Shown here piece after piece: positions 1-64,000 of a stretch of DNA of 64,000 nt. Each line of letters starts with the position of its first letter. Within the stretch, counting starts at the first letter, position 1. A program made the translations under genes and the position numbers. The notes beneath the pieces were generated by a model, which saw only the letters and a list, made by a program, of their open reading frames with translations, was not told the DNA's origin and ran no database searches. The stretch is from Agrococcus terreus (GTDB taxonomy: Bacteria > Actinomycetota > Actinomycetes > Actinomycetales > Microbacteriaceae), in contig NZ_BMLM01000001.1 in the NCBI RefSeq assembly GCF_014645235.1, positions 1,116,001-1,180,000 on the forward strand. The letters run 5' to 3'.

Positions 1-294
1 GGCGCCGACGTCGTCGTGGTGCCCGCGGAGTGGGTGCGCGGCCCGCAGAAGGAGCGGCACTGGACGACGCTCGTGACCGCGCGCGCGATCGAGTCGACCG
101 TGCACGTCGTCGCGGCAGACCAGGCGCCGCCGCTCGGCGTGGGCTGCTCGGCGATCGTCGACCCGATGGGCGTCGCGCTCGCCGCGCTCGGCGATGCCGA
201 GGACGTGGCGGTGGCGCCGATCGACCTCGCCGTCACGGCGGCGACGCGCGAGCGCAACCCCTCGCTCGCGAACCGGCGCTACCGGATCGCCTGA
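1..294 (+). CDS. Carbon-nitrogen hydrolase (nitrilase family), C-terminal fragment
   Basis: Only the last 97 residues are in the window; the gene runs in from the left edge. The fragment opens with GADVVVVPAEWVRGP, the strand that normally follows the catalytic cysteine of the nitrilase fold, and continues through an ARAIES helix and a C-terminal NPSLANRRYR end typical of Nit/omega-amidase-like amidohydrolases. The nucleophilic Cys and the first Glu/Lys of the triad would lie upstream of base 1, so catalytic competence cannot be judged. It converges with the kinase-like gene on the minus strand; the two ends overlap by about 16 bases. Confidence 0.75.
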   Translation, partial: GADVVVVPAEWVRGPQKERHWTTLVTARAIESTVHVVAADQAPPLGVGCSAIVDPMGVALAALGDAEDVAVAPIDLAVTAATRERNPSLANRRYRIA

Positions 295-1175
295 CCGCCC
301 CCGGGCGCCCTCTCCGGCCGCGCATCGATCCCCAGCTGGTGGAGCGTGCGGATCGCGGCGTCCTCGCGATCGGGCTCGTCGAGCGTGATGACGGCCTTCC
401 AGAGCGCCCAGCCGGCGCCCCGCCGCCACTCGTCGTCGTCCGCGTCCAGCGCGTCCCGGAGCGCCGCGCGGCCTCCGGCGTCGCACCACTGCCACGCGAG
501 CGCCAGGTCGCACGCCGGATCGCCCACGGCGGTCTGCCCGAAGTCGATCGGCGCGGCGAGCCGGCCCTCGCGCACGAGCAGGTTGCCGGGCGCGACGTCG
601 CCGTGCAGCCAGCGTGCGCGGTCGGCGGGTGCGGCGGCGCGCGCATCCGCCCACGCCGCGCGCGCGGCCCCCGCGTCCAGCCGGTCGGCGCTCGCGCGGA
701 TCGCTCGCTCGACCTCGTCGTCCCACTGCGCGAGCGGGGCGCCGCGGCCGGCGCTGTGCGGGCCGGGCTCGGGCCCGACCGGGTCGACGGCGCGCAGGTC
801 GCGCAGCAGGCGCGCGATGTCGGCGACGAGCTCCAGGCTCGGCGGCCGCGTGCCGTCGGCGGCCTCGCCTTCGATCCAGCGGCGCACGGTCCACGGCCAC
901 GGGTAGCCGCGCCCGGGCCGCCCGACCGCGAGCACCTCGGGCACCGGCCACGGCAGCGCCGAGGCGAGGTGCGGGAGCCAGCGCACCTCCTTCTCGACCT
1001 GCGGCACATAGCCCTCGGCGCTCGGCAGGCGCACGCCCATCGCATCGCCGAGCCGGAACGAGCGGTTGTCCCAGCCGTCGACGTCGACCGGCCACACCGG
1101 CAGGTGCGCCCAGGCGGGCAGCTGCTCGGCGACGAGCGCCCGGACGAGCGCCGCGTCGATCGTCGGGGCGCGCAT
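279..1175 (-). CDS. Aminoglycoside phosphotransferase family kinase (APH-like)
   Basis: A 298-residue protein of the APH/choline-kinase fold. The Brenner motif LHGDVAPGNLLV (HGD-x4-N) supplies the catalytic Asp and Asn, and IDFGQTAVGDPACDLA carries the metal-binding DFG-like Asp. The N-terminal lobe has WDNRSFRLG and the VRLPSAEGYV strand that normally positions nucleotide. Such proteins phosphorylate small hydroxylated substrates; many chromosomal copies are not resistance genes, so no drug substrate is claimed. The ATG at 1175 lies 6 bases past the aminotransferase stop, so the two genes are probably co-transcribed. Confidence 0.8.
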   Translation of the reverse strand: MRAPTIDAALVRALVAEQLPAWAHLPVWPVDVDGWDNRSFRLGDAMGVRLPSAEGYVPQVEKEVRWLPHLASALPWPVPEVLAVGRPGRGYPWPWTVRRWIEGEAADGTRPPSLELVADIARLLRDLRAVDPVGPEPGPHSAGRGAPLAQWDDEVERAIRASADRLDAGAARAAWADARAAAPADRARWLHGDVAPGNLLVREGRLAAPIDFGQTAVGDPACDLALAWQWCDAGGRAALRDALDADDDEWRRGAGWALWKAVITLDEPDREDAAIRTLHQLGIDARPERAPGGGQAIR

Positions 1176-1180
1176 CCGCC

Positions 1181-2386
1181 TCAGACGACGGGCGCGAGGG
1201 CGGAGCGGAGGCCCGCGAGGCGCCCGGCGGCGTCGCCGAGCATGTCGTCCGACTTGCAGAACGCGAAGCGCAGCGTGGAGCGCAGGTCGCGCCGGGACGG
1301 CCGGGCGAGCGCCGAGAGCGGCACGCCCACGACGCCGACCAGCTCGGGCAGCCGGCGCGCGAGGTCGGTCGCGTCCTCGACGCCGAGCGGCGCCGCGTCG
1401 GCGAGCAGGAAGTAGCCGGCGCGCGCGTCGTGCACCTGGAAGCCCGCCTTCCGCAGGCCCCGGGCGAGGATGTCGCGCTTGCGCGTGAACGACTGGACGA
1501 TCGTGTCGAAGTGCTCGTCGGGCAGCCGGAGCCCCGCGGCGACCGCCGGCTGGAACGGCGCGCCGTTCACGAAGGTCAGGTACTGCTTCACCGCGCCGAT
1601 CTGGGCGATCCGCTCCGGGCTCGCCATGATCCAGCCGATCTTCCAGCCGGTGACCGAGAACGTCTTGCCGGCCGACGAGATGGAGACGAGGCGGTCGCGC
1701 GCGGCGTCGATGGTGGCGATGGGCACGTGCCGCTCGTCGTACACGAGGTGCTCGTAGACCTCGTCGGTGACGATGATCGCGTCGCGGCGCTCGGCGACGC
1801 GCACGATGTGGCGCATCGACTCCTCGGTGAACACCGTGCCCGTCGGGTTGTGCGGCGAGTTCACGACGATCATGCGCGTGCGCGGGCTCGTCGCCCGCAG
1901 CAGCCGGTCGGGATCGGGCTGGAAGTCGGGCGCGGCGAGCGGCACGGGCACGAGCACGGCGCCGGCGAGCGCGGCGACCGCGGCGTAGGCGTCGTAGTAC
2001 GGCTCGAAGACGATGACCTCGTCGCCGGGGGAGAGGTAGGCGAGCATCGTCGCGGCGAGCGCCTCGGTGGCGCCGGCGGTCACGAGGACGTCGCCGCGGC
2101 CGAGGCCGATGCCGTAGAAGCGGCGCTGGTGCTCGACGACCGCGTCGATGAGCTCCTGGCTGCCGCGGCCCGGCCCGTACTGGTTGCAGCCATGGTCGAT
2201 CGCGTGCTTCGCCGCGTCGAGCACGGCGCGCGGGCCGTCCTCGTCGGGGAAGCCCTGCCCCAGGTTGAGGGCTCCGGTCGCGGCGGCGAGGGCGGTCATC
2301 TCGGCGAAGATCGTCGGCGCGAGCCGACCGTCCGCGCCGAGCAGCCCCGCGCCCGCCGCCGTGCGCTGCCAGGGTGCCTGCTCCAT
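1181..2386 (-). CDS. PLP-dependent aminotransferase, class I/II
   Basis: A 401-residue fold-type I aminotransferase of the kynurenine-aminotransferase/YbdL/DapC-like group. It opens with LNLGQGFPDEDGP, has the substrate-binding NSPHNPTGTVF loop, TDEVYEH with the PLP-binding Asp and Tyr, and SSAGKTFSVTGWKIGW holding the Schiff-base lysine. The C-terminal FAFCKSDD segment fits the same group. The donor and acceptor cannot be read from sequence; in actinobacteria close relatives are often annotated succinyldiaminopimelate aminotransferase. A TAGCGT element ends 6 bases before the ATG, suggesting a leaderless transcript. It is followed by the APH-like kinase gene. Confidence 0.85.
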   Translation of the reverse strand: MEQAPWQRTAAGAGLLGADGRLAPTIFAEMTALAAATGALNLGQGFPDEDGPRAVLDAAKHAIDHGCNQYGPGRGSQELIDAVVEHQRRFYGIGLGRGDVLVTAGATEALAATMLAYLSPGDEVIVFEPYYDAYAAVAALAGAVLVPVPLAAPDFQPDPDRLLRATSPRTRMIVVNSPHNPTGTVFTEESMRHIVRVAERRDAIIVTDEVYEHLVYDERHVPIATIDAARDRLVSISSAGKTFSVTGWKIGWIMASPERIAQIGAVKQYLTFVNGAPFQPAVAAGLRLPDEHFDTIVQSFTRKRDILARGLRKAGFQVHDARAGYFLLADAAPLGVEDATDLARRLPELVGVVGVPLSALARPSRRDLRSTLRFAFCKSDDMLGDAAGRLAGLRSALAPVV

Positions 2387-2479
2387 GCCTCGACGCTACT
2401 CGCTCGCCGGTGCCGGCGCCGCCATCGGGATCCGTGCGGCGCATCGACCAGCACCGCATCGGACCCGCAAAGGAATCGC

Positions 2480-4138
<1,659 letters not shown>

Positions 4139-4141
4139 GGC

Positions 4142-5044
4142 TCAGCCCGCGCGGCCCGACGGCGCGTCGTCCCCCTCGCGGGGCGGCGCGCCGTCGTCGT
4201 GCCGGTCGTCGGCCGCGGCGCCCTGGTCGACGTGCTCGTCGCCGCGCTCCCGGAACCGTCGGAACCCGCCCGCGAGCCCCTCGCGCTCGATCGCCCGCGC
4301 CTCCGTGATGCGCTGGCCGAGGCTCGGCCGCACCTCCTTGATGCGCGGGGCGAGCTCGGGGCCGAACGACAGCGGCGCGGGGCCGAACGCCTCGCGAGCG
4401 GCCTTGACGACCTGTCGGCCGAGGATGTTGTTGCCGACGCCGCCGATGGCCGCGCCGATGCCGAACGGCAGCGCGCGCCCGAGCATCGACGTGCCGGTGT
4501 TGCGCGCCATCCGGCGCAGGAAGGCGCGCCGCAGGAAGTCGACCACCTGCCCCATCGAGCCGGTGGGGAGCCGGCTCGTGATGAGCTCGCCCCAGAAGGC
4601 CTGGCCGGCCTGGCCGCGGCCGATCGTCTGCTGGGCGACGCGGCGCACGAGCGCCTTGCCGCCGGAGCCGAGCATGAGGCCCATGACGAGCGCCTTCGCG
4701 CGCTCGGGGTCGTCGACGTGGATGCCGTGCACCTCGGTGACGGCCTGCGCGAAGAACGCGCTCGCCTCGAGGAATCCGATCGTCTCGACGGCGGTGAGGC
4801 CGAGGGCGGCGGCGGTGCCGATGCCGGGCACGACGGCGGTGGCGCCGACGGCGGCGCCGCCGGCCGAGACGGCCGCGACGTACTGGCGCTCGAGGCGCTG
4901 CACCACTTGCTCGGGGGTGAGCTCGGGGTGCTTGCGGCGCAGCTCGCGCAGGTGGTTCACGACGAGCGGTCGCTGGGCGTCGATGACGCGGTCGAGCGTG
5001 CGCATGAGCCAGCCGAGGTCGTCGTCGCGCTGGATGTCGGCCAT
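4142..5044 (-). CDS. Conserved hypothetical protein with hydrophobic Gly/Ala core
   Basis: A 300-residue protein I cannot assign. It has a basic helical N-terminus, then a hydrophobic AAVGATAVVPGIGTAAALGLTAVETI segment that could be one or two membrane-associated helices, a long basic central part rich in Arg (FLRRAFLRRMARNTG), a second small-residue hydrophobic patch (ALPFGIGAAIGGVGNNILG) and a polar, Asp-rich tail. The glycine-zipper-like pattern is somewhat reminiscent of the EcsC family, but I would not assign that without a profile search. GGAGGG sits at ideal distance before the ATG. It converges with the HtrA gene, with 3 bases between stops. Confidence 0.6.
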   Translation of the reverse strand: MADIQRDDDLGWLMRTLDRVIDAQRPLVVNHLRELRRKHPELTPEQVVQRLERQYVAAVSAGGAAVGATAVVPGIGTAAALGLTAVETIGFLEASAFFAQAVTEVHGIHVDDPERAKALVMGLMLGSGGKALVRRVAQQTIGRGQAGQAFWGELITSRLPTGSMGQVVDFLRRAFLRRMARNTGTSMLGRALPFGIGAAIGGVGNNILGRQVVKAAREAFGPAPLSFGPELAPRIKEVRPSLGQRITEARAIEREGLAGGFRRFRERGDEHVDQGAAADDRHDDGAPPREGDDAPSGRAG

Positions 5045-5147
5045 GGGTCCCTCCTCCGGGCGCGGCTCGCGCCGCGGCTCCCGATCATCGCCGATCCAGC
5101 CGGGGAGCGGGCTGAACGACCCGGCCGCCGCGTGGGATCATGGAGGC

Positions 5148-5426
5148 ATGACGGACACGACCGGACCCGGCACGATCGGCGGCGGCGGCAGCACCGACGT
5201 GCTCGACCGCGAGCTCGAGAAGCTCCTCAACGGCGAGCTCACGGACGAGGGCGACCACGACCGCTTCTCGCACTACGTGAAGAAGGAGAAGATCCTGCAG
5301 TCGGCGCTCTCGGGCAAGCCGGTGCGCGCCCTGTGCGGCAAGAAGTGGACGCCGGGGCGCGACCCCGAGAAGTTCCCCGTCTGCCCCACGTGCAAGGAGA
5401 TCTACGAGAAGCTCCGCGACGAGTAG
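5148..5426 (+). CDS. DUF3039 family protein (putative zinc-binding)
   Basis: A 92-residue actinobacterial protein of unknown function. After a disordered Gly-rich N-terminus it has ELEKLLNGELTDEGDHDRFSHYVKK, then CGKKWTPGRDPEKFPVCPTCKEIY, where three cysteines and the buried His suggest a small zinc site. The family is widely conserved next to nicotinate phosphoribosyltransferase, as here (converging at 5426/5442). That linkage is a genomic observation; no role in NAD metabolism has been shown to my knowledge. The start is the only in-frame ATG before the conserved region. Confidence 0.85.
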   Translation: MTDTTGPGTIGGGGSTDVLDRELEKLLNGELTDEGDHDRFSHYVKKEKILQSALSGKPVRALCGKKWTPGRDPEKFPVCPTCKEIYEKLRDE

Positions 5427-5441
5427 CCGCGGCGCGGCGCC

Positions 5442-6743
5442 TCAGCGGAAGCGCGTCGGCAGCACGGGCTCGCCGCGCGCCAGGCGGTGCGCGTCGCCCG
5501 GCAGCTCGGCCACGGAGGCGTCGTGGCGCTCGCGCGCCGTCGCGACGCCCTCGGCGCCCAGCCAGCGCTCGTCGACCTCGCCGCCGGCCACGAGCGGAAC
5601 CTGCAGCGCGCGGCCGGCGCGCGCGGCCTCCGCGAGCACGGCTTCGTCATCGGTGACGAGCACCGTCTCCTCGACGGCGACGCCGCCCTGCAGCGTGCGC
5701 ACCGCGACCTTCTCGCCCGGCTTCGACGCCTTGTCCTCGGAGTGCTTCGCCACGCCCACCCAGGCGCCGTCGTCGCCCCGGCGGGCGACGAGCTTGTAGA
5801 CCATGCCCGCGGCCGGCGCGCCGGAGCCCGTGACGAGGCTCGTGCCCACGCCGTACGCGTCGACCGGGCTCGCCTGGAGGCCCGCGATCGCGTGCTCGTC
5901 GAGGTCGCTCGTCACGGTGATGCGCGTGCCGGTCGCGCCGAGCGAGTCGAGCAGGCGGCGCGCGTCGGCGGCCACCTCGACGAGGTCGCCGGAGTCGAGC
6001 CGGATGCCGCCGAGCCCGGTGCCCGCGACCTCGACGGCCGTGCGGATGCCCTGCTCGATGTCGTAGGTGTCGACGAGCAGCGTCGTGCCGACGCCGAGCG
6101 CATCGATCTGCGCCTGGAAGGCCTCGGCCTCCGAGTCGTGCAGGAGCGTGAACGAGTGGGCGGCGGTGCCCATGGTCGGGATGCCCCAGCGGCTGCCCGC
6201 GGCGAGGTTCGACGTGGCCGAGAAGCCGGCGATGTAGGCGGCGCGCGCGGCGGCGATCGCGGCCTCCTCGTTGGCCCGGCGCGAGCCCATCTCGGCCACC
6301 GGGCGGCCCTTCGCGGCGCGCGTCATGCGGGTCGCGGCGTTCGCGACCGCGGAGTCGTAGTTGAGCACCGAGAGCGCGAGCGTCTCGAGCACCACGGCCT
6401 CGGCGAACGAGCCCTCGACGACGAGCACGGGGGAGCCGGGGAAGTAGAGCTCGCCCTCGGCGTAGCCGCGGATGTCGCCCGAGAAGCGGTACTCCGCGAG
6501 CCAGTCGACGAGGTCGGCGGACGCCCACGGACGGATGCTCGCGAGCTCGGCGTCGCCGAAGCGGAACTCGGCGAGGCGCTGCAGGAACCGACCGGTGCCG
6601 GCGACGACGCCGTACCGGCGGGCGCCGGGGAGGCGTCGGGCGAAGACCTCGAAGACGGAGGGGCGGAACGCCGTGCCCGAGCGCATCGCTGCGTCGATCA
6701 TGGTGAGCTCGTAGCGGTCGGTCATGAGCGCGGTGTCGGTCAC
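5442..6743 (-). CDS. pncB: Nicotinate phosphoribosyltransferase
   Basis: A 433-residue NAD-salvage enzyme joining nicotinate and PRPP to give nicotinate mononucleotide with ATP. The family signature LMTDRYELTMIDAA is at the N-terminus. Downstream are MGSRRANEEAAI, GTAAHSFTLLHDSE, DTYDIEQGI, GIRLDSGDL and YGVGTSLVTG, all typical of the pncB active site and phosphate loop. The GTG at 6743 gives the standard actinobacterial N-terminus; TAGGCT ends 7 bases before it, so the transcript is probably leaderless. A far-upstream ATG at 6920 would run through the promoter and is not used here. Confidence 0.93.
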   Translation of the reverse strand: MTDTALMTDRYELTMIDAAMRSGTAFRPSVFEVFARRLPGARRYGVVAGTGRFLQRLAEFRFGDAELASIRPWASADLVDWLAEYRFSGDIRGYAEGELYFPGSPVLVVEGSFAEAVVLETLALSVLNYDSAVANAATRMTRAAKGRPVAEMGSRRANEEAAIAAARAAYIAGFSATSNLAAGSRWGIPTMGTAAHSFTLLHDSEAEAFQAQIDALGVGTTLLVDTYDIEQGIRTAVEVAGTGLGGIRLDSGDLVEVAADARRLLDSLGATGTRITVTSDLDEHAIAGLQASPVDAYGVGTSLVTGSGAPAAGMVYKLVARRGDDGAWVGVAKHSEDKASKPGEKVAVRTLQGGVAVEETVLVTDDEAVLAEAARAGRALQVPLVAGGEVDERWLGAEGVATARERHDASVAELPGDAHRLARGEPVLPTRFR

Positions 6744-6810
6744 GTGCAGAAGCCTACGACGGGCCCCATCCGCGGGGCCCGTCAGCGCTCTCGGCCGATA
6801 GCGTGGATCG

Positions 6811-7353
6811 GTGCGCACGATCGAGCCCTCCGCCCTGCTGTCCGAGATCGAGCTGCGCGAGCCGCGGCCGGAGGACGCCGAGCGGTGGGCCGCGTTCCTG
6901 GTCGAGGAGCAGCGGCGCACCTACGGCGCGCTGCTCCCCGACGGCTTCGGCGACCGCGACCTGTCGAAGGGCTCGATCCGGCTGCTCGCGGGTGCCTTCG
7001 CCGAGCCGGGCGACGCCGTGCGCCGCATCGCGTGGCACGGCGACCGGATCCTCGGCGTCGCGGCCGCGACCGCGGGGCCCGCGCCGTGGGAGGTCGAGCT
7101 CGGGTTCGTCCCCGCGCCCGCCGAGCGCGAGCTCGGCCGGCTCTACGTGCACGCCGACGCGCACGGCACGGGCCTCGGGCACGTGCTGTTCGACGCGGTC
7201 GTCGACGAGCGGCCCCACTACCTGTGGCTCATCGACGGCAACGCGCGCGCGAGCCGCTTCTACGAGCGGCGCGGCTTCCGCCACCTCGACGAGCGGGTGT
7301 CGACGGGGCCGAGCTGGGGGCACATCCCGATGCATCGGATGCTGCGCGGCTGA
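6811..7353 (+). CDS. GNAT family N-acetyltransferase
   Basis: A 180-residue single GNAT domain. The core strand ELGRLYVHADAHGTGLGHVLFDAV contains the Q/RxxGxG/A-type acetyl-CoA pyrophosphate loop (here HGTGLG), followed by WLIDGNARASRFYERRGFRHL, the usual N-x-RA-x-xFYE-x-xGF ending. The acceptor (amino acid, peptide, antibiotic) cannot be deduced. The GTG start is preceded by TAGCGT about 7 bases upstream, again a leaderless arrangement. It is divergent from pncB, the two starts being 67 bases apart. Confidence 0.85.
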   Translation: MRTIEPSALLSEIELREPRPEDAERWAAFLVEEQRRTYGALLPDGFGDRDLSKGSIRLLAGAFAEPGDAVRRIAWHGDRILGVAAATAGPAPWEVELGFVPAPAERELGRLYVHADAHGTGLGHVLFDAVVDERPHYLWLIDGNARASRFYERRGFRHLDERVSTGPSWGHIPMHRMLRG

Positions 7354-7366
7354 ACGGCGAGGGAGC

Positions 7367-7392
7367 GCACTGCGTACGGTCGTACGCAGTGC
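7367..7392. promoter_or_regulatory. Perfect inverted repeat (putative TetR operator O1)
   Basis: GCACTGCGTACG is followed, after GT, by its exact reverse complement, giving 12-base arms with a 2-base centre. Its core (GTACGGTCGTACG) matches the second palindrome 28 bases downstream. The position, just upstream of an acetyltransferase-TetR operon, fits a repressor site. A transcription terminator for the preceding GNAT gene is a less likely reading because the loop would be only 2 bases. Confidence 0.7.
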
Positions 7393-7394
7393 GT

Positions 7395-7406
7395 GTACGA
7401 TCGTAC
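7395..7406. promoter_or_regulatory. Second palindrome GTACGATCGTAC (putative operator O2)
   Basis: A perfect 12-base palindrome ending two bases before the ATG of the acetyltransferase gene. Together with O1 it repeats the unit GTACGnTCGTACGCA. GTACGATCGTAC-type sequences are common operators of TetR-family repressors, so binding of the co-transcribed TetR here would block transcription or initiation directly at the start codon. Confidence 0.7.
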
Positions 7407-7408
7407 GC

Positions 7409-7996
7409 ATGACAGGGCGAGACTGGTTCCCCGGCGACGACCGCACCAACCGCGAGCGCATGCTCGCCGGCGACCTCTACATCGCCGACGACCCCGAGAG
7501 CGGCGCTCGGCACGACCGGGCCGTGCGGCTCGCCGACGCGTACGGCCGCGCCTTCGTGGCCGACGCGGCGGCCGCGCGGCCGCTCCTCGAGGCGCTCGTC
7601 GGCGAGCTCGGGGAGGGCACCGTCGTCACCCCGCCGCTCTTCGTCGACTACGGCGAGCACATCCGCATCGGCCGCGGCACCTTCGTGAACTACCACCTCA
7701 CGGCCCTCGACGTCGCGCCGATCACCATCGGCGAGGACTGCCAGATCGGGCCGAACGTGCAGCTGCTCACCCCCACGCATCCCATCGACCCCGAGGCGCG
7801 CCGCGCGAGGCTCGAGGCGGCCGAGCCCATCACGATCGGCGACAACGTGTGGCTGGGCGGCGGCGTCATCGTCTGCCCCGGCGTCACGATCGGCGAGAAC
7901 TCGGTCATCGGCGCGGGCGCCGTCGTCACGCGCGACATCCCCGCCAACGTCGTGGCGGTCGGCAACCCGGCGCGGGTCATCCGCGAGATCGCATGA
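7409..7996 (+). CDS. Sugar O-acetyltransferase, hexapeptide-repeat (Maa/LacA/NodL-like)
   Basis: A 195-residue trimeric left-handed beta-helix acetyltransferase. The N-terminal cap ERMLAGDLYIADDPE is the maltose-acetyltransferase domain. Hexapeptide repeats follow, with the catalytic His in TPTHPIDPEARR and the tail GDNVWLGGGVIVCPGVTIGENSVIGAGAVVTRDIP. It transfers acetyl from CoA to a sugar hydroxyl. The stop overlaps the following TetR start as ATGA, so the pair is translationally coupled, and two palindromes lie immediately upstream, making it a likely target of that regulator. Confidence 0.9.
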   Translation: MTGRDWFPGDDRTNRERMLAGDLYIADDPESGARHDRAVRLADAYGRAFVADAAAARPLLEALVGELGEGTVVTPPLFVDYGEHIRIGRGTFVNYHLTALDVAPITIGEDCQIGPNVQLLTPTHPIDPEARRARLEAAEPITIGDNVWLGGGVIVCPGVTIGENSVIGAGAVVTRDIPANVVAVGNPARVIREIA

Positions 7997-8565
7997 CGCG
8001 CCGCACCGATCCGGAGCGGCGGGACCGGATCGTCGACGCGTGCCTCGACGTGCTCGTCGAGCACGGGGTGGCGGGCGCGTCGCACCGCCGCGTCGCGGCG
8101 GCGGCCGACGTGCCGCTCGGCTCGATGACCTACCACTTCGACGGCTTCGAGGCGCTGCTCGCGGAGGCCTTCGGGCGCTTCGCGGCGGCGGCCGCCTCGC
8201 GCTTCGAGGCCGCGATGGCGGAGGCCGAGGGCGCGGATGCGGCGATCGCCGCCGCGGCGTCGCTCGCGCGCGGCGCCGTGCTCGGCACCCGGCGCGAGCT
8301 CGTGCTCACGCAGGAGCTCTACACGCTCGCCGCCCGCGACGAGCGGTTCCGCGCGATCACGACCGCGTGGATGGCGCGCAGCCGCGCCGCCCTCGAGCGG
8401 CACCTGGAAGCCGAGGCCGCGCGCGGCGTCGACGCGATGATGGAGGGCCTCACCCTGCACCGCGCGCTCGACGCCCGCTGGGGCGACGACGGCGCGGACG
8501 GCAGCGGCGGAGCAGTCCCCGATCCCGAGGTGCTGCTCCGCCGCGTGGCCGGGCTGCCGGACTAG
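7993..8565 (+). CDS. TetR-family transcriptional regulator
   Basis: A 190-residue regulator with an N-terminal helix-turn-helix: RIVDACLDVLVEHGVAGASHRRVAAAADVPLGSMTYHFDGFEALLAEAF is the standard TetR DNA-binding segment. The C-terminal ligand domain is Ala-rich and not informative. Coupling to the acetyltransferase (ATGA overlap) and the twin GTACGnTCGTAC operators upstream of the operon suggest autorepression. It is likely induced by a substrate of the acetyltransferase, which is inference. Its stop overlaps the stop of the substrate-binding protein gene on the other strand. Confidence 0.9.
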   Translation: MTRRTDPERRDRIVDACLDVLVEHGVAGASHRRVAAAADVPLGSMTYHFDGFEALLAEAFGRFAAAAASRFEAAMAEAEGADAAIAAAASLARGAVLGTRRELVLTQELYTLAARDERFRAITTAWMARSRAALERHLEAEAARGVDAMMEGLTLHRALDARWGDDGADGSGGAVPDPEVLLRRVAGLPD

Positions 8566-9503
8566 CCGAGCAGGCCCTGCTCCTCGAGCCAGTCGGCCGC
8601 GATGTCGGCCGCGGGCGCCTGCTCGTCGACCGAGCGTCCGTTGAGCGCGAGCAGCTCCTCGGAGGTGAGGGCGGCGGAGACCTCGTTCACGATCGCCTGC
8701 GCCTCCTCGTCGACCTTGTCGCTCGCGACGGGCACGACGTTCGACGCCAGGAAGAGGCCCTCCGGGTCCTCGAGCACGACGAGGTCGTTCTTCGCGATCG
8801 ACGGGTCGCCCGTGTAGACGATGGCGAGCTGGACGTCGCCGTCCTGCAGCGCGCGGATGGTGAGCGGGCCGCCGCCGTCCTCGATCGGCGTGAAGCCGAC
8901 CTCGACGCCGTAGGTGTCCGCGAGGCCCTGCGGGCCGTTGGGACGGCTCTCGGCCTCGGAGTTGGCGCCCATCGTGAGAGGCACGTCGACGTCGGCGAGG
9001 TCGGCGATCGAGGTGACGCCGTACTCCTCCGAGAACTCGCGCGTGACGACGTACGAGTCCTGGTCGGTGGCGGGCGCCTGGTCGAGGATCGTGATGCCCT
9101 CGGGGGCGGCCTCGACGAGCGCGTCGTACACCTCGTCGCTCAGGCGCTCGGCGGGCTCATCGGCCCACACCTGGAGGAGCGGTCCGGTGTACTCGGGGAA
9201 GAGGTCGATCGCGCCCGACTCGATCTCGGGCAGGTAGATCTCGCGCTGGCCGATGCGCAGGTCGCGCTCGATCGTGTAGCCGCCGGCCTCGAGGGCCTGC
9301 GCGTAGAGCTCGGCGATGATCTCGTTGGAGTAGTAGTCCTGCGAGCCGACGACGAGCGTCGTGCCGTCGCCGCCGCCCGAGCTGGGGGCCGCCGAGTCGC
9401 CGCCCTCCTCGAGCGGGTCGGCGGAGGCGCAGCCGGCGAGCACGAGGCCAGCGGCTCCGATCATGGCGAGGGCGGTGCCGGCCCTGCGGAAGGTGCGGTT
9501 CAT
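8562..9503 (-). CDS. Osmoprotectant-type ABC transporter substrate-binding lipoprotein (ProX/OpuCC-like)
   Basis: A 313-residue lipoprotein. The signal peptide ends in the lipobox LAGC (Cys25), followed by an Asp/Ser/Gly linker. The mature part begins TTLVVGSQDYYSNEIIAELYAQALEAGGY and contains IDLFPEYTGPLLQVW, typical of the OpuAC/ProX domain that binds glycine betaine, choline, carnitine or related quaternary amines. It is the last gene of a four-gene operon and its ATG overlaps the upstream permease stop (ATGA). The substrate is unproven; EgtU-like binding of ergothioneine is a known alternative in this family. Confidence 0.88.
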   Translation of the reverse strand: MNRTFRRAGTALAMIGAAGLVLAGCASADPLEEGGDSAAPSSGGGDGTTLVVGSQDYYSNEIIAELYAQALEAGGYTIERDLRIGQREIYLPEIESGAIDLFPEYTGPLLQVWADEPAERLSDEVYDALVEAAPEGITILDQAPATDQDSYVVTREFSEEYGVTSIADLADVDVPLTMGANSEAESRPNGPQGLADTYGVEVGFTPIEDGGGPLTIRALQDGDVQLAIVYTGDPSIAKNDLVVLEDPEGLFLASNVVPVASDKVDEEAQAIVNEVSAALTSEELLALNGRSVDEQAPAADIAADWLEEQGLLG

Positions 9504-10210
9504 GCGGTGTTCCTCTCTGGTGCGCGCGCGGTGGCGCGCGCGGGGACTGCGGTCGGTTCGGCGCGGCGGGCCGCGGCGGATTGGAGTGCCTGGAAGACGA
9601 GCTCGACGGCGAGCGAGAGCAGGGCGACGAGCAGGGCGCCCGCGAGCATCACCTCGTAGTCGCCCGCCTTGACGCCCTGGAAGATGGGCCGGCCGAGGCC
9701 GGTGTTCGACACGTAGGCGGCGAGGGTGGCCGTCGAGATCACCTGCAGCGCTGCGGAGCGGACGCCGCCGATGAGGACGGGCGCGGCGAGCGGCAGCTCG
9801 ACCTGCAGCACGATCTGCCGCTCGCTCATGCCGATGGCGCGGGCGCCGCCGACCGTCGCGCGGTCGACCGACTCGACGCCGGCGTAGGCGCCCGCGAGCA
9901 CGGGCGGCAGCGCCAGCACGAGGAGCGCGAGGTAGGGCGCCTCGAGCCCGATGCCGAGCGCGAGGCCGAAGATCGTGAGCAGGCCGAGGGTCGGGATGGC
10001 GCGGGCGCCGCTCGTGAGCGCGACGACGAGGCCGCGGCCGCGGCCCGTGTGGCCGATGAGCACGCCCGCGGGGATGCCGATCGCGGCCGCGAGCGCGAGC
10101 ACGGCGCCCGAGAACGTCAGGTGCTCGAGGATGCGCAGGCCGAGCGAGCTCGGGCCCTGCCAGTTGGCGGGGTCGAGGAGGTAGGCGATCGCCTCGGCGA
10201 AGAGGTTCAT
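9500..10210 (-). CDS. ABC transporter permease (OpuCB/ProW-like), second subunit
   Basis: A 236-residue permease with about six hydrophobic segments. The EAA loop region reads YAGVESVDRATVGGARAIGMSERQIVLQVELPLAAPVLIGGVRSAA, and QVISTATLAAYVSNTGLGRPIFQG is characteristic of glycine-betaine/choline-type importers. The start overlaps the stop of the upstream permease by 4 bases and its own stop overlaps the start of the binding-protein gene, so all subunits are translationally coupled. Confidence 0.88.
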   Translation of the reverse strand: MNLFAEAIAYLLDPANWQGPSSLGLRILEHLTFSGAVLALAAAIGIPAGVLIGHTGRGRGLVVALTSGARAIPTLGLLTIFGLALGIGLEAPYLALLVLALPPVLAGAYAGVESVDRATVGGARAIGMSERQIVLQVELPLAAPVLIGGVRSAALQVISTATLAAYVSNTGLGRPIFQGVKAGDYEVMLAGALLVALLSLAVELVFQALQSAAARRAEPTAVPARATARAPERNTA

Positions 10211-10848
10211 GCGGGCACCGCCTTCCGCCACGGCATGGCGACCCTGCCGACGAGCACGATGACCGCGTCGAGCGCGAACGCGACGACGACCGTGAGCACG
10301 AGGCCGGTGACGATCGAGGCGTCGATGCCGCGCTGGAAGCCGTCGGTGAAGAGCGTGCCGAGGCTCGAGATGCCGATCACGGCGCCGACCGTGACGAGGC
10401 TCACGGTCGACACCGCCATGACGCGCAGCGACGCGAGCATGACGGGCCCGGCGAGCGGCAGCTCCACCCGCCAGAACCGCGCCCACGCGGAGTGGCCGAG
10501 CGCGTCGGCGGCGAGCATGGTGTCGCGCCCCACGGAGCCGAACGCGTCGGCGGCGCCGCGCGCGAGCAGCGCGATGCCGTAGAGCGTCAGGCCGATGATC
10601 GCGACCCAGGGCGAGCGCGCCGCGAGGCCGAAGATCGCGGGGATCATGATGAACAGCGCCAGCGACGGGATCGCGTAGAGCAGGCCCGTCGCCGTCAGCA
10701 GGGGCGTGCGGATGCGCCGGTGCCGCGCCGCGAGCCACCCGAGGGGCACCGAGATGGCGAAGGCGAGCACGATGGGCACCGCCGACAGCCACAGGTGGTC
10801 GAGCAGCAGCCCCCACACGATGTGGAGGTTCTGGCTGAGCCACTGCAC
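10207..10848 (-). CDS. ABC transporter permease (OpuCB/ProW-like), first subunit
   Basis: A 213-residue permease with [17 protein letters not shown] near the second helix and the EAA motif [42 protein letters not shown]. It is paralogous to the following permease, so the transporter pore is a heterodimer. The GTG at 10848 is chosen because GGGAG lies about 6 bases upstream and it begins 10 bases after the ATPase stop. An ATG further in would cut the first helix. Confidence 0.87.
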
Positions 10849-10858
10849 GGTCGCTCCC

Positions 10859-11671
10859 TCAGCCGGCCAGGACGCCCGTGGGGCGGTCGTCGCCGTCGAC
10901 GACGATGCGGCGGCCGTCGACCTCCCGCACCGAGAGCGTGCGGCGGGAGGTGCCCGCGCCGACGAACCGCGACACGAACTCGTCGGCGGGGTTCGCGAGG
11001 ATCTCGGCCGGCGTGCCGCGCTGCGCCACCTCGGCGCCCTTGCGCAGCACGAGCACCTCGTCGCCGAGCGCGAACGCCTCGTCGATGTCGTGCGTGACGA
11101 ACAGGATGGTCTTGCCGAGCTCCGACTGCAGCGTGCGCATCTCCTGCTGCAGCTGGTCGCGCACGATCGGGTCGACCGCGCCGAAGGGCTCGTCCATGAG
11201 CAGGATGTTCGGGTCGGCCGCGAGGGCACGGGCGACGCCGACGCGCTGCTGCTGGCCGCCGGAGAGCTGCGCGGGGTAGCGGTCGCCGAGCTTCGGGTCG
11301 AGCCCGACGCGCTCGAGCAGGCCGAGCGCGGCGCTGCGGGCCTCGCGCCGGCTCGTGCCCTGCAGCACCGGCACGGTCGCGACGTTGTCGGCGACGGTGC
11401 GGTGGGGGAGCAGGCCGCCGGCCTGCAGCACGTAGCCGATCGAGCGGCGCAGCTCCACCTTGTCGATGGAGCGCACGTCGACGCCATCGATCGAGACGGT
11501 GCCGCTCGTGGGCTCGACCATGCGGTTCACCATCCGCAGCAGCGTCGTCTTGCCGCAGCCGGAGGATCCGACGAGCACGACGACGCCGTGCGAGGGCACC
11601 TCGAGCGTGACGTCCTCGACCGCGACGGTGCCGTCGGGGTACTCCTTGCGGACGGCGTCGAACCGGATCAT
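10859..11671 (-). CDS. ABC transporter ATP-binding protein (OpuCA/ProV-like)
   Basis: A 270-residue ATPase. Walker A is GSSGCGKTT, the Q-loop lies in [16 protein letters not shown], the signature is [15 protein letters not shown], Walker B is [12 protein letters not shown] and the switch His is in FVTHDIDEA. The FGAVD and HDIDEA forms are typical of osmoprotectant importers. No CBS pair is present at the C-terminus, only a short [14 protein letters not shown] extension, so the CBS-based ionic sensor found in OpuA/OpuC ATPases is missing. This is the first gene of the operon. Confidence 0.9.
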
Positions 11672-11778
11672 GCCTGGACTCCTCGCCGTCGCGTCGCGAC
11701 CTCGCCGGTGGGAATGCCGAATGTACCGGGCGCCACCCACACTTCCTCTGAACGAGCCGGGAGGAGCCTGCGCGCGGC

Positions 11779-11784
11779 TAGGCT
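11779..11784 (+). promoter_or_regulatory. -10 element TAGGCT of murI (leaderless type)
   Basis: TAGGCT lies 7 bases before the GTG start of murI, placing the expected transcription start at or next to the start codon. No Shine-Dalgarno sequence precedes this GTG. The same hexamer recurs at the same distance before several other starts in the window. Confidence 0.55.
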
Positions 11785-11791
11785 CGAGGAC

Positions 11792-12625
11792 GTGCAGCGC
11801 CCCATCGGAGTCTTCGACAGCGGCGTCGGCGGGCTCACCGTGGCGCGGGCGCTCATCGACCAGCTGCCGAACGAGTCGATCACGTACATCGGCGACACGG
11901 CGAACGGCCCGTACGGCCCGCGCGCGCAGGACGAGGTGCGCGGCCTCGCGCTCGACGTGCTCGACACGCTCGTCGGCCAGGGCGTGAAGATGCTCGTCAT
12001 CGCGTGCAACACAGCATCCGCCGCGACCATCGACGTCGCGCGCGAGCGCTACGAGGCCGGCATGGGCATCCCGGTCGTCGAGGTCATCGATCCCGCCGTC
12101 CGCGCCGCCGTCGCGCAGAGCCGCAGCGGTCGGATCGGCGTCATCGGCACCGCCGGCACGATCGGCTCCGGCGCGTACCAGCGGGCGTTCGCCGCGGCGG
12201 GCGTGCCGCACGTGACCGCCGCGGCCTGCCCGCGCTTCGTCGAGTTCGTCGAGGCGGGCGTCACGACGGGCGACGACGTGCTCGGCGCCGCGCGCGAGTA
12301 CCTCGCGCCCGTGCTCGCCGAGCGGCCCGACACCATCGTGCTGGGCTGCACCCACTACCCGCTGCTCGCGGGCGCGATCGGCTACGTCGCCGGCCCCGAC
12401 GTGCGGCTCGTCTCGAGCGCCGAGGAGACCGCGGCCGACGTGTACCGCATCCTCTCGGACCGCGGGATGCTCGCGGCCGAGGGCAGCGTGCCGACGTACG
12501 AGTTCGAGGCGACCACCGAGGCGCAGGAGCCGTTCCTGCGGCTCGCGCGGCGGTTCCTCGGGCCCGAGGTCACGCACGTCGAGTTCACGCAGACGGGGGT
12601 CATCGTGCTCCCGGACCGGATCTGA
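11792..12625 (+). CDS. murI: Glutamate racemase
   Basis: A 277-residue cofactor-independent racemase supplying D-glutamate for peptidoglycan. It starts [17 protein letters not shown]; the two catalytic cysteines are in VIACNTASA and LGCTHYPLL, and the conserved [13 protein letters not shown] loop is present. It is followed at 10 bases by rph and then rdgB, a gene order common in actinobacteria. The GTG start gives the normal N-terminus and is preceded by a TAGGCT -10 box rather than an RBS. Confidence 0.95.
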
Positions 12626-12635
12626 AGGAGGGCGC

Positions 12636-13370
12636 ATGGCGCGCAAGGACGGCAGGACCCCCGACGAGCTGCGGCAGGTCACGATCGAGCGCGGCTGGAG
12701 CGAGCAGGCCGAGGGCAGCGCCCTCGTCTCGTTCGGTCGCACGAAGGTGCTGTGCACCGCATCCGTGCTGCCCACCGTGCCCCGCTGGATGTCCGGCAAG
12801 GGCAAGGGCTGGGTGACGGCGGAGTACGCGATGCTGCCCCGCTCGACGAACGAGCGCATGGACCGCGAGAGCGTCAAGGGCCGCGTCGGCGGCCGCACGC
12901 ACGAGATCTCGCGCCTCATCGGCCGCAGCCTCCGCGCCGTCGTCGACCTCAGGGCGCTCGGCGAGGTCTCGATCGCGATCGACTGCGACGTGCTCCAGGC
13001 CGACGGCGGCACCCGCACGGCCGCCATCACGGGCGCCTACGTGGCGCTCGCGGAGGCGATCGCCTGGGCGCAGGCCAACGGCCGCATCCCGAAGAGCGCG
13101 ACGCCGCTCATCGACTCGGTCGCCGCCGTCTCGGTCGGCGTCATCGACGGCGAGCCGATGCTCGACCTCGCCTACGTCGAGGACGTGCGCGCCGGCACCG
13201 ACATGAACGTCGTCGCCACCGGTCGCGGCCTGTTCGTCGAGGTGCAGGGCACCGCCGAGGGCGCGCCCTTCGACCGGCGCGAGCTCGACGCGCTGCTCGA
13301 CCTCGCGCTCGCGGGCACGGAGCGCCTCACGGCGATCCAGCGCGACGCGCTCGAGGGGGCCGGCGCATGA
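12636..13370 (+). CDS. rph: Ribonuclease PH
   Basis: A 244-residue phosphorolytic 3'-5' exoribonuclease that trims tRNA 3' ends. It has [19 protein letters not shown], the [21 protein letters not shown] phosphate-binding region and the [18 protein letters not shown] core, all intact. It forms a ring hexamer in known homologues. An AAGGAGG-like sequence precedes the ATG at short distance. The stop overlaps the rdgB start by ATGA. Confidence 0.96.
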
Positions 13371-13984
13371 CGAACGTGGGCGCGACCGGGATCGACGCGC
13401 GCGGCGGCGGCCTGCAGGTCGTGGTCGCCACGCACAACCCGCACAAGGTCGAGGAGCTCCAGCGCATCCTCGCGCCGCTGCTGCCCGGCGTCGAGCTGCT
13501 CGCGGACGACGGCCCCGAGGCGGTCGAGGACGGCGACACGTTCGAGGCGAACGCGCTCATCAAGGCGCGTGCCGCCCACGAGCGCACGGGCCTGCCGGCG
13601 CTCGCCGACGACTCCGGCATCGCCGTCGCGGCGCTCGGCGGCGAGCCCGGCATCCACTCGGCCCGCTACGCCGGGACGCGCGTCGACGCCGACAACGTCG
13701 CGAAGCTGCTCGCCGAGCTCGAGGGGCGCGACGACCGCGCCGCGAGCTTCGTGTGCGCGGCCGCCTGGGTCGACGCCGACGGCGAGGTCGTCGAGCTGCG
13801 CGAGTGGACGGGCACGGTCGCGGATGCGCCGCGCGGCGAGGGCGGGTTCGGCTACGACCCGGTGTTCCTGCCCGACGACGCCGACGGCCGCGCCGCCGCG
13901 GAGCTCAGCCCCGAGGAGAAGGACGCGCGCAGCCACCGACGGCTCGCCTTCACGGCGCTCGCGGAGCGCGTCGCCGGGCGATGA
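13367..13984 (+). CDS. rdgB: XTP/dITP diphosphatase (RdgB/HAM1)
   Basis: A 205-residue house-cleaning pyrophosphatase removing non-canonical purine triphosphates such as dITP and [17 protein letters not shown] is the N-terminal nucleotide loop; [36 protein letters not shown] (metal-binding Asp pair) and [11 protein letters not shown] are the other family signatures, ending with SHRRLAF. About 15 residues ([12 protein letters not shown]) precede the usual start, so an internal start is possible, but the ATGA overlap with rph favours this one. Confidence 0.95.
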
Positions 13985-14637
13985 TCCCCTCGACCGCCGC
14001 CGAGGACTACGTCAAGGCGATCTACGGCCACACCGAATGGCAGCCCGAGCCCATCTCGCCCTCGCAGCTCGCGGCGGCGCTCGGGCTCGCGAACTCCACG
14101 GTGACCGAGATGGTGAAGAAGCTCGCGGCCGCGGGCCTCGTGCGGCACCGGCCCTACGGCGCGGTCGAGCTCACCGACGAGGGCCTCGCGCTCGCGCTGC
14201 GGCAGGTGCGCCGCCACCGGGTGGTCGAGACGTGGCTCGTCGAGCAGCACGGCTACGACTGGGACGAGGTGCACGACGAGGCCGAGGTGCTCGAGCACGC
14301 CATGAGCGACCGGCTGCTCGACTCGCTCGCGGCCGCGCTCGGCGACCCGGTGCGCGATCCGCACGGCGACCCCATCCCGGCCGCCGACGGCACCGTCGTG
14401 CGGCCCGACGCCGTGCTGCTCGCGGAGGCGGCCGTCGGCCACGTGGGCGCGGTCGTGCGCATCTCGGACGCGGATCCGGCGATGCTGCGCTTCCTCGCCG
14501 ATGCGGGCATCGCGCTCGACGCGGCGGTGGAGGTCGTGGGGCTCAAGCCCTACTCGGGCTCGATCGAGGTGCGGGTGGCGGGCGCCGACGTGGCGCTCGG
14601 CCCGGATGTCGCGCGCGCCGTCTGGCTCGCTTCCTAG
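13981..14637 (+). CDS. DtxR-family metal-dependent regulator, MntR-like
   Basis: A 218-residue metalloregulator: winged HTH (LAAALGLANSTVTEMVKKLAAAGLV), dimerisation/metal domain (VVETWLVEQHGYDWDEVHDEAEVLEHAMS) and a C-terminal SH3-like domain. At the primary metal site, the positions that are Met10 and Cys102 in the iron sensor DtxR are Asp (EDYVKAIY) and Glu (DEAEVLEH) here, as in manganese-sensing MntR, while both flanking His are kept. Mn2+ sensing is therefore inferred. It overlaps the rdgB stop; no Mn transporter is nearby. Confidence 0.87.
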   Translation: MIPSTAAEDYVKAIYGHTEWQPEPISPSQLAAALGLANSTVTEMVKKLAAAGLVRHRPYGAVELTDEGLALALRQVRRHRVVETWLVEQHGYDWDEVHDEAEVLEHAMSDRLLDSLAAALGDPVRDPHGDPIPAADGTVVRPDAVLLAEAAVGHVGAVVRISDADPAMLRFLADAGIALDAAVEVVGLKPYSGSIEVRVAGADVALGPDVARAVWLAS

Positions 14638-14652
14638 GACGCGCCGCGCGCG

Positions 14653-15375
14653 TCAGCGCAGCAGGTCCTGGTCGGTCGTGCCCGACAGGTCGAGCGTCTG
14701 CACCTGGCCCGTCGCCGTGCCGTCGCGCAGCTCCTGCTCGACCTCGCGGCGCGACTGGATCGCGTGCCAGACGATGGCGATGATCGCGATCGCGACGACG
14801 CCGAGCAGCACGAGGTCGATGTACGAGGTGACGAAGTCGGCGACGCCCGGGATGTGCGCCACGCCCCACCCGAGCAGCGGCAGCCCCGCGCCCCAGAGCG
14901 CGCCGCCGATGACGTCGAGCTTGAAGAACGTGCGCCACGGCATCCGGCCGACGCCCGCCGCGACGGGCATGAACGTGCGGACGATGCCGATGAAGCGGGC
15001 GATGATGACGGCCGCGGCGCCGTAGCGCACGAAGAAGCGGTTCGTGCGCTCGATCGTGCGATGCGAGAACAGCCCGTGCGACTTCCGCTGGAAGATCGGC
15101 GGGCCCGCCTTGTGGCCGATGAAGTAGCCGAGCTGGTCGCCCGCGACCGCGCAGAGCCAGATGCACATGCAGACGAGCCAGATGGGCTGGGGGATGACGC
15201 CGGTGTACGAGAGCACGCCCGCGATCACGAGCAGCGTGTCGCCGGGCAGCAGGAAGCCGACGAGCAGGCCCGTCTCGACGAAGACGATGGCGCAGACCAG
15301 GAGCAGGGCGAGCGCGCCGGCGCCGGAGATGAGGCCCTCGATGTCGATGAGGAACTCGGCGGGCAGGGGATGCAC
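14653..15375 (-). CDS. DedA/SNARE-associated family membrane protein
   Basis: A 240-residue integral membrane protein of the DedA superfamily. ETGLLVGFLLPGDTLLVIAGVLSY is the conserved first re-entrant region, DQLGYFIGHKAGPPIF and FFVRYGAAAVIIARFIGIVRTFMPVAAGVGRM are the central motifs with the essential acidic and Arg residues. Members scramble or flip undecaprenyl phosphate or other lipids. The GTG at 15375 is preferred because GGAGC lies 7 bases upstream; an upstream ATG would extend into the tRNA region. Confidence 0.88.
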   Translation of the reverse strand: MHPLPAEFLIDIEGLISGAGALALLLVCAIVFVETGLLVGFLLPGDTLLVIAGVLSYTGVIPQPIWLVCMCIWLCAVAGDQLGYFIGHKAGPPIFQRKSHGLFSHRTIERTNRFFVRYGAAAVIIARFIGIVRTFMPVAAGVGRMPWRTFFKLDVIGGALWGAGLPLLGWGVAHIPGVADFVTSYIDLVLLGVVAIAIIAIVWHAIQSRREVEQELRDGTATGQVQTLDLSGTTDQDLLR

Positions 15376-15420
15376 GGGGCGCGCTCCTTCGCGGACGGGT
15401 CGACGGGTGTCGACCTGCAG

Positions 15421-15503
15421 TGCGGGAGAGGGGACTCGAACCCCCACGCCACGGGGGCACAGGAACCTAAATCCTGCGTGTCTGCCAGTTCCACCACTCC
15501 CGC
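15421..15503 (-). tRNA. tRNA-Leu (anticodon UAG)
   Basis: The reverse strand folds as a class II tRNA. The acceptor stem GCGGGAG pairs with CTCCCGC, followed by discriminator A. The anticodon stem CAGGA/TCCTG holds loop TTTAGGT with anticodon TAG. A variable arm (GTGCCCCCGTGGC) and T-arm GGGGTTCGAGTCCCC follow. CCA is not encoded. It decodes CUA (and probably other CUN) leucine codons. It lies between the divergent DedA and SDR genes. Confidence 0.95.
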
Positions 15504-15515
15504 GCAGGTGTGCTC

Positions 15516-15521
15516 AGCGTA
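15516..15521 (-). promoter_or_regulatory. -10 box TACGCT for tRNA-Leu
   Basis: On the reverse strand TACGCT lies 12 bases before the first tRNA nucleotide, giving a leader of only a few bases. No confident -35 is visible. Confidence 0.45.
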
Positions 15522-15599
15522 GCGCCCCTGGCGCACGACCCGGTGCGCGGCTCAGGGCTTCCGGGGGACGTCCTGAGCCGGGTGTGCGAGGGTGGCCGG

Positions 15600-16466
15600 A
15601 TGGACATGCGCGCCCTCGTCACCGGGGCCTCGGCGGGGCTCGGCGCGGAGCTCGCGCGCCAGCTCGCGGCCGACGGCCTGCAGCTCGTGCTCGTCGCCCG
15701 CGACCGGGCCAGGCTCGAGGCGCTCGCGGCCTCGCTGCCGGTCGACTGCGAGGTGCTCCCGGCCGACCTCACCGACCCCGAGCAGCTCGACCGGGTGGCG
15801 GCGAGGCTCGCCGACCGGGAGCGCCCGATCGACGTGCTCGTCTCGAACGCCGGAGGCGGCATCCTCGCCGAGCTCTCGGAGTCGGAGGCCGCCGACGAGC
15901 GCCGCCTGCTCGACCTCCTCGCGTGGGCGCCGCTGCGGCTCGCGCACGCGGCGCTGCCGGGGATGCTCGAGCGCGGCCGCGGCGGCATCCTCACGGTCGC
16001 GAGCGTCGCGGGCCTGCTGCCGACCGGCACGTACTCGGCGGCGAAGGCGCACGCGATCGCGCTCTCGCGGTCGATCGCCGCCCGCTACCGGCCCGACGGC
16101 ATCCGGGCGACGGCCCTGCTGCCCGGATTCCTCGACACGGAGTTCCACGACCGGCTGGGCATCGACAACGCGTTCGTGCCGGAGATCGCGTTCGCGAGCG
16201 TGGAGACGGTCGCGCGCGAGGGCCTCCGAGGCCTCCGGAAGGGCCGGCCCGTCGTGGTGAGCGACTGGCGGTACCGGCTCGTGCGGCCGATCATCCCGCT
16301 CGTGCCCGACCACCTGCTCGGCGGCTGGAGCATGGCGCGCCTCGATCGGCGCGACGACGACGGGATGCACGTGCCGGGTCGCGCGGCCGGCCGGCACGAC
16401 GACCCGGCTCGGGGCGACGACCGCGGCGACGACGACCGCCCCCGCGACGTCGGACGCCACGCATGA
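15600..16466 (+). CDS. Short-chain dehydrogenase/reductase (SDR)
   Basis: A 288-residue classical SDR. The cofactor loop is TGASAGLGAELARQLAADG, with ARDR after strand 2 suggesting NADP preference. NNAG is replaced by SNAGGG, the catalytic Ser is in TVASVAGLLPTG and the YxxxK motif is YSAAKAHA. The last 40 residues are an unusual hydrophilic Asp/Arg/His-rich tail that is not part of the fold. GAGGGTGG precedes the ATG. The stop overlaps the start of the hydroxyacyl-CoA dehydrogenase, so the two may act in one fatty-acyl or keto-reduction pathway. Confidence 0.85.
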   Translation: MDMRALVTGASAGLGAELARQLAADGLQLVLVARDRARLEALAASLPVDCEVLPADLTDPEQLDRVAARLADRERPIDVLVSNAGGGILAELSESEAADERRLLDLLAWAPLRLAHAALPGMLERGRGGILTVASVAGLLPTGTYSAAKAHAIALSRSIAARYRPDGIRATALLPGFLDTEFHDRLGIDNAFVPEIAFASVETVAREGLRGLRKGRPVVVSDWRYRLVRPIIPLVPDHLLGGWSMARLDRRDDDGMHVPGRAAGRHDDPARGDDRGDDDRPRDVGRHA

Positions 16467-17359
16467 CGGCCGCCGCCCCGCAGCACGAGGTGGTCGCGGT
16501 GCTCGGTGCCGGTGTCATGGGCGCGGGCATCGTGCGCACGTTCACGCGCGGCGGCTGCGCGGTGCGCGTCTACGACCCGCGCGCCGACGTCGCGGCGGCG
16601 GCCGCCGCGAGCGCGGGGGAGCGCGCGAGCGCGCACGGCTCGGTCGCCGAGGCGGTCGAGGGCGCGACGATCGTGCTCGAGGTCGCGCCGGAGCGCCTCG
16701 ACGTCAAGCTCGCGCTGCTCGCCGAGGTCGAGGCCGCGAGCGCCGACGCGCTCATCGCCTCCAACACCTCCTCGATCGCCGCCGACGCGCTCGCGGCAGG
16801 GCTCGCCGATCCGTCGCGGCTCGTGATCGCGCACTTCTTCAACCCGTCCGACACGGTGCCGCTCGTGGAGGTGGTGCCGGGGCCCGCGACGCCGCCCGAG
16901 GCGGTCGAGCGGATGCGGGCGCTGCTCGAGGCGTGCGGCAAGACCGCCGTGCCGCTCGCCGAGCAGGTGGAGGGCTTCATCGCCAACCGGCTGCAGGCGG
17001 CGCTGTACCGCGAGGCGATGCACCTCGTGGCGCACGGCATCGCGACGCCGGAGCAGGTCGACGCGGCCGTCACCGCGGGCCTCGGCCCGCGCTGGGCGCT
17101 CGCTGGGCCGTTCGAGGTGATGGACCTCGGCGGGCTCGACGTGTGGACCTCGGTGGCCGACGGCATCTTCCCGAGCCTCGACGACGCATCCGCCGCCCCG
17201 CCGCTGCTGCGGGAGCGCGCCGAGCGCGGCGACCTCGGGGCGAAGAGCGGCCGCGGCTTCGCCGAGCACGACGCCGATGCGCCCGCCCGGTTCGCGCGCC
17301 GGCTCGCGGCGCTGCTCGCGGCGCGCGAGCGGCTCGACGCCGACGGCGCGGCCGGCTGA
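16463..17359 (+). CDS. 3-hydroxyacyl-CoA dehydrogenase
   Basis: A 298-residue NAD-dependent enzyme. The Rossmann loop is AVLGAGVMGAGIVRTFTRGG, then ASNTSSI, AHFFNPSDTVPLVEVVPG with the catalytic His, and EGFIANRLQAALYREAMHLV containing the conserved Asn and the start of the helical dimerisation domain. It ends with GAKSGRGF, the usual KxGxGF signature. It resembles the 3-hydroxybutyryl-CoA dehydrogenase group and also L-gulonate-type dehydrogenases; the substrate is open. Coupled to the upstream SDR by ATGA. Confidence 0.87.
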   Translation: MTAAAPQHEVVAVLGAGVMGAGIVRTFTRGGCAVRVYDPRADVAAAAAASAGERASAHGSVAEAVEGATIVLEVAPERLDVKLALLAEVEAASADALIASNTSSIAADALAAGLADPSRLVIAHFFNPSDTVPLVEVVPGPATPPEAVERMRALLEACGKTAVPLAEQVEGFIANRLQAALYREAMHLVAHGIATPEQVDAAVTAGLGPRWALAGPFEVMDLGGLDVWTSVADGIFPSLDDASAAPPLLRERAERGDLGAKSGRGFAEHDADAPARFARRLAALLAARERLDADGAAG

Positions 17360-17363
17360 CGGG

Positions 17364-17780
17364 CTAGGCGGCGCCGCGACGCCGCACGAGGCTCCAGGTG
17401 TTGCCGCCCGAGCGCTCGTGCGTGAACTCGTCGAGCGCCGCGACCGCCATCGCGAGCCCGCGGCCGGACTCCTCGAGCGGCGCCGCCATCTCGGCCTCGT
17501 CGAGGTCGACGCTCGCGGGCCTGGCGGTGTCGACGAACGACGCGGCGAGCCGCTCGGGCGCCACCTCGAGCCGCACCCGCACGCGCACGCTGCCGGGCGG
17601 CAGCCCGTGCTCGGCGATGTTCGTCGCGACCTCGCTCACGGCGAGCTGGAACAGCACGCGGTCGTCGGCGGCGACGTCGTCGGCCGCCTCGTAGAGCCGC
17701 TCGAGCGCGTCGAGCACCTGCTCGACGAGGCGCAGGTCGGCCGGACCCTCGAGGGTCGTGGCGTGCGCGTCAGTCGCCAT
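17364..17780 (-). CDS. Anti-sigma/serine-kinase-type ATP-binding protein (RsbW/HATPase_c_2)
   Basis: A 138-residue GHKL-fold protein. The N box is FQLAVSEVATNIAEHG (Glu and Asn for Mg-ATP), the middle has SFVDTARPA, and ESGRGLAMAVAALDEF is the G-box region; GGNTWSLVRR is the usual end. RsbW/SpoIIAB-like proteins phosphorylate a STAS partner on Ser and bind an output protein when the STAS partner is phosphorylated. It overlaps the STAS gene by 11 bases and is the last gene of the operon. No sigma factor gene lies nearby, so its output partner is unknown. Confidence 0.87.
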   Translation of the reverse strand: MATDAHATTLEGPADLRLVEQVLDALERLYEAADDVAADDRVLFQLAVSEVATNIAEHGLPPGSVRVRVRLEVAPERLAASFVDTARPASVDLDEAEMAAPLEESGRGLAMAVAALDEFTHERSGGNTWSLVRRRGAA

Positions 17781-18102
17781 CGAAGGCCGTCGCGGCCGAG
17801 TCGTGCGCGCGGAGCACGCGGTCGAGGTTCGTGAGGCGCAGGACCGTGCGCACGGCCTCCGGCACGGCCGCGATCCGCAGGTCGCCGCCGGCGAGCCGGG
17901 CGGCCTTGAGCGCCCCGATGAGCGCGCCGAGGCCCGAGGAGTCGACGAACTCGGTGCCGGCCATGTCGACGACGATGCGGGCAGTGCCGGCGTCGATCGA
18001 CTGCTGCACCGCCTGCCGCAGCTGCGGCGCGGCGACGGCCGTGAGGCGGCCCTCCGGCGCGATGGTCGCGATGCCGGATGCGGTGGTGACGGCGATGTTC
18101 AT
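17770..18102 (-). CDS. STAS-domain anti-sigma factor antagonist
   Basis: A 110-residue STAS domain of the SpoIIAA/RsbV type. GIATIAPEGRLTAVAAPQLRQAV is the usual N-terminal half and EFVDSSGLGALIGALKAAR contains the DSSGL motif whose serine is the phosphorylation site of the family; AVRTVLRLTNLDRVL closes the fold. It starts within the glycosyltransferase stop codon (ATGA), so synthase and switch protein are made in a coupled way. The phospho-state would be set by the neighbouring kinase and PP2C phosphatase. Confidence 0.92.
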   Translation of the reverse strand: MNIAVTTASGIATIAPEGRLTAVAAPQLRQAVQQSIDAGTARIVVDMAGTEFVDSSGLGALIGALKAARLAGGDLRIAAVPEAVRTVLRLTNLDRVLRAHDSAATAFDGD

Positions 18103-20072
18103 GCGGTTCCCTTCGACGGTTCGCGGTCGACGGCCTCCTGCGGGGGCTCCCCGCCGAAGCCGCGGTAGCGGGCGGCCTGGATGATGACGCTGAGCGCCAG
18201 CAGGTCGTAGGCGACCCAGACCGTGTTCACGAGCGTGCCCGTGCCGTCGGCCGTGCCGACGACGACGCGGCCGACGCCGATGATCAGGGCGAGCAGCAGC
18301 ATCCCGATCGCGGTGAGCTGCGGCCAGATCTCGCGCCAGGGCACGCGCCCCTCGGCGACCTTGTCCTTGCGGGTGACGACGAAGTCGAGCGGGGTGCGCA
18401 GCACGACGTTGGCGAACGACGTGACGCACGCCTTGATCCACACCGGGAACAGCGCGAGCGAGTACTGCTGGCCGCGCCACGTGCGGATGCCGCGCGCGAC
18501 GACGACGAAGAGCACCTGGTTGACGAGGAAGTACGGCAGGAAGCGCAGGAAGAAGTCGACCGACCAGGCCGTCACCGGCAGGATCCCGAGCACGAGGTAG
18601 ACGACGGGCGCGGCGAGGTACACGACGGCGGCGAAGCCCGACAGGTAGCTCCACATCGTGCCGAAGTACATGAGCCGCTGGCCCGCGCTCAGGCCGCGCT
18701 TGAGGAGCGGGTTGTCGCGCAGCAGCACCTGCATGGTGCCCTGCGCCCAGCGCAGGCGCTGCTTGAGCATCGTGCCGAGGTCGTCCGGGGCGAGGCCGTG
18801 CGCCAGCACCTCGTGGTGGTAGACGCTGCGCCAGCCGAGCGAGTGCAGCTGCATCGCCGTCGCCATGTCCTCGGTGACCGAGATGGTCGCGAGCGGCTGC
18901 AGCGGCTGCGCCTCGCCCGGGCGGTCCACGCGCAGCGCGTCGAGGAGGGCCGAGACGGCGTCGACGGCGCCCAGCGGCGACAGGTCGGAGGCGGCGAGCC
19001 GGGCGAGGGCCGCGTCGTCGATGACGACGACGCCCAGCTCGGCGTCGCGCTGGACCGGGAGGGCCTGCAGCTCGGCGAGGTCGTCGTGCATGCGCGCGAC
19101 GTCGAGCGCGACGAGCCGCTGCGAGGCGGCGTCGACCGCCTCGCGCACTCGGAAGGTCACGTCGGCGATGTGGCCGCCCTCGTCGATCTCCGACCGCGCG
19201 GCGCCCACCTCGGCGCGCAGGCGCGAGAGCTCGGCGCGCAGCTCCGGCTCGTTCGAGCGGCGGTGCGCCTCGCGGGCCAGCAGGCTCTCGGCGGCGCGGA
19301 GCGTGCGCCGCGTCGACGCCTCCACGTCGCGCACGTAGCCGACGATGCCGAGCTGCATGAGCGCATCCCGCCGCAGCACCGCGTTGGAGCCGCAGAAGAA
19401 CGCGGCGTTCCAGCCGTCCTTGCCCTGCTGGATGGGCCCGTAGAAGAGCGGCGCCTGGCTGCCGAGCGGGTCGGCCTCGTCGACGTTCGAGAACCACTGC
19501 GGCGTCTGCACGAGCGCCACCTGCGGGTCGTCGGCGAAGTAGCCGAGCGTGCGCTCGAGGATGAGCGGGTCCGGCACCTGGTCGGCGTCGAGGATGAGCA
19601 GGAACTCGCCGTCGGTCTGGAACAGCGCGTTGTTGAGGTTGCCGGCCTTCGCGTGGCGCGGCTTGCCGTCCCAGTCCGCCGAGCGGCGGATGTAGCCGAT
19701 CCCGGCGGCGCGCGCGGCGGCCTCCATCTCGGGTCGTGCGCCGTCGTCGAGGATCCACGTCTCGTGCGGGTAGGCGATGCGCTTCGCGGCGTGCGCGGTC
19801 GTCATGACGAGCTCGATCGGCTCGTTGTAGGTGGTGATGAAGACGTCGACGGTGCCCTGCGGCGGTGACGTCGGCCTCGGCCGCTGCTTGGCCCTCCACA
19901 TCGTGGTGGCGAACAGGATGGTGTCGATGAGGCTGTAGGTCTCGGCGATGACGAGCGGCACCGCGATCCACCACGCCGACCAGTTCACCGACTCCAGCCA
20001 CCGCCAGGCGACGTAGTTGACGCCCAGCAGCACCGAGAGGGTGGCGAGGATGCGGATGACGAGCAGCCGCAT
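18099..20072 (-). CDS. Cellulose-synthase-like processive glycosyltransferase (GT2) with internal insertion
   Basis: A 657-residue membrane synthase. Two N-terminal helices precede the GT2 domain: DVFITTYNEP (~76), WILDDGARPE (~106), LILDADQVPD (~159), VQTPQWF (~188), SVTEDMAT (~398) and LKQRLRWAQG (~436). D,D,D,QxxRW are complete, so activity is expected. At least six C-terminal helices form the channel part. No PilZ domain is evident, so c-di-GMP control through PilZ is unlikely. About 150 residues (244-396) rich in Ala/Arg/Glu with coiled-coil character separate FFCGSNAVLRRDAL from TED; in BcsA these motifs are nearly adjacent. The start overlaps the PP2C stop (TGATG). Confidence 0.9.
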   Translation of the reverse strand: MRLLVIRILATLSVLLGVNYVAWRWLESVNWSAWWIAVPLVIAETYSLIDTILFATTMWRAKQRPRPTSPPQGTVDVFITTYNEPIELVMTTAHAAKRIAYPHETWILDDGARPEMEAAARAAGIGYIRRSADWDGKPRHAKAGNLNNALFQTDGEFLLILDADQVPDPLILERTLGYFADDPQVALVQTPQWFSNVDEADPLGSQAPLFYGPIQQGKDGWNAAFFCGSNAVLRRDALMQLGIVGYVRDVEASTRRTLRAAESLLAREAHRRSNEPELRAELSRLRAEVGAARSEIDEGGHIADVTFRVREAVDAASQRLVALDVARMHDDLAELQALPVQRDAELGVVVIDDAALARLAASDLSPLGAVDAVSALLDALRVDRPGEAQPLQPLATISVTEDMATAMQLHSLGWRSVYHHEVLAHGLAPDDLGTMLKQRLRWAQGTMQVLLRDNPLLKRGLSAGQRLMYFGTMWSYLSGFAAVVYLAAPVVYLVLGILPVTAWSVDFFLRFLPYFLVNQVLFVVVARGIRTWRGQQYSLALFPVWIKACVTSFANVVLRTPLDFVVTRKDKVAEGRVPWREIWPQLTAIGMLLLALIIGVGRVVVGTADGTGTLVNTVWVAYDLLALSVIIQAARYRGFGGEPPQEAVDREPSKGTA

Positions 20073-21220
20073 CAGGCGCTCCTCCGCACGACGACGACGG
20101 TCACGTCGTCGGGCGCGCGGCGCTCGCGGGCGAGCCGCACCGCCTCCTCGACGGCGCCCTGCGGGCCGTGCTCGGCGAGCGTGCGGCTCACGTGCTCGAA
20201 CGGCCGCTCCGCGTCGAGGATGTCGAGCAGCCCGTCGCTGCAGCACAGCAGCGCGTCGCCCGGCTCGAGCGCGACGCTCGCGGAGCGGCGGTCCTCGCCG
20301 AGCCCCATCCCGAGCGGGAGGCCCGTGGATCGCAGCCGCTCCCAGGATCCGTCGGCGCGCAGCGCGAAGGCGAGGCTGTGGCCGGCGTCGACGAACTCCA
20401 GCTCGCCCGTCTCGAGCCGCAGCGAGGAGTGGAAGGCGGTGACGAAGACGTTCGCCTCGGACAGGCTCTCCTCGAGCAGCCGGTCGACCTCGGCGACGGA
20501 GCTCGCGAGGTCGCGGTGCGGGGCGGTGCGCAGCGAGGCGCGCACCGAGGCCGCGATGATCGCGGGGCCGGTGCCCTTGCCCATGACGTCGGCGACGGTG
20601 ACGCGCAGGTCGTCCTCGTGGGCGACGATGTCCCAGAAGTCGCCGGAGATGGCGCCCGCCGCGGCCGAGGCGCCGGCGAGCTCGTAGCCCGGGGCCTCCG
20701 GGAGGCGCTGCGGCGCGAGCGCGCGCTGCACGAGGAGCGCGCCGTCGAGCTCGCGCGAGCGGGCGAGCTCGAGCTGCACCCAGCCGGCGAGCTCCTGGAG
20801 CAGCGCGACCTGGCGCTCGTCGAGCTCGCGCGGCTCGGTGTCGAGGATGCAGAGCGTGCCCACGTGCTCGCCGCCCGGCGCCTCGAGGGGGTGGCCGGCG
20901 TAGAAGCGGAGGTGCGGGTCGCCCTGCACCCAGGGGCTGTCGGCCCAGGCGGGATCGGCCGCCGCGTCGGGCACGACGTTCGTGGCGCCGAGCCGCGCGG
21001 TCGCGTCGCAGAACGAGCCAGCGCGCGGCGCCTCGCGCCCGCCGAGGCCGATCTCGGACTTCCGCCACTGGCGGTCGTGGTCGAGCAGCGTCACGCTCAC
21101 CATCGGCACGCGGAAGAGCTCCTGCGCGAGCCGCGTGATGCGGTCGACCCGCTCGTCGGTCGGCGTGTCCACCACATCGAGCTCGTCGAGCGCCCGTTGG
21201 CGCCGTGGCTCGTCAATCAT
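20072..21220 (-). CDS. GAF-PP2C (SpoIIE-type) serine phosphatase
   Basis: A 382-residue phosphatase. Residues ~10-150 form a GAF domain (RITRLAQELFRVPMVSVTLLDHDRQW, FCDATARLG, GTLCILDTEPRELDERQ), which usually senses a ligand or redox state. Residues ~165-380 are the PP2C domain, with SGDFWD, VADVMGKGTGPAIIAA, CCSDGLLDILD and APDDVTVVVV, so both metal-binding aspartates are present. It should dephosphorylate the STAS protein of this operon (inference from family). GGGGGC lies 5-10 bases before the ATG at 21220; the longer reading to 21400 adds non-conserved sequence. Confidence 0.9.
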   Translation of the reverse strand: MIDEPRRQRALDELDVVDTPTDERVDRITRLAQELFRVPMVSVTLLDHDRQWRKSEIGLGGREAPRAGSFCDATARLGATNVVPDAAADPAWADSPWVQGDPHLRFYAGHPLEAPGGEHVGTLCILDTEPRELDERQVALLQELAGWVQLELARSRELDGALLVQRALAPQRLPEAPGYELAGASAAAGAISGDFWDIVAHEDDLRVTVADVMGKGTGPAIIAASVRASLRTAPHRDLASSVAEVDRLLEESLSEANVFVTAFHSSLRLETGELEFVDAGHSLAFALRADGSWERLRSTGLPLGMGLGEDRRSASVALEPGDALLCCSDGLLDILDAERPFEHVSRTLAEHGPQGAVEEAVRLARERRAPDDVTVVVVRRSA

Positions 21221-21386
21221 CGAACTGCCCCCTCGTGACTGGTCGGCATCCCGGCTCCGGCCTCGGTGGAGCCTCCCTCCAGCACATCGTGCACCATCCG
21301 CATCCTTGCGGGCCAGGGATCGGCGGCCGACGGCCTGCCAGGACGCTGATCGCCCACGCCCAGGAACGGGTGGTTGCGTGGGTGAC

Positions 21387-22091
21387 ATGACCGAACCCAT
21401 CCGCGCCGTCTACGTCAACGGCACGCTCACCCCCTCGCCCGGCGAGAGCCACACCGACCTGCTCATCGAGGCGAGCGCCGACATCCTGCGTCAGCAGGGC
21501 GTCGAGGTCGAGGTGATCCGTGCCGTCGACCACGACATCGCGCCGGGCGTGCAGCCCGACATGACCGAGCACGGCATCGCGACCGATGCGTGGCCGCAGC
21601 TGTGGGAGCGCATCTCGAGGGCCGACATCCTCGTGCTCGCGACGCCGATCTGGCTCGGCAACCTCTCGTCGGTCACGCGCCGCGTCATCGAGCGGCTCTA
21701 CGCGCAGTCGGGCGACCTCAACGACAAGGGGCAGTCGAGCACCTACGGCAAGGTCGCCGGCCTGCTCGTGGGCGGCAACGAGGACGGCATGAAGCACGTG
21801 GCTGCCGAGACCCTCTACGCGCTCGGCCACATCGGCTACACGATCCCGCCGCAGGCCGACGCCGGCTGGGTGGGGGAGGCCGGCCCCGGCCCGTCGTACG
21901 GCGACGAGCTCGACGACGGCTCCATCGCGGGCGCCGACAACGACTTCACGAAGCGCAACATCACGATCATGGCGTGGAACCTGCTGCACCTCGCGCGCAT
22001 GCTGCAGGGCGGCATCCCCAACGAGGGCAACGACCGCAACGCGTGGGAGCGCGGCGAGCGCTTCGGCTTCCACAACCCCGAGTACCGCTGA
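21387..22091 (+). CDS. Flavodoxin-fold NAD(P)H:FMN reductase-like protein
   Basis: A 234-residue protein of the NADPH-dependent FMN reductase superfamily. It begins IRAVYVNGTLTPSPGESHTDLLIEA (flavin phosphate loop), then ADILVLATPIWLGNLSSVTRRVIERL, the typical P-x-W/Y-N flavin strand, and GKVAGLLVGGNEDGMKHVAAETLYALGHIGYTIPP. The C-terminal part WERGERFGFHNPEYR is longer than in plain flavodoxins. Probably an electron-transfer or quinone reductase; the substrate is not apparent. Divergent from the phosphatase operon and followed at 76 bases by the hydrolase gene. Confidence 0.83.
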   Translation: MTEPIRAVYVNGTLTPSPGESHTDLLIEASADILRQQGVEVEVIRAVDHDIAPGVQPDMTEHGIATDAWPQLWERISRADILVLATPIWLGNLSSVTRRVIERLYAQSGDLNDKGQSSTYGKVAGLLVGGNEDGMKHVAAETLYALGHIGYTIPPQADAGWVGEAGPGPSYGDELDDGSIAGADNDFTKRNITIMAWNLLHLARMLQGGIPNEGNDRNAWERGERFGFHNPEYR

Positions 22092-22167
22092 CGCGGACCG
22101 GGCACCGACCACCGCCCGCCGTCCGGCGGGCGCACCCCTGACAAGACATCCGAGCGAGGAGAGCCCC

Positions 22168-22986
22168 ATGGCAGACATCACCCTGCACATCGACGACACC
22201 GGCGCCCCCGAGGGCGGCGGCGGCCGACCCGTCGTGCTCATCCACGGCTGGCCGCTCTCGGCCGAGGCGTGGGACGCCCAGACCGACGCGCTCGCGAGCG
22301 CCGGCTACCGGGTGGTCGCCTACGACCGCCGCGGCTTCGGCCGCTCCGACAAGCCCGAGGACGGCTACGACTACGACACCTTCGCGGCAGACCTCGACGG
22401 CGTGCTGCGCGAGCTCGACCTCACCGACGTCACGCTCGTCGGCTTCTCGATGGGCGGCGGCGAGGTCGCCCGCTACGTCTCCGCGTACGGGCAGGAGCGC
22501 ATCCGCTCGGTCGTCTTCGCGGCGGCCGTGCCGCCGTTCCTGCTGCAGTCGGACGACAACCCCGACGGGCCGCTCACGGAGGAGGCCTACCAGGGCATGC
22601 GCGGACAGCTCGAGGCCGACCGCGACGCGTTCCTCGACGGGTTCACGACCGGCTTCTTCTCGACGGATGCGGGCATCCAGGTGACCGAGGAGCAGCGGCA
22701 GGAGGCGCTGACGCTCGCGAAGCAGTCGTCGCAGACGGCTGCGCTCGGCGCGATGGACGCGTGGGCGACGACCGACTTCCGCGACGACATCGGCACGATC
22801 ACCGTGCCGACGCTCGTCATCCACGGCGACGGCGACCAGACGGTGCCGTACGAGGGCTCGGGCAAGCGCACCGCCGAGACGATCGAGGGCAGCGAGCTGC
22901 ACGTGATCGCGGGCGCCCCGCACGGCCTCAACGTGTCGCACGTCGACGAGTTCAACCGGGTGCTGCTGGACTTCCTGCAGCGCTGA
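22168..22986 (+). CDS. Alpha/beta hydrolase (non-haem chloroperoxidase/esterase-like)
   Basis: A 272-residue hydrolase. VVLIHGWPLSAEAWD forms the oxyanion loop, the nucleophile elbow is VGFSMGGGE with catalytic Ser, the acid is in VIHGDGDQTVP and the His in AGAPHGLNVSH. YDRRGFGRSDKPEDGYDYDTFAADL is the classic cofactor-free haloperoxidase/esterase signature. Such enzymes hydrolyse esters or perhydrolyse short acids; the natural substrate is unknown. GAGGAGAG precedes the ATG. A strong hairpin follows the gene. Confidence 0.9.
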   Translation: MADITLHIDDTGAPEGGGGRPVVLIHGWPLSAEAWDAQTDALASAGYRVVAYDRRGFGRSDKPEDGYDYDTFAADLDGVLRELDLTDVTLVGFSMGGGEVARYVSAYGQERIRSVVFAAAVPPFLLQSDDNPDGPLTEEAYQGMRGQLEADRDAFLDGFTTGFFSTDAGIQVTEEQRQEALTLAKQSSQTAALGAMDAWATTDFRDDIGTITVPTLVIHGDGDQTVPYEGSGKRTAETIEGSELHVIAGAPHGLNVSHVDEFNRVLLDFLQR

Positions 22987-23015
22987 CGCGGGCGCGGCGC
23001 TCCCGCCGCGCGCTC

Positions 23016-23046
23016 GAGCGGCCGTCCCATCGCGGGGCGGCCGCTC
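23016..23046 (+). terminator. Hairpin terminator after the alpha/beta hydrolase gene
   Basis: GAGCGGCCG (23016-23024) pairs with CGGCCGCTC (23038-23046); a T-G wobble and CCC/GGG extend the stem to 13 pairs around loop ATCGC. There is no T-run, as usual in such GC-rich genomes. Confidence 0.6.
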
Positions 23047-23073
23047 TCGCGTGGCGCGCCGATCGACCCGATC

Positions 23074-23210
23074 GAGTGGCCGTCTCGCGCCCCCGAGCGG
23101 TCACCTCATGCTCGGGATCGGTCACTTCCTGCATCGAGTGGTCACGAAGCGCTGGGAGTGGTCGCTTCCTGCAGCACGACGTGACCACTGATCGCACGCA
23201 TCGACCACTC
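23074..23210. repeat. Helically phased array of GAGTGGTCAC-like units
   Basis: Within the 303-base gap 22987-23289, five direct copies of a degenerate (C/G)GA(G/T)(C/T)GGTCAC-like core begin at 23074, 23095, 23116, 23136 and 23156, i.e. spaced 21, 21, 20 and 20 bases. TTCCTGCA follows two of them. Two inverted copies follow (CACT around 23187 and CGACCACTC at 23202). AGTGGTCAC (23137) has a perfect complement at 23181, and GAGTGGTCG (23156) at 23202. No ORF is supported. It could be a protein-binding array, a folded RNA or a genome-wide intergenic repeat. Confidence 0.6.
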
Positions 23211-23289
23211 GCTGCAGCGGGCTCGAGCTGAGGCCCGTGACCGACGTGAGCCCCGTGGATCCTGGCGCGTGTGGGCGCGGGGGAGCAGG

Positions 23290-24228
23290 ATGCCGGCCAT
23301 GCGCGTCATCGACTGGCTCATGGAGGGCGACCCGGCGATCCGCTGGCAGGTCATGCAGGACCTCCTGGATGCGGATCCGGCCGAGGTCGCGGACGAGCGC
23401 GCGCGGGTCGCGCGCGAGGGGTGGGGCGCCGCGCTGCTCGCCGCCCGCGGCGCCGACGGCCAGTGGGCTGGCGGCGCGCACTTCCCGACGGCGGAGCCGG
23501 AGCTGCCCGGTCAGCCGTGGACGTCGACGTCGCACGTGCTCACCGAGCTGCGGCTGCTCGGCCTCGACCCGCGCAGCCCCGAGGCGCGGGAGGTCGTCGA
23601 CGACGTGCGCCGGGTCACGTGCTGGGAGCACGACGGCCAGCCCTTCTGGGAGGGCGAGGTGGAGCCGTGCATCAACGGCGCGCTCGTGACGAACGGCGTC
23701 CACTACGGCGTGCCGGTCGACGGGGTCGTCGAGCGGCTGCTCGGCAAGCGCATGGCCGACGGCGGCTGGAACTGCGAGCAGGAGCACGGCAGCACCCGAT
23801 CCTCGTTCGACTCGACGATCGCCGTCCTCGAGGCGATGGCGGCCCAGGAGCGCGTGACCGACGACCCGCGCGTGCGCGAGGCGCGGCTGAGCGGCGAGGC
23901 ATACCTGCTCGAGCGCGGCCTGCTGCGGCGACGCTCCACGGGCGAGGTCGTCGACGAGGACTACCTGCGGCTCGCGTTCCCGCCGCGCTGGCACTACGAC
24001 GTGCTGCGGGCGCTCGAGCACCTCCGCGCGGTCGGCGCGGAGCCGGACGAGCGGATGCGCGAGGCGATCGACGTCGTCCGCGGCAAGCGGCAGGGCGACG
24101 GCACGTGGCCGCTCGAGGTGCGGTGGGGCGGCGACGCCCGCATCGACCACGGGCCGGTCGGCGAGCCGAACCGCTGGATCACCCTGAAGGCGCTCCGCGT
24201 GCTGCGGTGGGCGGGCGAGGACGTCTAG
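23290..24228 (+). CDS. QW-motif protein of the squalene cyclase/prenyltransferase alpha-toroid type
   Basis: A 312-residue protein with repeats of the terpene-cyclase-like alpha/alpha fold: DGQWAGGAHFP (~57), MADGGWNCEQEHGSTRSSFDSTIAVLEAM (~155) and KRQGDGTWPLEVRWGGD (~270) look like QW motifs. The catalytic DxDD of squalene-hopene cyclase is not present, so cyclase activity is not claimed. Similar proteins are often annotated only by fold. The ATG at 23290 has GGGGAG 5 bases upstream; an ATG at 23299 is an alternative. Located downstream of the repeat array, it stands alone. Confidence 0.72.
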   Translation: MPAMRVIDWLMEGDPAIRWQVMQDLLDADPAEVADERARVAREGWGAALLAARGADGQWAGGAHFPTAEPELPGQPWTSTSHVLTELRLLGLDPRSPEAREVVDDVRRVTCWEHDGQPFWEGEVEPCINGALVTNGVHYGVPVDGVVERLLGKRMADGGWNCEQEHGSTRSSFDSTIAVLEAMAAQERVTDDPRVREARLSGEAYLLERGLLRRRSTGEVVDEDYLRLAFPPRWHYDVLRALEHLRAVGAEPDERMREAIDVVRGKRQGDGTWPLEVRWGGDARIDHGPVGEPNRWITLKALRVLRWAGEDV

Positions 24229-24363
24229 CAGGGGGTGCCGGAGCTCCGCGCCGACGCGCTCCCGCGAGACCTGATCGAGGATCGGGAAGGCGGATCGCTC
24301 CGCGATGCACCCGTGCCGCGTCCGCCTCCGCCCGGAGGTCAGGGGCAGCCGCCGGACGACCGC

Positions 24364-24372
24364 TGTGGACAA
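24364..24372 (+). promoter_or_regulatory. DnaA-box-like nonamer TGTGGACAA
   Basis: The nonamer is the exact reverse complement of TTGTCCACA, the actinobacterial DnaA box consensus, and lies 41 bases before the tadA start. A single copy in 64 kb may be chance. The rest of 24229-24412 shows no gene and no convincing promoter. Confidence 0.3.
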
Positions 24373-24412
24373 CTTCCGCCGCCCGCCGCGGCCCCGCGCT
24401 TCACTGGCTCGC

Positions 24413-25645
24413 ATGCGCCAGGCCGTCGCCGAGATCACCGCCACCGTGCGGGCGAAGGTGCGTCGCGACGGCGTCGATCTCGCCGGCTCCGGCGATCTCG
24501 CCGAGCGCTACGTGCGCGACGCCGTGCGCTCCTACGCCGAGCGCTCGCTCGGCGGCAGCGTGCCGATGCTCGCCGACGAGCGCGAAGCCGAGCGCGACGT
24601 GCTGGCGGCCGTCCGCGGCTACGGACCGCTCCAGCCGTTCCTCGACGATCCCGAGGTCGAGGAGCTCTGGATCAACCAGGGCTCGCTCGTCTTCGCGGCT
24701 CGCGCCGGCGTGAGCGAGCAGCTGCCGCTGCGGCTCACCGAGACCGAGGTGCGCGACCTCGTCGAGCGCATGCTCTCGACCACCGGCCGCCGCGTCGACC
24801 TCTCGACGCCGTTCGTCGACGCCTCCCTGCCCGACGGGTCGCGCCTGCATGTCGCCTCCGGCGACGTCGCTCGCGGGGCGATGAGCATCAACATCCGCAA
24901 GTTCGCGCGCCGCCTCGCGTCGCTGTCGGCGCTCGTCGAGCGCGGGGCGCTCAGCCAGCAGGCCGCGCAGTTCCTGCGCCAGGCTGTCGTCGCCGGTTGC
25001 AACATCCTCGTCTCGGGCCCCACGCACGCGGGCAAGACCACCCTCCTGAACGCGCTGCTCGGCGCCGTCCGGCCGGGGGAGCGGGTGGTCACGGTCGAGG
25101 AGACGTTCGAGCTCGACCCGCCCGTCGACGACATCGTCGGCCTCCAGTGCCGGCAGCCGAGCCTCGAGGGCACGGGCGAGATCACGCTCCGCAGGCTCGT
25201 CAAGGAGTCGCTCCGGATGCGCCCGGACCGGCTGGTCGTCGGCGAGGTGCGCGAGGCCGAGGCGCTCGACCTGCTCATCGCCCTCAACTCGGGGGTGAGC
25301 GGCATGTGCTCCATCCACGCGAACTCCGCCCGCGACGCGCTCTCGAAGCTCACGACGCTGCCGCTGCTCGCGGGCCGCAACATCGACGCCGGCTTCGTGC
25401 TGCCGACGGTGGCGCAGTGCGTCGACCTCGTCGCGCACCTCGCGATCGACGCCCGCGGCAACCGCCAGGTCGTCGAGATCCTCGCGCCCACCGGCCACGT
25501 CCAGGGCACCGTCATCGAGGGCTCGACGCTCTTCGCGCTCCGCGGCGGCCTGCTCGAGCCGACCGGCTCGCATCCTGCGCGGCTCGAGAAGTTCGCCGCC
25601 GTCGGCGCCGACCCGACCGCGCTCCTCGCACGGGGCGCCGCATGA
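24413..25645 (+). CDS. tadA: Tad/Flp pilus assembly ATPase TadA (CpaF family)
   Basis: A 410-residue secretion ATPase powering Flp pilus assembly. The N-terminal domain has RGYGPLQPFLDDPEVEELWINQ; Walker A is SGPTHAGKTT (~201), the Asp/Glu boxes lie in VVTVEETFEL, Walker B is MRPDRLVVGEVREAEALDLL and the His box is MCSIHANSARDAL. All catalytic elements are intact. It is first in a run of seven same-strand genes. An upstream ATG at 24305 would add 36 non-conserved residues and is not preferred. Confidence 0.92.
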   Translation: MRQAVAEITATVRAKVRRDGVDLAGSGDLAERYVRDAVRSYAERSLGGSVPMLADEREAERDVLAAVRGYGPLQPFLDDPEVEELWINQGSLVFAARAGVSEQLPLRLTETEVRDLVERMLSTTGRRVDLSTPFVDASLPDGSRLHVASGDVARGAMSINIRKFARRLASLSALVERGALSQQAAQFLRQAVVAGCNILVSGPTHAGKTTLLNALLGAVRPGERVVTVEETFELDPPVDDIVGLQCRQPSLEGTGEITLRRLVKESLRMRPDRLVVGEVREAEALDLLIALNSGVSGMCSIHANSARDALSKLTTLPLLAGRNIDAGFVLPTVAQCVDLVAHLAIDARGNRQVVEILAPTGHVQGTVIEGSTLFALRGGLLEPTGSHPARLEKFAAVGADPTALLARGAA

Positions 25646-25658
25646 GGGGCGGCACGGC

Positions 25659-26513
25659 ATGACCTGGCTGCTCGGCGCCGCGCTCGGCCTCGGCCTCGTG
25701 CTCGCGGCGAGCCCGTGGCTGTCGCCGCGCCGGGAGAGGCGGGCGGATCCGCGCCGCAGCCGGGTGGTCGACCGTCTCACGCAGGCGGGCCTCGACGGCA
25801 TCCCGCCGCTCGCCGTCGGCGCTGCGTCGCTGCTGCTCGGCGTGCTCGCCGCCGGCGTCGCCCTCGCGCTCGCGCCGGTGGTCGCGATCGCCGCCGCCGC
25901 GTTCGCCGCTGGCGCCCTCGCGCCGCCGCTCGCGGTGCGCTGGCGGGCGCGTCGGCGCCGTCGCGCGCAGGCCGCGGTCTGGCCCGACGTGGTCGACCAC
26001 CTGGTCTCTGCCGTGCGGTCGGGGCTCGCGCTGCCCGATGCCGTCGCGCAGCTGCAGGACGCCGGGCCCGAGCTCACGCGTTCGGCCTTCGCCGCGTACG
26101 CGGCCGACCACCGCGCGACCGGCTCGTTCGCATACGCGCTCGACCGCCTCAAGGACCGCCTCGCCGATCCCGTCGCGGACCGCATCCTGGAGACGCTGCG
26201 GATGGCCCGCGACGTCGGCGGCAGCGAGGTCACGACCGTGCTGCGCGATCTCGCCGCGTACCTCCGCGTCGACCTCGCGACCCGCAGCGAGCTCGAGGCG
26301 CGCCAGACGTGGGTCGTGAACGCCGCCCGGCTCGGCGTCGCGGCGCCGTGGGTGGTGCTCCTCATCCTGTCGACGCGGCCGGAGGCGGCGCAGGCGTACA
26401 ACGCGCCCGGCGGCATCGCGCTCATCGCTGGCGGTGCCGTCGTCACCCTCATCGCGTACCGCGCGATGCTGCGGATCGGCGCGCTCCCGACCGAGGCGCG
26501 GTGGTTCGCGTGA
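25659..26513 (+). CDS. tadB: TadB-like inner-membrane platform protein (T2SSF domain)
   Basis: A 284-residue membrane protein. Two N-terminal helices (LLGAALGLGLVLAAS; the Ala/Leu-rich stretch around 50-85) precede the cytoplasmic T2SSF domain WPDVVDHLVSAVRSGLALPDAVAQLQ ... LRMARDVGGSEVTTVLRDLAAYLRVD. Two more helices follow (APWVVLLILST, IALIAGGAVVTLIAY). It forms the platform on which TadA works. It begins 14 bases after tadA and its TGA overlaps the GTG of tadC. Confidence 0.9.
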   Translation: MTWLLGAALGLGLVLAASPWLSPRRERRADPRRSRVVDRLTQAGLDGIPPLAVGAASLLLGVLAAGVALALAPVVAIAAAAFAAGALAPPLAVRWRARRRRRAQAAVWPDVVDHLVSAVRSGLALPDAVAQLQDAGPELTRSAFAAYAADHRATGSFAYALDRLKDRLADPVADRILETLRMARDVGGSEVTTVLRDLAAYLRVDLATRSELEARQTWVVNAARLGVAAPWVVLLILSTRPEAAQAYNAPGGIALIAGGAVVTLIAYRAMLRIGALPTEARWFA

Positions 26514-27445
26514 GCGCCGAGCTGGGCTGGAGCCTCGTGCTCGGCGCGAGCCTGGGCATGGGCCTCTGGATGCTCGTGAGCCTGGTCCCGATCCTGCGCC
26601 GCCCGCTGCTGCTGCACCGGGTCGCGCCCTACGTGCTCGACGTCTCGGCCGGCGCCCGCGACCTCGTCGCCCGCCGCCGGGTCGACCCGGCGCGGGTGCT
26701 CGGCGTCGTCGCCTCGCCCGTCGGCGACCGGCTCGCGCCGCTCGTCCACGCCGTGCTCGGCGCGCCCGACACCATCCGCCGACGGCTGCGCCAGGCCGCG
26801 TCCGACGAGACGCCCGAGGAGGTGCGCGGCCGGCAGCTGCGATGGGGCGTGCTGGGCGCGGTCGTCGGCACGGCGCTCGGCGTCGTCGGCGCGGTCCAGG
26901 GCGGCCACGCCGCGCTGCCCGCCGCGCTCGGGCTCCTGGGCGCAGCGATCGGCGCCCTCGCGGTCGATCACCTGCTGCAGCGCGCCGCGAAGCGCCGCCT
27001 CTCGCGCATCTCGAGCGAGCTGCCGTCGATCCTCGAGTTCCTGTCGCTGAGCCTCGCGGCGGGCGAGGGCCTGCAGGATGCGCTGCGGCGCGTCGGCGGC
27101 GCGGGCTCCAGCGCCCTCGGGCGCGAGCTGGGCGGCGTCGTCGCCGACGCTGCTGCCGGCACGAGCCTGTCGAGCGCGCTCGCGTCGCTCGCGACCGAGC
27201 TCGACCACCCGGGCGTCGCCCGCAGCGTCGACCAGATGCGCGGCGCCCTCGAGCGGGGCACCCCGCTCGCCCAGACGCTGCAGGCGCAGGCCCTCGACGC
27301 CCGCGACGCCGCGAAGCGCGACCTGCTCGAAGCGGCAGGTCGCAAGGAGATCTCGATGCTCGTGCCGCTCGTCTTCGGCCTCCTGCCGACGACGGTGGCG
27401 TTCGCGCTGTGGCCGGGCATCCACGTGCTCCAGGTCGGATTCTGA
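26510..27445 (+). CDS. tadC: TadC-like inner-membrane platform protein (T2SSF domain)
   Basis: A 311-residue partner of TadB. N-terminal and central helices are followed by the T2SSF signature ELPSILEFLSLSLAAGEGLQDALRRVG ... GTSLSSALASLATELDHPGVARSVDQMRGALERGTPLAQTLQAQ and a C-terminal helix with ISMLVPLVFGLLPTTVAFALWPG. The GTG start overlaps the tadB stop (GTGA). The downstream pilin gene follows with its own strong AAGGAGG site. Confidence 0.9.
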   Translation: MSAELGWSLVLGASLGMGLWMLVSLVPILRRPLLLHRVAPYVLDVSAGARDLVARRRVDPARVLGVVASPVGDRLAPLVHAVLGAPDTIRRRLRQAASDETPEEVRGRQLRWGVLGAVVGTALGVVGAVQGGHAALPAALGLLGAAIGALAVDHLLQRAAKRRLSRISSELPSILEFLSLSLAAGEGLQDALRRVGGAGSSALGRELGGVVADAAAGTSLSSALASLATELDHPGVARSVDQMRGALERGTPLAQTLQAQALDARDAAKRDLLEAAGRKEISMLVPLVFGLLPTTVAFALWPGIHVLQVGF

Positions 27446-27456
27446 AGGAGGAAGCC

Positions 27457-27645
27457 ATGTCCACGATCAGCAGGAGGTTCCAGCGGCTCGTCGGCCGGAT
27501 GGTCGACGAGGAGCGCGGCGACGTGCCCGGCTGGGTGCTCGTCACGCTCATGACCGCGGGGCTCGTCATCGTGCTCTGGACGGTCGCCGGGCCCGCGCTC
27601 ACGGGCGTGTTCGAGCAGGCGATCGCGCGCGTCTCGAGCTTCTGA
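27457..27645 (+). CDS. Small single-helix protein, putative Flp-type pilin of the Tad locus
   Basis: A 62-residue protein: basic N-terminus, EERGDVPGW, then one hydrophobic helix (VLVTLMTAGLVIVLWTVAGPAL) and a short amphipathic tail. Size, position between TadC and TadE, and an unusually strong AAGGAGG ribosome site suggest the abundant subunit. A classical G/E prepilin-peptidase site is not clear, though ERGDVPGW resembles the conserved pre-helix segment of actinobacterial Tad pilins. Its TGA overlaps the next ATG. Confidence 0.7.
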   Translation: MSTISRRFQRLVGRMVDEERGDVPGWVLVTLMTAGLVIVLWTVAGPALTGVFEQAIARVSSF

Positions 27646-28025
27646 TGCGGCTGGCCGACGAGCGCGGCTCGGCGGTCGCCGAGTTCGCGATGGTCGCGGC
27701 GCTGCTCGTGGCGCTCGTGCTCTCGGTCATCCAGCTCTCGCTCGCGATGCACGTGCGCGCGACGCTGGCCGACGCGGCCGCCGAGGGCGCTCGGCACGCG
27801 TCGCTCGTCGGCTCGGACGCGTCGGCGGGCGTCGAGCGCGCGCGCGTGCTCATCACCACGGCAGTCGGCCCCGACTTCGCGCACGACGTGACCGCGTCGA
27901 CCGCGACGGTCGCCGGCATCGACAGCATCCGCATCCGCGTCGCCGCGCCGCTGCCCGTGCTCGGCTTCGTCGGGCCGACCGCGCTGGAGGTGAGCGGGCA
28001 TGCGCCCATCGAATCCCTTGGCTGA
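27645..28025 (+). CDS. TadE-like pseudopilin
   Basis: A 126-residue protein with the TadE signature ERGSAVAEFAMVAALLVALVLSVIQLSL: a charged DERGS box, a Glu at position +5 relative to the cleavage-like Ser/Ala, and one N-terminal helix, followed by HVRATLADAAAEGARHASL and a beta-rich extracellular domain. Minor pilins of this type are needed for assembly. The ATG overlaps the pilin stop (TGATG). Confidence 0.87.
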   Translation: MRLADERGSAVAEFAMVAALLVALVLSVIQLSLAMHVRATLADAAAEGARHASLVGSDASAGVERARVLITTAVGPDFAHDVTASTATVAGIDSIRIRVAAPLPVLGFVGPTALEVSGHAPIESLG

Positions 28026-28488
28026 GCGTGCCCGGGCGCGGCTGCGCGGCGCGCTCGCCGATGACGCCGGCAGCGCCTCGCTCGAGTTCCTCACCGTCGG
28101 CGTGCTGCTGCTCGTGCCGCTCGTCTACCTCGTGATCGCGCTCGGCCAGATCCAGCTGGCCATGCTCGGGGTCGAGGGGGCGAGCCGCCACGCGGCTCGG
28201 GTCGTCGCGGCGGCCGACTCCCACGACGCGGGGCTCGCCGCGGCCGACCGCGCGATCCGCGTGGCGCTCGCGGACGCGGGTGTCGACGCCGGTGCCGCGA
28301 ACGTCGCGATCGAGTGCTCGCCGAGGCCGGACGCGTGCACGACGCCGCGCGGCACGGTGACGGTGCGGATCGAGGCCGCCGCCACGCTGCCGCTCGCGCC
28401 GCCGGTGCTGGGCCTCGACACGGGGCTCGCCGTGCCGGTGGAGGCGCAGGCGCTGCAGCCCGTCTCGGCGTTCGGGGCGCTCCCGTGA
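28000..28488 (+). CDS. TadE/TadF-like pilus assembly protein
   Basis: A 162-residue protein starting 26 bases inside the previous gene. DDAGSASLEFLTVGVLLLVPLVYLVIALGQIQLAMLGVEGASRHAARV is a TadE-like N-terminal helix with the conserved Glu. The periplasmic-side part contains ECSPRPDACTTPRGTVTVRIEA with two cysteines that could form a disulfide. Coupled to the following gene by GTGA. Confidence 0.85.
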   Translation: MRPSNPLAERARARLRGALADDAGSASLEFLTVGVLLLVPLVYLVIALGQIQLAMLGVEGASRHAARVVAAADSHDAGLAAADRAIRVALADAGVDAGAANVAIECSPRPDACTTPRGTVTVRIEAAATLPLAPPVLGLDTGLAVPVEAQALQPVSAFGALP

Positions 28489-28931
28489 CGCGGCTGCTGC
28501 AGCGCCTGCGTCGAGAGGAGGAGGGCTCGACCCTCGTGCTCACCATCGGCTTCGCGGGGCTCGCGATCGCGCTCATCGTCGCCGTCGCGGCGGCGACGAG
28601 CCTGCTCGTCGAGCGGCGGCGCCTCTTCACGGTCGCCGACGGCGCCGCGCTCGCGGCCGCCGAGGCCTTCGCGCTCGAGCAGGTGCGCTTCGACGGCGAG
28701 ACGGCGAGCCCGGAGCTCGCCGACGGCGCCGTCGACGCGGCCGCGGTCGCGTGGGTGGGCGCGGCGGCGGGCGAGCTCGACGCCGTGCAGGTCGAGGGCG
28801 CGAGCGCCGACGCCCGGAGCGCCACGGTGACCGTCTCGTCGGCATGGCGGCCGCCGGTCGTCTCGCTCCTCCTGCCCGAGGGGCTCCGGATCGACGTCAC
28901 CGCGAGCGCGCGGGCCGTCTTCGTCGACTGA
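28485..28931 (+). CDS. TadG-like/Rv3660c-type pilus assembly protein
   Basis: A 148-residue protein with a basic start, EEEGSTLVLTIGFAGLAIALIVAVAAATSLLVERRRLFTVADGAALAAAEAF. This is the N-terminal helix and DGAALAAA signature of TadG-like (DUF2134/pilus-assembly) proteins, but without the long von Willebrand-type domain. It is the last gene of the Tad operon. No prepilin peptidase or CpaE/Ssd-type ATPase is encoded here. Confidence 0.8.
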   Translation: MTRLLQRLRREEEGSTLVLTIGFAGLAIALIVAVAAATSLLVERRRLFTVADGAALAAAEAFALEQVRFDGETASPELADGAVDAAAVAWVGAAAGELDAVQVEGASADARSATVTVSSAWRPPVVSLLLPEGLRIDVTASARAVFVD

Positions 28932-28946
28932 GGCCGATCCACGCGC

Positions 28947-31900
28947 CTACGAGGTCGTCACCCGGTAGTCGTCGTAGCGCAGGCGCGTCGTCGCGACCGT
29001 CGACGACGCCGACACCGACGACTTGATCGTCACCGTGCCCGCCGCCTGCAGCGCCGCCGTCGCATCCGTCGCCTGCAGCTGCCAGGTGCTCGGCTCCGGA
29101 CCGCTCGCACGCCAGATCATGGCGCCCAGCGACGTCGGCGAGGTGCCGCGCACGCTGAGCCGCACCATGATCGCCTCGCCGGGCGCGTAGGCGCCCGGCA
29201 GCACGTAGCTGCCGCCGCCGAGCGCCACCTCGTCGCGCAGCAGGTAGAGCCGGATGACGCCGTTCGGCTCGAAGCGCAGCCGCGCCGAGTAGGTCGACGT
29301 GCCCACGAGCCGTCCCACGACCGTGGCGCTCGCCGTGCCGCCGACGGAGGCGACGTCGGAGGAGACGCGCACCGTCGTCACCGTGCTCGTGCCGGACGCG
29401 CCGAGCCGCGCCTCGCGCGTGTGGCTCGGCGCGAGCGTCACGATGCCCTGGCCGCCGGCCACCGAGTACGCGGCCGAGCCGCCGGTCGCGCTCCACGCGC
29501 CGCCCGCGTCGGCGGTGCCCCAGCCGCCCGAGACCGCGCGGCCGAAGGTGTCGGCCGCGACGACGGCGACGGCGGACACCGTCACCTGCCGCGTCGCGAC
29601 AGCGGTCGCGCCGTCGTCGTCGGTCACCGTGAGCGTGATCGTGCGGGTGCCGTCGCTCGGGTAGGTCCAGGTCGCGGTCGAGCCGGTCGCGGTGCCGCCG
29701 TCGCCGAACGACCAGGCGTACGAGGCGATCGTGCCGTCGGCGTCGGACGATCCCGCGCCCGACACCGTCACCGTCCGGCCGCTGATGCTCGGCGCGCCGA
29801 TGACGGCCGTCGGCGCCTGGTTGGGCGGCGCCGTCGCGGTCACCGAGCGGGTGGTCGTCGCCCTCGCGCCGTCGTCGTCGGTCACGGTGAGCGTGACGAC
29901 GTACGTGCCGGGCGTCGCGTAGGTGCGCGAGGCGGTGCGGCCCGAGGCGGTGCTGCCGTCGCCGAGCTGCCACGCGTAGGCGACGATCGAGCCGTCCGGG
30001 TCGGAGGAGCCGGAGGCGTCGACGGTCGCGGTCATCCCCGAACCGCCGGTCGTGAAGGAGGCCGTCGGCGCCTGGTTGGGCACGGGCGCCGTCACCGTCA
30101 CCTGTCGTGTCGCGGTCGCGGTCGCGCCGTCGTCGTCGGTGACGACCAGGGTGATCGTGCGCGTGCCGTCGGTGGCGTACTCGTGGGTCGCGGTGGCGCC
30201 CGTCGCTGTGGCGCCGTCGCCGAAGTCCCATGCGTACGACGTGACGGTGCCGTCGGCGTCGGTCGAGCCGGCACCGGAGACCGACACGGAGCGGCCGTCG
30301 ACCTGCGGTGCGCCGATCGTCGCGGTGGGCGGCTGGTTCGGCGGCGCCGTCGCCGTCACCGTGCGCGTCGTCGTCGCGGTCGCGCCGTCGTCGTCGGCGA
30401 CGGTGAGCCGCACGATGTAGTCGCCGGGCGAGGCGTAGTCGTGGGCGGCCGTGCGGCCGGACGCGGTGCTGCCGTCGCCGAACGACCACGCGTACGAGGC
30501 GATCGTGCCGTCGGCGTCGGTCGAGGCGGCGGCATCGGTCGTCACGCGCAGCGCGCTGACGTCGGTCGTGAACGACGCGGTCGGCGGCTGGTTGGCGGGC
30601 GGCGCCGCGGAGGAGACGACGCGGAGGTCGTCGTACAGCAGCCGCTGCACCGCGACCGTCGAGGAGGCGCTCAGCGACGACTTCAGCGTGACCATGCCCG
30701 CCTGCTGGAGCCCGGCGGTCGAGTCGGTCGCCGTGAGCTGCCATCCGGGCGGCTCGCCGCCCGCGGTCGGCCAGACCTTGGCGGCGAGCTGCGTGGGCGA
30801 GGTGCCGGTCACCGAGAAGCGGGCCGTGAAGGCCTGGCCGGGGCTCCAGGTGCCCAGGTGCATCCCGAGGGCCGCCTCGTTGCGCAGCAGGTACATGCGC
30901 AGCACCCCGCCGGGCTCGAAGCGCACGCGCGCCGCGTAGCTCTGCGTGCCGACGAGGCGGCCGTTGATGCTCGCGCTCGCGGTGCCGCCGGCGGAGGCGA
31001 CGTCGCTCGAGACCTGCACCTCGACGACGGCGTCCGAGGTGGAGAGCGACTGCAGCCGCGCCTCCCGCGTGTGCGACGGCGCGAGCGCCACGACGCCCCG
31101 GCCCCCGCCCACCGAGAACGCCGCGCTGCCGCCCGTCACGGTCCAGGGCCCTCCGGTGTCGGCGCTGCCCCATGCGCCCGAGAGGGTGCGCGAGAACGCG
31201 TCGGCGGCCAGCGCGGTCTGCTGCGGGGCCGGCGTGCGCAGGGTCCAGGTCGCGGAGGTCGTGCGCGTGGTGCCGTCGTCGACGACCGCGCGCCACTCGT
31301 AGTCGGTCTCGTGCTGCAGGCCGGTCCAGGTGGCGCTCGCGGTCGCGCCGGCGGCGACGGTGCGGGTCGCGATCGCGGTGAAGGGCGCCGGCTGCGGCTC
31401 GGAGAGCTCGAAGGGCAGCGTGAAGGCGGAGCTGGCGTCGGTCTCGAAGCGATCGAGCGTGGGGGAGTAGGTGGTCGCCCGCATCGTGTCGGTCGCCGGG
31501 TCGAACGTGTAGTAGCGCAGCCACCCGTCGCCGCCGTTGGGCCTGCTCTGGTAGTTCGAGAGGATCTGCTGCACCGGCTGGCCGCAGGCGTTGAGGTCGG
31601 TGCGCCGCGCCTCGCCGTTCTCGCCATTGCGCTCGTGGCCCGCGACGACGAGCCGGATCTGGCAGTGCGTGCGCACGAAGTCCTGCCACAGCGCCGCGGG
31701 CGACGTGCCGCCGGGGCGCTGCGGCGTGGTGAGCCTCGTGCCGTCGACGGTGATGAACGAGTGGGTCGCCATGATCACCGTGCGGTCAGGGTGCGCCGCG
31801 AGCACCCGGTCGGCCCAGTCGAGCGCGTAGCGCGGCGCCTCCCACTCGAGGTTGAGCACGAGGAAGTGCCGCCCGCCCGCGCTGAACAGCGCGTAGCTGT

Positions 31901-32597
31901 CGCCGTTGCCGCGGTCGATCGGGTCGGGCCCGAACTGGCTCTGGCCGAGGTGGCCCCCGTAGCGGGTCGTGGCGGTGTTCCAGGATGCGCCCGCGTAGCG
32001 CGATGCCGGGAACCAGGCGTTGTAGGGCCCGAGGTCGCCGGTGGCGTTGTCGAAGTCGTGGTTGCCGGGCAGCACGGTGTTCGGCACGCCGGCGTCGTCG
32101 AGGATGCGGAACGCGGTCGAGACGTTGTTCCACTGGCGGGGGATGAACCAGTCGCCCACGAGGTCGCCGACCTGCACGACGAAGGCGGTGTCGAGCGTGC
32201 TGCGCGTGTCGCGGATCCAGCGCAGCTGCGCCTCGAGCCGAGCCTGCTCGCCGTCGCTGTAGTTCTGGGTGTCGGGCACCACGACGAGGCTGAAGGGCTC
32301 CTCGCCCGTGCCGCCGGGCACGGTGGCGCCGCGCGGCCTGCCCTCGAACGTGACGTCGACCGAGCCGCCGTCCGGGTCTCCCGCCACGACGGAGAGGGTG
32401 GGGGAGGCGGTCGTCGTCGTGCCGCCGTCGGCGGGCGCCACGAGGGTCGCGGCGTCGGGCGGCGAGGCCCAGGCGGGCGTCGCGACGGCGCCCGCGAGGA
32501 GGGCACCGAGCGCGGCCGCGGCAGCCATGCGGACACGTCGGGATCGAGCGCGCCGTCGCCCGTGCTGCTCGGTCTCCAGGATCGCCGTCGATCGCAT
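28947..32597 (-). CDS. Secreted metallophosphoesterase with PKD repeats and duplicated beta-sandwich domain
   Basis: A 1216-residue exported protein. The signal peptide ends near TPAWA (44). Residues ~101-350 are a calcineurin-like phosphoesterase: VVPDTQNYS, GDLVGD, PGNHDFD, ATHSF, VAGHERN. A fibronectin-like segment follows (~400-455). A ~200-residue domain (462-662; DAFSRTLSGAWGSADTGGPW...) recurs at 1011-1216, flanking four PKD domains (669-1008), each with YAW(S/D/Q)xGDG. The last domain ends at the C-terminus with no LPXTG or anchor. Such proteins act on extracellular phosphate esters or bind polysaccharides. CGAGGAGGT precedes the ATG. Confidence 0.92.
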   Translation of the reverse strand: MRSTAILETEQHGRRRARSRRVRMAAAAALGALLAGAVATPAWASPPDAATLVAPADGGTTTTASPTLSVVAGDPDGGSVDVTFEGRPRGATVPGGTGEEPFSLVVVPDTQNYSDGEQARLEAQLRWIRDTRSTLDTAFVVQVGDLVGDWFIPRQWNNVSTAFRILDDAGVPNTVLPGNHDFDNATGDLGPYNAWFPASRYAGASWNTATTRYGGHLGQSQFGPDPIDRGNGDSYALFSAGGRHFLVLNLEWEAPRYALDWADRVLAAHPDRTVIMATHSFITVDGTRLTTPQRPGGTSPAALWQDFVRTHCQIRLVVAGHERNGENGEARRTDLNACGQPVQQILSNYQSRPNGGDGWLRYYTFDPATDTMRATTYSPTLDRFETDASSAFTLPFELSEPQPAPFTAIATRTVAAGATASATWTGLQHETDYEWRAVVDDGTTRTTSATWTLRTPAPQQTALAADAFSRTLSGAWGSADTGGPWTVTGGSAAFSVGGGRGVVALAPSHTREARLQSLSTSDAVVEVQVSSDVASAGGTASASINGRLVGTQSYAARVRFEPGGVLRMYLLRNEAALGMHLGTWSPGQAFTARFSVTGTSPTQLAAKVWPTAGGEPPGWQLTATDSTAGLQQAGMVTLKSSLSASSTVAVQRLLYDDLRVVSSAAPPANQPPTASFTTDVSALRVTTDAAASTDADGTIASYAWSFGDGSTASGRTAAHDYASPGDYIVRLTVADDDGATATTTRTVTATAPPNQPPTATIGAPQVDGRSVSVSGAGSTDADGTVTSYAWDFGDGATATGATATHEYATDGTRTITLVVTDDDGATATATRQVTVTAPVPNQAPTASFTTGGSGMTATVDASGSSDPDGSIVAYAWQLGDGSTASGRTASRTYATPGTYVVTLTVTDDDGARATTTRSVTATAPPNQAPTAVIGAPSISGRTVTVSGAGSSDADGTIASYAWSFGDGGTATGSTATWTYPSDGTRTITLTVTDDDGATAVATRQVTVSAVAVVAADTFGRAVSGGWGTADAGGAWSATGGSAAYSVAGGQGIVTLAPSHTREARLGASGTSTVTTVRVSSDVASVGGTASATVVGRLVGTSTYSARLRFEPNGVIRLYLLRDEVALGGGSYVLPGAYAPGEAIMVRLSVRGTSPTSLGAMIWRASGPEPSTWQLQATDATAALQAAGTVTIKSSVSASSTVATTRLRYDDYRVTTS

Positions 32598-32633
32598 CGG
32601 ACACCTCCTCGTGGTGCGCCTGCGCGCATGATG

Positions 32634-32657
32634 ACATTGCGTAACGATGTCCGCAAT
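32634..32657. promoter_or_regulatory. Interleaved inverted repeats in the divergent phosphoesterase/TetR intergenic region
   Basis: GACAT (32634) and ATGTC (32647) form one inverted repeat; ATTGCG (32636) and CGCAAT (32652) form another, within 24 bases of otherwise lower GC. It lies between the starts of the phosphoesterase and TetR genes, a typical place for a TetR operator. No strong promoter hexamers are evident. Confidence 0.4.
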
Positions 32658-32722
32658 CCGTCCTGCACGGATGCTGAGGCGTGGCGAGGGGCAACGCTCG
32701 GCGGTGCCGCATCATGGGATGC

Positions 32723-33349
32723 ATGACGACGCCCATCCGCTCGGGCAGCGCGGCCGCCGACCGGCAGGAGCCGCGCGCCATGCGCACCCGCGAGAAGGTG
32801 CTCGGCGCCGTGCGCGCCGCGCTCACCGAGGTGCCGCTCGACGAGCTGACCGTCGCGGAGATCTGCCGCCGCGCCGGCATCCACCGCGTCACCTTCTACG
32901 GCCACTGGAGCGACGTGCGCGCCGCCGCCGACGACGCCTTCGCCGAGGAGCTCGACCGCCTCGCGGCCGTCGACGAGGCGGTCGTGGACGCCGCGACCGA
33001 CCCGGTCGCGCTCGCGGCCCGCTACGAGCAGCAGCTCGCCGAGCAGCTGCGCGGCATCCACGAGCAGCGCGCCGCATGGAGCGCGCTGCTCGAGTCGCCG
33101 TCGTTCGCGCGCCGCGTGCTCGAGCGGCTCGAGGCGCGCGTGCAGCTCGCCGTGGACGCGTTCGTCGCGCTGGGCGTCGCCGTGCCCGGCGCCGCGAGCG
33201 GCATCGCCGCCGCGCACCTCGCGGGCGGCGTCGTGGCCGCGAGCGCCCGCTGGGCGCGCGGCGACGACGAGGACGTCGAGGCGGCCGCGGCCGCGATCGT
33301 CGCGCAGGTGCCCGCCTGGTGGCCGGGCGCGCATCCGCCGCACGGCTGA
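32723..33349 (+). CDS. TetR-family transcriptional regulator
   Basis: A 208-residue regulator. The HTH is TREKVLGAVRAALTEVPLDELTVAEICRRAGIHRVTFYGHWSDVRAAADDAF, a canonical TetR N-terminus (FYGHW near the end of helix 3). The ligand domain is helical and Ala-rich. It is divergent from the phosphoesterase gene, 126 bases away, and may control it. Starts at 32714 or GTG 32681 are possible; 32723 is chosen for a typical N-terminal length before the HTH. Confidence 0.87.
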   Translation: MTTPIRSGSAAADRQEPRAMRTREKVLGAVRAALTEVPLDELTVAEICRRAGIHRVTFYGHWSDVRAAADDAFAEELDRLAAVDEAVVDAATDPVALAARYEQQLAEQLRGIHEQRAAWSALLESPSFARRVLERLEARVQLAVDAFVALGVAVPGAASGIAAAHLAGGVVAASARWARGDDEDVEAAAAAIVAQVPAWWPGAHPPHG

Positions 33350-33404
33350 CAGCGGTCCAGCGTCTCGGCCCGGGGGCCCAGCCCTGCGGAGTACCCTCGC
33401 GCCC

Positions 33405-33653
33405 ATGGCCGAGCAGACCCCGCAGGACTCCGACCCGACCTCGATCGACTACGACGCGGTGGCGGCGAGCCTGCCCACCGACCAGCCCGAGCGCGCGGCC
33501 GACGGCCTGCGGCAGCTCATGGAGCACCCGGGCTTCCGCGCCCTCGTCGAGCAGATACAGCAGGGCGAGCTCACCGATGACGAGCTGCGCGAGGAGGCCA
33601 CCTCGTTCGCGCACGACCTCGCCGCCCGGCAGGAGCTCCGACGGGACGAGTGA
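33405..33653 (+). CDS. Small acidic hypothetical protein
   Basis: An 82-residue, very acidic protein, not recognised. It has SIDYDAVAASLPTDQPERAADGLRQLMEHPGFRALVEQIQQGELTDDELREEATSFAHDL, which looks like two or three amphipathic helices without membrane segments or cysteines. TACCCT lies 7 bases before the ATG, fitting a leaderless start. The TGA overlaps the next gene by one base, so they are coupled. Confidence 0.65.
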   Translation: MAEQTPQDSDPTSIDYDAVAASLPTDQPERAADGLRQLMEHPGFRALVEQIQQGELTDDELREEATSFAHDLAARQELRRDE

Positions 33654-34069
33654 TGGCCGACGACGACTTCCGCGCGGAGCTCGAGCACCTCTTCGCGGAG
33701 TACGGCGACGCGCTCGGCGCGATGGACGCGCCGGCGACCGCGGCGCTCTGGGCGATGCCCGGCCTGATGGTCACCGACGACGTCGTCGGCGCCGTCGAGA
33801 GCCGCGAGCGGCTCGCCGAGGGGCTGGCGGGCGCCTACCCGCAGTACCGGGAGCAGGGCCTCGCCGCCGCTCGCGCGACGATCCTCGAGCACCGGGTGCT
33901 CTCGCCCCGGCTCGTGCGGGCGCTCGTGCACTGGGACCTCCTCGACGCGTCGGGCGAGCGGGTCGACCAGGCCGACTTCGAGTACCTGCTGCGCCGGGAT
34001 CCGGACGAGGACGCCTGGCGGATCCACGTGGCGGCGCTCGCGGTGGGCGAGCTGGAGAACCCGCTGTAG
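33653..34069 (+). CDS. Hypothetical protein with SnoaL/NTF2-like fold
   Basis: A 138-residue protein. EHLFAEYGDALGAMDAPATAALWAMPGLMVTDDVVGAVESRERLAEGLAGAYPQY resembles the cone-shaped NTF2/SnoaL-like N-terminus, and VRALVHWDLLDASGERVDQADFEYLLRRDPDEDAWRIHVAAL gives the usual beta-sheet with W-x-I end. Members are ketosteroid-isomerase-like enzymes or simple ligand pockets; the function is not predictable. GTG at 33650 could also start it. Confidence 0.65.
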   Translation: MADDDFRAELEHLFAEYGDALGAMDAPATAALWAMPGLMVTDDVVGAVESRERLAEGLAGAYPQYREQGLAAARATILEHRVLSPRLVRALVHWDLLDASGERVDQADFEYLLRRDPDEDAWRIHVAALAVGELENPL

Positions 34070-34075
34070 CGGCGG

Positions 34076-35302
34076 CTACTCCACCTTCCGCGGCAGGTAC
34101 CGCACGAGCAGCACCGCGCCCGCGACGCACAGCGCCGTCAGCGAACCCGCTGCCAGCGCGATCGACGCGACCGACACGAGCAACGAGATGAGCAGCGGCG
34201 CCGCCGCGCCGCCCAGGTCGACCGTGAGGCGCCAGGCGCCGAGGAACGGCGCCGGGTTCTGCCGGTCGGCGAGGTCGGCGCCGAGCGTCATGACGATGCC
34301 GGATCCGAAGCCGTTGCCGATCGAGAGCGTCATCGCCGCCGCGACGAACCAGATGACCGCCGCGTCCAGGTCGTGCGAGACCGCGAGCATCGTGAAGGCG
34401 ACGCCCATGAGCGTCAGCGCCGGCACGATCGACCACAGCCTGCCGAAGCGGTCCATGATCCAGCCCGAGAGGAAGAAGAGGGCGAAGTCGACGCCGCCGG
34501 CGATGCCGATGACGATGCCGGTCGTGACGCCGTCGAGTCCGATCGAGACCGCCCACAGCGGCAGCAGCACCTGTCGGGCCGAGCGCGCGAGCGCGAGCAC
34601 CGCGGCGCCGACGCCGACGGTGCCGAGCACCTTCGCGTTCTGCCGGATGACGGCCCACACGTGCTGCCGCTCCTGCACCACCTCGATCGTGCCGGTGGTG
34701 GCGGGCGTGCGCTCGAACGCCGAGGCGGGATCCGGCAGCACGACGAGCACGAGGATGGCGACGATCGTGCCGATCGCGCACACGACCCACACCGAGTGCA
34801 CGGGCAGTCCGAGGCCCAGCACCGCGGAGCCGACGAGCGGCCCGACGAACATGCCGAGGCGGAAGATGCCGCCGAGCGTCGACAGCGCCCGCGCCCGGTA
34901 GCGGATGGGCACGAAGGTCGTCATGAAGGCGTGCCTGGCGAGCCCGAACACCGCGTGGCCCAGGCCCAGGATGAACACCGCGAGCCCGAGCATCCACACG
35001 TCTCGGGCGAAGAACGCGATGACGAGGGCGACGAGCACGAGCGCGCCGGCGGCGATCATCGTGGGCCGCTCGCCGAAGCGCGCCACCACCGAGCCGCCCG
35101 GCACGTCGCCCGCGAGCTGGCCGACCGTGAGCATCGCCGCGACCACGGCCGCGACGGCGAGCGAGGCGCCGAGATCGCCTGCGATGAGCGGGATGTAGGG
35201 GATGACCGCCCCCTCGCCGATCGCGAAGGCGGCGGTCGGCACGAAGGCGGCGCCGGCGACCTTCCGCCACGGGAAGCGCTCCGACTGGTCGACTCCGCTC
35301 AC
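34076..35302 (-). CDS. Major facilitator superfamily transporter
   Basis: A 408-residue membrane protein with about 12 hydrophobic segments. [58 protein letters not shown] includes the loop-2 G-x3-D-R/F-GERPT motif; the second half repeats it as [22 protein letters not shown]. The pattern resembles drug/metabolite efflux members. The GTG at 35302 is preceded by TAGGCT and 6 bases, so a leaderless start is likely. Substrate unknown; divergent from prfB. Confidence 0.87.
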
Positions 35303-35389
35303 TCCTGGAGCCTACGACCGCCGCCCGCGCCGCCTGACCGCGAGGCGGACGGGGCTCGACCGGCCGCGGCCTCGCTAGGCTGGAGCATC

Positions 35390-36505
35390 ATGGCCGATCT
35401 CGACATCGCCGGCGACATCGCCGAGCTCCGCTCCACCTTCGCCGACATCGCAGCCGTGGCCGACGTGCCCCAGCTGCAGGCCGACATCGCGGCGCTGTCC
35501 GAGCAGGCCGGCGCCCCGGACCTCTGGGACGACGTCGAGGCCGCTCAGAAGGTCACGAGCGCCCTCAGCCACAAGCAGGCCGCCCTCAAGCGCATCACCG
35601 AGACCGAGGCGCGCATCGACGACCTCGAGGTGCTCGTCGAGATGGCGAACGAGGAGGGCGACGCGTCGGTGCAGGACGAGGCCCGCAAGGAGCTCGCGAG
35701 CATCCAGAAGGTCGTCGCCGACATGGAGATCCAGACGCTCCTCGACGGCGAGTTCGACTCCATGCCCGCGGTCGTCACCATCCGCGCGGGCGCCGGCGGT
35801 GTCGACGCGAGCGACTTCGCCGAGATGCTGCTGCGCATGTACCTGCGGTACGCCGAGCAGCACGGCTACCCCGTGACGGTGCACGAGACCTCGTACGCGG
35901 AGGAGGCGGGCATCAAGTCGGCGTCGTTCGAGGTCGACTCGCCCTATGCCTTCGGCAACCTCTCGGTCGAGGCCGGCACGCACCGCCTCGTGCGCATGAG
36001 CCCCTTCGGCGCGGCCGGCAAGCGCCAGACCTCGTTCGCGGCGGTCGAGGTCGTGCCGCTGTTCGAGGAGGCGGTCGAGGTCGAGGTGCCCGAGACCGAC
36101 ATCCGCGTCGACGTCTTCCGCTCGTCGGGCCCCGGCGGCCAGAGCGTCAACACGACCGACTCGGCGGTGCGCATCACGCACATCCCGACCGGCATCGTCG
36201 TCTCGATGCAGAACGAGAAGAGCCAGATCCAGAACCGCGCCGCCGCCATGCGCGTGCTGCAGAGCCGCCTCATGCTGCGCCAGCGCGAGGAGGAGGCCGC
36301 CCGCAAGAAGGAGCTGGCCGGCAACATCGCCGCGAGCTGGGGCGACCAGATGCGCTCGTACGTGCTCGCGCCGTACCAGATGGTCAAGGACCTCCGCACG
36401 CTCCACGAGGTGAACAACCCGAGCGCCGTCTTCGACGGCGACCTCGACGGCTTCATCTCGGCCGGCATCCGCTGGCGCAAGCAGCAGCAGGCCGAGCAGG
36501 ACTAG
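35390..36505 (+). CDS. prfB: Peptide chain release factor 2
   Basis: A 371-residue RF2 that terminates at UGA and [19 protein letters not shown] carries the SPF tripeptide selecting A/G at stop codons and [22 protein letters not shown] holds the GGQ loop entering the peptidyl transferase centre. The reading frame is continuous from ATG, without the in-frame UGA programmed frameshift of many bacterial prfB genes. TAGGCT lies 8 bases before the ATG. In most actinobacteria ftsE follows directly; here a monooxygenase gene sits between. Confidence 0.96.
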
Positions 36506-36538
36506 CCGAGCAGGACGACCAGGGGAGCGCGGGGCACG

Positions 36539-37936
36539 ATGCAGACGGGCGCCGACTACCTCGCGAGCCTCGACGACGGCCGCGTCGTCGTGCTCGACGG
36601 CCAGCCGGTCGCCGACGTCGCCGCGCACCCCGCGTTCGCGGGCGCCACGACGACCATCGCGTCGCTCTACGACAGCCTCCACGGCCCCGACGCCGAGGCG
36701 CTGCTCGCCGAGGGCCCGGACTGCGCTCCGACGCACGCCTTCTGGGCGATCCCGCGCTCGCGCGACGACCTCCGCGCGCAGCGCGAGGCGATCCGCGCCT
36801 GGCAGCGCACGACCCACGGATGGATGGGCCGCACGCCCGAGATGCTGGCGAGCGTCGTCACGTCGATGGCCGCCCACGCATCGTTCTACGGCGACCAGGC
36901 GGATGCGGTGCGGGGCGTGCACGCGCGCGACGCGGCCGCCGTCACGCACTACGCGCAGGCGCTCGTCAACCCGCCCGTCGACCGCGAGCTGCCGCCCGAC
37001 GAGGTCGGCGACGTCTTCCTGCACGTCGTGCGCGAGACCGACGAGGGGCTCGTGCTGCGCGGCGCGAAGGCCGTCGTCACGGGCGCCGCGACGGCGCAGC
37101 GCCTCCTCGTCTCGCACTTCGGCGGCGAGGTGCGGACGGACGCGTTCGCGATCGCCGCCTCCGTCCCGGTCGGCGCGCCGGGCGTGCGCCTCTACGTGCG
37201 CGGCATGCCGACGGGCGCCGACCAGCCGCTCGCGACGCGCTTCGCCGAGCACGACGCGCTCGTCGTGCTCGACGACGTGCTCGTGCCGTGGCACGACGTC
37301 CTCATCCGCGACGCGGCGACGATGCTCGGCCACAACCGCGGCGCCGTCGGCTGGAACGCGCGGCTCGCCTTCCAGTCGGCCACCCGGCTCGAGGCGAAGC
37401 TCGAGCACATCGCGGGCCTCGCGGAGCGGGCGGTCGAGATCCTGGGCACGAGCGGCATCCGCGGCGTGCAGGCCGCGCTCGGCGAGGTCGTCGCCTTCCG
37501 GCACGTCGTCGCCGGCATGCGCGACGCGATGATCGAGCAGGCCGCGCCCGTCGGCGACGACCATCCCGACGGCCGCGCATGGGGACCGGGCGTCGAGCCC
37601 GCGATGGCGTTCTCGGCGTACGCGCCCGACGCCTACAGCCGCATGCGCATCCTGCTGCAGACGACGCTCGCCTCCGGCCTCGCGCACCTGCCGCTGCCCG
37701 TCGACGCGCTCGCCGCGCATCCGGACGTCGCGCCGCTGCTGCGCGGCTCCGGCGGCGCCGACGCCGCGACGCGCCTCGAGGTGCTCGGCACGCTGCACGA
37801 CGCGATCGTCAGCGGCTTCGGCGCCCGCCACGAGCTCTACGAGCGCAGCCACTGGGGGCAGCCGGAGCGCACCCACGTCGGCATCCTCGGCCTCGCGCAG
37901 GCGCAGGGACGGCTCGACGGCTGGCGCGGGCGATAG
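36539..37936 (+). CDS. HpaB-family flavin-dependent monooxygenase (4-hydroxyphenylacetate 3-hydroxylase-like)
   Basis: A 465-residue protein of the two-component phenol hydroxylase family, which uses FADH2 from a separate reductase to hydroxylate aromatics. Family features: [81 protein letters not shown]. In the R-x-P-x-Y element of characterised HpaB the tyrosine appears as Met here, and the His preceding the NP motif appears as Gln, so the substrate may differ. No reductase gene is in the window. Confidence 0.82.
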
Positions 37937-37996
37937 CCCGACCCGCCGCGCCGGTGCGCGGTGCGCGAGTGCCCGCGCCCATACCCTCGTCAGGTC

Positions 37997-38740
37997 ATGA
38001 TCCGGTTCGACGAGGTCTCGAAGACCTACTCCCGCAAGGCGCGCCCCGCGCTCGAGAGCATCTCGCTCGAGATCCTCAAGGGCGAGTTCGTGTTCCTGGT
38101 CGGCGCCTCCGGCTCCGGCAAGAGCACGCTCATCCGCATGGTGCTCCGCGAGGAGCGCCCCACGAGCGGCGAGGTGCACGTGCTCGGCCAGCGCCTCCAG
38201 GCGCTGCCCAGCCGCCGCGTGCCCTTCTTCCGCCGCAACCTCGGCGTCGTGTTCCAGGACTTCCGCCTGCTGCACAACAAGACCGTCTACGAGAACGTCG
38301 CCTTCACCCTGCAGGTGATCGGCAAGAGCCGCGGCTTCATCTCGGAGGCCGTGCCCGACGTGCTGAAGATCGTCGGCCTCGCAGGCAAGGCCAGCCGCCT
38401 GCCGCACGAGCTCTCCGGCGGCGAGCAGCAGCGCGTCGCGATCGCGCGCGCCGTCGTCAACCGGCCGCCGATCCTCCTCGCCGACGAGCCCACCGGCAAC
38501 CTCGACCCGTCGACCAGCGCCGGCATCATGGCGCTGCTCGCGCGCATCAACGAGGGCGGCACGACCGTCGTCATGGCCACGCACGAGGCCTCCATCGTCG
38601 ACTCGATGCAGAAGCGCGTCGTCGAGCTCGACGCCGGACGCATCATGCGCGACGAGGCCTCCGGCTCGTACCGGCGGCAGCTCGCCGCGTACGACGACGA
38701 GGACCAGGACGCCGACGAAGGCGCGGAGGTGCGCGCATGA
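37997..38740 (+). CDS. ftsE: Cell division ATP-binding protein FtsE
   Basis: A 247-residue ABC ATPase acting with FtsX in regulating peptidoglycan hydrolases at the septum. Walker [30 protein letters not shown], signature [14 protein letters not shown], Walker [14 protein letters not shown] and [10 protein letters not shown]. The acidic tail after position 225 ([15 protein letters not shown]) is an actinobacterial extension. TACCCT lies 9 bases before the ATG. Coupled to ftsX by ATGA. Confidence 0.96.
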
Positions 38741-39651
38741 GGCTCCAGCTCATCGGCCAGGAGGTCTGGAACGGCCTCCGCCGCAACCTGTCGGTCGTCG
38801 TCTCGGTCGTGCTCGTCACGTTCATCTCGCTGTCCTTCGTGGGCGCGGCGATCCTGCTGCAGCTGCAGATCAACCAGATGAAGGGCTTCTGGTACGACCG
38901 CGCGCAGGTGGGCATCTACTTCTGCGGGCCCGTCGACGCGACGGAGACCTGCACGCAGACCGCCGCGACCGAGGAGCAGGTCCAGGCGGTGCAGGACGTG
39001 CTCGCCTCCGGGGCGATCGCCCCGTACGTGGGCGACGTCGTGTTCGAGGACCGCGAGCAGGCGTACGCGAACTTCATGGAGCAGTTCGGCGGCACGGCGA
39101 GCGCAGAGTTCGCGAGCCCCGAGACGATGAACGAGGCGCTCCGCGTGCAGCCCGCCTCGCCCGCCGACGCCGAGCTCATCCGGGAGGCGACGAGCGCGCT
39201 GCCGGGGGTGCTCGAGGTGCGCGACCAGCAGGCGCTCCTCGATCCGATCTTCCAGGTGCTCAACACCGCGTCGCTCGCGGCGATCGGCGTGGCCGTGCTC
39301 ATGCTCGTCGCGGCCGTGCTGCTCATCTCCACGACCATCCGGCTCTCCGCGTTCTCGCGGAAGCGCGAGCTCGGCATCATGCGGCTCGTGGGCGCCTCGA
39401 ACCGGTTCATCCAGACGCCGTTCATCATCGAGGGCGTCGTCGCGGCGCTGCTCGGGGCGGTGCTGGCGGCGGGCTCGGTGATCGCGATCGTGCACTTCTT
39501 CCTCCAGGGCTACGTGGCGCCGATGCTGCAGACGATCGCGATCGTGACGATCGACGACGCGCTGCTCGTCGCGCCCGTGCTCGTGGGCATCGGCGTGCTG
39601 TTCGCGGGCGTCGCGGCGGCCGTCGCGATCCGGCGCTACCTGCGGATCTAG
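38737..39651 (+). CDS. ftsX: Cell division protein FtsX
   Basis: A 304-residue four-helix membrane protein. A cytoplasmic N-terminus ([26 protein letters not shown]) leads into helix 1. The extracellular domain contains [14 protein letters not shown] with two cysteines and FMEQFGG. Helices 2-4 contain [30 protein letters not shown], the coupling loop typical of the family. With FtsE it signals to RipC-like hydrolases in actinobacteria. The operon continues to smpB. Confidence 0.95.
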
Positions 39652-39683
39652 GCGCCCGCCTGGCCGCACGGCGCTCCTGCCGC

Positions 39684-39689
39684 TAGGCT
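39684..39689 (+). promoter_or_regulatory. -10 element TAGGCT for smpB
   Basis: TAGGCT lies 43 bases before the smpB ATG. The resulting leader contains a small hairpin (CCCGC/GCGGG) followed by GGGGAGGG as ribosome site, unlike the leaderless genes of the window. Confidence 0.4.
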
Positions 39690-39732
39690 GGAGGGCTGCC
39701 CGCGGCGTGCGGGCGACGAAGGGGAGGGCACC

Positions 39733-40209
39733 ATGCCGCGCGAGACCGGCCAGAAGGTCGTGGCGCAGAACCGCAAGGCGCGCCACGACTACACGATCGA
39801 GGATCGGATCGAGGCGGGCCTCGTGCTCACGGGCACCGAGGTGAAGTCGCTGCGCGCGGGCCGCGCGTCCCTCGTCGACGGCTACGCCTTCGTCGACCGC
39901 GGCGAGGCCTGGCTGGATGCGGTGCACATCCCCGAGTACGGCCAGGGCACCTGGACGAACCACCCGCCGCGCCGCAAGCGCAAGCTGCTGCTCCACCGCA
40001 GCGAGATCGACAAGCTGCAGGCGAAGGTGTCGCAGGGCGGCTACACGCTCGTGCCGCTCTCGCTCTACTTCCAGGACGGGCGCGCCAAGGTCGAGCTCGC
40101 CGTCGCGAAGGGCAAGAAGGACTACGACAAGCGGCACGCGCTGCGCGAGCGCCAGGACAAGCGCGAGGCGGAGCGCGCCATGCGCACCCGCAACCGCATG
40201 GGGGAGTAG
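39733..40209 (+). CDS. smpB: SsrA-binding protein SmpB
   Basis: A 158-residue partner of tmRNA in ribosome rescue. [45 protein letters not shown] is the RNA-binding OB fold; [19 protein letters not shown] and [33 protein letters not shown] form the basic C-terminal tail that occupies the mRNA channel. The cognate ssrA gene is 2.4 kb downstream. GGGGAGGG lies 5 bases before the ATG. Confidence 0.97.
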
Positions 40210-40318
40210 GCGGGCCGACGTCCGGTGCCGGCCTCCTGGTCGTTCGACATCCCAGGATCGAGCGGGTTGGATGGGGGCGCCGGCAGGTTCACCCAGGCGA
40301 AGCCGGCGGAAGGCATCC

Positions 40319-41347
40319 ATGCGAGTCGGCATCCTCACGTCCGGAGGCGATTGCCCCGGGCTCAACGCGGTCATCAGGGCCGCAGTCCTCACGGGCATGA
40401 AGCACCACGGCCTCGAGTTCGTCGGCATCCGCGACGGCTACCGAGGCCTCGTGGACGGCGACGTGCGCGTGCTCAACCGCTCCGCGGTGCGCGGCATCTC
40501 GCGCATCGGCGGCACGATCCTCGGCACGAGCCGCACGAACCCCTACGAGGGCTCGGGCGGCGGCGCCGCGAACGTCGCGAAGACGCTCGAGCGCCTCGGC
40601 ATCGACGCCGTCATGGCGATCGGCGGCGAGGGCACGCTGGCGGCGGCCAAGCGCCTCGCCGACGACGGCATCCCCATCGTGGGCGTGCCGAAGACCATCG
40701 ACAACGACCTCGACGCCACCGACTACACGTTCGGCTTCGACACCGCCGTGCAGATCGCGACCGAGGCGGGCGATCGGCTCCGCACGACCGGCGATTCGCA
40801 CATGCGCTGCATGGTCCTCGAGGTCATGGGCCGCCACGTGGGCTGGATCGCCCTCCACACCGGCATCGCCACCGGCGCGCACGTCACGCTCATCCCCGAG
40901 CAGCCGCGCTCGATCGAGTGGATCGCCGACTACGTGCAGCAGGTCTACGACCGCCGCCGCGCGCCGCTCGTCGTGGTCTCCGAGGGCTTCAAGCTCGAGG
41001 GCATGGACGAGGAGTACTCCCGCAAGGGCCTCGACGCGTTCAACCGCCCGCGCCTCGGCGGCATCGGCGAGGTCATCGCGCCGATGATCGAGGAGCGCAC
41101 GGGCATCGAGTCGCGCTCGACCGTGCTCGGCCACATCCAGCGCGGCGGCGCCCCGAGCGGTGCGGACCGCGTGCTCGCGACCCGCTTCGGGCTCGCGGCG
41201 ACGGATGCGGTGGTCGACCGGGCGTGGGGCACGATGGTGTCGCTGCGCGGCACCGACATCGTGCGCGTCAGCCTCGACGACGCGCTCGGCGAGCTCAAGC
41301 GCGTGCCCGAGCACCGCTACCGCGAGGCCGAGGCGCTCTTCGGCTGA
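40319..41347 (+). CDS. pfkA: 6-phosphofructokinase (group III, ATP-type residues)
   Basis: A 342-residue glycolytic kinase. [84 protein letters not shown] are all present. The position that selects phosphoryl donor is Gly (GGEGT) with Lys in PKTIDND, a combination found in ATP-dependent actinobacterial enzymes, whereas the PPi-dependent ones have GGEDT. The 109-base region upstream contains no gene; GGAAGG precedes the ATG. Confidence 0.94.
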
Positions 41348-41378
41348 TCCGCCTCCGCGCCGACGGGTCGAGGGCTCG

Positions 41379-42341
41379 TCACGCGCGCCGTGCGCCGCGG
41401 CTGCGGCTGCGGCGCACGAGCGCCGCGGCCGCGAGCCCGACCGCGGCGACGACGACCGCGACGACGAGCCTCGGCACGACCACCGCCGGCTGCAGCAGCG
41501 CCTCCTGGAGCACGTCGATCGCGAGGTCGACGAGCGCGGCGGGGTCGCGAGCGTAGGCACGCGTGCCCGCGGCCGCCTGCGCGGCCGTGACCGCGGCCGG
41601 CAGCGCCCACAGCAGCGCGAGCGAGAGGATCGCGCCCACGACCCGTCCGGCGGTCCGCACGCCCGCCCACGCGATCGCCGCGCCGACGAGCACCGACGGG
41701 ATCCACGGCACGACCGCGAGCACCCACGTGGACAGCTGCTGGTCGGCGAGCGCGGGCTGGGGGAGCAGCAGGCTGCTGAGCCACGGCGCGAGCGCGACGG
41801 CGGCCGCAGCGAACCCCAGGAGCGCTCCGCCGCGCGCCGCGCCGGCGACGAGGCCGAGCACGAGCGCGCCGCCGACGATCGAGAGCACTGCGACGCCCAG
41901 GAGGGCCGCGAGGTACAGCGAGGCGAGGAGGCCCGTGGGGAGCCCCGCGTCGACGACGAGCGAGGTCTGCACGACGGCGGCCGTCTGCACCGAGATCGCG
42001 CCGGTGCCGAGGGCCGCGACCGCGCCGCGCGAGAGGCGCGGCCGGAGCGCGCGGCCGACGACGCCGGCGATCGCGGCGCCGACCGTGACCAGCGCCCAGA
42101 TCGTCACGATCGCGTACTGGCTGAACGGCAGCAGCACGAACGGCATGCCCTCCGGCCCCGGCTCCGTCTCCCACAGGTTCTGCAGGGGGAGCGCGCCGCC
42201 CGTGAGCAGCCAGGGCACCAGGCCGAGCGCGGCCGCGGCAGCCCCGAGCAGCAGCGCCGCCCACCACGGCGCGCGGCGGACCGGGCGGCGGTGGGAGCGG
42301 CCGTCCGTGAGGGCGGCGGTCGACGCGGTCTCGGTGCTCAT
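41379..42341 (-). CDS. Multi-pass membrane protein of unknown function
   Basis: A 320-residue hydrophobic protein with roughly eight predicted helices. A basic N-terminus (RRPVRRAPWW) precedes the first, and an RRSRSRGARRA tail follows the last. No transporter or enzyme motif is recognisable. A loop of moderate length, LTGGALPLQNLWETEPGPEGMPF, lies outside after helix 1. GGAGAGG is well placed before the ATG. A TAGGCT on the minus strand around 42413-42418 could be its promoter. Convergent with pfkA. Confidence 0.65.
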   Translation of the reverse strand: MSTETASTAALTDGRSHRRPVRRAPWWAALLLGAAAAALGLVPWLLTGGALPLQNLWETEPGPEGMPFVLLPFSQYAIVTIWALVTVGAAIAGVVGRALRPRLSRGAVAALGTGAISVQTAAVVQTSLVVDAGLPTGLLASLYLAALLGVAVLSIVGGALVLGLVAGAARGGALLGFAAAAVALAPWLSSLLLPQPALADQQLSTWVLAVVPWIPSVLVGAAIAWAGVRTAGRVVGAILSLALLWALPAAVTAAQAAAGTRAYARDPAALVDLAIDVLQEALLQPAVVVPRLVVAVVVAAVGLAAAALVRRSRSRGARRA

Positions 42342-42460
42342 GCGGGCCTCTCCGATCCGCGCGGTGCTGCTCGATGCGCTGTCGCCTCGCCGTCGAGGTC
42401 GCGGACCGTCGTCAGCCTAGGCGCGGTCGACCCCGCGGGCGGCCCACCTGTGCGCGAGCC

Positions 42461-42490
42461 TTGCACGACGCTCAGCCGCCGCGATACGAT
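42461..42490 (+). promoter_or_regulatory. ssrA promoter (TTGCAC-N18-TACGAT)
   Basis: A -35 TTGCAC at 42461 and -10 TACGAT at 42485 are separated by 18 bases, the best vegetative promoter in the window. Transcription would begin near 42497, leaving about 70 bases to be removed by RNase P before the mature tmRNA 5' end. The remainder of 42342-42460 shows only the upstream region of the membrane protein gene. Confidence 0.7.
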
Positions 42491-42566
42491 GACGGGCTGG
42501 CCCAGCCAGCTCGAGCCGGAGATCCGGCCCCCACAACTCCACAGCGTGCGACTCGCACCACTCCAC

Positions 42567-42937
42567 GGGGATGATCGGTTTCGACAGCGCCTCAGTCGGA
42601 GCGGGAAGCGGGTAGAGGATCCAGGGTCATCTCTCGAACGCCCCCTGGGAACACATAGGTGCCAACGCTAAGCGCACCGACTTCGCCCTCGCTGCCTAAG
42701 CGAGCCTGAAGTCCGTCAGACCGGGTCTGCCCTCGCCCCGGACCCTGGCGTCATCAAGAGGGCTTGCTGCGATGCTGCGTCTCAGGGCATCGCGGGACTT
42801 TCTCTGAGACTGGGCTCGTCGACCTAGATGCTCAGGGCAAAGGTCGGAGCCGAGCAGAACGCCCTTCCTGAGCTGCACCCGGAGAAGCCGCACGGTCCGA
42901 GCGTTGGACGGGGGTTCGATTCCCCCCATCTCCACCA
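42567..42937 (+). ncRNA. ssrA: Transfer-messenger RNA (tmRNA)
   Basis: A 371-base one-piece tmRNA. The tRNA-like domain begins GGGGATGATCGGTTTCGACA and ends with the T-arm GGGGGTTCGATTCCCCCC, CATCTCC and encoded CCA; the acceptor GGGGATG pairs with CATCTCC including one G-U. The tag frame runs from 42661: ANAKRTDFALAA, stop TAA at 42697. The terminal ALAA is the usual protease-recognition end. The downstream GC-rich portions would form pseudoknots. SmpB is encoded nearby on the same strand. Confidence 0.97.
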
Positions 42938-43047
42938 CCGGTCGCGAGTCGCACGCTGTGAGAGCCCCGCCCACGCCCCCACTACGCTGGGCGTCATCGG
43001 GCGCTGCGATGCGGCAGCGCCCTCCCGACGCTGCGAGGAGGCTCTGC

Positions 43048-44418
43048 GTGAGCGACTACAAGGTCATCGACCCGTACACCGGCGAGCAGGTCAAGGAGTA
43101 CCCGACCGCCACCGACGACGAGGTCCGCGCGGCCGTGGAGCGCGCGCACGAGGCGTTCGCGTCGTGGTCCACGACGCCGATCGCGGAGCGGGCGGCGGTG
43201 CTGTCGAGAGCGGCGGCGATCTTCGCGGAGCGCTCGCGCGAGCTGGCGGAGATCATCCGCACCGAGATGGGCAAGCCGCTCGGGCAGGGGATCTTCGAGG
43301 CGGAGTTCTCGGGCGAGATCATCCAGTACTACGCGGACAACGCGGAGGCCTTCCTGGCCGACGAGGTGCTCGAGAACCGCGGCGGCGTGGACGCGCGGGT
43401 GCGGAAGTCCGCGCAGGGCGCGATCCTCGGCATCATGCCGTGGAACTTCCCGTACTACCAGGTCGCGCGGTTCGCGTTCCCCAACCTCATGCTCGGCAAC
43501 ACGGTGGTGCTCAAGCACGCGCCGCAGTGCCCGTGGTCGGCGACGACGATCGCCGAGATCCTCACCGAGGCGGGGCTGCCGGCGGGCGCGTACGAGAACG
43601 TCTTCGCGACCAACGAGCAGATCAGCGACATCGTCATCCCGCACCCGGCGATCCGGGGCGTCTCGCTCACGGGCTCCGAGCGCGCCGGCGCCGCGGTCGC
43701 GGAGGTCGCCGGACGGAACCTCAAGAAGGTGGTGCTGGAGCTCGGCGGCTCCGACCCGTTCATCGTGATCTCCACCGACGACCTCGACGCGGTCGTCGAG
43801 AACGCCATCGAGACGCGGATGGAGAACTCGGGCCAGTCGTGCAACGCGTCGAAGCGGTTCATCGTGCTGGACGAGCTCTACGACGACTTCACGGCGAAGC
43901 TCGCCGAGGCGATCGAGGGCACCGCGATCGGCGCCGCCGACGACGAGGAGGCCATCGTGGGCCCGCTGTCGTCGCAGGCCGCGGCCGACCGCCTGCGCGA
44001 GCAGGTGTCGTCGGCGATCGCCGAGGGCGCGCAGGTGCTCGCCGGCGATGTGGCCGGCAGCGGCGACGCGCGCGTGCAGCCCGCGCTGCTCGGGGGCGTC
44101 ACGGGCGAGATGCACGCGTACCGCGAGGAGCTGTTCGGTCCGGTCGGCACTGTCTACCGCGCGAAGGACGTGGACGACGCGATCCGCCTCGCCAATGACA
44201 CCCCGTTCGGCCTCGGCTCGCGCCTGTGGTGCAGCGACCCCGAGCAGGCCCGCGCGATCGCCGACCGCATCGACGCCGGCATGGTCGCCATCAACGGCGC
44301 CGGCGCCGAGGACTACGACATGCCCTTCGGCGGCACCAAGCGCTCCGGCTTCGGCCGCGAGCTCGGGCCGCACGGCATGGAGGAGTTCATGAACCGCAAG
44401 CTCGTCGTCATGCCCTGA
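43048..44418 (+). CDS. NAD(P)-dependent succinate-semialdehyde-type aldehyde dehydrogenase
   Basis: A 456-residue aldehyde dehydrogenase. PWNFPYYQVARFAFPNLMLGNTVVLKHAPQ gives the cofactor loop and Lys, SLTGSERAG the Rossmann turn, LELGGSDPF the general-base Glu, and NSGQSCNASKRF the catalytic Cys. GRELGPHGMEEFMNRKLV ends it. Length and motifs fit succinate-semialdehyde dehydrogenase (GabD2-like). The GTG at 43048 is chosen for GAGGAGG 7 bases upstream; the ORF upstream of it runs through the tmRNA and is not coding. A hairpin terminator follows. Confidence 0.9.
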   Translation: MSDYKVIDPYTGEQVKEYPTATDDEVRAAVERAHEAFASWSTTPIAERAAVLSRAAAIFAERSRELAEIIRTEMGKPLGQGIFEAEFSGEIIQYYADNAEAFLADEVLENRGGVDARVRKSAQGAILGIMPWNFPYYQVARFAFPNLMLGNTVVLKHAPQCPWSATTIAEILTEAGLPAGAYENVFATNEQISDIVIPHPAIRGVSLTGSERAGAAVAEVAGRNLKKVVLELGGSDPFIVISTDDLDAVVENAIETRMENSGQSCNASKRFIVLDELYDDFTAKLAEAIEGTAIGAADDEEAIVGPLSSQAAADRLREQVSSAIAEGAQVLAGDVAGSGDARVQPALLGGVTGEMHAYREELFGPVGTVYRAKDVDDAIRLANDTPFGLGSRLWCSDPEQARAIADRIDAGMVAINGAGAEDYDMPFGGTKRSGFGRELGPHGMEEFMNRKLVVMP

Positions 44419-44432
44419 CGCGCGAGCGACGC

Positions 44433-44464
44433 AGGAGGCCCGGACCGAGCGGTCCGGGCCTCCT
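44433..44464. terminator. Bidirectional hairpin terminator between convergent genes
   Basis: AGGAGGCCCGGACC pairs perfectly with GGTCCGGGCCTCCT around the loop GAGC (14 base pairs). It sits between the stops of the aldehyde dehydrogenase (44418) and the SDR on the other strand (44478). No U-run is present. Confidence 0.75.
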
Positions 44465-44477
44465 CTCGTCTGCAGGC

Positions 44478-45278
44478 TCAGTCGAGCAGTCCCCGCATCC
44501 GCTTCGCGATGATGCCGCCGACCTTCGCCGGCGCGAGCCGCGCAAGCCGGTCGAGCGCCCGCGCGTCCTTGCCGATCACGACGCGCGGAGCCCCGGAGGC
44601 GACGGCGTCGACGATCTGCGCGGCCGCGTCCTGCGGGGTCGTCATGGAGGCTGCGGAGGCGGACGTGTCGGCGCTGCGGCGCATGGTCACGCCCGAGTTG
44701 CCGGTGATGTTCGTGCCGACGCCGCCGGGGAAGACGACCGTCACCGCGACCGGCGTGCCCTCGAGCTCGGCGTGCATGCCCTCGGTGAGCAGCTTCACCG
44801 CGGCCTTCGACGCGCCGTACGCCGACTGCCCCGGGACGGGGGCGAGGGCGCCCATGCTCGAGACGTTGACGATCGCGGCCTCCGATCGCGCGCGCAGCAG
44901 CGGCAGGAACGCCATCGTGGTGTGGACCACGCCCCAGAAGTTCACCTGCATGACGCGCTCGATCTGCTCGTAGGGCAGGTCGCCGATGCGCTGGAAGGGC
45001 TGGATGATGCCGGCCACGTTGAGGAGGCCGTCCACCTGCCCGTGGGCGGCCGCGACCGCGTCCGGGAGCGCCTCGACCGCGGCGCGGTCGCCGACGGAGG
45101 CCACGTGCGTCGAGAGGCGGTCGCCGAGCCCGGCGAGCCGCTCGGTCTCGGCGAGCCCCTCGGCCGAGAGGTCGACGGCGGCGACGCGCGCCCCGCGGGA
45201 GAGGAGCGCGAGCACGACCTCCCGCCCGATGCCGTTGCCGCCGCCGGTGACGACGAAGGTGCGCTGCGCGATCTGCAT
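44478..45278 (-). CDS. Short-chain dehydrogenase/reductase (SDR)
   Basis: A 266-residue classical SDR. VVTGGGNGIGREVVLALLSRG is the cofactor loop, VAAVDLSAEG with Asp after strand 2 points to NAD, NVAG appears in LLNVAGIIQP, catalytic Ser is in NVSSMGALAPVPGQ and the YxxxK motif is YGASKAAVK. The following PGGVGTNIT is common in acetoin/steroid-like SDRs; substrate unknown. GGGAGG lies before the ATG. Its promoter region contains a 17-base palindrome and it is preceded by a TetR gene on the same strand. Confidence 0.87.
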   Translation of the reverse strand: MQIAQRTFVVTGGGNGIGREVVLALLSRGARVAAVDLSAEGLAETERLAGLGDRLSTHVASVGDRAAVEALPDAVAAAHGQVDGLLNVAGIIQPFQRIGDLPYEQIERVMQVNFWGVVHTTMAFLPLLRARSEAAIVNVSSMGALAPVPGQSAYGASKAAVKLLTEGMHAELEGTPVAVTVVFPGGVGTNITGNSGVTMRRSADTSASAASMTTPQDAAAQIVDAVASGAPRVVIGKDARALDRLARLAPAKVGGIIAKRMRGLLD

Positions 45279-45316
45279 GGAGAGCCTCCCGGTTCCGCTC
45301 GGTGCCGGCGCGGAAG

Positions 45317-45333
45317 CGTCAACTAAGTTGACG
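45317..45333. promoter_or_regulatory. Perfect palindrome CGTCAACTAAGTTGACG (putative TetR operator)
   Basis: Eight-base arms CGTCAACT/AGTTGACG flank a central A, in the gap between the TetR stop (45352) and the SDR start (45278). The minus strand reads TTGACG inside it, so bound repressor would cover a -35-like element of the SDR gene. Sites of this type are typical of TetR regulators. Confidence 0.7.
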
Positions 45334-45351
45334 ACGCCGTCGCGAGCGATG

Positions 45352-45906
45352 CTACGCGATCGCCGCCTGCAGCACAGCCCCGTAGCGGCGCACGAGCGCG
45401 GCGCGGTCGGCGGCGAGCGCCTCGTCGCCCACGGCCCACAGCGCGTAGAGCATCCCGCCCGCGGCCGCCGCGGCGAGGCGCGCCCGCAGGTCGGCGCCCG
45501 CGGCGTCGCCCTCGCGCTCGAGCCGCTCGCGCAGCGGCGCGACGAACTGCTCCTCGTGCGCGCGCCGCAGGTGCGAGCCGATGCCCTCGGCGTCGCTCGC
45601 GCGCAGCAGCGCCAGGAACACCCCGCGGGTGTCGCCGCGCTGGTCGAGCAGGGCCTCGACGCAGCGCTCCCCGAAGGCGGCGAGCGGCCCGTCGAGCGTC
45701 GCCCGCCACGCCTCGGCGAGCCCGCCAGGGCGCATCGCCTCGAGGAAGAGCGCCTCCTTCGAGCCGAAGCGGCGGATGACGACCGCGGGATCGACGTGGG
45801 CCTCGGCGGCGATGTCGCGCACGGTCGTGCCCGCGTACCCGCGCTCGACGAACAGGCGCGCCGCCGCCTCGGCGATCGCGCCGGGATCGGCGGCGGGGCG
45901 GGGCAC
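45352..45906 (-). CDS. TetR-family transcriptional regulator
   Basis: A 184-residue regulator with HTH region AIAEAAARLFVERGYAGTTVRDIAAEAHVDPAVVIRRFGSKEALFLEAM; VIRRFGSKEALF corresponds to helix 3 and the following helix. The C-terminal part is a short helical ligand domain. The GTG at 45906 directly before PRPAADPGAI is the best start, 19 bases after the rhodanese stop; the longer ORF reading would overlap rhodanese in another frame. It lies upstream of the palindrome and SDR gene. Confidence 0.85.
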   Translation of the reverse strand: MPRPAADPGAIAEAAARLFVERGYAGTTVRDIAAEAHVDPAVVIRRFGSKEALFLEAMRPGGLAEAWRATLDGPLAAFGERCVEALLDQRGDTRGVFLALLRASDAEGIGSHLRRAHEEQFVAPLRERLEREGDAAGADLRARLAAAAAGGMLYALWAVGDEALAADRAALVRRYGAVLQAAIA

Positions 45907-45925
45907 GGGCGGGTGCGCGCCGGCG

Positions 45926-46216
45926 CTACGCGACCGTGCCGACCATCGGCCGGCCGGCCTGGGCCCACGAGAGGGTGCCCCCGGCGACGTTGACCGCGTC
46001 GAGGCCCTGCTGCTCGAGGTACGCGACGACCTGCGCCGAGCGGGCACCGGAGCGGCAGATGACGGCGGCGCCGTCGGGCACCTCCGACAGCCGCGCCACG
46101 ACCTCCGACATCGGGATGTGGATCGCGTCGACCGCGTGCCCCGCATCCCACTCCTGCTGCTCGCGCACATCGACGAGCGGACGGTCGGCGACCTCGGCGG
46201 GGGTGATCTCGCGCAT
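45926..46216 (-). CDS. Rhodanese-like domain protein
   Basis: A 96-residue single rhodanese domain. LVDVREQQEWDAGHAVDAIHIPMSEV is the CH2A-like region and VICRSGARSAQVVAYLEQQG the active-site loop with Cys in CRSGARS, matching thiosulfate/polysulfide sulfurtransferases. ALNVAGGTLSWAQAGRPM-like ending. TAGCCT lies 6 bases before the ATG, so it is likely leaderless. Function may be sulfur transfer or redox defence; not specific. Confidence 0.9.
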   Translation of the reverse strand: MREITPAEVADRPLVDVREQQEWDAGHAVDAIHIPMSEVVARLSEVPDGAAVICRSGARSAQVVAYLEQQGLDAVNVAGGTLSWAQAGRPMVGTVA

Positions 46217-46261
46217 GGATCGAGGCTAGCGCGACGCGCGCGCGCCGAGGATCATGGCGCC

Positions 46262-46735
46262 ATGACCGCTGTGCGCACCTGCCTCTGGTTCGACGGCCGC
46301 ATCGAGGAGGCCGCCGAGCTCTACGTCTCGCTCGTCCCGGGATCCCGCATCGTGTCGATCGAGCGCTACCCGGAGGGCCATCCGTTCCCGGGCGGGCCGG
46401 AGGGCGGCGACGCCCTCACGGTCGACCTCGAGCTCGCGGGCGTGCCCTACCAGCTGCTCAACGGCGGGCCGATGTTCCCGCCGACCGAGGCAGCCTCAAT
46501 CGTCGTGACCGTCGACGGGCAGGAGGAGGTCGACCGCCTCTGGGACGCGCTCGTCGCCGACGGCGGCGAGGAGTCGCAGTGCGGCTGGTGCAAGGACCGC
46601 TTCGGCGTCTCGTGGCAGGTCGTGCCGCAGCAGCTCGTCGACCTCATGCGCGGCCCGCACGCGCAGGCCGTCACGCAGGCGATGCTCTCGATGCGGAAGC
46701 TCGACGTCGCCCGGCTCGAGGCCGCCGCGCGCTGA
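46262..46735 (+). CDS. VOC-family protein (PhnB/YjdN-like)
   Basis: A 157-residue vicinal-oxygen-chelate domain protein. CLWFDGRIEEAAELYVSLVPGSRIVSIERYPEG is the start typical of the 3-demethylubiquinone-methyltransferase-like PhnB group, YQLLNGGPMFPPTEAASIVVTV supplies the metal-ligand strands, and QCGWCKDRFGVSWQVVP the last half. The family name does not imply ubiquinone methylation. A CysxxCys pair (CGWC) is present. Divergent from rhodanese, with 45 bases between starts. Confidence 0.85.
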   Translation: MTAVRTCLWFDGRIEEAAELYVSLVPGSRIVSIERYPEGHPFPGGPEGGDALTVDLELAGVPYQLLNGGPMFPPTEAASIVVTVDGQEEVDRLWDALVADGGEESQCGWCKDRFGVSWQVVPQQLVDLMRGPHAQAVTQAMLSMRKLDVARLEAAAR

Positions 46736-46755
46736 AGCGGACCCGGGATACACAC

Positions 46756-46781
46756 GGACGTCCACACCGGACGTCCACACC
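46756..46781. repeat. Tandem 13-base repeat GGACGTCCACACC x2
   Basis: Two exact adjacent copies, each opening with the palindrome GGACGTCC, lie 87 bases before the lipoprotein gene; a third imperfect partial copy (GGGCATCC) follows. It could be an operator pair or a replication-slippage repeat. No other feature is seen in 46736-46867. Confidence 0.5.
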
Positions 46782-46867
46782 GGGCATCCGGCCTCCGTCC
46801 AGGTGAGGGACCCTCGCGACTGCGAGCGTGGACGGGCGCGCGACGGCCGTGCGCACGAGAGGAACGC

Positions 46868-47344
46868 ATGCAGCTCCGTCCCATCACCACCCTCGCGCTC
46901 GTCGCCGCGGTCGGCCTCGGCCTGTCCGGGTGCATGGCGTCGCCGCCCGCCGACGAGGAGGCGCCCGCCGCCACCGAGGTGCAGGAGGACGCGTCGACCG
47001 CGCCCGAGGCGGAGGAGACCGGCGCCGATGACGCCGCCGAGCCGGCCGCCGACGCCCCCATCGACGGCTGGCCCGCCGAGGTGCCGGTCCCCGCGGGCGA
47101 CCTCGAGCAGGACGCCTCGAACGACGCGCAGATCGTGGGCGCCTTCCGGGTGGCCGACGCGAGCGCCGGCGAGGCGTACGCGGCCGAGCTCGAGGCGGCG
47201 GGCTTCACGCCGATGGAGGGCGCGCCGAGCGAGATCGCCGGGGTCGAGGCGAACGTCTACGAGGGCGCAGGGCACCTGGTCGCGACGTCGATCGTCGAGG
47301 CCGGCGACGTGGTGCTGCTCAGCGTCGCGATCCAGCCGATGTGA
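46868..47344 (+). CDS. Lipoprotein of unknown function
   Basis: A 158-residue exported lipoprotein. The signal peptide ends in lipobox LSGC (Cys22), followed by about 45 acidic/Ala/Pro-rich linker residues. The folded part is DGWPAEVPVPAGDLEQDASNDAQIVGAFRVADASAGEAYAAELEAAGFTPMEGAPSEIAG..., a small alpha/beta domain seen in many unannotated actinobacterial lipoproteins; no enzyme motif. GAGAGGAAC precedes the ATG. Convergent with hisN. Confidence 0.75.
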   Translation: MQLRPITTLALVAAVGLGLSGCMASPPADEEAPAATEVQEDASTAPEAEETGADDAAEPAADAPIDGWPAEVPVPAGDLEQDASNDAQIVGAFRVADASAGEAYAAELEAAGFTPMEGAPSEIAGVEANVYEGAGHLVATSIVEAGDVVLLSVAIQPM

Positions 47345-47396
47345 TGCAGGCGATGTGATCCACGCCATGTGAGGCGCGGCTCGCGCGCCCGTCCGC

Positions 47397-48191
47397 TCAG
47401 CGGGCGAGGCGCGCGAGCAGCCCCGCGTGGAGCCGACCGTTCGTCGCGAGCGCCGAGCCGTGCCAGGGCCCCAGCTCGCCGCCGATCGAGGTGAACGTGC
47501 CGCCCGCCTCCTCGACCACGGGCACGAGCGCCGCCATGTCGTAGGGCTTGAGGTCGAACTCGCCCACGACGTCGACCTTGCCCTCGGCGAGCAGCATGTA
47601 GCTCCACGCGTCGCCGTAGGAGCGGGCGCGCCACACATCGCGCTGCAGGGCGACGAGGTCGTCGATGCGGCCCGCGCCGTCCCAGCCCTGGATGGAGTTG
47701 TACGAGAGCACGGCGTCCGAGAGGTCCGAGACCTCGGAGACGCGGATGCGGTGCGCCTCCTCGCCGGCCGGCTGCTTCCACGCGCCCGAGCCCTGCGCGG
47801 CCCACCACCGCGCGTGCAGCGCGGGCGAGGAGACGACGCCGACGACCGGGTGGTGGTCGACCACGAGCGCGATGAGGGTCGCCCAGATGGGGGTGCCTCG
47901 GAGGAAGTGCGCGGTGCCGTCGATCGGGTCGATGATCCACTGCCGGTCCGTCCCGCCCGCGGCACCGGGCTGCTGGCCGAACTCCTCGCCGAAGATCGCG
48001 TCGTCCGGCCGCTCGGCGGCCAGCGCGTCGCGGATGCTCCGCTCGACCGCCCGGTCGGCGTCGGTGACATGCGTCGCGTCGGGCTTCGTCGTGATCTCGA
48101 GGTCCTGCGCGCCGAAGCGCTCCATCGCGATCGCGTCGGCGGCATCCGCCATCCGCAGCGCGAGCGCGAGGTCGTCGTCGTAGCGGCTCAT
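47397..48191 (-). CDS. hisN: Histidinol-phosphatase, inositol-monophosphatase type
   Basis: A 264-residue Mg-dependent phosphatase of the IMPase superfamily. Metal-binding motifs are IFGEEFG, WIIDPIDGTAHFLRGTPIWATLIALV and FDLKPYDMAALVPVVEEAGG. DLKPYDMAAL and TAHFLRG are typical of the HisN/histidinol-phosphatase branch in actinobacteria, and the neighbourhood hisN-rsgA-aroA is conserved there. TAGGCT precedes the ATG by 6 bases. Inositol-1-phosphate activity cannot be excluded. Confidence 0.88.
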   Translation of the reverse strand: MSRYDDDLALALRMADAADAIAMERFGAQDLEITTKPDATHVTDADRAVERSIRDALAAERPDDAIFGEEFGQQPGAAGGTDRQWIIDPIDGTAHFLRGTPIWATLIALVVDHHPVVGVVSSPALHARWWAAQGSGAWKQPAGEEAHRIRVSEVSDLSDAVLSYNSIQGWDGAGRIDDLVALQRDVWRARSYGDAWSYMLLAEGKVDVVGEFDLKPYDMAALVPVVEEAGGTFTSIGGELGPWHGSALATNGRLHAGLLARLAR

Positions 48192-48234
48192 GGCTCCAGC
48201 CTACGTCCGCGGCGCGCGCCGGGCGCGGGCCGGA

Positions 48235-49275
48235 TCACTCCTCGAAGCGCTGCCGGCGGGCCGCGACGAGCGTCGCGAGCATCCGCTGCATCGAGGCGAC
48301 GCGCCGCGGCTCGAGGCGCCCCTCGGCGGCGGCGATCGCGAGCTCGCAGTACTCCTCGTCGGGCTGGTGCGCGCAGCCGCGCGGGCAGTCCTCCGCGACC
48401 GCCGCGAGGTCGGGGAAGCCCTGCAGCACGTTCGCGGTCGCGACGTGGCCGAGCCCGAAGGAGCGCACGCCCGGGGTGTCGATGATCCAGCCGTCGCCGA
48501 GCTTGAACGAGACCGTCGATGAGGACGTGTGGCGCCCGCGGCCGGTGACCGCGTTGACGTGGCTCACCGCGCGGTTCGCGCTCGGCACGAGGGCGTTCAC
48601 GAGCGTCGACTTGCCGACGCCCGAGTGACCGACCGCGACGGTCGTGTGGCCGTCGAGGCGCGCGTGCAGCTCGTCGAGCGGCGGGTCGTCGATCGACGAG
48701 CGCCACACCTCGATGCCGAGGCCCTCGAAGTTCGCGAGGAACGGCTCGGGATCGGCGACGTCGGTCTTCGTGACGACCATGACGGGCACGATGCCGGCGT
48801 CGAGCGCCGCCACGAGGTAGCGGTCGACGAGGCCGGGCCGCGGCTCCGGGTCGGCCGCGGCGACCACCATGAGCAGCACGTCGGCGTTCGCGACGATGAC
48901 GCGCTCGACGACGTCGGCGTCGTCGGCCGAGCGGCGCAGCACCGTCGAGCGGGGCTGGATGCGCACGATGCGGGCGAGCGTGCCCTCCTCTCCCGTCGTG
49001 TCGCCGACGACGTCCACGCGGTCGCCCGCGACGATCGCCTGGCGGCGCAGCTCGCGCGCCCGGGCGGCGGTGACGACCGACTCGTCGGTCTCGCCGACCC
49101 GCACCGCGAGCGTGTACCGGCCGCGGTCGACGGCGGTCACGATGCCGGTGACGGCGTCCTCGTGGGCCGGCCGCTGCTTCGAGCGCGCCCGGTTGGCCTT
49201 CGGGTTGGGGCGCTCGCGGACGCTCGACTCGTCGTAGTCCTCGTACGGGTCCTCGTAGTCGCCGAGCCAGCTCAT
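48235..49275 (-). CDS. rsgA: Ribosome small-subunit GTPase RsgA
   Basis: A 346-residue circularly permuted GTPase helping late 30S maturation. An OB-fold N-domain (GIVTAVDRGRYTLAVRV) is followed by the permuted GTPase: NADVLLMVVAA, VVTKTD (G4), GHSGVGKSTLVNAL (G1), VTGRGRHTS (G2), IDTPGVRSFGL (G3). The C-terminal zinc site is in DCPRGCAHQPDEEYCEL. An acidic start (GDYEDPYEDYDE) is an actinobacterial feature. Its start abuts the aroA stop. Confidence 0.95.
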   Translation of the reverse strand: MSWLGDYEDPYEDYDESSVRERPNPKANRARSKQRPAHEDAVTGIVTAVDRGRYTLAVRVGETDESVVTAARARELRRQAIVAGDRVDVVGDTTGEEGTLARIVRIQPRSTVLRRSADDADVVERVIVANADVLLMVVAAADPEPRPGLVDRYLVAALDAGIVPVMVVTKTDVADPEPFLANFEGLGIEVWRSSIDDPPLDELHARLDGHTTVAVGHSGVGKSTLVNALVPSANRAVSHVNAVTGRGRHTSSSTVSFKLGDGWIIDTPGVRSFGLGHVATANVLQGFPDLAAVAEDCPRGCAHQPDEEYCELAIAAAEGRLEPRRVASMQRMLATLVAARRQRFEE

Positions 49276-50585
49276 CAGGCCCGGCCGCCCTCGAGCATCG
49301 CCGCCCACAGCTCGGGGAACTCGGGGATGGTCTTGGCGGTCGCGCCGATGTCGTCGACCTCGACGCCCGGTACGCGTAGGCCCACGACTGCGCCCGCCGT
49401 GGCGATCCGGTGGTCGTCGTAGGCGCTCCAGGCGCCGCCGGCGAGCGGCGTCGGCTCGACCCGGATGCCGTCGGGCAGCGCGACCGCGCGACCGCCGACG
49501 GCCGCGATGTCGTCGACGAGCGCCTGGATGCGGTCGGTCTCGTGCCCGCGGATGTGGCCGATGCCGGTGATCTCGACCGGTCCCGACGCGAGCGCGCCGA
49601 GCGCGACGATCGTGGGCGCGAGCTCGCCCGCAGCGTGCATGTCGAGCGTCGCGCCGGGGATGCGCCCGCCCACGGCTTCGACGACGAGCGCGCCGTCGGC
49701 GAGGTGCGAGGCGGCGCCGAACGCGCCGAGGAGCTCCGGCAGCATCCGGCCCACCTGCGTCGTCTCCGCCGGCCAGCCGTCGAGCACGATGCGGCCGCCG
49801 ACCGCGACGACCGCGGCGAGGAACGGCGCGGCGTTCGAGAGGTCGGGCTCGATCTGCTCGTCGAGCGCGGCGATGGGGCCCGGCTCGACGCGCCAGGTGC
49901 GCTCGTCGACGATGCGCGCCTCGACGCCGCGCTGGTGCAGCGCGTCGAGGGTCATCTCGATGTGAGGGAGCGAGGGCAGCCGCTCGCCGTCGTGGCGCAG
50001 CGTCAGCCCCTCGTCGAAGCGGGCGGCCCCGAGCAGCAGCGCCGAGACGAACTGGCTCGAGGCGCTCGCGTCGATCGTCACCTCGCCGCCGCGCACCCGG
50101 CCCTCCCCGTGCACGGTGAACGGCAGGCGCGGCTCGTCGGCGTCGACGCGCACGCCGAGCGCGCGCAGCGACGCGATCGTCTGGTCCATGGGGCGCTTGC
50201 GCGCGTAGGGGTCGCCGTCGAACGCGACGGGGCCGTCGGCGAGCGCCGCGACGATCGGCAGGAAGCGCATCGCCGTGCCCGCGAGGCCGCAGTCGATCGC
50301 GCCGCCGCCGACCAGGGCGCCCGGCTCGATCCGCAGGTCGGGGCCGAACAGGCCGTCGCCCGTCACCTCGCGCACGCCCGCGCCGAGCCGCCGCAGCCCC
50401 TCGGCCATGATCGTCGCGTCGCGGCTGCGCAGCGGCCGGTGCAGCGTGCTCGGGCCGTCGGCGAGCGCCGCGAGCAGCAGCGCCCGGTTGGTCAGGCTCT
50501 TCGACCCCGGCAGCTGCACGCGCGCGTCGATGCGCGCGGTCGCGGTGGGAGCGGTCCACGGACGGGAATGCGAGGCCTCGGTCAT
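49275..50585 (-). CDS. aroA: 3-phosphoshikimate 1-carboxyvinyltransferase (EPSP synthase)
   Basis: A 436-residue shikimate-pathway enzyme. [36 protein letters not shown], the [12 protein letters not shown] phosphate loop, [26 protein letters not shown] and [16 protein letters not shown] with [11 protein letters not shown] are diagnostic. The ATG at 50585 is chosen over 50594: TCTAGATT lies just upstream and the SigR promoter overlaps this start. It heads the aroA-rsgA unit. Confidence 0.96.
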
Positions 50586-50590
50586 CGGTT
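50564..50590 (+). promoter_or_regulatory. SigR-type promoter upstream of the sigma factor gene (GGGAAT-N18-GTT)
   Basis: GGGAAT at 50564-50569 and GTT at 50588-50590 are separated by exactly 18 bases, a full match to the SigR/SigH consensus of thiol-stress promoters. It reads toward the sigma factor gene (start 50679) and overlaps the divergent aroA start. Auto-activation of sigR is known in Streptomyces. A second, leaderless-type -10 (TAGACT, 50664-50669) lies nearer the gene. Confidence 0.8.
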
Positions 50591-50678
50591 CCAATCTAGA
50601 GGCCCGGGGTTCCCCGGGGCTCGACGGATGCGCAGGAAGGGGGGCCGAGTGCCGCTCGCGACACTAGACTCGCCCGCG

Positions 50679-51266
50679 ATGACGACCGAGCAGACCGCCG
50701 ACGCGAAGCGCGACGACTTCGAGGAGCAGGCGATGCAGTACGCCGACCAGCTCTACGGCGCCGCCATGCGGATGACCCGCAACCCGGCGGACGCCGCCGA
50801 CCTCGTGCAGGAGACGCTGCTCAAGGCCTACGCGGCCTACGACTCGTTCAAGCCCGGCACGAACCTGCGCGCCTGGCTCTACCGCATCCAGACGAACACC
50901 TACATCAACACCTATCGCAAGCAGCAGCGCCGGCCGTTCGAGGCGCCGCTCGACGACATGGAGGAGTGGCAGATCGGCGACGCCGAGTCGATCTCCGCCA
51001 CGTCGTCGCGCAGCGCCGAGGCCGAGGCGATCGACCGCATGCCCTCGGGCGCGGTCACGCAGGCGCTGCAGTCGATCTCGGAGGACTTCCGCATGGCGGT
51101 CTACTGGGTCGACGTCGAGGGCCTCAGCTACGCCGAGACGGCTGAGGTCATGCACACGCCCGTCGGCACCGTCATGAGCCGCCTGCACCGCGGCCGGCGG
51201 CTGCTGCGAGGACTGCTCGCCGACTACGCGCGGGAGCAGGGGATCACCGTGGAGGAGAAGCCGTGA
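50679..51266 (+). CDS. sigR: ECF sigma factor, SigR/SigH family (redox stress)
   Basis: A 195-residue ECF sigma factor. Region 2: [57 protein letters not shown]; region 4: [44 protein letters not shown]. In S. coelicolor SigR drives thioredoxin and mycothiol genes after thiol oxidation. The stop overlaps the anti-sigma GTG, giving coupled synthesis. Two promoters are visible: GGGAAT-N18-GTT and TAGACT before the ATG. Confidence 0.95.
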
Positions 51267-51523
51267 TCGACCAGAAGGAGTCGAAGGGCGACTGCCGCGA
51301 GGCGCGCGCCGCCCTCGAGGAGTACCTGCACAACGAGCTGTGCTCGGAGGACGCCGCCGACGTGCGCGCGCACCTCGCCGAGTGCCCTGACTGCTCCGCC
51401 GAGCACCACGTGGGCGAGACGCTCACCGCCGCGCTGCAGGGCGCGTGCAAGGACCGCGCTCCCGAGGACCTCCGCGCGCGGCTGCTCGCGAGCCTCCGCG
51501 CGGCCAAGGCCGAGCACGAGTAG
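51263..51523 (+). CDS. rsrA: Zinc-binding anti-sigma factor RsrA (thiol redox switch)
   Basis: An 86-residue ZAS protein holding SigR inactive until oxidation forms a disulfide and releases zinc. The ligands C11, H37, C41 and C44 ([13 protein letters not shown]) occupy the same residue numbers as in S. coelicolor RsrA. A further Cys27 (NELCSED) and Cys62 are present. The GTG start overlaps the sigR end. A 15-pair hairpin terminator follows. Confidence 0.94.
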
Positions 51524-51534
51524 GACCACCACGA

Positions 51535-51569
51535 CGAGCGGGGACCCGGGTCGACCGGGTCCCCGCTCG
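51535..51569 (+). terminator. Hairpin terminator after rsrA
   Basis: CGAGCGGGGACCCGG pairs perfectly with CCGGGTCCCCGCTCG around loop GTCGA (15 base pairs). It lies between rsrA and the convergent aceB gene, 36 bases before the aceB stop; without a T-run it may act from both sides. Confidence 0.75.
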
Positions 51570-51604
51570 CGTGCGGGCGCACGCGCGACGCGGTGCTCGA
51601 TGGC

Positions 51605-53320
51605 TCAGGCCGCCTCGAGCGCCTCGTCCTCGAAGCCCCGCTCACCCGCCTCGGGGGCGGAGCCCTCGGGCGCGGGCTGCACCGGGATCGAGCCCGTGCT
51701 CGGCCGCCGGGTGCCCTCGCCGAGGTAGCGCTCCGTGCCGGCGAGCGTGAGGAACGCCGGGTAGGCCTCCTCGAGCGCCGTCTCGCGGAACAGCGCGATC
51801 GCCTCGTCGAAGCGGTCGCCCTCGTGCCGCTCGAGCTCGTGCTCGAGGGCCGCGACGAGCGCCTCGCACCGCTCGCGCGTGATCGTGCGGCCGTCCTCGG
51901 TCTCCGACTCGTTTGCGATCCACTGCCACACCTGCGATCGCGAGATCTCGGCCGTCGCCGCGTCCTCCATGAGCGAGTGGATCGCGACGGCGCCGTGGCC
52001 GCGCAGCCACGCCTCGCAGTAGCGGATGCCGATCTCGACGTTCGAGCGCAGGCCCGCCTCGGTGATCGAGCCCTCCGCGGTCGAGAGGTCGATGAGCGCG
52101 GCGCCGTCGACCGGCACGTCGTCGCGGGTGCGCGCCAGCTGGTGCGGCGCGTCGCCGAGCACGGCCGTGAACGCCTCCCTGCAGGTCTCCACGAGGCCGG
52201 GATGCGCGACCCACGAGCCGTCGAAGCCGTCGCCGGCCTCGCGCGCCTTGTCGGCCGCGACCGCCGCGAGCGCGCGCTCGGTCGCCTCCCGGTCCTTCGC
52301 GTTCGGCACGAACGCCGCCATGCCGCCGATCGCGTGCGCGCCGCGGCGGTGGCAGGCGCGCACGAGCTGCTCGGTGTACGCGCGCATGAACGGCTGCGTC
52401 ATCGTGATGCTGCGCCGGTCGGGGAGCACGAACGCGGGCCCGCGCAGGCGGAAGGCCTTGATGATCGAGAACAGGTAGTCCCAGCGCCCGGCGTTGAGGC
52501 CGGCCGCGTGGTCGCGGAGCTCCCAGAGGATCTCCTCCATCTCGAACGCTGCCGTGATCGTCTCGATGAGCACCGTCGCCCGGATCGTGCCCTGCGGCAG
52601 CACGAGCAGCCGCTGGGCGACGACGAAGACCTCGTTCCAGAGCCGCGCCTCCTCGTGCGACTCGAGCTTCGGCAGGTAGAAGTACGGGCCGCGGCCGCGC
52701 GCGACGAGCTCGTCGGCGTTGTGGAAGAGGTGCAGCCCGAAGTCGACGAGCGCCCCCGACATCGGCACGCCGTCGACGAGGATGCGGTGCTCGTCGAGGT
52801 GCCAGCCGCGGGGGCGCACGACGATCGTCGGCGTCTCCTCGGCGGTGACCCGGTACTCCTTGCCCTCCTGGCTCGTGAACGCTATGCGTTCGCGGATCGC
52901 GTCCTGCAGGTTCACCTGGCTTGCGATGACGTTGCGCCACAGCGGGCTCGAGGCGTCCTCGCAGTCGGCGAGCCAGACCTTCGCGCCGGAGTTGAGGGCG
53001 TTGATGGTCATCTTGCGCTCGATGGGGCCGGTGATCTCGACCCGCCGGTCCTCGAGGCCGGGCGCCGGGGGAGCGACGCGCCACGAGGCGTCCTCGCGGA
53101 TGCGCCGGGTCTCGTCGCGGAAGCCCGGATCGGCGCCGTCGGCGAACGCGGCGCGGCGCTGCCGGCGCACCTGCAGCAGGTGCTGGCGGGTGGGCTCGAA
53201 GCGGTCGTGCAGCTGGAGCAGGAACGCGAGCGCGTGCTCGGTGAGGACGCGCTCCTGGCCCTCTGCGGTGGCGGTGATGCGGATGCGGCCGGTGGTGCTG
53301 CGGTCAGTGGTGGTGTCCAT
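51605..53320 (-). CDS. aceB: Malate synthase A
   Basis: A 571-residue enzyme condensing glyoxylate and acetyl-CoA to malate. EITGPIERKMTINALNSGAKVWLADCEDASSP is the family signature, with FYLPKLESHEEARLWNEVF, IRATVLIETITAAFEMEEILWELRDHAAGLNAGRWDYLFSIIKAFR (catalytic Arg/Glu region) and YCEAWLRGHGAVAIHSLMEDAATAEISRSQVWQW. The last 40 residues are a proline/glutamate-rich tail not seen in shorter homologues. It lies 26 bases after aceA and is likely co-transcribed. Confidence 0.94.
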   Translation of the reverse strand: MDTTTDRSTTGRIRITATAEGQERVLTEHALAFLLQLHDRFEPTRQHLLQVRRQRRAAFADGADPGFRDETRRIREDASWRVAPPAPGLEDRRVEITGPIERKMTINALNSGAKVWLADCEDASSPLWRNVIASQVNLQDAIRERIAFTSQEGKEYRVTAEETPTIVVRPRGWHLDEHRILVDGVPMSGALVDFGLHLFHNADELVARGRGPYFYLPKLESHEEARLWNEVFVVAQRLLVLPQGTIRATVLIETITAAFEMEEILWELRDHAAGLNAGRWDYLFSIIKAFRLRGPAFVLPDRRSITMTQPFMRAYTEQLVRACHRRGAHAIGGMAAFVPNAKDREATERALAAVAADKAREAGDGFDGSWVAHPGLVETCREAFTAVLGDAPHQLARTRDDVPVDGAALIDLSTAEGSITEAGLRSNVEIGIRYCEAWLRGHGAVAIHSLMEDAATAEISRSQVWQWIANESETEDGRTITRERCEALVAALEHELERHEGDRFDEAIALFRETALEEAYPAFLTLAGTERYLGEGTRRPSTGSIPVQPAPEGSAPEAGERGFEDEALEAA

Positions 53321-53346
53321 GGTGGTCTCCTCCCGGGTGTCGCGGA

Positions 53347-54657
<1,311 letters not shown>

Positions 54658-54811
54658 GGTGTCCTCCTCATGAACGCCCGCATCGCGGGGTGCCTGGCAC
54701 CACCCTGCGGGCGATCCGGCGTCGGCGAGCGGGATCCGTGCCGTGAAGATCTGCACTTCTCCCGCACCCGGGAGGAGCCCGCGGGTGCCGTCGCCGACGT
54801 ACGATCGCGGC

Positions 54812-56338
54812 ATGGACGACGTCGTCGAGGCATGCGAGGCCCCCGCCGCACCCGCGGCGGCACCCGCACCCGCGTGGAGCCGCGCCGAGCCGACCGAGCG
54901 CCGCGCGCGGACGTCGGAGGTCGACGCGCTGCACCTCGGCAAGGCGCTCCGGCACCACCGCAAGCGCTCGGGGCTGACGCTCGACGCGGTGCGCGAGGCG
55001 ACGGGCGTGGCGCCGAGCCAGCTGTCGGCGATCGAGACCGGCAAGCGCGAGGCGCGCTTCTCGACCCTCCAGCAGCTCGCGGCGCTCTACGGCGTCGGGC
55101 TCGACGAGCTCACGGGCACCGCGCCGCCCTCGCCGCGCGCCGCGAGGGAGCTCGAGCTCGAGCGCGTCATGGCGTCGAGCGCGTGGCGCCAGGCGCAGCT
55201 GCCGACGTTCCGGATCGGCCCGCGCACGCCGGACGACGTGCTCGAGACGGTGCTCGCGCTCGTCGAGCGGCTCGACCGGGCGCAGGAGGAGCGGGTGGCG
55301 ACGCCCGAGGAGGCTCGGCGAGCGAACACGCAGCTGCGGGCCGAGATGCGCGCGCGCGACAACCACTTCCCGGAGATCGAGGCGGAGGCGCGGCGCGTGC
55401 TGGAGCGGGTCGGCTACCAGGCGGGCCCGCTCTCGCAGCACCTCGTCGCCGCCGTCACCGAGCGGCTCGGCTTCACCGTGCACGACGCGCCCGACCTGCC
55501 GCACTCCACCCGCTCCGTCACCGACCTCAAGCGCCGTCGCATCTACCTCTCGCGCTCGCAGCGCACGGGCCACGACCCGCGCTCGGTGCTGCTGCAGGCG
55601 CTCGGGCACCACGTGCTCGGCCACGCGGTGCCGCGCGACTACGGCGAGTTCCTGCGCCAGCGCATCGAGACGAACTACTTCGCGGCGGCGCTGCTCATGC
55701 CCGAGCGCACCGCGGTGGCGTTCCTCGCCGAGGCGAAGCAGGCGCGGCAGCTCGCCGTCGAGGACCTCCGCGACGCGTTCGCGGTCTCGTACGAGGCGGC
55801 CGCGCACCGGCTCACGAACCTCGCGACCGTCCACCTCGGCATCCCCCTGCACTTCCAGAAGGTGCACGAGTCGGGGATCATCTACAAGGCGTACGAGAAC
55901 GACGACGTCACGTTCCCCGCCGACCACACGGGCGCGATCGAGGGGCAGCCGGTGTGCCGGTACTGGACGAGCCGCGAGGTGTTCGACGCCGACGACCGCG
56001 TGCACGCGTTCGAGCAGTACACCGAGACGCCCTCGGGCACCTACTGGTGCACGGCGATGACCGAGCGCAGCCCGCAGGGGGAGTTCTCGCTCTCGATCGG
56101 CGTGCCGTTCAGCCAGGCCCGCTGGTTCCGCGGGCGGGCCACGAAGCACCGCTCGCGCTCGTCGTGCCCCGACCCCACCTGCTGCCGGCGGCCGCCCGCC
56201 GAGCTGCTCGCCGACTGGGCCGGGCAGGCGTGGCCGAGCGCCCGCGCCCACTCGCACCTGCTCGCGGCGCTGCCGCCGGGCGCGTTCCCGGGCGTCGACG
56301 AGACCGAGGTCTACGCGTTCCTGGCCTCGCGGGCCTGA
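54812..56338 (+). CDS. RamB-like regulator of acetate metabolism (XRE HTH + ImmA/IrrE-like)
   Basis: A 508-residue regulator. The HTH is [59 protein letters not shown]. An IrrE-like segment contains [43 protein letters not shown] (HHxxxH-like), followed by the ScfRs domain with [10 protein letters not shown] and [10 protein letters not shown] cysteines. Architecture and location next to aceA/aceB match RamB, which in Corynebacterium represses these genes. TACGAT lies 6 bases before the ATG, so leaderless. N-terminal Ala/Pro tail is extra. Confidence 0.9.
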
Positions 56339-56352
56339 GCCGCGGGCTCAGG
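56334..56352. terminator. Short bidirectional hairpin overlapping the stops of convergent genes
   Basis: CCTGAGCC and GGCTCAGG flank the loop GCG, including the TGA of the RamB-like gene and reaching the stop of the cytidylyltransferase gene on the other strand. A compact stem of 8 pairs with 3-base loop; terminator function is inferred. Confidence 0.5.
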
Positions 56353-56800
56353 AGCCGACTGCCTGCGGCTCGGCGCCCTCGAGCAGCGCGAGCGCCCTCC
56401 GCAGCGCGGTGCTCGACGTGTGCGCGGTGTACGGGAAGTAGACGACCTCGACCCCGACGGCCCCGAGGTCCCGCTCGAGGCGGGTGCCCTTGTCGGTGCC
56501 GCGCCAGTCGTCGCCCTTGAAGCAGTGGGTGAACCCGAGCTCGCGCCACGCGTCGACCTTGTCGGGCGTCGACTCGACGTGGACGCGGTCGACGAACCGG
56601 ATCGACCGGACGATCTCGACGCGCTCGAGCTCGGGCACGACCGGCTCGATGCCCTTCACGAGCCGGAGCATCTCGTCGCTCACGACCCCCGCGATGAGGA
56701 CGTCGCACCGCTCGCGGGCGTGGCGCAGGATGTTGAGGTGCCCCACGTGGAAGAGGTCGAAGGCGCCGGCGGCGTAGCCGATGCGGAGGCGCTCAGGCAT
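56348..56800 (-). CDS. Cytidylyltransferase-like nucleotidyltransferase (TagD type)
   Basis: A 150-residue nucleotidyltransferase. RIGYAAGAFDLFHVGHLNILRHARERCDVLIAGVVSDE gives the HxGH motif (HVGH) of CTP:alcohol-phosphate enzymes; CFKGDDWRGTDKG and YFPYTAHTSSTALR provide the second signature (RTSSI-like). Closest known relatives are glycerol-3-phosphate cytidylyltransferases making CDP-glycerol. It is last in an operon that starts with a CDP-alcohol phosphotransferase, which could use its product. Overlaps the GT2 stop by 8 bases. Confidence 0.87.
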   Translation of the reverse strand: MPERLRIGYAAGAFDLFHVGHLNILRHARERCDVLIAGVVSDEMLRLVKGIEPVVPELERVEIVRSIRFVDRVHVESTPDKVDAWRELGFTHCFKGDDWRGTDKGTRLERDLGAVGVEVVYFPYTAHTSSTALRRALALLEGAEPQAVGS

Positions 56801-57725
56801 GACGGGTCTCCCTGACGTACTCGAGGTGGCGGTGCCCGAGCGCGGCGGCGACCATGCCGCGTCCGCGATGGGCCGTCCTGAGGCCGCGCGCGTCGGCCTC
56901 GAGGTCGCCCGCGAGCCGTCCGCCCGCGTGCCGGAGCGCGCCGAGGACGGCGCGGGCGGCGCCGCCCGCGACTGCCGAGGCGCGCACCAGCGTGCGCTCG
57001 CCGGCGCGCGCGGCGAGGGCGAGGTCGACGTGGACGGCGCTGTTGCCGCCGTTGAACGCGCGTCGCATCGCCCACTCCCGGGTGACGCGCTCCGCGGGCA
57101 CGCGGTCCTCGGCGAGCGACTCGTCGCACCAGACGATGCGGCCGCCCGCGGCGATGAGCTGGCGCGAGAAGAGCGTGTCCTCGCCGCCCGCGAGACCGAT
57201 GCGCGGATCGAACCGGACCTTCGCGTCGCGCAGCTGCCGCAGGTCGACCAGGAGGCTCCCGCAGGCGGCCGCCCGCAGCTCGAGCCCCGTGGGACGCGAG
57301 CGTCGCCGGAAGACCCCGGTGGCGAGGATCCAGGGGTCGGCGTCCGTCTCGAAGACCGAGACGACGCGGCCCATGACGGCGGCGGCGCCCGTCTCGAGCC
57401 ACGTGCGCACGAGGGCGTCGAGCCAGCCGGGCAGCGGCACCTCGTCGTCGTCGATGAAGGCCACGGCATCGCAGTCGCTCGCGAGGTCGAGCAGGCGGTT
57501 GCGGACCGAGGCGATGCCCGGCGTGCGCTCGACGGCGCTGCGCACCGGCAGCGGCGAGGCGGCGAGCGCCGCCGCCGCGCTGCCGTCCCGGTCGTTGTCG
57601 ACGACGAGCACCACGACCTCGACGGGCGCCGCCACCTCCGCGATCCGGTCGGGCAGCGCCGCGAGCAGCTCGGCGAGCCGCTCCGGACGGCGGAACGTGG
57701 GGATCGCGATCGCGACGCGCATCAT
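56793..57725 (-). CDS. Family 2 glycosyltransferase
   Basis: A 310-residue inverting glycosyltransferase, GT-A fold. VAIAIPTFRRPERLAELLAALPDRI, VLVVDNDRDG, VRNRLLDLASDCDAVAFIDDDEVPLPGWLDALV (DDD as the metal-binding motif), RIGLAGGEDTLFSRQLIAAGGRIVWCDESLAEDRVP and FNGGNSAVHVDL. No membrane helix is clear, so it is likely cytoplasmic and acts on a lipid-linked intermediate. Starts in the ATGATG overlapping the upstream stop. Confidence 0.87.
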   Translation of the reverse strand: MMRVAIAIPTFRRPERLAELLAALPDRIAEVAAPVEVVVLVVDNDRDGSAAAALAASPLPVRSAVERTPGIASVRNRLLDLASDCDAVAFIDDDEVPLPGWLDALVRTWLETGAAAVMGRVVSVFETDADPWILATGVFRRRSRPTGLELRAAACGSLLVDLRQLRDAKVRFDPRIGLAGGEDTLFSRQLIAAGGRIVWCDESLAEDRVPAERVTREWAMRRAFNGGNSAVHVDLALAARAGERTLVRASAVAGGAARAVLGALRHAGGRLAGDLEADARGLRTAHRGRGMVAAALGHRHLEYVRETRHA

Positions 57726-59050
57726 GCCTCCCGCACCGCGCTGCGGATGAAGCGCATCTTGCCGCCGACCTGCTCGATCTCGTCGACGAGCTCGAGCCGG
57801 ACGGGCACCTCGTCGCGGAGCGCCTCGCGCAGCCGGCCGACCGCCCGTGCGATGCCGGCCTCCGCGTCCTCGCCGGGGATGCATCGCAGCGTCACCGAGG
57901 CGTCCGCCGCCTGCACGATCTCGAACTGCCGCACCGACAGCGGCGCGTCGTCGAAGACGTGGCCGAGCGCGCCCGCGATCGTCGTGCCGTCGGGCAGCCG
58001 CACCGCGTCCGAGGCGCGGCCCACGATCGGGCCGAGGCGCGGCAGGGTGCGTCCGCAGGGGCACGCGCCGGGCAGCAGCGACGAGATGTCGCCCAGCCGG
58101 TAGCGGATGAGCGGGAAGACGCGGTTCGTCGAGTCGGTCGCGACGACGCTGCCCTCGACGCCCGGGGCGGCAGGCAGGTCATCGTCGTCGAGCACCTCGA
58201 CGCGGCGCACGTCGGCGAGCACGTGCAGGCCGTCGTGGGCGAGGCACTCGCCCGCGAGCCAGGGCACCTCCGCCGAGCGGTAGTGGTCGTGCACGGGTGC
58301 GCCGAGCGCCGCCTCGAGCTCCGCGCGCGTGCCGGGGGCGAGGGGAGCGGCCGTCACCGCGACCGCCGCGGGCGGCTCGAGCGCGAGGCCCAGCCGCTCG
58401 AGGCGGCGCACGAGCTCGAGCACCCCGCCGCCGTAGCCGAGGAGGAACCTCGGCCGCACCCGGGCCCACTCGTCGGCGAAGGCGCGCACCGCGTCGTCGT
58501 CGATGCGGAACGCGTCGAGCTGGATGCGCCTGCTCGGCCACCACGATGCCGTGTGGCGGGCGCGGTCGAGCCCGGCGTGCATGTGGCGCGTCACGATCGC
58601 GCGGTCGTCGGCCGGCGAGACGCCCCACCACGAGAGCAGCCGCCACTCGAGGGCGCGCGCAGGGAAGCGGAGGTCGCGGAGGATCCGCAGCGGCAGGCCC
58701 GTGCTGCCGCCGGTGGACGACACCGCGCTCGTGCGCGGGGTCGCCTCGTCGGTCCGCACCGCGTCGTGGTGCTCCCTGAGCATCTGCTTGTCGACGAGCG
58801 GCAGCGCCTCGAACGCATCGGGGTCGTCGAGGTCGGACGGGCGGAAGCCGTGGCCGGTGTAGTAGTCGCGGTAGAAGGGGCTGCGCTCGATGGCGAACCG
58901 GGCGAGCGCCGAGGCCCGCTGCCGCGACCGCGCCTCGAGCGCCGCCGGCTCCTCGACGTCGGCGGCGAGGAACCCCCGCAGCGCCTCGCTGCTCGACCTG
59001 CCGCCCACCGCGACCTTCGCCCGGAAGGCCGCCTCCGCCAGCGCGCTCAT
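57722..59050 (-). CDS. CapK/PaaK-like AMP-forming ligase of envelope polysaccharide cluster
   Basis: A 442-residue protein of the phenylacetate-CoA ligase/coenzyme F390 synthetase-like family found in polysaccharide clusters as CapK. SSTGGSTGLPLRILRD is the P-loop, the ATP/adenylate motif is YRSAEVPWLAGECLAHDG, FPLIRYRLGDISSLLPGACPCGRTLPRLGPIVGRASDAV is the hinge plus Cys-x-Cys. The carboxylate activated is unknown; it could modify a glycan with an acyl or amino-acyl group. ATGA overlap with the upstream GT gene. Confidence 0.82.
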   Translation of the reverse strand: MSALAEAAFRAKVAVGGRSSSEALRGFLAADVEEPAALEARSRQRASALARFAIERSPFYRDYYTGHGFRPSDLDDPDAFEALPLVDKQMLREHHDAVRTDEATPRTSAVSSTGGSTGLPLRILRDLRFPARALEWRLLSWWGVSPADDRAIVTRHMHAGLDRARHTASWWPSRRIQLDAFRIDDDAVRAFADEWARVRPRFLLGYGGGVLELVRRLERLGLALEPPAAVAVTAAPLAPGTRAELEAALGAPVHDHYRSAEVPWLAGECLAHDGLHVLADVRRVEVLDDDDLPAAPGVEGSVVATDSTNRVFPLIRYRLGDISSLLPGACPCGRTLPRLGPIVGRASDAVRLPDGTTIAGALGHVFDDAPLSVRQFEIVQAADASVTLRCIPGEDAEAGIARAVGRLREALRDEVPVRLELVDEIEQVGGKMRFIRSAVREA

Positions 59051-60096
59051 CGTCGTCCTCGCTTCGCGTCGATCGCGGCCCGGTAGGCGCGCGCGTGGTC
59101 GGCGGCGGCGGTGGTCCACTCGCGCGCGCTGAGATCCGGGGACGCGGCGTCGTCGAGCGCCGCCGCCGCGTCGACGGCGGCGAGCAGCGCCTCGGCGTCG
59201 AGGTCACCGTCGTACATGTGCACCCACTCGTGCCCGACCTCGGCCGCGAGCGCCTCGTTGGCCGCGGTGCGCGGCACGAGCACGGGCCGGTCGAGCGAGA
59301 GGGCCGCGAGCACGCTGCCGGAGTTGTGCATGAACCGGTAGGCGAGCACGACGAGCGAGGCCTCGCTCGCGAGGAGCACGAGCTCGTCGTCCGGCAGGAA
59401 GCGCATCGCGAGCCGCGCATCCGGCAGGGTCGCCGCGCGCGCCTCGAGGCTGCGGGCCAGTTCGGGCGTGGAGGGCCGCCCGCCGATCCGGAGGCTCAGG
59501 CCCGAGCGGCGGGCGGCGGCGTCCGCGTACGCCTCGACGAGCGAGCCGACGTTCTTGTACCGCCGCACGCCGCCGAAGGCGCCGATCCTGCCCGCGACGC
59601 GTCGGGCGCGCGGGTGGCCGCCGTACCAGTCGCGGTAGTGGCCGTGGCGGATGAGGGCGCTCGGCCCCGCCGGCACCTGGGTCGCCGCGCTGAGCAGGAT
59701 GCGCAGGTCGGCGTCGCGCTCGATGCGCCGGAGGATCGCGAGCCGCAGGGCCGTGTCGTCGGGCAGCTCGACGTTGTGCACGGTGCGCACGACCGCGATC
59801 CGGCGCGAGAGCCGGTGCCGCAGCCACAGGAGGCCCGTGAGCGCGGTCTTGCCCGCCGAGCGCCACCAGGTGCTGCCGTGGAGCTTGCCCTCCGGCCAGT
59901 GCCAGTGGAAGGCGTCGTAGTCGCCGCGCAGCGCCCGCCGCCAGTCGAAGCGCAGGTGCTCGACCTCGGCCGAGCCGGCGAGGGCGGCGTCGAGCATCGT
60001 GATGTACGGGTTGGTCGTTGCGCGCGGCGCCCCGAACGACTGCATGACGCGCACGGGCGCCGGCGCGCCGCCGACGAGGGAGCCGCCGCCGCTCAT
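59047..60096 (-). CDS. GT-B glycosyltransferase
   Basis: A 349-residue transferase. The N-terminal half has VMQSFGAPRATTNPYITMLDAAL, YDAFHWHWPEGKLHG, RIAVVRTVHNVELP; the C-terminal half has GAFGGVRRYKNVGSLVEAYADAA and FLPDDELVLLASEASLVVLAYRFMHNSGSVLAALSLDRPVLVP, the donor-binding E-x7-E-like region. It resembles GDP-mannose or GDP-glucose-dependent GumK/GT70-like enzymes, without family-level certainty. Starts in ATGA overlap with the CDP-alcohol phosphotransferase gene. Confidence 0.8.
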   Translation of the reverse strand: MSGGGSLVGGAPAPVRVMQSFGAPRATTNPYITMLDAALAGSAEVEHLRFDWRRALRGDYDAFHWHWPEGKLHGSTWWRSAGKTALTGLLWLRHRLSRRIAVVRTVHNVELPDDTALRLAILRRIERDADLRILLSAATQVPAGPSALIRHGHYRDWYGGHPRARRVAGRIGAFGGVRRYKNVGSLVEAYADAAARRSGLSLRIGGRPSTPELARSLEARAATLPDARLAMRFLPDDELVLLASEASLVVLAYRFMHNSGSVLAALSLDRPVLVPRTAANEALAAEVGHEWVHMYDGDLDAEALLAAVDAAAALDDAASPDLSAREWTTAAADHARAYRAAIDAKRGRR

Positions 60097-60860
60097 GATG
60101 CGCGGCTCAGCGACCGCAGCGAGCGGTGCCAGCGGACGAGCCCGACGACGAGCAGGAGGCCGTTGATCGCAGCGATCGCGGTGTACGCCGGCACGAAGAG
60201 GGCGGGCAGCCACAGCGCGGCGAAGAGCAGGCACAGCAGGCCGTAGTCGGCGGGGACGACGAGCAGCGCGTAGAGCGGCGAGGTGCCGCCGGTGCGCTCG
60301 ACGACGGGCGCGTCCGGGTGCTGCAGGCGGTGGATGCGCCGGAGCAGGTCGACCGCGATGAGCGCGAAGAAGAAGGTGGAGGCGACCGCCGCGAACACGA
60401 GCGGCACGAGCAGCATCGCGGGCGGTGCGTCGAGGAACCGTGCCCACGACACGAGCACGGCGAGGTGGATGGAGACCGCCTTCGCGGCGTCGATGCAGTG
60501 GTCGAGCCACTCGCCCGCGAGCGACGCGCTGCCGGTCAGGCGCGCGAGCTGGCCGTCGGCGGAGTCGAGCGCGTAGCCGAGCACGAGGAGTGCCGCGATG
60601 ACGAGCGAGCTGGTCGCGGTCGGCGGCACGAGCGCGACGGCACCGATGGCCGTGAAGGTGCAGGCGGCGCTCAGCAGGGTGACGTGCGAGGGGCTGAGGC
60701 CGAGCGCCGCCGCCATCGCCGCGAGCGGGCGGCCGAGCGGGCGGTTCACGAAGCGGGAGTACGCGGGCGCGCCCCTCGACGACTTCTGCGCGGTGCGCAG
60801 GCGAGCGATGCTCTCCGAGATGCCGGTCATCGTGACGCTCCCCAGGTCGGTCGGCGCCAT
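60093..60860 (-). CDS. CDP-alcohol phosphatidyltransferase-family membrane protein
   Basis: A 255-residue membrane enzyme. The signature DxxDGxxARx8GxxxDxxxD is complete: DSADGQLARLTGSASLAGEWLDHCIDAAK. About six hydrophobic helices surround it. It transfers a phospho-alcohol or diacylglycerol-phosphate from a CDP-linked donor. Being first in an operon with glycosyltransferases and a cytidylyltransferase, it probably makes a lipid or glycan-phosphate rather than a housekeeping phospholipid (inference). The ATG at 60860 has TAACAGTGTGATTACC upstream; an internal ATG is possible. Confidence 0.87.
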   Translation of the reverse strand: MAPTDLGSVTMTGISESIARLRTAQKSSRGAPAYSRFVNRPLGRPLAAMAAALGLSPSHVTLLSAACTFTAIGAVALVPPTATSSLVIAALLVLGYALDSADGQLARLTGSASLAGEWLDHCIDAAKAVSIHLAVLVSWARFLDAPPAMLLVPLVFAAVASTFFFALIAVDLLRRIHRLQHPDAPVVERTGGTSPLYALLVVPADYGLLCLLFAALWLPALFVPAYTAIAAINGLLLVVGLVRWHRSLRSLSRAS

Positions 60861-61016
60861 GGTAATCACACTGTTACGAAACTTGCACCCTGCGCAGTCC
60901 ACCGGCTTCGCACAAGGTTCGCTGAGCGCAGGCGCACGCGACGGGGCCCCGCCAGCCGTCGGCGGCGGCCGTCGCGGCGATGGTGTCTAGCATGGCGACG
61001 AACGAGGGAGGGCGTC

Positions 61017-61940
61017 GTGGCAGAGCCGTGGGCGATCGTCGTCGTGAGCTTCGGCTCGAGCATGCTGCTCGAGCAGCACCTCGTCGCGACCGCGGACGCA
61101 TCGCCGGACGCGCTCGTGGTCGTCGTCGACAACCGATCGACCGAGGGCGAGCGCGAGCGCGTCCGCGCCCTCGCCGCCGAGCGCGGCTGGCACCTCGTCG
61201 CGATGGACGGCAACCCCGGCTTCGGGGGCGGGGCGAACGCCGGCATCGGACGCGCCCTCGAGCTCGGCGCCCGCGCTGTCCTCCTGCTCAACCCGGATGC
61301 CCGGATCGGTGCCGACGGCGTCGCTGTACTCCGGGGCGCGGGCGGTCCGCTGTCGCTGCGGTCGCCGCTCGTCCGCTCGCCCGACGGGCGTCCGTGGTTC
61401 TCGGGGCTCGACCTCGACCTCGTCGACGGCGAGATCCGCTCGCCGCGCCGTCGCGCGGAGCGCCCCGACGGCGAGCCGATGGCCTGGCTGTCGGGGGCCT
61501 GCCTCTGGATCGAGGCGCCGCTGTGGGCGCTCGTCGGCGGGTTCGACGACGACTACTTCCTCTACTGGGAGGACGTCGACCTCTCCCGGCGGGTGCTCGA
61601 CGCGGGCGGCGAGCTGCTCGTCGTCGAGGACGCGACCGCGTGGCACGACGAGGGCGGCACGCACCGCGAGCGCGGCGCTCGCGCCGAGGCGAAGTCGGAG
61701 CTCTACTACTTCTGGAACATCCGCAACCGCATGCTGTTCGCCGCGAAGCACCTCGACCCGGAGGGCATCCGGCGCTGGCGCCGCGCGGCGCCCGGGGCGG
61801 CATGGCGGATCGTCCTGCGCGGCGGCCGGCGGCAGCTGCTGCGCCCCGTGCCACCGCTGCGCGCCCTTGTGCGAGGCCTGAGCGAGGGCAGCAGGATCGC
61901 TCGGGAAGCGCTGGCGTCGGGCGGCGGGGCGCGCTCCTAG
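61017..61940 (+). CDS. Family 2 glycosyltransferase (rhamnosyl/galactofuranosyl-like)
   Basis: A 307-residue GT2. VVVSFGSSMLLEQHL, VVVVDNRSTEGERERV, GNPGFGGGANAGIGRALELGARAVLLLNPDARI (N-P-D as the DXD) and WLSGACLWIEAPLWALVGGFDDDYFLYWEDVDLSRRVLDAGGELLVVEDATAWHDEGG are typical of WbbL-like rhamnosyltransferases. FWNIRNRMLFAAKHL and a basic C-terminus suggest membrane association. GAGGGAGGG precedes the GTG. Divergent from the CDP-alcohol operon. Confidence 0.88.
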   Translation: MAEPWAIVVVSFGSSMLLEQHLVATADASPDALVVVVDNRSTEGERERVRALAAERGWHLVAMDGNPGFGGGANAGIGRALELGARAVLLLNPDARIGADGVAVLRGAGGPLSLRSPLVRSPDGRPWFSGLDLDLVDGEIRSPRRRAERPDGEPMAWLSGACLWIEAPLWALVGGFDDDYFLYWEDVDLSRRVLDAGGELLVVEDATAWHDEGGTHRERGARAEAKSELYYFWNIRNRMLFAAKHLDPEGIRRWRRAAPGAAWRIVLRGGRRQLLRPVPPLRALVRGLSEGSRIAREALASGGGARS

Positions 61941-61968
61941 ACTGCCGACACCCGAGATCGGAGTCACC

Positions 61969-62661
61969 ATGGCCGAGCCTGCTGCCGAGGGCGCCGAGCG
62001 CGCCGCGCTACGACGGAGGGCGCTCGTCGTGGCGAGCGCCGTCGTGGTGGCGCTGCTCGTGGCCGGCGGCTGGTGGATCGCGGCCACGGGGGCCATGCAG
62101 CAGGCGGGTGCGCCGCCCGACGCGTCGAGCTCCGCGACGGCGACCGCGACCGCGACGGAGGCCGCTCCGAGCGGGTCCGCCGCGCCCTCGACGACGCCCG
62201 GCGCGGCGACGCCGTCGCCCGCGGCGACGACCGCGGCCCCGCCGGGGACGGACGCCCCGATCGCACCGGAGCTGGATCCGGTCGCCGTCGACGAGCCGAC
62301 GGAGGTCGCGGACGTCCGCGTGACGCTCGCCGACGCCGAGCGCGTGCAGGGCGTCGCGAGGCTGCCCGGCGAGATCTCGGGCCCCGCGGTGCGGCTCACC
62401 GTGCGCATCGACAACGACGGCGGCGCGCCGCTCGATGCCGAGTACGTCGTGGTGAGCGCCTTCTACGGCGCCGCGCGCACGCCGGCGAACGAGCTGGGCG
62501 AGCCCGGCGGCGCCCCGTTCTCGGGCACCATCCCGCCCGGGGGGTCCGCCGAGGGCGTCTACGTCTTCGAGGCCTCGGATGCCGAGCTCGCGGACGTGCT
62601 CGTGCGCGTCGAGACCGCTGCGGGGGAGCCCGCGGCGACCTTCCGCGGCGACCTGCGCTGA
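61969..62661 (+). CDS. Single-pass membrane protein with extracellular DUF4352-like domain
   Basis: A 230-residue protein. A short basic cytoplasmic part precedes a helix (ALVVASAVVVALLVAGGWWIAA), then a Thr/Ala/Pro-rich linker of about 60 residues (SATATATATEAAPSG...). The folded C-terminus, DVRVTLADAERVQGVARLPGEISGPAVRLTVRIDNDGGAPLDAEYVVVSAFYG, looks like a DUF4352/telomeric-type immunoglobulin-like fold. Function unknown; likely an envelope factor of the glycan locus. TAGACT lies 27 bases upstream of the ATG, with GGAG as ribosome site. Confidence 0.7.
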   Translation: MAEPAAEGAERAALRRRALVVASAVVVALLVAGGWWIAATGAMQQAGAPPDASSSATATATATEAAPSGSAAPSTTPGAATPSPAATTAAPPGTDAPIAPELDPVAVDEPTEVADVRVTLADAERVQGVARLPGEISGPAVRLTVRIDNDGGAPLDAEYVVVSAFYGAARTPANELGEPGGAPFSGTIPPGGSAEGVYVFEASDAELADVLVRVETAAGEPAATFRGDLR

Positions 62662-62833
62662 CGTCGCCTCGCGATCGCGCGTCGCGCGTCCCGCTGCGCA
62701 CGCGCGGGCGCGAGCACCGCGGGAGTGCCGTCTGCGGCGCGCCCGCCGAGCGCGCCGCACGCGACCCGGGCGCCTTGGCGAACACTGTGTGAAAACTGCA
62801 GGGAGCATCTGTAACGCCGTTCTGCAACCGCTC

Positions 62834-62839
62834 TACAGT
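62834..62839 (+). promoter_or_regulatory. -10 element TACAGT upstream of the secreted repeat protein
   Basis: TACAGT is preceded at 18 bases by TGTAAC. The gap 62662-62903 contains an AT-richer island (62780-62840) with AACACTGTGTGAAAACTG and no ORF support. It is a plausible promoter and regulatory segment. Confidence 0.4.
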
Positions 62840-62903
62840 GGCGCCAGATCGCGCGGCGCCGCCGTGCGGCCCCGCCTCGGCGGGTCACGGGCTGGAGGAC
62901 GCA

Positions 62904-64000
62904 GTGGGCGCGCAGCAGTCGAGCGGCAGGGCCGCGAGCAGGGGGACACGGATCGCGCGCGGCGCGGTCGCGGCGGTCGCGGCAGCGGCGCTCGGGCTGG
63001 GGCTGCTGGCAGCCTCCCCGCCGGGTGCCCAGGCGGCGCCGCTCGCGGGCGACGTGCTGGTCGCGGCGGACCCGACGGCCGCGGAGGCCGCCGGCGAACC
63101 CAGCGTCAGCTCCGACCCGCTGCCGACCGCGCAGGTCAACGGCATCGTGTGGGCGCAGGCCGCGGCCCGCGGCCGCGTCTACGCGGGCGGCGACTTCCAG
63201 AGCGCGCGGCCGGCGGGCGCGGCCCCCGGCACCCAGCTGGTCGCCCGGCAGAACCTGCTGGCCTACGACCTCGCCACCGGCGTCCTCGTCCCGTCGTTCG
63301 CGCCGCAGGTCAACGGCCGCGTGCTCGCCGCAGCGGCATCGCCCGACGGCACCCGCGTCTACATCGGCGGCGCGTTCACCGCGGTCAACGGCGTCGCCCG
63401 GTACCGCGTCGCGGCCTTCGACACCGCCACCGGCGCGCTGATCTCCAGCTTCGCGCCCGGCACGAACTCGACGGTCATCGGCATCGCGGCGACCAACACG
63501 ACGGTCTACCTCGCCGGGCAGTTCTCGAACGTCAACAACACCTCGCGCACCGGTGTCGCGGCCGTGTCGGCCGCGACCGGCCAGCTCACCGCGTTCAACC
63601 CGGTCATGACCGGCGGCTACGGCGCCCGCGGCGTCGTCGTGTCGCCCGACGGCAGCAAGGTCGTCGTCGGCGGCTCGTTCCTCACCACGAACGGCTCCGA
63701 TTCGCCGGGCCGCGGCATGGCGGCCCTCAGCGCGACGACGGGCGCGAGCCTGCCCTGGGCGGTCAACAGCGTCATCCGCAACGCCGGCAACAACGCCGCC
63801 ATCTACTCCCTCTCGTCCGACGGCGACAGCGTCTACGGCACCGGGTACGACTTCGGCGGCACCAAGACCCAGGACGACTTCGAGGGCGCGTTCCGCGCCT
63901 CCTGGTCCGACGGCACGATGGTGTGGATGGAGGACTGCCACGGCGACACCTACTCCGCCGCGCCGCTGAACGGCAACCTCTACACCGCCGGCCACACGCA
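62904..64000 (+). CDS. Secreted beta-propeller-like repeat protein, truncated by window end
   Basis: 365 residues are visible; the gene runs off the right edge. After a GTG start with GGAGG nearby, the signal peptide ends AQA. The mature part has repeats of about 45-50 residues: RVYAGGDFQSARPAG, RVYIGGAFTAVNGVARYRVAAFDTATG, VYLAGQFSNVNNTSRTGVAAVSATTG, VVVGGSFLTTNG...GMAALSATTG. This YxGGxF...AAFDxxTG pattern is a propeller-like extracellular module, often with PKD or LamG domains further on in this family. Its role may be adhesion or polysaccharide binding. Confidence 0.85.
   Translation, partial: MGAQQSSGRAASRGTRIARGAVAAVAAAALGLGLLAASPPGAQAAPLAGDVLVAADPTAAEAAGEPSVSSDPLPTAQVNGIVWAQAAARGRVYAGGDFQSARPAGAAPGTQLVARQNLLAYDLATGVLVPSFAPQVNGRVLAAAASPDGTRVYIGGAFTAVNGVARYRVAAFDTATGALISSFAPGTNSTVIGIAATNTTVYLAGQFSNVNNTSRTGVAAVSAATGQLTAFNPVMTGGYGARGVVVSPDGSKVVVGGSFLTTNGSDSPGRGMAALSATTGASLPWAVNSVIRNAGNNAAIYSLSSDGDSVYGTGYDFGGTKTQDDFEGAFRASWSDGTMVWMEDCHGDTYSAAPLNGNLYTAGHT

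Follow-up and report, generated by a model that had tools for sequence, protein, structure and literature searches.

The window, the 64,000-nucleotide stretch of Agrococcus terreus DNA analysed here, carries four genes on the minus strand at positions 17364–21220, with the coordinates and motifs that a first-pass annotation had given them. In order, they encode a 382 aa phosphatase (P0004; 20072–21220) with a GAF domain at residues 22–150 and a SpoIIE-type PP2C domain at residues 202–380, a 657 aa BcsA-like processive GT2 synthase (P0003; 18099–20072), a 110 aa stand-alone STAS protein (P0001; 17770–18102) and a 138 aa RsbW/SpoIIAB-like serine kinase (P0002; 17364–17780). Each gene overlaps the next: the phosphatase and GT2 genes share 1 base (TGATG), the GT2 and STAS genes 4 bases (ATGA), and the STAS and kinase genes 11 bases.

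All four proteins scored above the Pfam cut-offs. The phosphatase matched GAF at 54.5 bits and SpoIIE (PF07228) at 122.7 bits (cut-off 25), the synthase Cellulose_synt at 72.4 bits and Glycos_transf_2 at 67.6 bits, the STAS protein its own family at 68.4 bits, and the kinase HATPase_c_2 at 49.7 bits (cut-off 27.4). No Pfam match to GGDEF was found in any of the four. The SGDFWD motif of the phosphatase, the DSSGL of the STAS protein and the HATPase N box of the kinase are all intact, as previously noted. All components of an RsbU/V/W-type module are present, namely a Ser-bearing STAS protein, a GHKL kinase with an N box and a GRG box, and a SpoIIE/RsbU-type PP2C.

The phosphatase matched 6k4e, which is named 'Putative serine phosphatase' (E 2e-6), and the STAS protein had profile matches to SpoIIAA entries. 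The STAS protein also scored 72.1 bits (cut-off 53.45) with TIGR00377, the anti-sigma antagonist superfamily. Its predicted phosphorylation site is Ser55 of the DSSGL motif (codon at 17938–17940), which we take to be the phospho-site by analogy with SpoIIAA/RsbV. The kinase carries E50...N54 (N box) and ESGRG, and residues E50, N54, E104 and G106–G108 are invariant in 28/28 aligned kinases. A profile of the kinase family (A1) matched RsbW 6m36 at 2.5e-8 as well as SpoIIAB entries, whereas a phmmer search of the PDB with the single RsbW-like protein returned nothing at E ≤0.001. Among the NCBIfam equivalogs for anti-sigma-B RsbW, the window kinase matched only RsbA_anti_sig, at 27 bits and under the cut-off of 210, while 6/28 of its relatives touch PRK04069 and 3/28 touch TIGR01924 at E ≤0.001. 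The GAF half of the phosphatase (20072–21220) matched 4zmu, a chain named diguanylate cyclase, at E 2e-35. A GAF ligand could be the input signal for the phosphatase.

BcsA is switched by c-di-GMP via its PilZ domain. The window synthase shares the BcsA-type core motifs (DD, DxD, TED and QxxRW, here DDG, DAD, TED and QRLRW), but PilZ gave no Pfam match in it (E ≤0.001), and a helical insertion precedes its TED motif. With TIGR03030, the UDP-forming cellulose synthase model, it scored 366.1 bits, below the curated cut-off of 699.1. The alignment with BcsA halts at GT2 residue 244 and restarts at 394, with no BcsA chain residues between. This gap and the helices predicted at 235–271, 276–297 and 302–336 define an insertion of approximately 150 residues (residues 245–393; 18894–19340, minus strand), in and around which most of 338–364 and 383–400 was predicted with low confidence.

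The remainder of the host genome (2.83 Mb in 8 contigs, 99.95% complete) was searched for further members of these families. At E ≤0.001, PF07228 matched a single place, the operon phosphatase. PF13581 matched 12 places, of which the operon kinase was the best; of the other 11, the seven best-scoring were read, and each proved to be a long protein (412–635 residues) resembling histidine kinases. The kinase-family profile at E ≤1e-9 found only the operon. PF01740 matched the operon STAS protein and two proteins that, on reading their sequences, we named a SulP-like transporter and a glutaminase-like protein. Sigma-70 region 2 matched 12 places, and the 11 that were read (L018 has no called gene) comprise one SigA-like protein and ten ECF-like proteins, the latter 153–429 residues long. 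With the SigB/F/G sigma model (cut-off 234.35), the sole match was the RpoD frame, which scored 130.8 bits. The absence of a sigma factor that the first-pass annotation had remarked on therefore holds for the operon, and genome-wide for the SigB/F/G class only. A classical sigma partner of the switch was not found in the host genome, and the GT2 is the only candidate output visible there. By eye, an operon resembling those for Flp/Tad pilus assembly (an ATPase and two TadB/TadC-like proteins) was also seen in the window, at 24305–27645.

Gene order and co-occurrence across genomes

Two sets of loci were compared. A family sample of 299 genomes contained the full GT2 in 51, at 53 loci (the window included), with two copies in two genomes. 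The named set consists of the best 80 of 582 relatives from a scan of public genomes, and at least five records are common to both sets. Absences from whole genomes are at first-look sensitivity, the candidates scored per genome being 3 for the GT2 phylum-wide, 4 for the GT2 in the family, 13 for RsbW and 15 for STAS.

STAS and RsbW genes lie directly downstream of the GT2 gene at 40 of the 53 family loci. STAS alone is found at six, RsbW alone at four and neither at three, one of which is reordered (L070) while the other two encode GT2-STAS fusions (L103 and L104). The first-pass annotation had proposed looking for the gene order in other actinobacteria, and GT2-STAS-RsbW is kept at 63 of the named loci (best 80 of 582 relatives). 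The remaining 17, three of which are interrupted by a contig end, have RsbW only (10, all Curtobacterium, one at a contig end), STAS only (one) or neither (four, all Arthrobacter, and two ended by the contig). A PP2C match was present in the fetched stretch at 62 of the 63 named loci with the full order; at 53 it was on the same strand and no more than 2 kb upstream. The cassette genes in relatives often share short overlaps. As a control, 20 other BcsA-like GT2 loci from the family were examined, and none had STAS or RsbW within the fetched 9.3–10.5 kb; a PP2C-like match was found in two. The recurrence of GT2-STAS-RsbW against 0/20 control loci indicates that the arrangement is more than chance.

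Co-conservation of the kinase with the GT2, another check that had been suggested, is strong. RsbW was found in 45/51 GT2 genomes and in 23/248 other family genomes, which corresponds to an odds ratio of 73 (Fisher table 45/6/23/225); as relatedness is ignored, the p-value is not relied on. STAS of this kind is present in 51/51 family GT2 genomes, in 50 by profile at E ≤1e-9 and in G186 by the fused domain. Where STAS is missing beside the GT2, it is usually found elsewhere. This is so for all four family genomes with RsbW alone downstream. Of the 14 named exceptions, 13 were searched genome-wide (L226 was left out) and STAS was found in 12, the sole miss being a 2.5 Mb MAG. It lies away from the queried GT2 locus in 11 of the 12, and the best match in G692 is its own locus. 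G690 and G691, both Arthrobacter genomes, carry a PP2C-STAS-RsbW set at another place.

Among the matches listed, the named loci belong to Microbacterium, Leucobacter, Tessaracoccus, Nocardioides, Cellulomonas, Gordonia, Mycolicibacterium and other genera. A phylum-wide search for the GT2 at E ≤1e-100 found it in 2/396 genomes, its own included. The GT2 is thus sparse across the phylum, yet present in many actinobacterial genera. In the window, the genes that flank the operon bound the interval 17360–21389. At 11/11 loci from congeners, the same flanking genes (dehydrogenase-like and flavodoxin-like) are close together with no GT2 match between them, and approximately 0.5–1 kb of other DNA separates them at four of the 11. 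The GT2, RsbW, STAS and a full SpoIIE domain are absent from 5/5 congeners in the family sample. We infer that the four genes were probably gained or lost as a unit.

Several variants of the locus were also seen. In Nesterenkonia haasae (L165), the GT2 match has an in-frame stop after 232 residues, and STAS and RsbW matches come next. RsbW-PP2C fusions of approximately 535–543 residues adjoin a STAS gene in L072, L101, L140, L146 and L162. A group of secreted-looking proteins (score over 100) is encoded beside the GT2 at 27/80 named loci (best 80 of 582) and 27/53 family loci; the window's own locus encodes no protein of this group. An example of one kind, of approximately 840 residues (L190:8688–11312), matches OpgC_C, and an example of another (L105:5039–6397) matches GH26. 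These matches are a hint, which suggests that the GT2 polymer may be acylated or trimmed in loci with such neighbours.

STAS proteins in genomes where the kinase was not found

RsbW was not found at E ≤1e-9 in six GT2 genomes, those of L102–L106 and G198. A full SpoIIE domain was not found in the same six; five have weak, partial matches over the last approximately 90 positions of the model (two of these, in G222 and G173, attain the cut-off), while in G198 there was no match. In all six, STAS is beside or fused to the GT2, and the phospho-serine has gone in five. The GT2 proteins of L103 and L104 (796 and 791 residues) end in a STAS domain in which VTPAG replaces DSSGL, and the fused domain of L103 scored 26.4 bits with Pfam STAS (cut-off 22.6). 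In L102, L105 and L106, a separate STAS adjoining the GT2 has VTASG or VTAAG, with Ala at the phospho-site. G198 retains DSSGL, and a ribosomal protein gene was read by eye after its STAS gene. Over both sets (the named set being the best 80 of 582 relatives), the phospho-serine is kept in 107/110 STAS matches beside the GT2, comprising 106 from the motif tally and L100, which has DSSGLR. The five losses of the phospho-site come from two genera, and perhaps represent one or two events.

Comparison of L103 with L104 gave dN/dS values of 0.146 for the fused STAS, 0.107 for the GT2 part and 0.49 for the tail, and a dN of 0.42 for the linker, where synonymous sites are saturated. Purifying selection acts on the fused STAS, while the linker and tail drift. 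The separate STAS proteins that lack the Ser have dN/dS values of 0.29–0.42, compared with 0.15–0.24 for the adjoining GT2. A STAS domain that is constrained on the synthase where a kinase is not detectable is hard to explain if STAS acts solely as a kinase antagonist.

In alignment A3, a part of the GT2 insertion of approximately 40–45 residues is missing in L102, L103 and L106, all from genomes without RsbW, and was considered as a need for RsbW control. As Arthrobacter loci without RsbW beside the GT2 retain these residues, the idea was dropped.

The synthase as candidate output

We read the operon as a unit, complete in itself, for the post-translational control of a polysaccharide synthase, in which STAS would be a direct partner of the GT2, made switchable by the kinase and the phosphatase, and we give this reading a probability of roughly 0.6. 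The first-pass annotation had likewise proposed the synthase as the target, and the comparative evidence supports it, through co-conservation, gene order, loss and the STAS-GT2 fusion. The RsbW-like kinase would phosphorylate Ser55 and so keep STAS off the synthase. The GAF-PP2C phosphatase, once activated, would dephosphorylate STAS, which could then bind the GT2 on its cytoplasmic side, with the helical insertion as the most likely site, and permit polymerisation. STAS would thereby fill the role that PilZ and c-di-GMP play for BcsA. Where a lineage has neither kinase nor phosphatase, STAS would be a fixed partner, as the product of an adjacent gene or as a fused domain, mostly without the phospho-site. 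That unphosphorylated STAS turns synthesis on, and does not inhibit it, is suggested by analogy with SiaC and SiaD (see below) and by the fact that most kinase-less lineages have lost the phospho-site. STAS-GT2 did not stand out in an analysis of inter-protein covariation, in which the positive control, STAS-RsbW, was also without a clear signal.

The output could also be the GT2 without STAS ever touching it. The RsbW-like protein would then be the one bound to the synthase, holding it until dephosphorylated STAS draws RsbW away. SpoIIAB and RsbW act on sigma factors in this hold-and-release order, and at 10 named Curtobacterium loci (best 80 of 582) and four family loci, with one record common, it is RsbW and not STAS that follows the GT2, with a 4-base overlap. 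However, the 6/51 GT2 genomes in which RsbW was not found retain STAS beside or fused to the GT2, and the fused STAS in RsbW-less genomes is under purifying selection. We consider this arrangement unlikely.

Direct partnership of STAS with the GT2 need not be the whole function of these proteins. STAS and RsbW of the same family occur without the GT2 in 23/299 family genomes, in varied places, which rules out a strict two-partner system in which the switch always accompanies the GT2. In a tree of 71 STAS-RsbW pairs, the 41 beside a GT2 and the 30 that are not (some from GT2 genomes) are intermingled. GT2 linkage changes 14 times on this tree, with gain and loss not told apart; at least seven changes are forced by well-supported branches, and the mean for shuffled linkage is approximately 23. 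As STAS-RsbW pairs exist without the GT2 and their linkage has changed repeatedly, the switch in this group probably drives more than a single output. The higher frequency of SigB-like factors in GT2 genomes (see below) also counts against the GT2 as an exclusive output.

STAS-RsbW genes not beside a GT2, often with a PP2C gene, were seen in L123–L150, L161, L162, L274 and L275. Several such GT2-less sets sit between helicase-like and succinyl-CoA ligase genes, where relatives have the GT2 too. In L128, a UmuD/UmuC-like pair (4124–5825) was recognised by eye after the STAS-RsbW genes. Four of the 23 GT2-less genomes (L157–L160) have a distant STAS-PP2C-RsbW set by sugar-transferase and flippase-like genes, followed by a second STAS in L159 and L160. 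This is possibly a second polysaccharide-linked partner switch.

The occurrence of STAS-RsbW without the GT2 is also consistent with a triad that controls transcription, via a sigma factor or another regulator, and a GT2 that is merely co-transcribed. The match of the STAS protein to the anti-sigma antagonist superfamily points the same way, as does the higher frequency of SigB-like factors in GT2 genomes (16/51 vs 19/248), where SigB-like means at least 190 bits with TIGR02980, a threshold of our own; the curated cut-off was passed in 2/299 genomes. But such a factor is lacking in 29/45 genomes with both GT2 and RsbW and is present in only 3/23 with RsbW and no GT2, and the host genome has no detected member of the SigB/F/G class. 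No sigma genes were recognised, by eye and by clustering, among the neighbours read around GT2-less STAS-RsbW genes. The existence of the STAS-GT2 fusion also argues against control of transcription, which we regard as quite improbable. More improbable again is a triad that acts on some other cytoplasmic target, such as a second-messenger enzyme, with effects on several processes that include the GT2, since although STAS-RsbW sets lie away from the GT2 and HsbA and BgrV act on diguanylate cyclases (PMC8457831), the GT2 has no PilZ match, the fusion places STAS on the synthase itself and the operon encodes no second-messenger enzyme.

Comparison with known partner switches

Partner switching is familiar chiefly as a way to free sigma factors, and a sigma factor is the output of both RsbU/RsbV/RsbW and SpoIIE/SpoIIAA/SpoIIAB. 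The operon shares with these two systems the same three protein families and the DSSGL site, but differs in that no member of the SigB/F/G class was found in its genome. In a few cases, partner switches act on diguanylate cyclases (PMC8457831). The same paper describes SiaABCD of Pseudomonas aeruginosa, in which unphosphorylated SiaC binds stalk helices in SiaD, an interaction that SiaB blocks by phosphorylating SiaC. In that system, the activity of an enzyme is governed by a phosphatase, a kinase and a STAS-like protein, and this last partner, when unphosphorylated, binds helices of the enzyme and activates it (PMC8457831). The enzyme is encoded together with the switch, as in the window operon. 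SiaABCD differs in having a diguanylate cyclase as its output and a DUF1987 protein, SiaC, as the partner; here, the candidate output is a membrane GT2, with a protein of the Pfam STAS family as its putative partner.

Other partner switches, with a connection to polysaccharide or biofilm, are described in the available portion of a review (PMC8256260), which calls the targets of the STAS proteins SypA (Vibrio fischeri) and HmpV (Nostoc punctiforme) unknown. They resemble the window operon in that link, but that portion describes no synthase-STAS unit for SypA/SypE or HmpUVW. In Anabaena all4160, likened here by its description in the same portion of the review alone, a STAS domain is joined to a glycosyltransferase in one protein, as in the GT2-STAS fusions, but is N-terminal.

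In the open-licence PMC literature, we found no report of a GT2 synthase on which a STAS/RsbW switch acts. More broadly, we are narrowly inclined to the view that across Actinomycetes a BcsA-type synthase came to take its direct allosteric input from a partner switch in place of c-di-GMP and PilZ. STAS would then be a standing subunit of the enzyme, phospho-switchable in genomes that encode the kinase and phosphatase and locked on where both have been lost, with the site lost and, in one genus, STAS fused to the synthase. As the four-gene cassette carries its own membrane enzyme, the target of STAS is directly testable. If the reading of the synthase as that target is true, it would show how a cellulose-synthase-like enzyme can run without c-di-GMP.
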